The notes beneath the pieces are model-generated. The model was not told the DNA's origin and did no database searches. It worked only from the letters and a program-made list of their open reading frames with translations. 21,901 nt of DNA from a virus, in the IMG/VR virus record IMGVR_UViG_3300047474_000273, positions 1 through 21,901 of that record, one strand, 5' to 3'. A program made the position numbers and the translations under genes. Each line of letters starts with the position of its first letter. Within the stretch, counting starts at the first letter, position 1. This document shows, piece after piece, positions 1 through 21,901 of the stretch.

Positions 1-1462
1 TCCCAACATCACCTGTGAATGCACCACTGTTATCAAACAGTAAAATCTCTCCACCGTCTGCTCTAGTAAGTTTTAGTTTCTGAGCAGTACTGGCTGATGT
101 GGTAGCAACTATACCTGAAGTATTAGCAGAGCCACCCACAAACGGATTACCATTTTTATCACTAGTAATAGGATAAATGTTTATTGCATTACCGTTTGCT
201 TCTGTGAGACTGAAACTTGCTCCTGAGCCTGAGCCAATTGCTGTTGCTGTTAGATTAGGTATATTTGCGGCATTGATGTCTGTAACGAAATCTTCTGCTA
301 GTGCAATACCTGTAAAACTTGCGGCTTGACCCGCTGTTGTAGTAGTAAATGTTATTGTGGTATTACCACTGCCACTTGATATGTTGGCTTGTGGAGCCGA
401 TCCACCGTCAACATAACTACCAATAACACCATAACTCAACCCACTTGCACCAGTCGAAGCCGTAACAGTTGTTGCATCAACTACTGTACTTGCTACTACA
501 CTTGTCGCTGATGTTTGGGCATTAAGTCCACTTTGAATTGTAGTAATATTAGCACCTGTGCTAAAAGTAATATCTATATTGTTCACGGCTACATTAGCCG
601 AACCACTTAAAGTAGGATTACCAACTGAGCCTATTGCTGAACTAGATACAGCATCTTTAATTTTTAAGAATACAACTTTACCTGTATCTGTAGTAGTTAA
701 ATCTCCGTCTGTGTCTGCGTAAATGTAACTACCTGCGGTACCTGGTAATGCTGGATTGAAGTCAACAACTTTGTTAAACGGTTGTACAATAAACTGATTA
801 GGTCCTGGGCCTGCCTCTGTAACTATACCAAATGTTTTACTTAAATTCAAACTGTTTGCTTTAACATATGATCCGTCATTTGCTACTGCAATCACATCTG
901 ATTTTGCAAAGCCGTGTGCTGTTTTGTCTAAAACGTAATTGTGTTGTGGATTTAGGTATTGGAATCTTCCCATTACATTTGGGTAAAAACTGTAACTTGC
1001 TATAGTGTCTGGAAATGGATCTAACATAGGTAAACCATCTTCGTTGATATTGAACACAACGGCATCACCGTTACCAAATACTCCAGTTCCACCTGAACTG
1101 TTAAATGTATTGTACCTTAACCAGTCTTCAACTTCACAAGTAACTGCACTTGATGTCTTTGAACTAATACCAACAATTTTTAAACACTTACCACCTGTAA
1201 CGTCTGCTATCCAATCACCAACGGTGACATCTAATCCATTATATTGAAAATCATCTCTGGTTAAGTGAGAACCGTGTGCGGTTGCTGTAACAGTCATTGT
1301 GACTGTCCATTTATAAAACTTGGGAGAACTACCACTTTCCCACCATCTATCTCCTGCACCATCATTGTGAGGCCAATAAGTTGTACCAGTTACATTAGTT
1401 ACTGATACACTTAGTACTTTTGGGGGTATGTTTAATCCTATTCCGCTAGTCTTATACGTCAT
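1..1462 (-). CDS. Fibre-like virion structural protein, 3' end cut by window edge
   Basis: An open frame runs from ATG at 1462 to the left window edge, 487 codons with no stop, so the gene continues outside. The start lies 4 bases after the TAA of the large fibre gene, with no clear Shine-Dalgarno site, which suggests translational coupling. The protein starts MTYKTSGIGLNIPPKVLSVS. It is rich in Gly, Ser, Thr, Ala and Asn, with almost no charged clusters, and has many short beta-strand-like stretches such as NTTITFTTTTAGQAASF. This composition is typical of elongated phage fibre or baseplate-appendage proteins. I see no named domain or enzyme motif. Its place directly downstream of the collagen-containing fibre supports a virion role, perhaps another fibre subunit. 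Sure that it is coding, moderately sure it is structural, unsure of its place in the particle. Confidence 0.75.
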   Translation of the reverse strand, partial: MTYKTSGIGLNIPPKVLSVSVTNVTGTTYWPHNDGAGDRWWESGSSPKFYKWTVTMTVTATAHGSHLTRDDFQYNGLDVTVGDWIADVTGGKCLKIVGISSKTSSAVTCEVEDWLRYNTFNSSGGTGVFGNGDAVVFNINEDGLPMLDPFPDTIASYSFYPNVMGRFQYLNPQHNYVLDKTAHGFAKSDVIAVANDGSYVKANSLNLSKTFGIVTEAGPGPNQFIVQPFNKVVDFNPALPGTAGSYIYADTDGDLTTTDTGKVVFLKIKDAVSSSAIGSVGNPTLSGSANVAVNNIDITFSTGANITTIQSGLNAQTSATSVVASTVVDATTVTASTGASGLSYGVIGSYVDGGSAPQANISSGSGNTTITFTTTTAGQAASFTGIALAEDFVTDINAANIPNLTATAIGSGSGASFSLTEANGNAINIYPITSDKNGNPFVGGSANTSGIVATTSASTAQKLKLTRADGGEILLFDNSGAFTGDVG

Positions 1463-1466
1463 TCGC

Positions 1467-4400
1467 TTAGTCGCCCATTATAAATCTAACCCAAGTATGC
1501 GAAGCAACTGCTGGTTGACCAAAGCCACCTGGATCACGTTGTCCACCTGTATTGGTTAGATTTACATTAACTGTAATAGTCGTACTGCTGAAGTCTGTGA
1601 ATGCTGTAGGAGATCCTGCTGATCCGTTACCTGCCACTTGGGCTCTGTTGTTTTGGTCACAATGAGTAACATAATACTTGTTGTTCTGAGCATCGTAACC
1701 ATATAATACAATACTTAGTGGTGGTTGGTCATAACCTGTAAAGTCTATAGTAGCATCATATCCACTAAAAATAATACTGCTAATACCTGCAGAAACGTTT
1801 GCGTTACCCGACACACTATTATCACCTGAATCATAATCTACTCTAAATTCTTCCCAATGTGTTGCTCTGGTAACACTACCACCGCCGCCACCGGATTGGT
1901 CAACCCAACTTAGTCCGCCACTACCGTCTGTTTTTAAAACTTGGTCTGCATCACCATCATTGTTTGGTAATGTTAAAGTATAACTTGCCGCCGCACTATG
2001 TGGTGGTCCTTTAATTGTTATACCGTGTGAGTTATTCTCACAATTTAATTTAAACTGTCCTGCACCTTTTGTAGCATTACCTTTGAATACTACAACACCT
2101 GATCCGTTTGGATCTAAATCTATATCGCCGTTACTTGTGGAAACAATGTCTTGTCCATTAACATCTAATGCTCCACCTAGTTGCGGACTAGTATCATCTA
2201 CTACATCAGACATACTACCACCGCCACCTGACTGTGCTACCCAGGCGTAGTCAGATCCATTCCAACTTAATACATACCCACTTGTTGGATTACTTTGATT
2301 TAAATGTGCGTCTACGTCTGCATTATCGTAATTACCTGCTACTAATAAACTTGTTAAGTCAACATTACCTGATTGTCCTGTTAAACTGATTACGTTGCCA
2401 CTTATTGTTAAGTCTTGTGCATCAGTATCTGTTTTGCTGTATGGTGCCAACATAGTAGTTAAATCTACTGTGTCGTTGTTACCACTAATTGTAATTACAT
2501 TACCACTTGCACTTAATGTTTGGTCTACGGCTCCTGCGGCTCCGTCGGCACCTGCATCACCTTGTGGTCCTTGAGCACCTGTTGGTCCTACTGGGCCTCT
2601 AACATTACCTGCTGTAAGTACTGTTGAGTTACTTAGTGTTAAAGTTAAATTGTCGCCTGATAATGCCGCACTACTTACACTAACACCAGTTGCACCTTGT
2701 GGTCCTTGTGGTCCTGCTACAGTACTATCTGCACCATCGGCTCCGTCACTACCATTTGACCCTGCTGGTCCAGTTGCACCTACATTACCCTGTGGTCCTT
2801 GAATACCTTGTGGGCCTACTGGTCCTCTAACGTTTCCTAAATCTTGTACAGAACTGTTTGAATATGTTATAGTTAAATTACTGCTTACCAATGCTGTTGA
2901 TGTAATGCCTATACCTGTTGTACCAGTGTCACCTGTATCACCTTGAGCACCTTGCGGTCCTTGAGCACCTGTATTACCTTGTGGACCAGTTGCACCAACA
3001 CTTGTTAAGTCAATTGTTGTGCCATCGTATGTTAAGTCGTTACCACTTAATGTTATAGTAGGTCTGCTTGTTAAATCTGTAAATACACCACTTGTTGCCA
3101 CTGTGGCTAATGTAGGTGTACCTGATAAATCACTGTACGCACCACTTGATGCTACTGTGTGTAATCCTAAATTGGTAACTGCATTAGACTTTTCAGAAGT
3201 GCTTAAATTTTGATTGTTTACATCTATTCTTAATCTATTTCCTAAAGATGTAGTTGTTGTTGTAGCAAAGTTAGGATCATCGCCTAACGCCGCCGCTAAT
3301 TCGTTTAATGTATCTAATGTTGCTGGCGCACTATCTGTTATTTCTGCAATAATATTTGTTTTTGTATCAAATCCTTGTGCTGTTAAATAAGTTCCAACAT
3401 CACTATCGCCATAACTTGATGTTTGTGCAACCCAGGCGTAATCACTGCCATTCCAACTTAATACATATCCTGAAGTTGGATTACTTTGGTTTAAGTGACT
3501 ATCAACATCTGTATTTGTAAATCCAGCATTGTCTACCCAAGCATAATCTGAGCCGTTCCAACTTAATACATATCCTGAAGTTGGATTACTTTGGTTAAGG
3601 TGTGCGTCTACATCTGCATTATCATAATTACCTGCTACTAATAAACTTGTTAAATCTACATTACCACTTTGTCCTGTTAGGCTAATAGTGTTTCCACTAA
3701 TTGATAAAACCTGAGCATCAACATTATCTAATAAACTGCTTAAATCAACTGTATTACCACCTGAGATAGAAAGGTTACCTGTGCCTGAATCATATGTTAA
3801 AGCCTGAGCATCTGTTTGTGCTATCCAATCATAGTCAGATCCATTCCAACTTAATACTTCGCCTGATGCCGCAGTACTTTGATTTAGATGTGTATTAATA
3901 CCTGCATCTAATCCTGCTGTTGTTTGATATCCTGTTAAGTCTGCTGGAGCAAAAGTAAATGCACCAGTACTGTTATTGTATGATAAAGTTCCGCCGCCAC
4001 TTGCACTTGCTGTAGTAACACTTAAATCTGTTAATGCTACTCCACCTGATTGTGCAACCCAGGCGTAATCACTCCCATTCCAACTTAATACTTGACTAGC
4101 ACTTGCACCACTTTGGTTTAAATGAGTATCGACATCTGCATCTGTGTACCCTGCGTTACTTACCCAAGCATAGTCACTGCCGTTCCAACTTAATACATAA
4201 CCGCTTGTTGGGTTACTTTGATTTAAATGTGCATCTACATCTGAAGTTGTAAAACTGCCTGAACTGTTAAATGTAACACTATCGTTTGCATCGTCTGTGG
4301 TAATTGTCATACCAGTACCAGCAACAAATGTTACTGTGTCTGCTGATGCATCTGCAACGATTGTGGTTTGTCCACTTACAGCAATATTTTTAAATGCTTC

Positions 4401-5783
4401 AGTGGCTCCACCGCCACCGCCACCACCTGAGTTGGTGATTGTGATAGTGTCAGTTCCTTCATCGGTTGTAATTTGTATACCTGAGCCTGCCGCAAATGTA
4501 AGTCCGTCTGCACTACTGTCTGCACTAATAGTATTTTGTCCACTTACAAAAACGTGTTTGAACGCATTCTGCGGTGTAGCAGTACTATCAATTGTTAGTG
4601 TTTTAGTTCCAGCATTTATTGTTGCTGTGATATCATTTCCGCCTGTAATTGTAAACACATCATTTGTGTTTGCCGCGGACGCCGTGTTTGTGCCGTCTGT
4701 AAGTCTTACAAATGAATTAGTTTGTGTTGCCCCACTCACTAATGCGTTTGCTTCTGCTTTACTATAGACACCTAAATTTGTTCTTGCCACTCCGGCATCA
4801 GTTAGACCACTTAGGTTACTGGAATTTGTTGCCAATCCTAAAATGTAACTGTCATCTAATACTGTACCGTTAGTGTTGTTATATATTTGGATGGCTGTGT
4901 CAGCCTGTCCTTTGAAGTAGTTTGCGTGTACTTCATAAAATTGTCTTGTGGTTGAACCTATATCGTAACTGTTTGTTACTGTAGGTACACTTGTTTGGTC
5001 AAGTCTAACAGTTTTTGCTAATATGCTTGATTCTGTAAAACTAGGTACTGTGATAGTTTTCCAATGTACAACACCGTTACCATATGTTGAAAGTACTTGG
5101 TCACTTGTACCGTCTGCTGTTGGCATTGTAAAACTGTTACCAATTTTTAATGCACCAGCACCTGTAATTTCTAAGTCTGGATTTGTTGTTAAACTGCCTT
5201 GAGCATAAAATTCAATATTAGTATTACTTCTTAGTTGGATATGTCCATCTGAATTTTGTGCTGTGGATAATATAAGTCCGTGTGCTGATGTTAATTCAAC
5301 ATCAACTAAATCGTTTGAACCTAATCTGAATCTTGTGTGTCCGTCAAAGGTTGTTGAATCACTATAAGTGCCGTAACTGTTACTGCTTTGCACACCTATA
5401 AACCCTGCAACATTGGCATTTGCTCCGTAGTTTTGTCCTTGTGCTACAAATACGTTTCCGTTATTATTGTGTAGTTGAAAAGGAGCAGTGGGTGAATATT
5501 GTGTGGCATTAACTTTGATTAAGCCATTTGCTACATCTTCTGTTACTGTGGTATTTGTGCCTGGTGCAATGTTTTTAAATTTAAGAACTGAGCCGTCTTT
5601 TTCTTTAAAGACGCCAACTCCTGATGCTCCTACGTTGCTGGCACTAGCCACTGCCGCATTTGCGTTTGAACTTAAACTGTCTTGAGCAACAAAAATGCCT
5701 GATGACCCGTCATATACTAGTATCTGGTTATCCGAGATACTATCTATATTAAAGGTTAATTGGTCTCCTGTAATATTTGGCAT
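1467..5783 (-). CDS. Giant repeat-containing and collagen-like tail fibre protein
   Basis: This 1438-residue protein is probably a trimeric tail or side fibre. From about residue 510 to 1185 it has six copies of a unit reading (D/I)x(A/S/T)HLNQS, then VLSWNGSDYxW. Within residues 930-1086 it has three Gly-X-Y collagen-like segments (for example GPQGIQGPQGNVGATGPAG), which in phage fibres form triple-helical shafts. Short SGN/LTGQSGNVDLTSLL modules lie between them. The last 130 residues, after a GGGGS linker, form a separate domain (VTRATHWEEFRVDYDSGDNS onward) that could be the distal tip or a trimerisation domain. A late-type promoter lies 30 bases upstream, and AGGA precedes the ATG by 8 bases. 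No intramolecular chaperone motif was recognised. Receptor binding is an inference from the architecture. Confidence 0.85.
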   Translation of the reverse strand: MPNITGDQLTFNIDSISDNQILVYDGSSGIFVAQDSLSSNANAAVASASNVGASGVGVFKEKDGSVLKFKNIAPGTNTTVTEDVANGLIKVNATQYSPTAPFQLHNNNGNVFVAQGQNYGANANVAGFIGVQSSNSYGTYSDSTTFDGHTRFRLGSNDLVDVELTSAHGLILSTAQNSDGHIQLRSNTNIEFYAQGSLTTNPDLEITGAGALKIGNSFTMPTADGTSDQVLSTYGNGVVHWKTITVPSFTESSILAKTVRLDQTSVPTVTNSYDIGSTTRQFYEVHANYFKGQADTAIQIYNNTNGTVLDDSYILGLATNSSNLSGLTDAGVARTNLGVYSKAEANALVSGATQTNSFVRLTDGTNTASAANTNDVFTITGGNDITATINAGTKTLTIDSTATPQNAFKHVFVSGQNTISADSSADGLTFAAGSGIQITTDEGTDTITITNSGGGGGGGATEAFKNIAVSGQTTIVADASADTVTFVAGTGMTITTDDANDSVTFNSSGSFTTSDVDAHLNQSNPTSGYVLSWNGSDYAWVSNAGYTDADVDTHLNQSGASASQVLSWNGSDYAWVAQSGGVALTDLSVTTASASGGGTLSYNNSTGAFTFAPADLTGYQTTAGLDAGINTHLNQSTAASGEVLSWNGSDYDWIAQTDAQALTYDSGTGNLSISGGNTVDLSSLLDNVDAQVLSISGNTISLTGQSGNVDLTSLLVAGNYDNADVDAHLNQSNPTSGYVLSWNGSDYAWVDNAGFTNTDVDSHLNQSNPTSGYVLSWNGSDYAWVAQTSSYGDSDVGTYLTAQGFDTKTNIIAEITDSAPATLDTLNELAAALGDDPNFATTTTTSLGNRLRIDVNNQNLSTSEKSNAVTNLGLHTVASSGAYSDLSGTPTLATVATSGVFTDLTSRPTITLSGNDLTYDGTTIDLTSVGATGPQGNTGAQGPQGAQGDTGDTGTTGIGITSTALVSSNLTITYSNSSVQDLGNVRGPVGPQGIQGPQGNVGATGPAGSNGSDGADGADSTVAGPQGPQGATGVSVSSAALSGDNLTLTLSNSTVLTAGNVRGPVGPTGAQGPQGDAGADGAAGAVDQTLSASGNVITISGNNDTVDLTTMLAPYSKTDTDAQDLTISGNVISLTGQSGNVDLTSLLVAGNYDNADVDAHLNQSNPTSGYVLSWNGSDYAWVAQSGGGGSMSDVVDDTSPQLGGALDVNGQDIVSTSNGDIDLDPNGSGVVVFKGNATKGAGQFKLNCENNSHGITIKGPPHSAAASYTLTLPNNDGDADQVLKTDGSGGLSWVDQSGGGGGSVTRATHWEEFRVDYDSGDNSVSGNANVSAGISSIIFSGYDATIDFTGYDQPPLSIVLYGYDAQNNKYYVTHCDQNNRAQVAGNGSAGSPTAFTDFSSTTITVNVNLTNTGGQRDPGGFGQPAVASHTWVRFIMGD
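2231..4245 (-). repeat. Six HLNQS...VLSWNGSDYxW coding repeats in the fibre gene
   Basis: Units lie at about 2235-2320, 3425-3510, 3528-3613, 3817-3895, 4048-4130 and 4150-4240. Four units share the same 23-residue core from HLNQSNPTSG through DYAWV. The other two vary in the middle (GASASQ, TAASGE). The units at about 2235 and 3530 share a longer identical protein stretch reaching back to ISLTGQSGNVDLTSLL. The DNA differs at many third positions, for example ggcgtagtcagatcc against agcataatctgagcc, so these are not recent DNA duplications. Confidence 0.85.
2527..2995 (-). repeat. Three collagen-like Gly-X-Y coding segments
   Basis: Three Gly-X-Y runs are encoded within this span: about 2925-2995 (GATGPQGNTGAQGPQGAQG...), 2690-2830 (GPVGPQGIQGPQGNVGATG...) and 2527-2607 (GPVGPTGAQGPQGDAGADG...). 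They are separated by two related spacers, each with a (L/I)T(L/I)xxSNSxV core and ending GNVRGPVGP. Such segments form triple helices in phage fibres. Confidence 0.85.
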
Positions 5784-5812
5784 AAAAAAATCCTATAGTA
5801 ATACTTAATAAC

Positions 5813-5820
5813 TATTTATC
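5813..5820 (-). promoter_or_regulatory. T4-type late promoter (GATAAATA) for the large fibre gene
   Basis: The minus strand reads GATAAATA, close to the T4 late consensus TATAAATA, 29 bases before the fibre ATG. The predicted start point leaves a leader of about 23 bases that contains AGGA. This gives a conventional leader, unlike several other promoters in the window. Confidence 0.55.
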
Positions 5821-5844
5821 ATCTAATGCTTTAAAGGAAATTTT

Positions 5845-6222
5845 TTAATTGTTCAGTAGGACCCTGCCAATTGCACCATAACTAGAGTCATATGTACTGC
5901 CATCGCCAAGTGCTGAACGATCCATTATAACTCTAAGGTAAACATAGTTACCTGTGAACGTGTATGCTTCAGAAAGTGTAACTCCAGTTGTTCCTGAAAC
6001 AGGTTTAGTTATTTCTCTAATTGTAAACCAATCTGTTTCTGCAGGATTTAAACTTAATGTGCCTTGAATTTTTAGTACGCCTCTAAAAGCGGAGTAGTTG
6101 ACTGCAACGGTGTGAATACCGTCAGTATAGCCGTAATAACTATCTGCTTTTACTTTCTCACCGGTTTTATTCATTTCTGAATTGGTGTTTTCTAAAATTT
6201 CTACTGAATATCGTGCTGGCAT
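5845..6222 (-). CDS. Small beta-rich protein, probable virion component
   Basis: The protein has 125 residues and no family that I recognise by motif. It begins MPARYSVEILENTNSEMNKT and has alternating hydrophobic and polar segments (HTVAVNYSAF, LKIQGTLSL, NYVYLRVIMD) that suggest an all-beta fold. The motif ETDWFTI followed by a beta segment resembles small beta-sandwich proteins near phage tail genes, but this is only an impression. It lies between the lysozyme and the large fibre gene with its own late-type promoter, which supports a late structural role. The ATG is only 5 bases after GATAAATA and has no Shine-Dalgarno site, so its mRNA may be leaderless. Confidence 0.7.
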   Translation of the reverse strand: MPARYSVEILENTNSEMNKTGEKVKADSYYGYTDGIHTVAVNYSAFRGVLKIQGTLSLNPAETDWFTIREITKPVSGTTGVTLSEAYTFTGNYVYLRVIMDRSALGDGSTYDSSYGAIGRVLLNN

Positions 6223-6227
6223 ACAAG

Positions 6228-6235
6228 TATTTATC
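6228..6235 (-). promoter_or_regulatory. T4-type late promoter (GATAAATA), start-codon proximal
   Basis: The minus strand reads GATAAATACTTGTATG, so only CTTGT separates the octamer from the start codon of the 125-residue gene. The octamer lies just downstream of the lysozyme stop codon. With the usual T4 late start distance, the RNA would begin at or within two bases of the ATG. Confidence 0.55.
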
Positions 6236-6239
6236 TAAC

Positions 6240-6710
6240 TTATACTTTCTCGAGACGTTCCATTAAACGTTCAGCACGGTTAGTTACCTGTTTGTGCCAA
6301 CGGCTATCTCTGCCTTCTACTGCGGCTGTATTCCAATCTTCTTCAATGATTGCGGCGTGCATTTTCTTAAATTTACTTAAACGTGTTCTGCCCATATTGA
6401 ACATCATATTGACTAGGATTTGTTGTACTTCGTCTGGTAAATCTCCAAATACACCTTCTTCGTATAATAGTTCGCATTCTGCTATTGCTGTGTCTAAATC
6501 TTTTTCAAAGCATTCTTTAACTCTGTCTTCGTCCACAGGTGTACCAACTTCTTGTCCATATTCAGGATCTGATTCTAATACCAAATGCCCAACACCAAAT
6601 GTTGGATATCCGAGGTGATCCAAGTATACTTCATTTACTACTCCTTCATCTATTTTTAATTGTTCAAAAACTGCTTCTCTATCCAGTTTTGTATCTTTTC
6701 TAAAAAACAT
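6240..6710 (-). CDS. T4-type lysozyme / endolysin (glycoside hydrolase family 24)
   Basis: This muramidase would cleave the N-acetylmuramic acid to N-acetylglucosamine bond of peptidoglycan at lysis. The T4 lysozyme catalytic triad is visible: Glu22 in IDEG (T4 E11), Asp31 in VYLDHLGYPT (T4 D20) and Thr37 in TFGVGHL (T4 T26). Later T4-like features are LVNMMFNMGRTRLSKF and SRWHKQVTNRAERLMERL. Its 156 residues compare with 164 in T4. There is no signal peptide, SAR helix or membrane segment, so it would need a holin. A virion-associated lysozyme is less likely because no fused baseplate domain is present. The ATG overlaps the TAA of the upstream gene by one base, and AAGGAG lies 6 bases before it. 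Confidence 0.93.
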   Translation of the reverse strand: MFFRKDTKLDREAVFEQLKIDEGVVNEVYLDHLGYPTFGVGHLVLESDPEYGQEVGTPVDEDRVKECFEKDLDTAIAECELLYEEGVFGDLPDEVQQILVNMMFNMGRTRLSKFKKMHAAIIEEDWNTAAVEGRDSRWHKQVTNRAERLMERLEKV

Positions 6711-7441
6711 TATTTCTCCTTAAAATCTTCGTAAAGGACTGCCTTTGTTACTGACTTTACTTTTCCGCCTAAACTCAAAGTAACTATCCCTAAATCTTTT
6801 TTATCATTCACATACAGAATTCTTTTTGTTCGCCAACCTCTATATGTGTCAGTGAAGTATTCTTTTTTACCACATCTACCACCTAATCTATTAAGCAGTG
6901 ACTTGAATTTTTGTTTGCTCTGTTCAGATAAATCTGTACGTTTAGCATAATATTCTGGTGTAAATTCTATTTTATATCTATATTTATTCAACCATAGGTT
7001 AGGACGTAGTGCAACCTCGGTATCTTGTAATACTTCTGCTTCTAAATCTTCTCTGGGTCCACAAATACGTTTAACGAACCTGTGGAACTGTTCCACAAAA
7101 TCTTTAAGGTGGTCGGCATCAGTAAACCAAATAGTTCTGTCTTTTTCCCAACGTTGTCTAAAAACATCGTGTCTGTGTGTAAACCAGTAATCATTATTTG
7201 CGTGTCTCACTTCACCTAAGAATTTAGCAATTTTGTGATGTATAGTGGTTAACGTATGGTCCTCGTTGTCGTGCATAAATGAATCATAGTCTCCTTCTTC
7301 CTCGCCTGTAATACTGTTTATTATAATTCTACTGCCGTCTATAATAACTTTATATGGGTAATGCCCATACTCTTTTTTGTACATAGGCTCTACTGGAATA
7401 GAGTGTAACACAAATCCTAATGCTTTAATTTGATTAGCCAA
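6710..7441 (-). CDS. Unknown phage protein in the dnaJ-clpA-lysozyme unit
   Basis: The protein has 243 residues and no recognised domain. It is rich in charged and aromatic residues, has a His-rich stretch near residues 57-95 (HDNEDHTLTTIHHKIAKF, FTHRHDVFRQRW) and a single GGRCGKK motif near residue 190. No signal peptide or membrane segment is seen. The start is TTG, with GGAG 9 bases upstream, and it overlaps the end of the clpA-like gene by 8 bases, so translation is probably coupled. It lies between clpA and lysozyme in one transcription unit. That neighbourhood is weak evidence for any function. Confidence 0.75.
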   Translation of the reverse strand: MANQIKALGFVLHSIPVEPMYKKEYGHYPYKVIIDGSRIIINSITGEEEGDYDSFMHDNEDHTLTTIHHKIAKFLGEVRHANNDYWFTHRHDVFRQRWEKDRTIWFTDADHLKDFVEQFHRFVKRICGPREDLEAEVLQDTEVALRPNLWLNKYRYKIEFTPEYYAKRTDLSEQSKQKFKSLLNRLGGRCGKKEYFTDTYRGWRTKRILYVNDKKDLGIVTLSLGGKVKSVTKAVLYEDFKEK

Positions 7442-9596
7442 TTACAAAATCTCCGTCTTTATAATCTATGACAAAGTCTTTGTGTTCTGCTTCTTCGTAA
7501 ATAATCTTTTTACTTAAAGGCTTCTTAACCTTCTCTTCGAACACTCTTTTAAGGGGTCTAGCACCCATTGTAGGCTCGTATCCTGCTTTGGCTAGTTCTT
7601 CTGTAGCAAGTGGAGTAAACACAATTCTAATGTCTTTATCGTTGCCCTGTAGCAGTTCATTTGTTTCATCTATAAGCCTGTCTATAATCATATACATTTG
7701 ATCCATACCCAGTTTATTAAACTTGACTACTGAATCTATTCTGTTTCTAAACTCTGGAGTAAAGAAAGTTTTAACTGCTTTGACATCTGTATCTTTCTTC
7801 TTTTGTTCTCCGAAACCTACTTTGAGTTTTTCTGCATCAGCGGCACCTAAGTTACTTGTCATTAGCAATATCGCATTATTAAAGGAAACTGTTTTACCTG
7901 TACTACCTGTAAGTCTACCGTCGTCCATTATTTGTAACAACACATTTAATACTTCTGGTGCGGCTTTTTCTACTTCGTCTAGTAGTAAAATACAGTTAGG
8001 GTGTTTCTCAACTTCTGATAATAACAGTCCTTGTCCTAGTTCGCCTTCTGCGTGTCCTACATAACCAGGAGGAGCACCAATCAATTTACTTACACTATGC
8101 CTTTCCATATACTCTGACATATCAAATCTTACCAACTCAACATCTAGACACTCTGAAAGTCGTTTTGCTGTTTCTGTTTTACCAACACCAGTTGGGCCTA
8201 CTAATAAGAAACTACCAATGGGTTTATCGTGTTCCCTTAGTCCTGCTTTGCTAACAAGTATGCTTTCTACCATCTTATCTATTGCATCATCTTGTCCAAA
8301 CACTTTGTCTTTTATTCTAGCATCTAATGTTTTATAACTGTCTTTCTGTGATACATCTAACATATCTTTACTTACTTTTGATATTTTAGCAACTTGCTGA
8401 AATACATTTTCCATAGACACATTAGGTACTTTATCTAATTTACTAACTGCACCTGCTTGGTCTAGTACATCAATTGCTTTGTCTGGCAATGCTTTGTTTT
8501 TGATATATTGTTCTGACAAAGTAACAATCTTTTCTATAGTGCCTTCATCATACATCACACCGTGGTAGTCTTCAAAGAGAGGTTGCAATCCTTTACACAC
8601 TTCAATGGTGTCTGAAATATTCATTGCTTCAACTTCTAATCTTTGGAATCTACGCATTAATGCTCTGTCTTTTTCAAAACTGTTTGCAAATTCATCTGGA
8701 GTAGTTGCACCAATAGTTTGAAGTTTGCCTTTGCCCAGAACTGGCTTTAAAATATTAGCAACATCTAAACTGCTACTTCCTGCACTACCGGCACCCATAA
8801 TCTGATGTATCTCATCTATAAACAATATGACATCATCTCTGCCTTCTAATCCTTCCAGCACATTCTTCATACGTTCTTCAAAGTCGCCTCTAAACTTAGT
8901 ACCAGCAACCATTGAGCCAATGTCTAAATTGTAAACTTGTTTGCCTTGTAATGCTTCAGGTATATCCTTGTTTACAATTCTGTAAGCAATACCTTCTGCA
9001 ATAGCAGTTTTACCTGTGCCTGGTTCTCCAACTAACACACAATTATTTTTCTTACGTCTAGCAAGTACTTCTACTACTTCTCTGACTTCTTCGTGTCTGC
9101 CAATTAGCGGATCAACACCGCCGTCTATAACTTCTTGATTTAAGTTTTTGAGGAAACTTCCATCTAGTTCGCCGTTAGCATCTTCACTAACAACTGCATT
9201 TACTAGTACTGTTCTGTTTACATTATTTGCTTGTAGGAAATAACTTGCTTGGCTTTCTTTTTCACTACACAAACTGATTAATACATCTAGTTCTGTAATT
9301 TCTTCTCTACCTGTGAATACAACTTGCGTAAATGCTCTTTGTAAAACTCTTTCTACAGATGTTGTGGGTCTAGGTGTGCCTGTGCTACCGCCCTCACTTT
9401 TAAGTCCGTTGTAATCTGTGTTATTTAAATATTCTTCTATATCAGAATCTAATGTTTTTAAGTCTCCACCGACACCTAAACATAACTGTCTAACTTGCTC
9501 ATTTTTTAAAAGTATAAACAGAACGTGTTCCAAAGTGACATACTCGTGTCCTCTGTTAGATGCTTCTGTACTTGCTGATGATACTATGTGTTCCAT
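7434..9596 (-). CDS. clpA: ClpA-like Hsp100 AAA+ unfoldase
   Basis: This double-ring AAA+ unfoldase has 720 residues, against 758 in E. coli ClpA. A Clp-N domain spans residues 1-140, with ClpA-like SEKESQASYFL. D1 has Walker A GEPGTGKT (190-197), Walker B LFIDEIH and pore loop KFRG (ClpA has KYRG). D2 has Walker A GPTGVGKT (467-474), Walker B LLLDEVEK, pore loop GYVG (511-514), FTPEFRNRID and sensor-2 GARPLKR. It lacks the long middle coiled coil of ClpB. V593-G594-F595 occupies the position of the IGL loop of ClpA and matches the VGF ClpP-docking tripeptide of ClpC, so pairing with host ClpP is plausible. No phage clpP or clpS is present here. It follows dnaJ by 22 bases. AAGGA lies 13 bases before the ATG, a rather long spacing. 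Confidence 0.93.
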   Translation of the reverse strand: MEHIVSSASTEASNRGHEYVTLEHVLFILLKNEQVRQLCLGVGGDLKTLDSDIEEYLNNTDYNGLKSEGGSTGTPRPTTSVERVLQRAFTQVVFTGREEITELDVLISLCSEKESQASYFLQANNVNRTVLVNAVVSEDANGELDGSFLKNLNQEVIDGGVDPLIGRHEEVREVVEVLARRKKNNCVLVGEPGTGKTAIAEGIAYRIVNKDIPEALQGKQVYNLDIGSMVAGTKFRGDFEERMKNVLEGLEGRDDVILFIDEIHQIMGAGSAGSSSLDVANILKPVLGKGKLQTIGATTPDEFANSFEKDRALMRRFQRLEVEAMNISDTIEVCKGLQPLFEDYHGVMYDEGTIEKIVTLSEQYIKNKALPDKAIDVLDQAGAVSKLDKVPNVSMENVFQQVAKISKVSKDMLDVSQKDSYKTLDARIKDKVFGQDDAIDKMVESILVSKAGLREHDKPIGSFLLVGPTGVGKTETAKRLSECLDVELVRFDMSEYMERHSVSKLIGAPPGYVGHAEGELGQGLLLSEVEKHPNCILLLDEVEKAAPEVLNVLLQIMDDGRLTGSTGKTVSFNNAILLMTSNLGAADAEKLKVGFGEQKKKDTDVKAVKTFFTPEFRNRIDSVVKFNKLGMDQMYMIIDRLIDETNELLQGNDKDIRIVFTPLATEELAKAGYEPTMGARPLKRVFEEKVKKPLSKKIIYEEAEHKDFVIDYKDGDFVIG

Positions 9597-9618
9597 AATA
9601 CTATTTAATTCCTTATTG

Positions 9619-10392
9619 TTATTTGTATTCTTTAAACTGATTTCTATACTGTTCTAGTAATTGTCGTTGCTCTTGAGTGATGTTTTTGGGTATAGTAATA
9701 TTTACTATGATATACAAATCACCTACTCTTCCATTCTGTGGATTTACAAATCCTTTTTGAGATAATCTTATTCTGGAATCGTGTTGTGTTCCGACTGGTA
9801 CTTTGACTTCATAAACTTTGTTATCTAAATTTCTAATTTCTATTTTACCACCCAAAATGGCATCTATTACATCCACACTCATCCTAGCATACAAATCATC
9901 TCCGTCTCTAACAAAAGTGTCTGAACGTCTATAAGTAATTTGTACTAACAAATCACCACCTGGCTTAAACTCTGGAAAATTCAAACTTGCACCGTGTGGG
10001 AATCCTTGTGGTATATTCAGTTCTAATTCTTGCCCATCTACGTTTATAGTTTTAGTACAACCTAAGTATGCTTCTTGTATATCTATTTGTACTGTTATCT
10101 GAAAACGTTGTCTATAATTTCTTTGTTGACCTCTGCCCCCAAAAATATCACTAAATGCATCACTGAATATATCGCTGAAAGGATTACTTCCGCCACCGAA
10201 TGGACTAGGGTTATCGTATTCTTGTTTCTTCTTTGGATCACTAACTGTGTCGTATGCTACTTGAATCTTTTTGAACTGTTCAGTATCGCCGCCTTTGTCA
10301 GGGTGGTGTTTACTCGCAAGTTTGCGATATGCTTGTTTAATCTCCTTTGGAGTGGCATTTTTAGATATGCCTAAAGTTTGATAGTGGTCCAT
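9619..10392 (-). CDS. dnaJ: DnaJ-like type B J-domain co-chaperone (CbpA-like)
   Basis: This is a J-domain co-chaperone that would stimulate the ATPase of a DnaK partner and deliver substrates. Residues 1-62 are a full J domain with the HPD motif at 30-32. A Gly/Phe-rich linker follows at about 64-92 (PFGGGSNPF, SDIFGGRG). The two beta-domain C-terminal substrate-binding region follows, with LNIPQGFPHGASL, GGDLLVQI and GDLYIIVNITIP. The CxxCxGxG zinc repeats of type A DnaJ are absent, so it is a type B, CbpA-like protein, shorter (257) than CbpA (306). No dnaK is in the window, so it would use host DnaK. Its consensus sigma-70 promoter ends 6 bases before the ATG and no Shine-Dalgarno site is present. 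Confidence 0.93.
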   Translation of the reverse strand: MDHYQTLGISKNATPKEIKQAYRKLASKHHPDKGGDTEQFKKIQVAYDTVSDPKKKQEYDNPSPFGGGSNPFSDIFSDAFSDIFGGRGQQRNYRQRFQITVQIDIQEAYLGCTKTINVDGQELELNIPQGFPHGASLNFPEFKPGGDLLVQITYRRSDTFVRDGDDLYARMSVDVIDAILGGKIEIRNLDNKVYEVKVPVGTQHDSRIRLSQKGFVNPQNGRVGDLYIIVNITIPKNITQEQRQLLEQYRNQFKEYK

Positions 10393-10398
10393 TGGTTT

Positions 10399-10427
10399 AT
10401 TATAGCAACTAATCTATGTAAAGTCAA
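10399..10427 (-). promoter_or_regulatory. Consensus sigma-70 promoter of dnaJ-clpA
   Basis: The minus strand reads TTGACT (10427-10422), a 17-base spacer and TATAAT (10404-10399). The start point 7 bases after the -10 box is 10392, exactly the A of the dnaJ ATG. The -35 box overlaps the TGA stop of the upstream gene and touches a 16-base palindrome. Confidence 0.8.
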
Positions 10428-11128
10428 GAATCATATGATTCTGATTGATCCATTACATTATGCCAACTGTAAGTAAGTTTGCCATTTTCAATCATACTAT
10501 CTAATATTTTTTGAGGTTTAAATTCTCCATATGTTAAACCCCAATAGTTGGTATGTTGAATTACAGGCAAATGAAACAGTATGTAATCTATATTTACTGC
10601 TACACCTTTTTTAATTAATACCAATTGATGATTACCTAAAATAAGTTTACGCCAATTTAAATTATCACGTATAAAAGCATCAACACCTTCTGTTACTTCG
10701 GGCCATACTGAGTTCATATAATCGTCTATTACAATAATCTCTTCTGTAATTTTGCTGAACTTTCTTAATGTATTAAGTGTTGCACCTGATGTTTTGTCAG
10801 CATCTAAATGTGTAAGTTTATATTTCTTTAAATCCTTTGGCTTTAATTCATCTGTGGATTTATCAACAAATGTTATCTTTTTATAGTCATCATCCAGTAA
10901 TTGATCCAGTACTGCTTCTTTGGTCCATCCTTGTTGCCAGTTATCAACGATTGTGATATCATTTGAAAAATCCAACATAGGAAACGTACTACCTCCAGCA
11001 CCAGCACCTACATCACACATTGGTTCGTTTTTGTAATTTCTAATCAAACAGAAGAATATAAACCAGTCAACACCTGTTTTACCTGGTCTATTAATTTTGC
11101 TTTGTAATTGCAGATTAGTATATTTCAT
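10424..11128 (-). CDS. Class I SAM-dependent methyltransferase-like protein
   Basis: The protein has 234 residues. A glycine-rich motif I, CDVGAGAGGSTFPML, lies at about residues 38-52. An acidic VDNW follows (D62), then THLDADKTSGATL and EIIVIDDYMNSVWPEV (D135-D136). This order of an SAM-binding loop, an acidic beta-2 end and a late VIDDY strand resembles class I methyltransferases of the Methyltransf_24 type, which act on sugars or small molecules. The substrate is unknown. The start codon is 9 bases downstream of a weak TTAAATAA element (11145-11138), which may be a poor late promoter. The stop codon lies inside the dnaJ -35 box. Confidence is high for coding and moderate for the fold. Confidence 0.7.
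   Translation of the reverse strand: MKYTNLQLQSKINRPGKTGVDWFIFFCLIRNYKNEPMCDVGAGAGGSTFPMLDFSNDITIVDNWQQGWTKEAVLDQLLDDDYKKITFVDKSTDELKPKDLKKYKLTHLDADKTSGATLNTLRKFSKITEEIIVIDDYMNSVWPEVTEGVDAFIRDNLNWRKLILGNHQLVLIKKGVAVNIDYILFHLPVIQHTNYWGLTYGEFKPQKILDSMIENGKLTYSWHNVMDQSESYDS
10427..10442. promoter_or_regulatory. 16-base perfect palindrome next to the dnaJ promoter, possible operator
   Basis: AGAATCATATGATTCT is a perfect inverted repeat with no spacer. It lies within the last codons of the methyltransferase-like gene and shares one base with the -35 box of the dnaJ promoter. Its place fits an operator, but no regulator is known and codon constraint alone could explain it. Confidence 0.35.
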
Positions 11129-11152
11129 ATACTATACTTATTTAAAAAATTA

Positions 11153-11602
11153 CTAATCTTTCTTAGAATTGAAGTCCACTGGTTCGAACTCTGTGTCTGT
11201 AAAAGGCTTATCGCTTTTACTATTTTTTTGCTGTGACTTAGGCTCGTAATATTCTTTGTATGCTTTGAGTTGTGCTACTAGTCTAACAATTTGATTTCTA
11301 AGTTGCACATTGTTCTTTTGTAACAATTCATAATCTTCATCTGTTAAAGAAAACAATACAGGATCTATGTTTGCTTTTTTAAGTTCTGCAAACACTTGTT
11401 CTTGATTACCTTCTGTAATTACTTTCCAGTCTATTTGTTCTAATACTACAACTGGAGGAAGGTCTAAATCCAACCTCACACGTTCTACTTCAGTTGTCAT
11501 AACTTGTAGACCTTTTGTTGTGCTACATCCACTAATAAGGAACGTAATCAGGATTGGCAATATTAGGGCATTCTGCATTAATTTGCGATTTCTTAGTTGC
11601 AT
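11153..11602 (-). CDS. Outer-membrane spanin lipoprotein (Rz1-like)
   Basis: This is the probable o-spanin, which joins the i-spanin to disrupt the outer membrane at the end of lysis. Residues 1-25 are a lipoprotein signal: basic MQLRNRKLMQ, hydrophobic NALILPILITFL and lipobox LISGC, with the lipidated Cys at 26. The mature part is about 124 residues, longer than lambda Rz1. It has a helical stretch near residues 88-118 (DYELLQKNNVQLRNQIVRLV) and a charged, Lys/Ser-rich tail. The gene starts inside the i-spanin gene in another frame, a 71-base overlap typical of Rz/Rz1 pairs. GAGGAGG, 7 bases before the ATG, supports this start. Confidence 0.82.
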   Translation of the reverse strand: MQLRNRKLMQNALILPILITFLISGCSTTKGLQVMTTEVERVRLDLDLPPVVVLEQIDWKVITEGNQEQVFAELKKANIDPVLFSLTDEDYELLQKNNVQLRNQIVRLVAQLKAYKEYYEPKSQQKNSKSDKPFTDTEFEPVDFNSKKD

Positions 11603-12017
11603 TTAATTCCTCCTCTGTTAGTGGCGAGCCTTGTGCTATTTCAAAACACCTTGCTCTTTGTTTTTCTCTTCTACCTTCTATAATCTCTACACTTCTAGGT
11701 TTACTTACTGCTAAGTTACCAATGTCTCTTCTTTCACCTGAAGCATTTACTTTGTTAAACTTTTCATTAGCAACGTTTAAGTCTGCTGTGAGTTTTTGAT
11801 TTTTTGCTTGTAGTTGTTTGTTGATATCTCTGATTTGTGCAATATCTTTTAATTGTTGCTCAATAACTTTTTTCTGTTCAGCAACAGCACCTTCTAATTT
11901 AGCATTGTTAAGTGTAAGAATTTCGTTTTCTGATTGTAAATGTTTGACATACATAAGTCCTCCCATTGCACCAAGGACTGCTATACCCATTATGATTAAT
12001 TTAAGTTGACTGAACAT
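11532..12017 (-). CDS. Inner-membrane spanin (Rz-like)
   Basis: This is the probable i-spanin. Residues 6-24 form one N-terminal membrane anchor (KLIIMGIAVLGAMGGLMYV). A long periplasmic coiled coil follows at about 28-95, with heptad-like QSENEILTLNNAKLEGAVAE and KQLQAKNQKLTADLN. The C-terminal tail has two Cys. Its 161 residues are close to lambda Rz (153), with the same order of parts. It overlaps the lipoprotein gene by 71 bases out of frame and the acyl-carrier-like gene by 17 bases. The ATG lacks a clear Shine-Dalgarno site, so coupling to the upstream gene is likely. The call rests on topology and gene arrangement, since spanins share little sequence. Confidence 0.82.
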   Translation of the reverse strand: MFSQLKLIIMGIAVLGAMGGLMYVKHLQSENEILTLNNAKLEGAVAEQKKVIEQQLKDIAQIRDINKQLQAKNQKLTADLNVANEKFNKVNASGERRDIGNLAVSKPRSVEIIEGRREKQRARCFEIAQGSPLTEEELNATKKSQINAECPNIANPDYVPY

Positions 12018-12228
12018 TGGACTCTACTAATTTAATAAGGTCGCCCACAGTCTTAATATCTAGAATTGCTTCTTCGTCTAAAGAAATGTTTAATTTTTCA
12101 TCTAATATGATGCTGACTTCAACTAAATCATATTCGTCTGCATTTAGTTCGTCTACAAGATTTGTGTTATCTTCTAATGTTTTATCACCGAAATGGTGTG
12201 TTAAAACTTCTAGTACTGTGTCTCTCAT
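12001..12228 (-). CDS. Acyl-carrier-protein-like protein lacking the phosphopantetheine serine
   Basis: The 75-residue acidic protein aligns along its length with bacterial acyl carrier protein. LVDELNADEYDLVEVSIILD corresponds to [20 protein letters not shown], and LDEEAILDIKTVGDLIKLV corresponds to IPDEEAEKITTVQAAIDYI. The Ser of the DSL motif, which carries 4'-phosphopantetheine, is Glu here (DEY, codons GAC GAA TAT). It therefore probably cannot carry acyl chains in the usual way and may act as a decoy or protein-binding module. An acyl role through another residue cannot be excluded. It overlaps its upstream neighbour by 4 bases (ATGA) and lies just before the spanins. Confidence 0.8.
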   Translation of the reverse strand: MRDTVLEVLTHHFGDKTLEDNTNLVDELNADEYDLVEVSIILDEKLNISLDEEAILDIKTVGDLIKLVESNVQST

Positions 12229-12989
12229 CTTCTTCTCAAGGTTAATATATCATCGCAACCAGTTTTACTTATTGCCACAACATCTGTACTTAGTTTGTTA
12301 ACGGACCAGTGTCTGCCCAAACTGTGCTGAAGTTTGTTATCTTCAATACTGTTTACTAAGATTGGTTTTTGTGCATACTCATCTAGAACTGCTTTACCAA
12401 AGTTAAGCATATCAAATTTCTGTACACCGTTAGAAGATGTAAATTCTAAAATTTTATCTTCCATTCCCAATTTGTTTATATAACTGTCTTTTATAAAGTT
12501 TACTACATCTAATTTTTCTTTTTCCACTTTTTTACTTTCCTGTGCTTTTGTAAATTCTTCTTTGGTCATATACTGTGACGGATCTACTATAACAAATGAG
12601 CCTAATGCTGGATCACTGATACTGTATGACTCTTCTGCAAAGTAACTTTTAACTTTGTAATTATTTGACCCTACTAAGTTTTCAACATCTTCTACTATGC
12701 CTTTTAATTTTTCCATAAAATCTTCATCTCTTTTCATTTCAATAAAGATTAAATGATTGCCGTCGTCATCTGGATTTGGAGATGTTTCTACATCTAACGT
12801 TTCGTATGCTCCAGTTTCAATAAACTGTGTTAAATCTTCTGCTGGTGCTTTTTCAGACATATAAAAAGCAGTAACAATAACATCTTTTGCTTCGCCTGTC
12901 TTAGGATTAAATTCATCAATACTAATTTTAGGGACTACTAAATCTTTTAGGTCACCGTGTTGTAAACTATATCTACTGTCCAATGGCAC
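12225..12989 (-). CDS. Unknown phage protein upstream of the acyl-carrier-like gene
   Basis: The protein has 254 residues and no recognised family. It is acidic and soluble. A beta-rich first half (DVIVTAFYMSEKAPAEDLTQ, NHLIFIEMKRD) is followed by a Lys/Glu-rich helical stretch (EEFTKAQESKKVEKEKLDVV) and a C-terminal part ending in DDILTLRRR. No signal peptide or membrane segment is seen. The start is GTG with AAGGAG a few bases upstream, and it overlaps the previous gene by 17 bases. Being in a late operon, it may be a virion or assembly protein, but that is only context. Confidence 0.75.
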   Translation of the reverse strand: MPLDSRYSLQHGDLKDLVVPKISIDEFNPKTGEAKDVIVTAFYMSEKAPAEDLTQFIETGAYETLDVETSPNPDDDGNHLIFIEMKRDEDFMEKLKGIVEDVENLVGSNNYKVKSYFAEESYSISDPALGSFVIVDPSQYMTKEEFTKAQESKKVEKEKLDVVNFIKDSYINKLGMEDKILEFTSSNGVQKFDMLNFGKAVLDEYAQKPILVNSIEDNKLQHSLGRHWSVNKLSTDVVAISKTGCDDILTLRRR

Positions 12990-13509
12990 CTGTATCTCCT
13001 TGTGGTTCTATAGTATCTTCTAATGCTGGAATATCATCTGCTCCAACGGCTTGACTCATTGAGTATTGAATGATATCTTCTTTGGTGTCCTCAATAAACT
13101 TACGTGGCATTCTAATATTTACTAACCAAATAGGACTTTCGTCAATTTTGCTTCTTCTAAATATTCTGCCATTCCTTGTAACTGTTTCAAAATCTTCAGG
13201 TGTTTTTACACGTCTTGCAGATTTGAATACATCTTCTGTCCATTTGATTTTACAATCTTTTAACAGTAGTCTTTCCACAGCACTTGGATCTGGCATAGAC
13301 TTCTTGTCATACATCAATGTAACGTCTACCCAGTACCTAGATGTGTTTGGTCCTTCTACAACTACACCTTTGCTCCAGTTCTTGTAAGCATATAGGTTAA
13401 TTTTATCTAATACATCTTCAAACTCGATTAAAAGGTCTAACATTTTGTTATCTTCGTGCAAGTTCTTTACAGTATTGTTTAATAGTAAAGTGTTATATTC
13501 TTTAGGCAT
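12973..13509 (-). CDS. Unknown phage protein, first gene of a late operon
   Basis: I start this protein at the ATG at 13509 (178 residues, MPKEYNTLLLNN...). GGAG lies 9 bases before it. An in-frame ATG at 13524 would add five residues, but it lies only 3 bases after the late-promoter octamer and has no ribosome-binding site. Visible motifs are INLYAYKNWSKGVVVEGPNT, SRYWVDVTLMYDKKSMPDP and PIWLVNIRMPRKFI, which look like a compact alpha/beta protein. The name of the family is not known to me. The C-terminus is short and Gly/Gln-rich (EPQGDTGAIGQ). It probably heads a transcript reaching the spanins. Confidence 0.78.
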   Translation of the reverse strand: MPKEYNTLLLNNTVKNLHEDNKMLDLLIEFEDVLDKINLYAYKNWSKGVVVEGPNTSRYWVDVTLMYDKKSMPDPSAVERLLLKDCKIKWTEDVFKSARRVKTPEDFETVTRNGRIFRRSKIDESPIWLVNIRMPRKFIEDTKEDIIQYSMSQAVGADDIPALEDTIEPQGDTGAIGQ

Positions 13510-13527
13510 AAGTTTTGTCTCCATAAG

Positions 13528-13535
13528 TATTTATC
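13528..13535 (-). promoter_or_regulatory. T4-type late promoter (GATAAATA) of the spanin operon
   Basis: The minus strand reads GATAAATACTTATGGAG. The predicted RNA start is near or inside the first ATG, which favours translation from the next in-frame ATG at 13509, where GGAG serves as the ribosome-binding site. Confidence 0.55.
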
Positions 13536-13571
13536 TGTTTTTAACAGTAGTGTTAAATGACACGGAAAAGA

Positions 13572-13579
13572 AATAAATA
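13572..13579 (+). promoter_or_regulatory. Possible late-type promoter (AATAAATA) reading towards phoH
   Basis: AATAAATA matches the late octamer at seven of eight bases. A start near 13586 would give a leader of about 110 bases to phoH, containing the terminator at 13635-13671. No good sigma-70 -35/-10 pair is visible here. The 36 bases between this octamer and the minus-strand late octamer make a divergent arrangement. Confidence 0.35.
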
Positions 13580-13634
13580 TTATTGTAGTGAAAAATAATT
13601 ACATTACAGTTTGTAAACACACAAATTTCTTAAT

Positions 13635-13671
13635 AACCGTGAAGAGAGACGCCTTTCTTAACGGTTTTTTT
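13635..13671 (+). terminator. Strong intrinsic terminator in the phoH leader
   Basis: AACCGT (13635-13640) pairs with ACGGTT (13661-13666). Inside, after one G.A mismatch, AAGAGAG (13642-13648) pairs with CTTTCTT (13653-13659) with one G-U pair, leaving the loop ACGC. The stem is followed directly by a T run to 13671. It points towards phoH and sits 24 bases before its start codon, so it may act as an attenuator or end a short RNA. The reverse strand has no T tract after the stem. Confidence 0.75.
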
Positions 13672-13694
13672 ATGGCGAAACAAAGGAGATTATT

Positions 13695-14462
13695 ATGTCC
13701 AGAAAATCACGCAAGAACAGAGAATTCAAAAAAAGAGTTCGAAACTTTTATAACAACAACCAAGGAGATACTTTAAGTATGCAAAATTATAACCACGTAG
13801 CATTATCGACAGCGAATGTCGTAGTAGTACCAAAAACAATTACCCAAGATAAATTAGTAGCAGATATACAAGACACGGCAAAAGACATAGTGTTAGCAAT
13901 TGGACCTGCGGGAACGGGTAAAACGTATTTGGCGACAAAGAGTGCTATAAAGGCGTTCGTGTCCAAGGAAGTTAGTAAAATAGTGATTACGAGACCAGCA
14001 GTCTCCGTAGATGAGCAACACGGATTCTTACCAGGCAATCTGGTAGAGAAAATGGCTCCGTGGACCAGACCAATATTCGATGTGTTCGAAGAACATTTCA
14101 ATCTAAAAGAAATTGAATATATGCTAGAGATGGGCAAAATAGAAGTTGCACCATTGGCATATATGAGAGGTAGAACTTTTAAAAACACATTTATTATTGC
14201 TGATGAGATGCAGAATGCAACACCTTCTCAATTTAAAATGCTTATGACAAGAATAGGTAACGGCAGTAAGATGATTGTTACTGGTGACTTAGAACAGCAC
14301 GACAGAGGTTTTGAACAAAATGGTTTAAAAGACTTTTGTAATAGATTAAGAGGTTCAGCAACAAGTAAGATTAGTTTAATTGAATTTGATGCTAGAGATA
14401 TTAAACGACACCCTGTGATAGAAGATGTGCTTAGTCTGTATCACACAGAAGTCGTAGAATAA
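13695..14462 (+). CDS. phoH: PhoH-like P-loop ATPase
   Basis: PhoH-family ATPases are common in marine phages; their role in infection is unsettled. The 255 residues include Walker A GPAGTGKT (70-77), Walker B TFIIADEMQN (about 165-174), the PhoH-typical ITRPAVSVDEQHGFLPG, MRGRTFKN and a MIVTGDLEQHD segment. The first 28 residues are an unusual basic extension (MSRKSRKNREFKKRVRNFYN). Two in-frame starts each have a ribosome-binding site: AAAGGAGA before 13695, and AAGGAG before the ATG at 13779. The longer form is chosen because its spacing is better, but both may be made. An intrinsic terminator lies just upstream. The 3' end overlaps the opposing gene by 32 bases. Confidence 0.93.
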   Translation: MSRKSRKNREFKKRVRNFYNNNQGDTLSMQNYNHVALSTANVVVVPKTITQDKLVADIQDTAKDIVLAIGPAGTGKTYLATKSAIKAFVSKEVSKIVITRPAVSVDEQHGFLPGNLVEKMAPWTRPIFDVFEEHFNLKEIEYMLEMGKIEVAPLAYMRGRTFKNTFIIADEMQNATPSQFKMLMTRIGNGSKMIVTGDLEQHDRGFEQNGLKDFCNRLRGSATSKISLIEFDARDIKRHPVIEDVLSLYHTEVVE

Positions 14463-14646
14463 TATCACTTACAGGACGTACTTGATGTTGCTCTAAGTCG
14501 TATAGTTCGCTCATACGATCCACAGCACTTTTGATAGCCACTAAAGGCTCACTTTTGTTTTGCTTGATGTGGCTATGTACAAACCCTAATGGTTTAAACT
14601 CAGGTTCTGTACTTATTATTTCTTTTGCTATTGCTTCTAAATCCAT
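14431..14646 (-). CDS. Small unknown protein, antisense to the phoH 3' end
   Basis: The protein has 71 residues, is probably mostly helical and has no recognised domain. It begins MDLEAIAKEIISTEPEFKPL and ends DIILRLLCDTD. No membrane segment is seen. A late-type octamer, CATAAATA, lies 7 bases before the ATG, and no Shine-Dalgarno site is visible, so it may be read from a leaderless mRNA. It is head to head with the oxygenase gene (35 bases apart) and tail to tail with phoH (32-base overlap). That it is real is supported by the promoter and by the need to fill the gap. Confidence 0.6.
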   Translation of the reverse strand: MDLEAIAKEIISTEPEFKPLGFVHSHIKQNKSEPLVAIKSAVDRMSELYDLEQHQVRPVSDIILRLLCDTD

Positions 14647-14653
14647 TGTGTAG

Positions 14654-14661
14654 TATTTATG
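14654..14661 (-). promoter_or_regulatory. T4-type late promoter (CATAAATA), start-codon proximal
   Basis: The minus strand reads CATAAATACTACACAATG, with 7 bases between the octamer and the start codon of the 71-residue gene. It lies 5 bases from an oppositely directed late-like element. Confidence 0.5.
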
Positions 14662-14666
14662 TGGTG

Positions 14667-14674
14667 GCTAAATA
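14667..14674 (+). promoter_or_regulatory. Late-like promoter element (GCTAAATA) for the oxygenase gene
   Basis: GCTAAATACTTGGGAATG places the element 7 bases before the proposed oxygenase start. It shares the TAAATACTT core with the late promoters at 6228 and 13528, but its first bases depart from the consensus. Confidence 0.4.
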
Positions 14675-14681
14675 CTTGGGA

Positions 14682-15227
14682 ATGATAAAAGAACTCAATA
14701 ACAATATAGACTGTGATAAGATAGTAGAAGCATACAAACTTATAGAAGACAAGTTTGATTTATCTAATCCTTTTCCAGCAGTAAGTATAACCAGTTTAGA
14801 TGGCGAAGATGATTGGACATACTCCACACAAAAGACTGCTGACTTGTCTGTGCAAGAGTCCCAACTGAGTGTGTTGAACAATAGTCTTAAAGGAACTTAT
14901 TACGAAGATTTAATTTCACAATATCCAGAGTATTACAGATGGAGAGTATTGTGTATTCCGGGCAAACGTATATACAATGTACATCAAGATTCAAAGCCTA
15001 ATCAAGGCAATGTGTCAAACATAAGAGTACATATACCTATGGTTACAAATGAACAATGTTTCTTTCAATTTTGGAATGGTAGACCTGAAGCAAATACACA
15101 AAGTATTGTTAGGTCATATCATATGGAAGTTGGGAAGGCATATGAAGTTAATACTTCAAATTATCATTCTGCTGTGAATTTTGGTACTGAGTTTAGATAC
15201 CACTTGATAGGTGTGAAATACGTTTAA
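14682..15227 (+). CDS. Fe(II)/2-oxoglutarate oxygenase, Asp/Asn beta-hydroxylase-like
   Basis: This is a probable cupin-fold dioxygenase coupling 2-oxoglutarate oxidation to hydroxylation of an unknown substrate. Numbered from ATG 14682 (181 residues), iron ligands are H101-x-D103 in YNVHQDSKPN and H162 in SNYHSAVN. R115 and H117 lie in the family-type NIRVHIPMVTN strand, and R172 in FRYHLIG is the likely 2-oxoglutarate anchor. The HxD...R.HIP...H..xN...R.HL order matches aspartyl/asparaginyl beta-hydroxylases. An upstream in-frame start at 14625 would add 19 hydrophobic residues, but it lies before the late-like element and has no ribosome-binding site. The 3' end overlaps sufE tail to tail by 35 bases. 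Confidence 0.8.
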   Translation: MIKELNNNIDCDKIVEAYKLIEDKFDLSNPFPAVSITSLDGEDDWTYSTQKTADLSVQESQLSVLNNSLKGTYYEDLISQYPEYYRWRVLCIPGKRIYNVHQDSKPNQGNVSNIRVHIPMVTNEQCFFQFWNGRPEANTQSIVRSYHMEVGKAYEVNTSNYHSAVNFGTEFRYHLIGVKYV

Positions 15228-15582
15228 AAGCAGACTCCAAACCTGTTTGTCTTTGCATAGTAATCTTATTCCCAAAAGGCAATTGACTCATAAAAACGTC
15301 AAAGTCATTTTCATTAAAAACTTTTTCATCTTGGAATCTTACTAGCAAAATATGTAGTAGTCCTCCTACTAATTTGCTTTCTGTAAAGAATGTAAACCGT
15401 TTAGATATTTCATCTTTGTAACACCAAACTTTACTTTGACAGCCATACACTCTGTATTCGTCTGTACATCTAGTTTGGTCAAACTGAGGAAGACAATCTG
15501 ACAAACTCATTATAAATTCGTACTTGTCTAAATCTTCCTCTAATATTTCTAACGTGTCTTTGATTTCTTCGAAGTTATTCAC
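15193..15582 (-). CDS. sufE: SufE-like Fe-S cluster sulphur-acceptor protein
   Basis: SufE accepts persulphide sulphur from the cysteine desulphurase SufS and passes it to the SufBCD scaffold. The 129 residues align along E. coli SufE: KYEFIMSLSDCLPQFD with the helix before the active loop, then VYGCQSKVWC around catalytic Cys48 (family GCQSxVW), then LVGGLLHILLVRF and GLESAFKRI. Extra cysteines occur at positions 30, 39 and 54. The start is GTG at 15582, overlapping the upstream gene by 8 bases. No strong ribosome-binding site is seen, so coupling is likely. The first 24 residues match the family's first helix, which supports the GTG start over the Met at 25. It lacks a phage SufS partner here and would work with the host's. 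Confidence 0.88.
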   Translation of the reverse strand: MNNFEEIKDTLEILEEDLDKYEFIMSLSDCLPQFDQTRCTDEYRVYGCQSKVWCYKDEISKRFTFFTESKLVGGLLHILLVRFQDEKVFNENDFDVFMSQLPFGNKITMQRQTGLESAFKRISHLSSGI

Positions 15583-15790
15583 TGTTGGCGTTTTTATCCA
15601 CCCATACTATTTCAATGCCCCTACGTGCTAATTCGTTACGGCATTTCTGCTTGATTTTAGGCTTTTGCCCGTTGTTAATATATTCTATTAATTCTTCTTT
15701 GGAAGTATTCTTAATATAAAAGTTTTGTGTAACAACTGTTTTTGTACCACGTGCTACTGTTTTTTGTGTTGCTGAAAATTTTGTTGGCAT
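15575..15790 (-). CDS. Small basic phage protein upstream of sufE
   Basis: This 71-residue basic protein (MPTKFSATQKTVARGTKTVV...) has a KNTSKEELIEYINNGQKPKI helix-turn segment and a conserved-looking KCRNELARRGIEIVWV end. I have a weak recollection of similar small proteins in T4-like cyanophages, without known function. GGGAGA lies 5 bases before the ATG. It is followed at an 8-base overlap by sufE and preceded at 2 bases by the 56-residue gene, so the three are co-translated. Confidence 0.75.
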   Translation of the reverse strand: MPTKFSATQKTVARGTKTVVTQNFYIKNTSKEELIEYINNGQKPKIKQKCRNELARRGIEIVWVDKNANSE

Positions 15791-15792
15791 AG

Positions 15793-15963
15793 TTATCTCC
15801 CTTGTCCTCTATTAATTGCCATAGAGCGTTTTTTACTTTTGTTCATAGTAGACATTGCAATTTTTACTCTGCGTCCTCTACCACCAACACCAGTCGAAGA
15901 ACACTTTCTTCCGTTGCCGTTAATTAATGATTTGTTTGCCTTTCTTCTACTTGCTTTTGCCAT
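15793..15963 (-). CDS. Very small, strongly basic protein
   Basis: An open frame of 56 residues starts at ATG 15963 with AAGGAG 5 bases upstream and ends at TAA 15793-15795. The protein begins MAKASRRKANKSLINGNGRK, then has a GVGGRGRRVKIA segment and ends RSMAINRGQGR. About a third of the residues are Lys or Arg, with few acidic residues. This fits a nucleic-acid-binding peptide, but no family is recognised. The strong ribosome-binding site, the 2-base gap to the next gene and a late-type octamer upstream all support it as real. Confidence 0.75.
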   Translation of the reverse strand: MAKASRRKANKSLINGNGRKCSSTGVGGRGRRVKIAMSTMNKSKKRSMAINRGQGR

Positions 15964-15984
15964 TTTGCTCCTTGGTTGATGTTA

Positions 15985-15992
15985 TATTTATT
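15985..15992 (-). promoter_or_regulatory. Possible late promoter (AATAAATA) for the small-protein and sufE genes
   Basis: The minus strand reads AATAAATA at the stop codon of the dehydrogenase-like gene. It is 21 bases before the ATG at 15963, leaving room for a leader with the AAGGAG site. Confidence 0.4.
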
Positions 15993-16806
15993 ATTCGTCT
16001 CTTAAATTGTTATTAGTTTTGATTGCCTTTTCTAGTAATTTTAGTTCTGCTTTTAACATTTTAGAATAGTGCAATAATGCTTTTGTGTCTTTTGGAAAAC
16101 AATGTCCTCCAAATCCATATTTGCCATCAGGGCCTGGTACTTTCATATGACTGTTGCCCATACGTGGATCTCTAGTCAACATATCTGTAAATTGTTCCCA
16201 ACTTGCTCTTGCACCACTTACATCATATAATTTTGCTAATTCATTAAACCAAATAACTTTGGTTGCTAACCAACTGTTAATAGTATACTTAATAAGACTT
16301 GCTGTGATTAAGTCTACTTTAAAAGTAGGAACAACTTTTACATTGCTGTGCCTATGATATACTTTTTCAACAAAATCACAATCTTTCCATTTGCCACCTA
16401 ACACTTGCATATTTGGATTTATAAAATCATCGTGTGCATTTGCTTCTGTGAGGAACTCTGGATTGTAAACTATACGCAATTTAAAGTCCTTTTTAAACGT
16501 TGTTAAGTGATGTGGTGTAATAGTACTCTTTATCACAACAACGCCTTTATACGACTGATTATGCAGTTCTACGAGTGTTTCTTGCACTATACTGACATCT
16601 ACATCGTATTGTTCATCACGTTGTGGAGTAGGCACACATACAAAAAGGAGTGGTGGATCAAAGTCATTGACAAGTTTATCAATTGTGTTGTCCTCTGAAA
16701 TTTTAGGATCCACCACAAACTGTTTAACGGTATCAGTATTAAACCCATTGGCTACTGCACCGCCTACGAAACCTTTTCCTATTATACCTATCTTAACATC
16801 AGTCAT
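15991..16806 (-). CDS. Short UDP-glucose/GDP-mannose 6-dehydrogenase-like protein
   Basis: These enzymes use two NAD+ to oxidise the C6 hydroxyl of a nucleotide sugar to a uronate. Visible motifs are the NAD-binding GIIGKGFVGGAV (7-18), FVCVPTP (55-61), VIKSTITP (91-98), YNPEFLTEANA (114-124) with Glu117, the central-domain LIKYTINSWLATKV with Lys173 and Asn177, and FGGHCFPKDT with catalytic Cys236. It has only 271 residues, against about 390-450 in the family, and ends soon after the Cys loop. The C-terminal UDP-binding Rossmann domain is therefore missing and activity on a usual substrate is uncertain. It overlaps the upstream membrane protein gene by ATGA. Confidence 0.88.
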   Translation of the reverse strand: MTDVKIGIIGKGFVGGAVANGFNTDTVKQFVVDPKISEDNTIDKLVNDFDPPLLFVCVPTPQRDEQYDVDVSIVQETLVELHNQSYKGVVVIKSTITPHHLTTFKKDFKLRIVYNPEFLTEANAHDDFINPNMQVLGGKWKDCDFVEKVYHRHSNVKVVPTFKVDLITASLIKYTINSWLATKVIWFNELAKLYDVSGARASWEQFTDMLTRDPRMGNSHMKVPGPDGKYGFGGHCFPKDTKALLHYSKMLKAELKLLEKAIKTNNNLRDE

Positions 16807-17180
16807 CGTATAACCTCTGCTAAGTTCATTAATACTGCTGTGCCTGTTATTGCACTACCTATCATAATTGCTTTATCATTCCAACAATGACCGACATATA
16901 CCCAAGCAATAGAACTGAGAGCATAAGCAACTTTACCTAGTGTTAAAAAATCTGCACTTTGTAAAAACACTCCTAATACAGCAAGTGTTGTTGCCAACCA
17001 TTTGATATAACTATCCAATCCGCCTGTTGGGGTACTTGGTGAGAATATATCAACTTGCTCTTGCAGTTCATCCATCTCTTTCTTAAGACGACTTCTTTCT
17101 GCATTTAGTTCCATCGCAAGACGTCCAGCCTTGCTCATAGGATCAAGTTTATTAACTTCTTCCTTAAATGACTTTTCCAT
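16803..17180 (-). CDS. Small membrane protein with N-terminal coiled coil
   Basis: The 125 residues begin with a charged helix (about 1-45, ELNAERSRLKKEMDELQEQV) that may form a coiled coil. Three hydrophobic segments follow at about 60-76, 83-98 and 105-121. The membrane part matches its upstream neighbour: YIKWLATT against YVKWTASC, and WVYVGHCWNDKAIMI against WMIVGLLWKDRALIL. They resemble short multi-helix proteins of marine phages, possibly the DUF6552 type from memory. Holin activity is possible but unproven. Translation is coupled to the upstream gene through TAATG. Confidence 0.75.
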   Translation of the reverse strand: MEKSFKEEVNKLDPMSKAGRLAMELNAERSRLKKEMDELQEQVDIFSPSTPTGGLDSYIKWLATTLAVLGVFLQSADFLTLGKVAYALSSIAWVYVGHCWNDKAIMIGSAITGTAVLMNLAEVIR

Positions 17181-17485
17181 TATATCATATACTCTGTGAT
17201 AAGTGTTCTAATGAACAACACAATACCGACACCATTAAGTAATATTAATGCTCTGTCCTTCCATAACAAACCAACAATCATCCAACCTGTTACACCTATA
17301 AGACTTAATACTGTGTCTAATAATTGTAAGTATGACGGTTCTGGAATACCTCTTATGCTCATACTTGCAAGTATAAAGCAACTGGCAGTCCATTTTACAT
17401 ACCAACTAAGGTCTTGTTTTGGAGTAGCACTTTTTTGAATACGTTTGCTATTCTTTATTTCGTCTGGATGAAAATCGTTTGTCAT
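17180..17485 (-). CDS. Small membrane protein, paralogue of the next gene
   Basis: The 101 residues start with a polar segment (MTNDFHPDEIKNSKRIQKSA), followed by three hydrophobic segments at about 30-46, 53-72 and 77-96. The signature W(M/V)xVGxxW(K/N)D(R/K)A is shared with the downstream 125-residue protein, so the pair probably arose by duplication and divergence. It is the first gene behind a perfect consensus sigma-70 promoter, with only 7 bases between the -10 box and the ATG and no Shine-Dalgarno site. Early expression argues somewhat against a role as holin. Confidence 0.75.
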   Translation of the reverse strand: MTNDFHPDEIKNSKRIQKSATPKQDLSWYVKWTASCFILASMSIRGIPEPSYLQLLDTVLSLIGVTGWMIVGLLWKDRALILLNGVGIVLFIRTLITEYMI

Positions 17486-17492
17486 AATTGGT

Positions 17493-17521
17493 ATTATACA
17501 GTAAAATGTATCTTATGTCAA
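17493..17521 (-). promoter_or_regulatory. Perfect consensus sigma-70 promoter of the membrane-protein operon
   Basis: The minus strand reads TTGACA (17521-17516), a 17-base spacer and TATAAT (17498-17493). The predicted start is at 17486, one base before the ATG. The -35 box coincides with the last two codons (Leu-Thr) of the upstream radical SAM gene, and that gene's TAA stop lies just after it in the spacer. Confidence 0.85.
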
Positions 17522-18964
17522 TAACCAATTTGACTTCTCTTTGATATATTTTTGCATCATTGTGTCCTGTGTGCCTTGGGCAAACATAATCATATTGTTA
17601 TATTCTGCCCATTTCATATTTGGAATAAGTGCTTTCATACTGGATATTTCGTGTGCAGAATAAAGACTTGTTAGATTCTTTGAAAAATAGGCATTTATTT
17701 TGGAGTTTATATCCCTTGAGTGATTTCTATTAGTCCACTCGTTTTCCCAATAGTCACTGCCATACCCTAATTTTAAATCTTCGTAGTTTTGTTCATCAGG
17801 TAAAATAGTGTATCCGTATTTTTCAGGATCTTTATCAAACTCACTTTTAATTTCTTCGTTTTCTAACTTACTGTATAATCTCAATGTAAATGCACCAGCA
17901 CTGGTTAAAAGTTGCTCGTTTACTATACGTTCTGCGTGATGCCAAATAGATTGTTCTGAGTCTCCACTTAACCCTATAATAAAGTTACCATATGTAAAAG
18001 CATCTGGCATTTCACGTTTTACTAATCTTAAGGTATCATAATTTTTTTCAGGCTTACCACCTTTACGAATCATCTTGGTAGCGGCAGGGTTCATACTTTC
18101 TATACCAAAATATAATCCGTGCAATCTGGATTCGTTCATTAGGTCTACTTGATGAGGTTTTGCACCAATAATATCCATACGAGCAAAACTCATAAGCCAA
18201 GGTTCAAATGTCAACTGCCGTTTTGCATCTACAAGTAATTGTAATTTTGCATCTTCTTCGTTGATAGTGTCGTCTGCCAAAAAGAAGTTTGTTATGCCTG
18301 CTTTGTCATAAGCCGTTTGCATTGTTTCAACCAATCTATCCACAGTATTCAGTTGTGGGTTTTTGTTGTTTCTATAATCGTATCCACAAAAACTGCAATT
18401 GAACTTGCACCCTAATGCAGTCTCTATTGTCATTAACTCCTGTGGTTGCCAAAAGTCGTTTTCTTCTATTACATTATAAACAGGGTCGTCCATTATTACG
18501 CCTGTTGGGTTTTTATAACAAGGTGGATTCTCAAATACTCGATAGTTGCTAATGTCTTTGCCTTGTAAATATGCTAACAATATGTTTGTGCATCTGCCTA
18601 TCAGCATTATATCTACCCAACTTTCATCACCTTGAGGTTCTCTAAATCCTCCCAACATAACTTTGAGTTGAGGTATATCTTTTTGTAATTCTTCTACAAG
18701 TTCTTTGTAATAGTCTCTGCCACTAGCATCAATACTGCCACTGTAACCAATCAAACATTCTTCCTCATCGCCGAACCAAGTCAACATAGATTTAACAAGT
18801 AAGTCCTTGGGCCAGGACAGGAAGTAATCTATGTTGGTAGCATCAATACCTAACTTTCTTGCTTCTTGAGTAACATAGTATGCACCAACGGCTCTGCTGT
18901 TATTTTTTATATCACCTGCTTTGGTATTCTTGATATGTAGGTCTGATAATACTAAAAATTTCAT
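17513..18964 (-). CDS. Radical SAM protein, second of a tandem pair
   Basis: The radical SAM cluster motif Cx3Cx2C is at Cys186, Cys190 and Cys193 (ETALGCKFNCSFCGYDY). It would hold a [4Fe-4S] cluster that cleaves S-adenosylmethionine to a 5'-deoxyadenosyl radical. Residues 1-135 look like a Rossmann domain of the type before the core in B12-binding radical SAM enzymes (IGYSGSIDASG, VMLGGFREP, VDIMLIGRCTNILL). The DxHxxG cobalamin motif is not seen. Later core motifs are NFFLADDTINE, GLYFGIESMNP and YGNFIIGLSGDSE. The protein has 483 residues; its substrate is unknown. It starts inside the stop codon of its paralogue (ATGA). Confidence 0.85.
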   Translation of the reverse strand: MKFLVLSDLHIKNTKAGDIKNNSRAVGAYYVTQEARKLGIDATNIDYFLSWPKDLLVKSMLTWFGDEEECLIGYSGSIDASGRDYYKELVEELQKDIPQLKVMLGGFREPQGDESWVDIMLIGRCTNILLAYLQGKDISNYRVFENPPCYKNPTGVIMDDPVYNVIEENDFWQPQELMTIETALGCKFNCSFCGYDYRNNKNPQLNTVDRLVETMQTAYDKAGITNFFLADDTINEEDAKLQLLVDAKRQLTFEPWLMSFARMDIIGAKPHQVDLMNESRLHGLYFGIESMNPAATKMIRKGGKPEKNYDTLRLVKREMPDAFTYGNFIIGLSGDSEQSIWHHAERIVNEQLLTSAGAFTLRLYSKLENEEIKSEFDKDPEKYGYTILPDEQNYEDLKLGYGSDYWENEWTNRNHSRDINSKINAYFSKNLTSLYSAHEISSMKALIPNMKWAEYNNMIMFAQGTQDTMMQKYIKEKSNWLLT

Positions 18965-20406
18965 AGCATACTCTTTGACTTGTTTGAGATGTATTGATTC
19001 ATCATACCATTTTGTACACCTTGTGCAAACATCATCATATGGTTATATTGTGGTATAGGAACATTTGGTATAAGTGTTTTCATCATTGCATAATCGTGAG
19101 CAGTATAGAGGCTTGGTAAGTTATCTCTATAATAAGCATCTACTTGATGATTTAAAATACTTGCATCTGTTCTATTGGTCCAATCATTTTGCCAATTATC
19201 ACTTTCATATCCTATATTATCCCAACTGATAGTTTTTTGTTCTAAAATTTCATATCCGTACTTAGCAGGATCTTTATCCATTTCACTTTTGATTTCATCG
19301 TTTTGTAATTGGCTGTAAAGTCTCAAAGCAGTAGTACCTCCGGCAGTTAGCAGTTGTTCATCACAAATTAATTTTGCGGTATCCCAAATATCTTTTTCAG
19401 AGTCACCAGTTAATCCTATAATAAAGTTGCCATAAGTAAATGCTTCTGGAAATTCTTTTTTGACTAACCGCATAGTATCTATGTTACGTTCAGGCTTGCC
19501 GCCTTTTCTAATAATTTTTGTAATATTAGGATTTAAAGTTTCAATACCATAAAAATGACTGAGTATGTTTGCTTCTCTTAATAAATCTATTTGGTGAGTC
19601 TTTGCACCCATTATGTCTATTCTAACAAATGCCATCAACCAAGGTTCAAACGTCAACTGTTTCTTGACTTCGCCTAGTAACAAAAGTTTATCATCAACTT
19701 CATTAATTGTGTCGTCTGCCAAAAAGAAATTAGTAATACCAGCGACGTCGTATGCTGTTTGCATTGTTTCAACAAGTTTATCTATCCCATTAAGTGTTGG
19801 GTTTTTGTTGTTTCTGTAATCATATCCGCAAAAACTACAATTAAACTTACAACCCAATGCTGTTTCTATAGTTAATAATTCGTTGGGACTCCAAAAGTCA
19901 TCTTCTCTAAGTATATTGTATACTGGAGGTTCTATAATAACTCCTGCAGGATTTTTATACCCTGGCGGATTATCAAACACTTGATATTTGCTAATGTCTT
20001 TGCCTTGCAGATAGTCTAACAGTATGTTTGTACACCTACCTATCAGCAATATGTCTACCCAATCACTATCGCCTTGTGGCTCTCTAAAACCACCTAGCAT
20101 AACTTTCAACTGAGGTATGTCTTGCTGTAACTCTTTGACTAATTCTTTATAGAAGTCAGTACCACTAGCATCAATGCTACCGCTATAACCAATTAAACAT
20201 TCTTTCTCGTCTTTGAAATAAGACAAAATACATTTGACTAATAAGTCTCTGGGCCAGTCTAAAAAATAGTCTATGTTACAACAATCAATGCCTATCTTTC
20301 TTGCTTCTTGAGTAACATAGTATGCTCCGACACCACGCCCGTTATTTTTAATCCTACCGGCGCGAGTTTCTCTCAAATGCAAATCTGACAATACTAGGAA
20401 CTTCAT
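18961..20406 (-). CDS. Radical SAM protein, first of a tandem pair
   Basis: The 481-residue paralogue of the downstream gene has the Cx3Cx2C motif at identical residues (186, 190, 193) and the same N-terminal Rossmann-like domain. About 46 of the first 60 residues are identical between the two, and the length differs by only two. The divergence lies mostly in the C-terminal third (SILNHQVDAYYRDNLPSLY against DINSKINAYFSKNLTSLY) and in the segment after the core (ILSHFYGIETLNP against LHGLYFGIESMNP). This suggests related chemistry on different substrates or a hetero-oligomer. It starts 14 bases after the gp44 stop with no clear ribosome-binding site and is probably expressed from the gp44 transcript. 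Confidence 0.85.
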   Translation of the reverse strand: MKFLVLSDLHLRETRAGRIKNNGRGVGAYYVTQEARKIGIDCCNIDYFLDWPRDLLVKCILSYFKDEKECLIGYSGSIDASGTDFYKELVKELQQDIPQLKVMLGGFREPQGDSDWVDILLIGRCTNILLDYLQGKDISKYQVFDNPPGYKNPAGVIIEPPVYNILREDDFWSPNELLTIETALGCKFNCSFCGYDYRNNKNPTLNGIDKLVETMQTAYDVAGITNFFLADDTINEVDDKLLLLGEVKKQLTFEPWLMAFVRIDIMGAKTHQIDLLREANILSHFYGIETLNPNITKIIRKGGKPERNIDTMRLVKKEFPEAFTYGNFIIGLTGDSEKDIWDTAKLICDEQLLTAGGTTALRLYSQLQNDEIKSEMDKDPAKYGYEILEQKTISWDNIGYESDNWQNDWTNRTDASILNHQVDAYYRDNLPSLYTAHDYAMMKTLIPNVPIPQYNHMMMFAQGVQNGMMNQYISNKSKSML

Positions 20407-20420
20407 ACTGTATATTTAGT

Positions 20421-21347
20421 TTATGCTTCTGCTATCTGTGTAAGTTCTACAAGTGTTGCTGATAAATTTATTTCAGGATCTGCACAACTAACACTCTTAA
20501 CTAAACCATCTCTGATTGTTACTACTGCCTGCATCTGTTGTGCTTCTGTGTCTCCCCATAATTCCAAGTTGCGATACATAAATCTAAATATGTCCTCATA
20601 CTCTTCGGGTCTTGCTTGTCCTACTATTAGTTCTCTTGCTTTCTTGTATTCTTTTGCTTTGAATAAGTCCACCATCTGTAAATGCCAATCGCTTTGTCCT
20701 GTATCGCTTTTGTCAGGCATAACAAGTTCGCCTGTTGTACTATTCATTTGCACCAAGTTAATACATTTTCTCATATCTGGGTATGTTGCATTTACATAAG
20801 TGTCTAATGTTTCCAAATCAATCTTAACATTTTCCTGCACACAAATAGTTGCTATTCTTGAAGTAAACTCAGTCATATCTAACTTCTCAATGTGGAAGCC
20901 TTGACATCTACTGTGTAGTGCTGGAATAATTCTTTGTGGATAGTTACAAGTAAAAATAAACCTTGCAGTAGTGTAATACATTTCTGTAACACCACGTAGG
21001 GCCGCCTGACCATTGGGACTGATATAGTCTGCCTCATCAAGTAATACATACTTGAACTCTCCAAAAGGCATTGTACTAACAAAGTTTGTTATCTTATCTC
21101 TGATAACATCTATGCCGTTTTCGTTACTGGCATTTATCTCTAAAATATCACTACCGTCTACCCCCAGACTGTGTAGCAATAACTTTGCTAGAGTTGTTTT
21201 ACCAGTCCCTGGTGCTCCGCTGAATAGTAAGTGCGGTAATGCACCTTCTTCTATCCAACTGCTTACTTGAACTTTTTGTGCTTCATCTCTAAACACATAA
21301 TCGTTTACATTGTTAGGTCTATACTTTTCTGTCCATATGTCTCTCAT
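20421..21347 (-). CDS. 44: Sliding-clamp loader ATPase subunit (T4 gp44-like)
   Basis: This is the AAA+ subunit of the T4-type clamp loader, which opens the gp45 clamp and loads it on DNA with gp62. Clamp loading also supports late transcription in T4. It has Walker A GAPGTGKT (44-51), Walker B VLLDEADY with the DEAD box (104-107), INASNENGIDVIR and the arginine-finger SRC motif (HSRCQG, 146-148), as in RFC small subunits. Its 308 residues are close to T4 gp44 (319). It starts with MRDIWTEKYRPNNVNDY, the family's usual beginning. Its ATG overlaps the TAA of the 78-residue gene by one base. gp62 and gp45 are not in the window. Confidence 0.93.
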   Translation of the reverse strand: MRDIWTEKYRPNNVNDYVFRDEAQKVQVSSWIEEGALPHLLFSGAPGTGKTTLAKLLLHSLGVDGSDILEINASNENGIDVIRDKITNFVSTMPFGEFKYVLLDEADYISPNGQAALRGVTEMYYTTARFIFTCNYPQRIIPALHSRCQGFHIEKLDMTEFTSRIATICVQENVKIDLETLDTYVNATYPDMRKCINLVQMNSTTGELVMPDKSDTGQSDWHLQMVDLFKAKEYKKARELIVGQARPEEYEDIFRFMYRNLELWGDTEAQQMQAVVTIRDGLVKSVSCADPEINLSATLVELTQIAEA

Positions 21348-21583
21348 TAAATGTCCTCAACCTTCTTTAAATTAGTAGGAAGTATCTCAGAGACCTCAAC
21401 GTCAGTGTGGTTTTGTTCACTGCCTGTTACTGTTTGAAAAGTTCTAGATGTTGTTGTTATTTTAATATGTGTGCCTTCATTGTAATAAGATACTAACTTT
21501 TGTTTAATAAGTTTATTATTAGGTTTAGTTTCTAATTCAAATTCGCCGAACATATCTGTTTGTTTTGTGTATATTTTATTCAT
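21347..21583 (-). CDS. Small unknown protein preceding gp44
   Basis: The 78-residue protein begins MNKIYTKQTDMFGEFELETK. It has a probable beta-strand pair (HIKITTTSRTFQTVTG) and a polar C-terminus, with no recognised family. It heads the transcript containing gp44 and the radical SAM pair. A consensus sigma-70 promoter lies just upstream, with 5 bases between TATAAT and the ATG and no Shine-Dalgarno site. An in-frame Met at residue 11 has no better site. Confidence 0.75.
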   Translation of the reverse strand: MNKIYTKQTDMFGEFELETKPNNKLIKQKLVSYYNEGTHIKITTTSRTFQTVTGSEQNHTDVEVSEILPTNLKKVEDI

Positions 21584-21588
21584 CAGTT

Positions 21589-21617
21589 ATTATACCTTTT
21601 ATTAATGTAAATGTCAA
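21589..21617 (-). promoter_or_regulatory. Perfect consensus sigma-70 promoter of the gp44 operon
   Basis: The minus strand reads TTGACA (21617-21612), a 17-base spacer and TATAAT (21594-21589), with AACTG before the ATG. The RNA would start at or within the start codon. Confidence 0.85.
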
Positions 21618-21621
21618 CCTT

Positions 21622-21901
21622 TTATTCATACCCAAGTGTAATATTAGGTGCGGTGTTTTCATTTACAAATTCAAATATTTTTTGTATGTGTTGTAAATCT
21701 TTTTCACTTCTAAGACTGCATAGTTCGTTTGCAAAATGCAATTCTACATTGTGTTCTAATGCAAGTTTTAATAGTTCTGCTCTGCGTTCTGCATCATCTG
21801 GTAAACAATATATACTGCAAAGTACAATGGCATCTATACCATAACCTGTTATGAATTTTTCTAAACCAGGCAACCAATCTACATACTCATTCTCAAATTG
21901 G
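21622..21901 (-). CDS. Unknown protein, 5' end beyond the window
   Basis: An open frame enters from the right edge and ends at TAA 21622-21624, giving at least 92 residues (QFENEYVDWLPGLEKF...). A TTG at 21873 could be a start, but the frame stays open to the edge, so I treat the gene as 5'-truncated. The visible part looks alpha/beta: GIDAIVLCSIYCLPDDAERR, then LLKLALEHNVELHFANEL and EKDLQHIQKIFEFV. This pattern faintly recalls a serine-recombinase N-terminal fold, but no catalytic Ser region is visible, so no function is assigned. Confidence 0.6.
   Translation of the reverse strand, partial: QFENEYVDWLPGLEKFITGYGIDAIVLCSIYCLPDDAERRAELLKLALEHNVELHFANELCSLRSEKDLQHIQKIFEFVNENTAPNITLGYE

Follow-up and report, generated by a model that had tools for sequence, protein, structure and literature searches.

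Tandem radical SAM paralogues of putative cobalamin-dependent architecture beside the clamp loader gene of a marine jumbo phage

The gp44 unit and its two radical SAM genes

The virus record analysed here, 21,901 bases long, is called the window; a 34-kb contig (L004) is nearly identical to it. On its minus strand, a gp44-type clamp loader gene is followed by two radical SAM genes, A2 and A1. The features of this unit are listed below.

21589–21617, minus: perfect sigma-70 consensus promoter, TTGACA-N17-TATAAT, before the 78-aa ORF, gp44, A2, and A1
21347–21583, minus: 78-aa ORF between the promoter and gp44
20421–21347, minus: gp44-type clamp loader, first large gene of the unit (phrog_168, E 8.1e-80)
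18961–20406, minus: A2, radical SAM paralogue, upstream copy (ORF, 481 aa)
19828–19851, minus: A2 cluster motif CKFNCSFC, residues 186–193 (A1/A2 alignment)
18961–18964, minus: A2/A1 stop/start overlap, ATGA (read from the sequence)
17513–18964, minus: A1, radical SAM paralogue, downstream copy (ORF, 483 aa)
18386–18409, minus: A1 cluster motif CKFNCSFC, residues 186–193 (A1/A2 alignment)
17493–17521, minus: another perfect sigma-70 consensus promoter, where A1 ends, ahead of the DUF6552 genes

Re-reading of the ORFs confirmed the coordinates, lengths, and ATGA overlap of the two genes that a first-pass annotation had reported. A1 and A2 are 69% identical and 83% similar over 482 aligned positions with one gap, which is far above chance. 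Both are intact, as expected from the earlier description of two retained, full-length, diverged copies. The motif C186-x3-C190-x2-C193 occupies the same position in both, again as annotated, and Cys186, Cys190, and Cys193 are invariant in 34/34 aligned family members. Pfam Radical_SAM (PF04055) matched both proteins above its cut-off (A1, E = 3.5e-14; A2, E = 5.2e-15, residues 181–347). Based on the Cx3Cx2C motif, the Pfam match, and a modelled fold with a TIM-barrel core, A1 and A2 are members of the radical SAM superfamily.

The sequence TTGACA-N17-TATAAT occurs twice in the window, both times on the minus strand, against 0.06 occurrences expected by chance. The second site precedes two DUF6552 genes, a dehydrogenase gene, a 71-aa ORF, and SufE. 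In most relatives, too, perfect sites precede the gp44 unit at a short distance, and without exception these lie on the coding strand. Since the two promoters are so placed, A2 and A1 are probably made with gp44 by host-type transcription, and the genes downstream form a unit of their own. The transcript shared with gp44, as proposed previously, is thus supported by the 14-nt gap between gp44 and A2, the ATGA overlap, the perfect promoter upstream, and the absence of a perfect consensus promoter between the genes of the gp44-A2-A1 unit. This unit may be expressed early. An Rfam search of the window found no B12 riboswitch and no other RNA.

A short ORF comparable to the 78-aa ORF lies ahead of gp44 in L036 (4725–4976) and L078 (4791–5030). 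The three short ORFs carry an N-terminal Q-x-x-[LM]-F (QTDMF in the window, QGNLF, and QGDLF), which by eye resembles a sliding-clamp-binding motif.

Genome context and distribution of the family

The gp44 proteins of the closest isolates, the PA5oct/Paride-like jumbo phages (Arenbergviridae, about 287 kb), are 55% identical to that of the window. Gene order in these phages is similar: gp44, a slot, PhoH (opposite strand), DnaJ, and ClpA. Contigs within the window's gp44 clade reach 250,519 and 339,794 bp. The idea of a compact phage genome, which the first-pass annotation had assumed, does not agree with the sizes of these isolates and of these contigs (250–340 kb).

The gp44 clade consists of 16 slot-positive genomes and L116 (support 100/96), within which the window branches off first. 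Among the matches listed, one radical SAM family fills the slot between gp44 and PhoH of these marine phages in 16/17 clade genomes; this proportion is biased upward because positives were gathered via radical SAM searches. The slot of L116 (the 340-kb contig of 339,794 bp) is without a member of the family. We considered universal occupancy of the slot; it was ruled out by a gp44-based scan, in which no slot member of the family was recorded for at least 44 sampled relatives inside and outside the clade (43 in addition to L116), most of them judged from their flanks only. In L135, one of the relatives scored as negative, the slot does contain a remote radical SAM ORF (33 bits).

In a maximum-likelihood tree of 60 rows, clades A, B, and C were recovered at 98–100 bootstrap, and the A1/A2 pair was placed as a local duplication inside clade A (100/100). 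The A2-A1 arrangement in the slot was found only in the window lineage, namely, the window and L004. The relatives show the following contents.

A-c25-B in the slot: L005, L015, L016, L018, L029
A-c25 in the slot: L034
c25-B in the slot: L011, L013, L019
B in the slot: L020
C before gp44 and B after gp44: L014
Type D in the slot: L036, L037, L042, L078

Two family members of L013 are about 11 kb apart. Tandem pairs also occur in L079 and in L105, L107, and L108; in the latter three, first copies and second copies each fall into a clade of their own. We asked whether c25, a small gene that separates A from B in relatives, encodes a peptide substrate, and rejected this idea: it is a separate conserved gene that is absent from the window. 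It is unlike the structural protein found at the same place in PA5oct.

The family was found only in viral contigs. A tblastn search of A1 and A2 against 50,697 phage records gave no credible match. No cellular donor was found, because a genome scan of 84,980 species returned only remote radical SAM proteins (22–27%). PHROGs gave no significant whole-length match; the one match was to phrog_1802 (E 0.0075, about 45 residues), and at most 2/34 family members matched any PHROG at E<0.01. Together with scores far below the cut-offs of curated profiles, these results place the pair in no characterised family.

Predicted cofactor class and divergence of the copies

The AF2 model of A1 (pLDDT 93.4, pTM 0.91) superseded a weak first model from 6 sequences (pLDDT 71). 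Its 15 best PDB matches are all cobalamin-dependent radical SAM enzymes except for one MtaB model; MgmA, CysS, OxsB, TsrM, and TokK lead, followed by RimO, AprD4, and MiaB. Class 1 cobalamin radical SAM enzymes have a five-stranded N-terminal Rossmann domain and then a beta-hairpin; they bind cobalamin base-off and His-off, without a His ligand, and under the cobalt sits an amino acid of the loop following strand 3, known examples being Asn, Arg, and Trp (PMC13331322). The A1 model has five parallel Rossmann strands (2–7, 41–46, 70–75, 101–107, and 119–122) and a short hairpin after them (142–150). Ser75 is conserved in 33/34 and Gly105-Gly106 in 34/34 family members. In the window, the strand-3 loop reads S75-G-S-I-D, and position 77 is S, P, L, or T across members.

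The first-pass annotation described a B12-domain-like N terminus without the DxHxxG motif, and this description holds. The N terminus of A2 gave a sub-threshold Pfam B12-binding match (E 0.0097); this profile matched 6/16 family members at E<1, the best at 1.3e-4. DxHxxG, and with it the His ligand loop, is absent from both A1 and A2; both have D8-x-H10, and H10 occurs in just 2/34 members. However, the weight implied for the missing motif is not justified. Its absence is normal in class 1 enzymes (PMC13331322) and is expected since they bind B12 without a His ligand.

The PhpK model, a B12-type profile, matched 34/34 members at E<1e-5, and many also matched other B12-type models. The scores for PhpK (TIGR04479) were 59.0 (A1) and 58.4 bits against a curated cut-off of 600, and those for the MgmA/MJ_0865 family (TIGR04014) were 20.1 and 28.8 bits against 360. 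Identity between A1/A2 and any characterised enzyme is about 10–15%. The modelled fold suggests that A1 and A2 bind cobalamin.

The two copies have diverged unevenly. Identity between A1 and A2 is 80% over residues 1–150, 72% over 177–350, and 53% over 351–483. The ratio of C-terminal to N-terminal distance is 2.33 for A1-A2 and 0.87–1.39 for 44 other clade A pairs. This contrast is based on one pair; a binomial test against the most extreme other ratio gave p = 0.012, and Fisher's test against the closest orthologue pair gave p = 0.08. Synonymous divergence approaches saturation, with dS about 2, so the duplication is old, and a dN of 0.23 against this dS (dN/dS about 0.12) indicates that both copies are under constraint. 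Recent gene conversion was considered as the source of the similar N-terminal halves and rejected, because synonymous divergence is high to a similar degree in every segment, with near saturation in these halves as well.

The mapping of copy-specific residues, which the first-pass annotation had suggested, covered 124 columns that do not vary among the eight remaining clade A members: five are changed in A1 only, four in A2 only, and eight in both, all outside the cluster motif. Neither copy is degenerate, and every catalytic residue is present in both. The distinct roles suggested earlier for the two copies are favoured by this integrity, by the low dN/dS, and by the concentration of divergence in the C-terminal domain. 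We infer that cofactor chemistry was retained and substrate recognition changed between A1 and A2. The two proteins probably modify two different targets, because their cofactor parts are alike and their putative substrate-recognition ends have diverged.

Neighbouring genes, possible roles, and known systems

The genes flanking the gp44 unit on the minus strand are listed below.

21622–21873, minus: C-terminal part of a protein that the end of the window truncates (in L004, 6213–7340)
17180–17485, minus: DUF6552 membrane protein with its own promoter (PF20189, E 1.4e-16; SemiSWEET_2, E 0.0012, below cut-off)
16803–17180, minus: second DUF6552 protein (PF20189, E 6.6e-8)
15991–16806, minus: nucleotide-sugar-dehydrogenase-like protein, 271 aa (PF00984 and PF03721; phrog_9148)
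15193–15582, minus: SufE-like Fe-S assembly protein (PF02657, E 1.4e-17)

SufE was present in 10/10 clade contigs checked and 0/8 outgroup contigs. This distribution is consistent with a demand for Fe-S clusters; L116 carries SufE too. The phage-borne Fe-S assembly genes (window, 15193–15582; L004, about 1945–2328) comprise SufE and a nearby A-type carrier-like gene.

Several neighbours are related to glycans. In L004 (6213–7340), the protein truncated at the window end looks like two fused sporadic-carbohydrate-cluster families, one of them a 2OG oxygenase (TIGR04324, E 6.8e-22; TIGR04323, E 1e-14; both below the curated cut-off). A GT4 gene is a neighbour in L016, glycosyltransferase-like genes are neighbours in L080, and the clade A member of L085 has DAHP/KDO-8-P-synthase-like, cytidylyltransferase, and DUF6552 genes near it. 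These glycan-related neighbours are cargo within a variable region. The dehydrogenase-like protein has no Pfam match to the C-terminal UDP-binding domain, and its gene is present in 10/10 clade contigs checked, L116 included. A link between the dehydrogenase and the radical SAM genes was weighed as strong evidence and downgraded; the dehydrogenase of L116 occurs in the absence of this radical SAM family, so the glycan context lacks specificity. In L107 (2718–7463) and L108 (2661–7437), an operon-like row encodes an oxidoreductase NAD-binding protein, two tandem radical SAM proteins of approximately 600 aa, and a FabA/FabZ-like protein, which would suit an acyl substrate with a dedicated electron supply. 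From gene context, a host-surface glycan or lipid precursor is the least bad guess for the putative substrate.

Other observations concern the surroundings. DUF6552 membrane proteins, a tandem pair in the window, also occur near radical SAM members of distant viruses (L085, 7092–7334; L025, 8165–8395). In related jumbo phages, other radical SAM genes form arrays (L196, 2132–16574; L197, 4503–14246; L198, 5449–17067), with 11–14 Radical_SAM matches per 250–340 kb contig and 16 in a 127-kb contig. Interspersed in these arrays are genes for sugar dehydrogenase, GDP-mannose dehydratase-like proteins, GHMP kinase, and carbamoyltransferase. In the window, a 75-aa ORF (12001–12228, minus) is acyl carrier protein-like by eye, with Glu in place of the phosphopantetheine Ser; it had no Pfam match at E<0.001 and has relatives in L019, L034, and L036. 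A 1438-aa fibre-like protein (1467–5783, minus) contains a collagen-type stretch and repeated SNPTSGYVLSWNGSDYAWV units. An ORF at 14625–15227 (plus, its neighbours being on the other strand) gave a sub-threshold match to aspartyl/asparaginyl beta-hydroxylase (2OG oxygenase-like).

As the best explanation, to which we assign an even chance, A2 and A1 may be catalytically intact, specialised paralogues of class 1 cobalamin-dependent radical SAM architecture that act on different substrates or positions. Each would begin with a Rossmann domain and its following beta-hairpin, continue into a radical SAM core whose [4Fe-4S] cluster is seated on CKFNCSFC, and end in a C-terminal helical domain. Each protein would bind SAM and cobalamin and carry out radical chemistry, with C- or P-methylation as the likeliest outcome. 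The two would share cofactors and differ in their substrates or in the positions modified on one product, and may be active early in infection beside the replication genes. Several marine phages of the gp44 clade have a single family member, which counts against paired specialisation.

An obligate heterodimer, in which A1 and A2 form one enzyme and one half is possibly mainly structural or regulatory, appears unlikely. Translational coupling would fit the ATGA overlap, an interface could form between the conserved N-terminal halves, and tandem pairs recur (A with B in five genomes; those of L079 and L105/L107/L108); however, single members occur in L019, L020, L034, L036, and L078, the L013 members are far apart, and both window copies keep all catalytic residues. 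Slightly more weight, although still in the range of doubt, may be given to a relic N-terminal domain in cobalamin-independent enzymes resembling the sugar dehydratase AprD4 or methylthiotransferases. The matches of the A1 model to AprD4, RimO, and MiaB, the sub-threshold Pfam B12-binding scores, and the Ser, Pro, Leu, or Thr at position 77, with no clear cobalt-facing residue in the strand-3 loop, are in keeping with such a relic; cobalamin enzymes at the top of the PDB search, the conserved Ser75 and Gly-Gly, and B12-type profiles as the nearest curated ones argue against it.

The target may instead be a nucleic acid or protein, through an anti-defence modification of DNA or RNA or the modification of a phage structural protein, which we regard as comparably doubtful. 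Co-transcription with the clamp loader speaks for it, as does MgmA, which is the best structural match by E-value and methylates a protein residue, and phages are described as hypermodifying DNA (PMC12783734). However, a message shared with gp44 is uninformative on the substrate, and no further DNA-modification gene was recognised in the neighbourhood, which is part of the genome only. A recent, redundant duplication kept for dosage and heading for loss is highly improbable: the duplication is local to clade A and present only in the window and its near-identical contig, but its high dS, the integrity of both copies, and the uneven divergence towards the C-terminal domain all contradict this.

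Returning to specialised cobalamin-type paralogues, we tentatively envision, as a less likely possibility, that marine jumbo phages have a virus-restricted family of B12-type radical SAM enzymes, repeatedly co-expressed in pairs, each pair performing a new two-step, methyl-type modification of a host or phage molecule early in infection. Most known cobalamin-dependent radical SAM enzymes serve in the biosynthesis of natural products and cofactors, and such enzymes come at a high cost. Their presence in an early replication unit, with paralogues swapped at one place, would imply a chemical modification that is important to infection. The pair is a small testable system, with two enzymes that differ mainly at one end, and may bear on vitamin B12 as a resource during marine infection.

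The class 1 enzymes CysS, OxsB, TsrM, and TokK, and MgmA (9ccb) share with A1/A2 the domain order (Rossmann domain and hairpin, core, and C-terminal helices), and the His-loop motif is likewise missing in A1/A2. Their TM-scores to the A1 model are 0.54–0.61 by query length, at 12–15% identity. In contrast to them, A1 and A2 are phage-encoded, and their cobalamin and reaction are only predicted. The PhpK P-methyltransferases are the nearest curated profile for 34/34 members; however, the A1 match spans the radical SAM core alone, at one-tenth of the cut-off. The whole fold is also alike in two proteins of uncultured Caudovirales phages, A0A6J5LFT0 ('COG1032 Fe-S oxidoreductase'; TM-score 0.83 by query length) and A0A6J5LDK6 ('Radical SAM'; 0.78 by query length), whereas their identity to A1 is 19%. 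Pelagimyophages have radical SAM cassettes in a host-recognition cluster (PMC7029224). By description, these are likewise accessory radical SAM genes of marine myophages, but their genome position is different, with A1 and A2 adjoining gp44.
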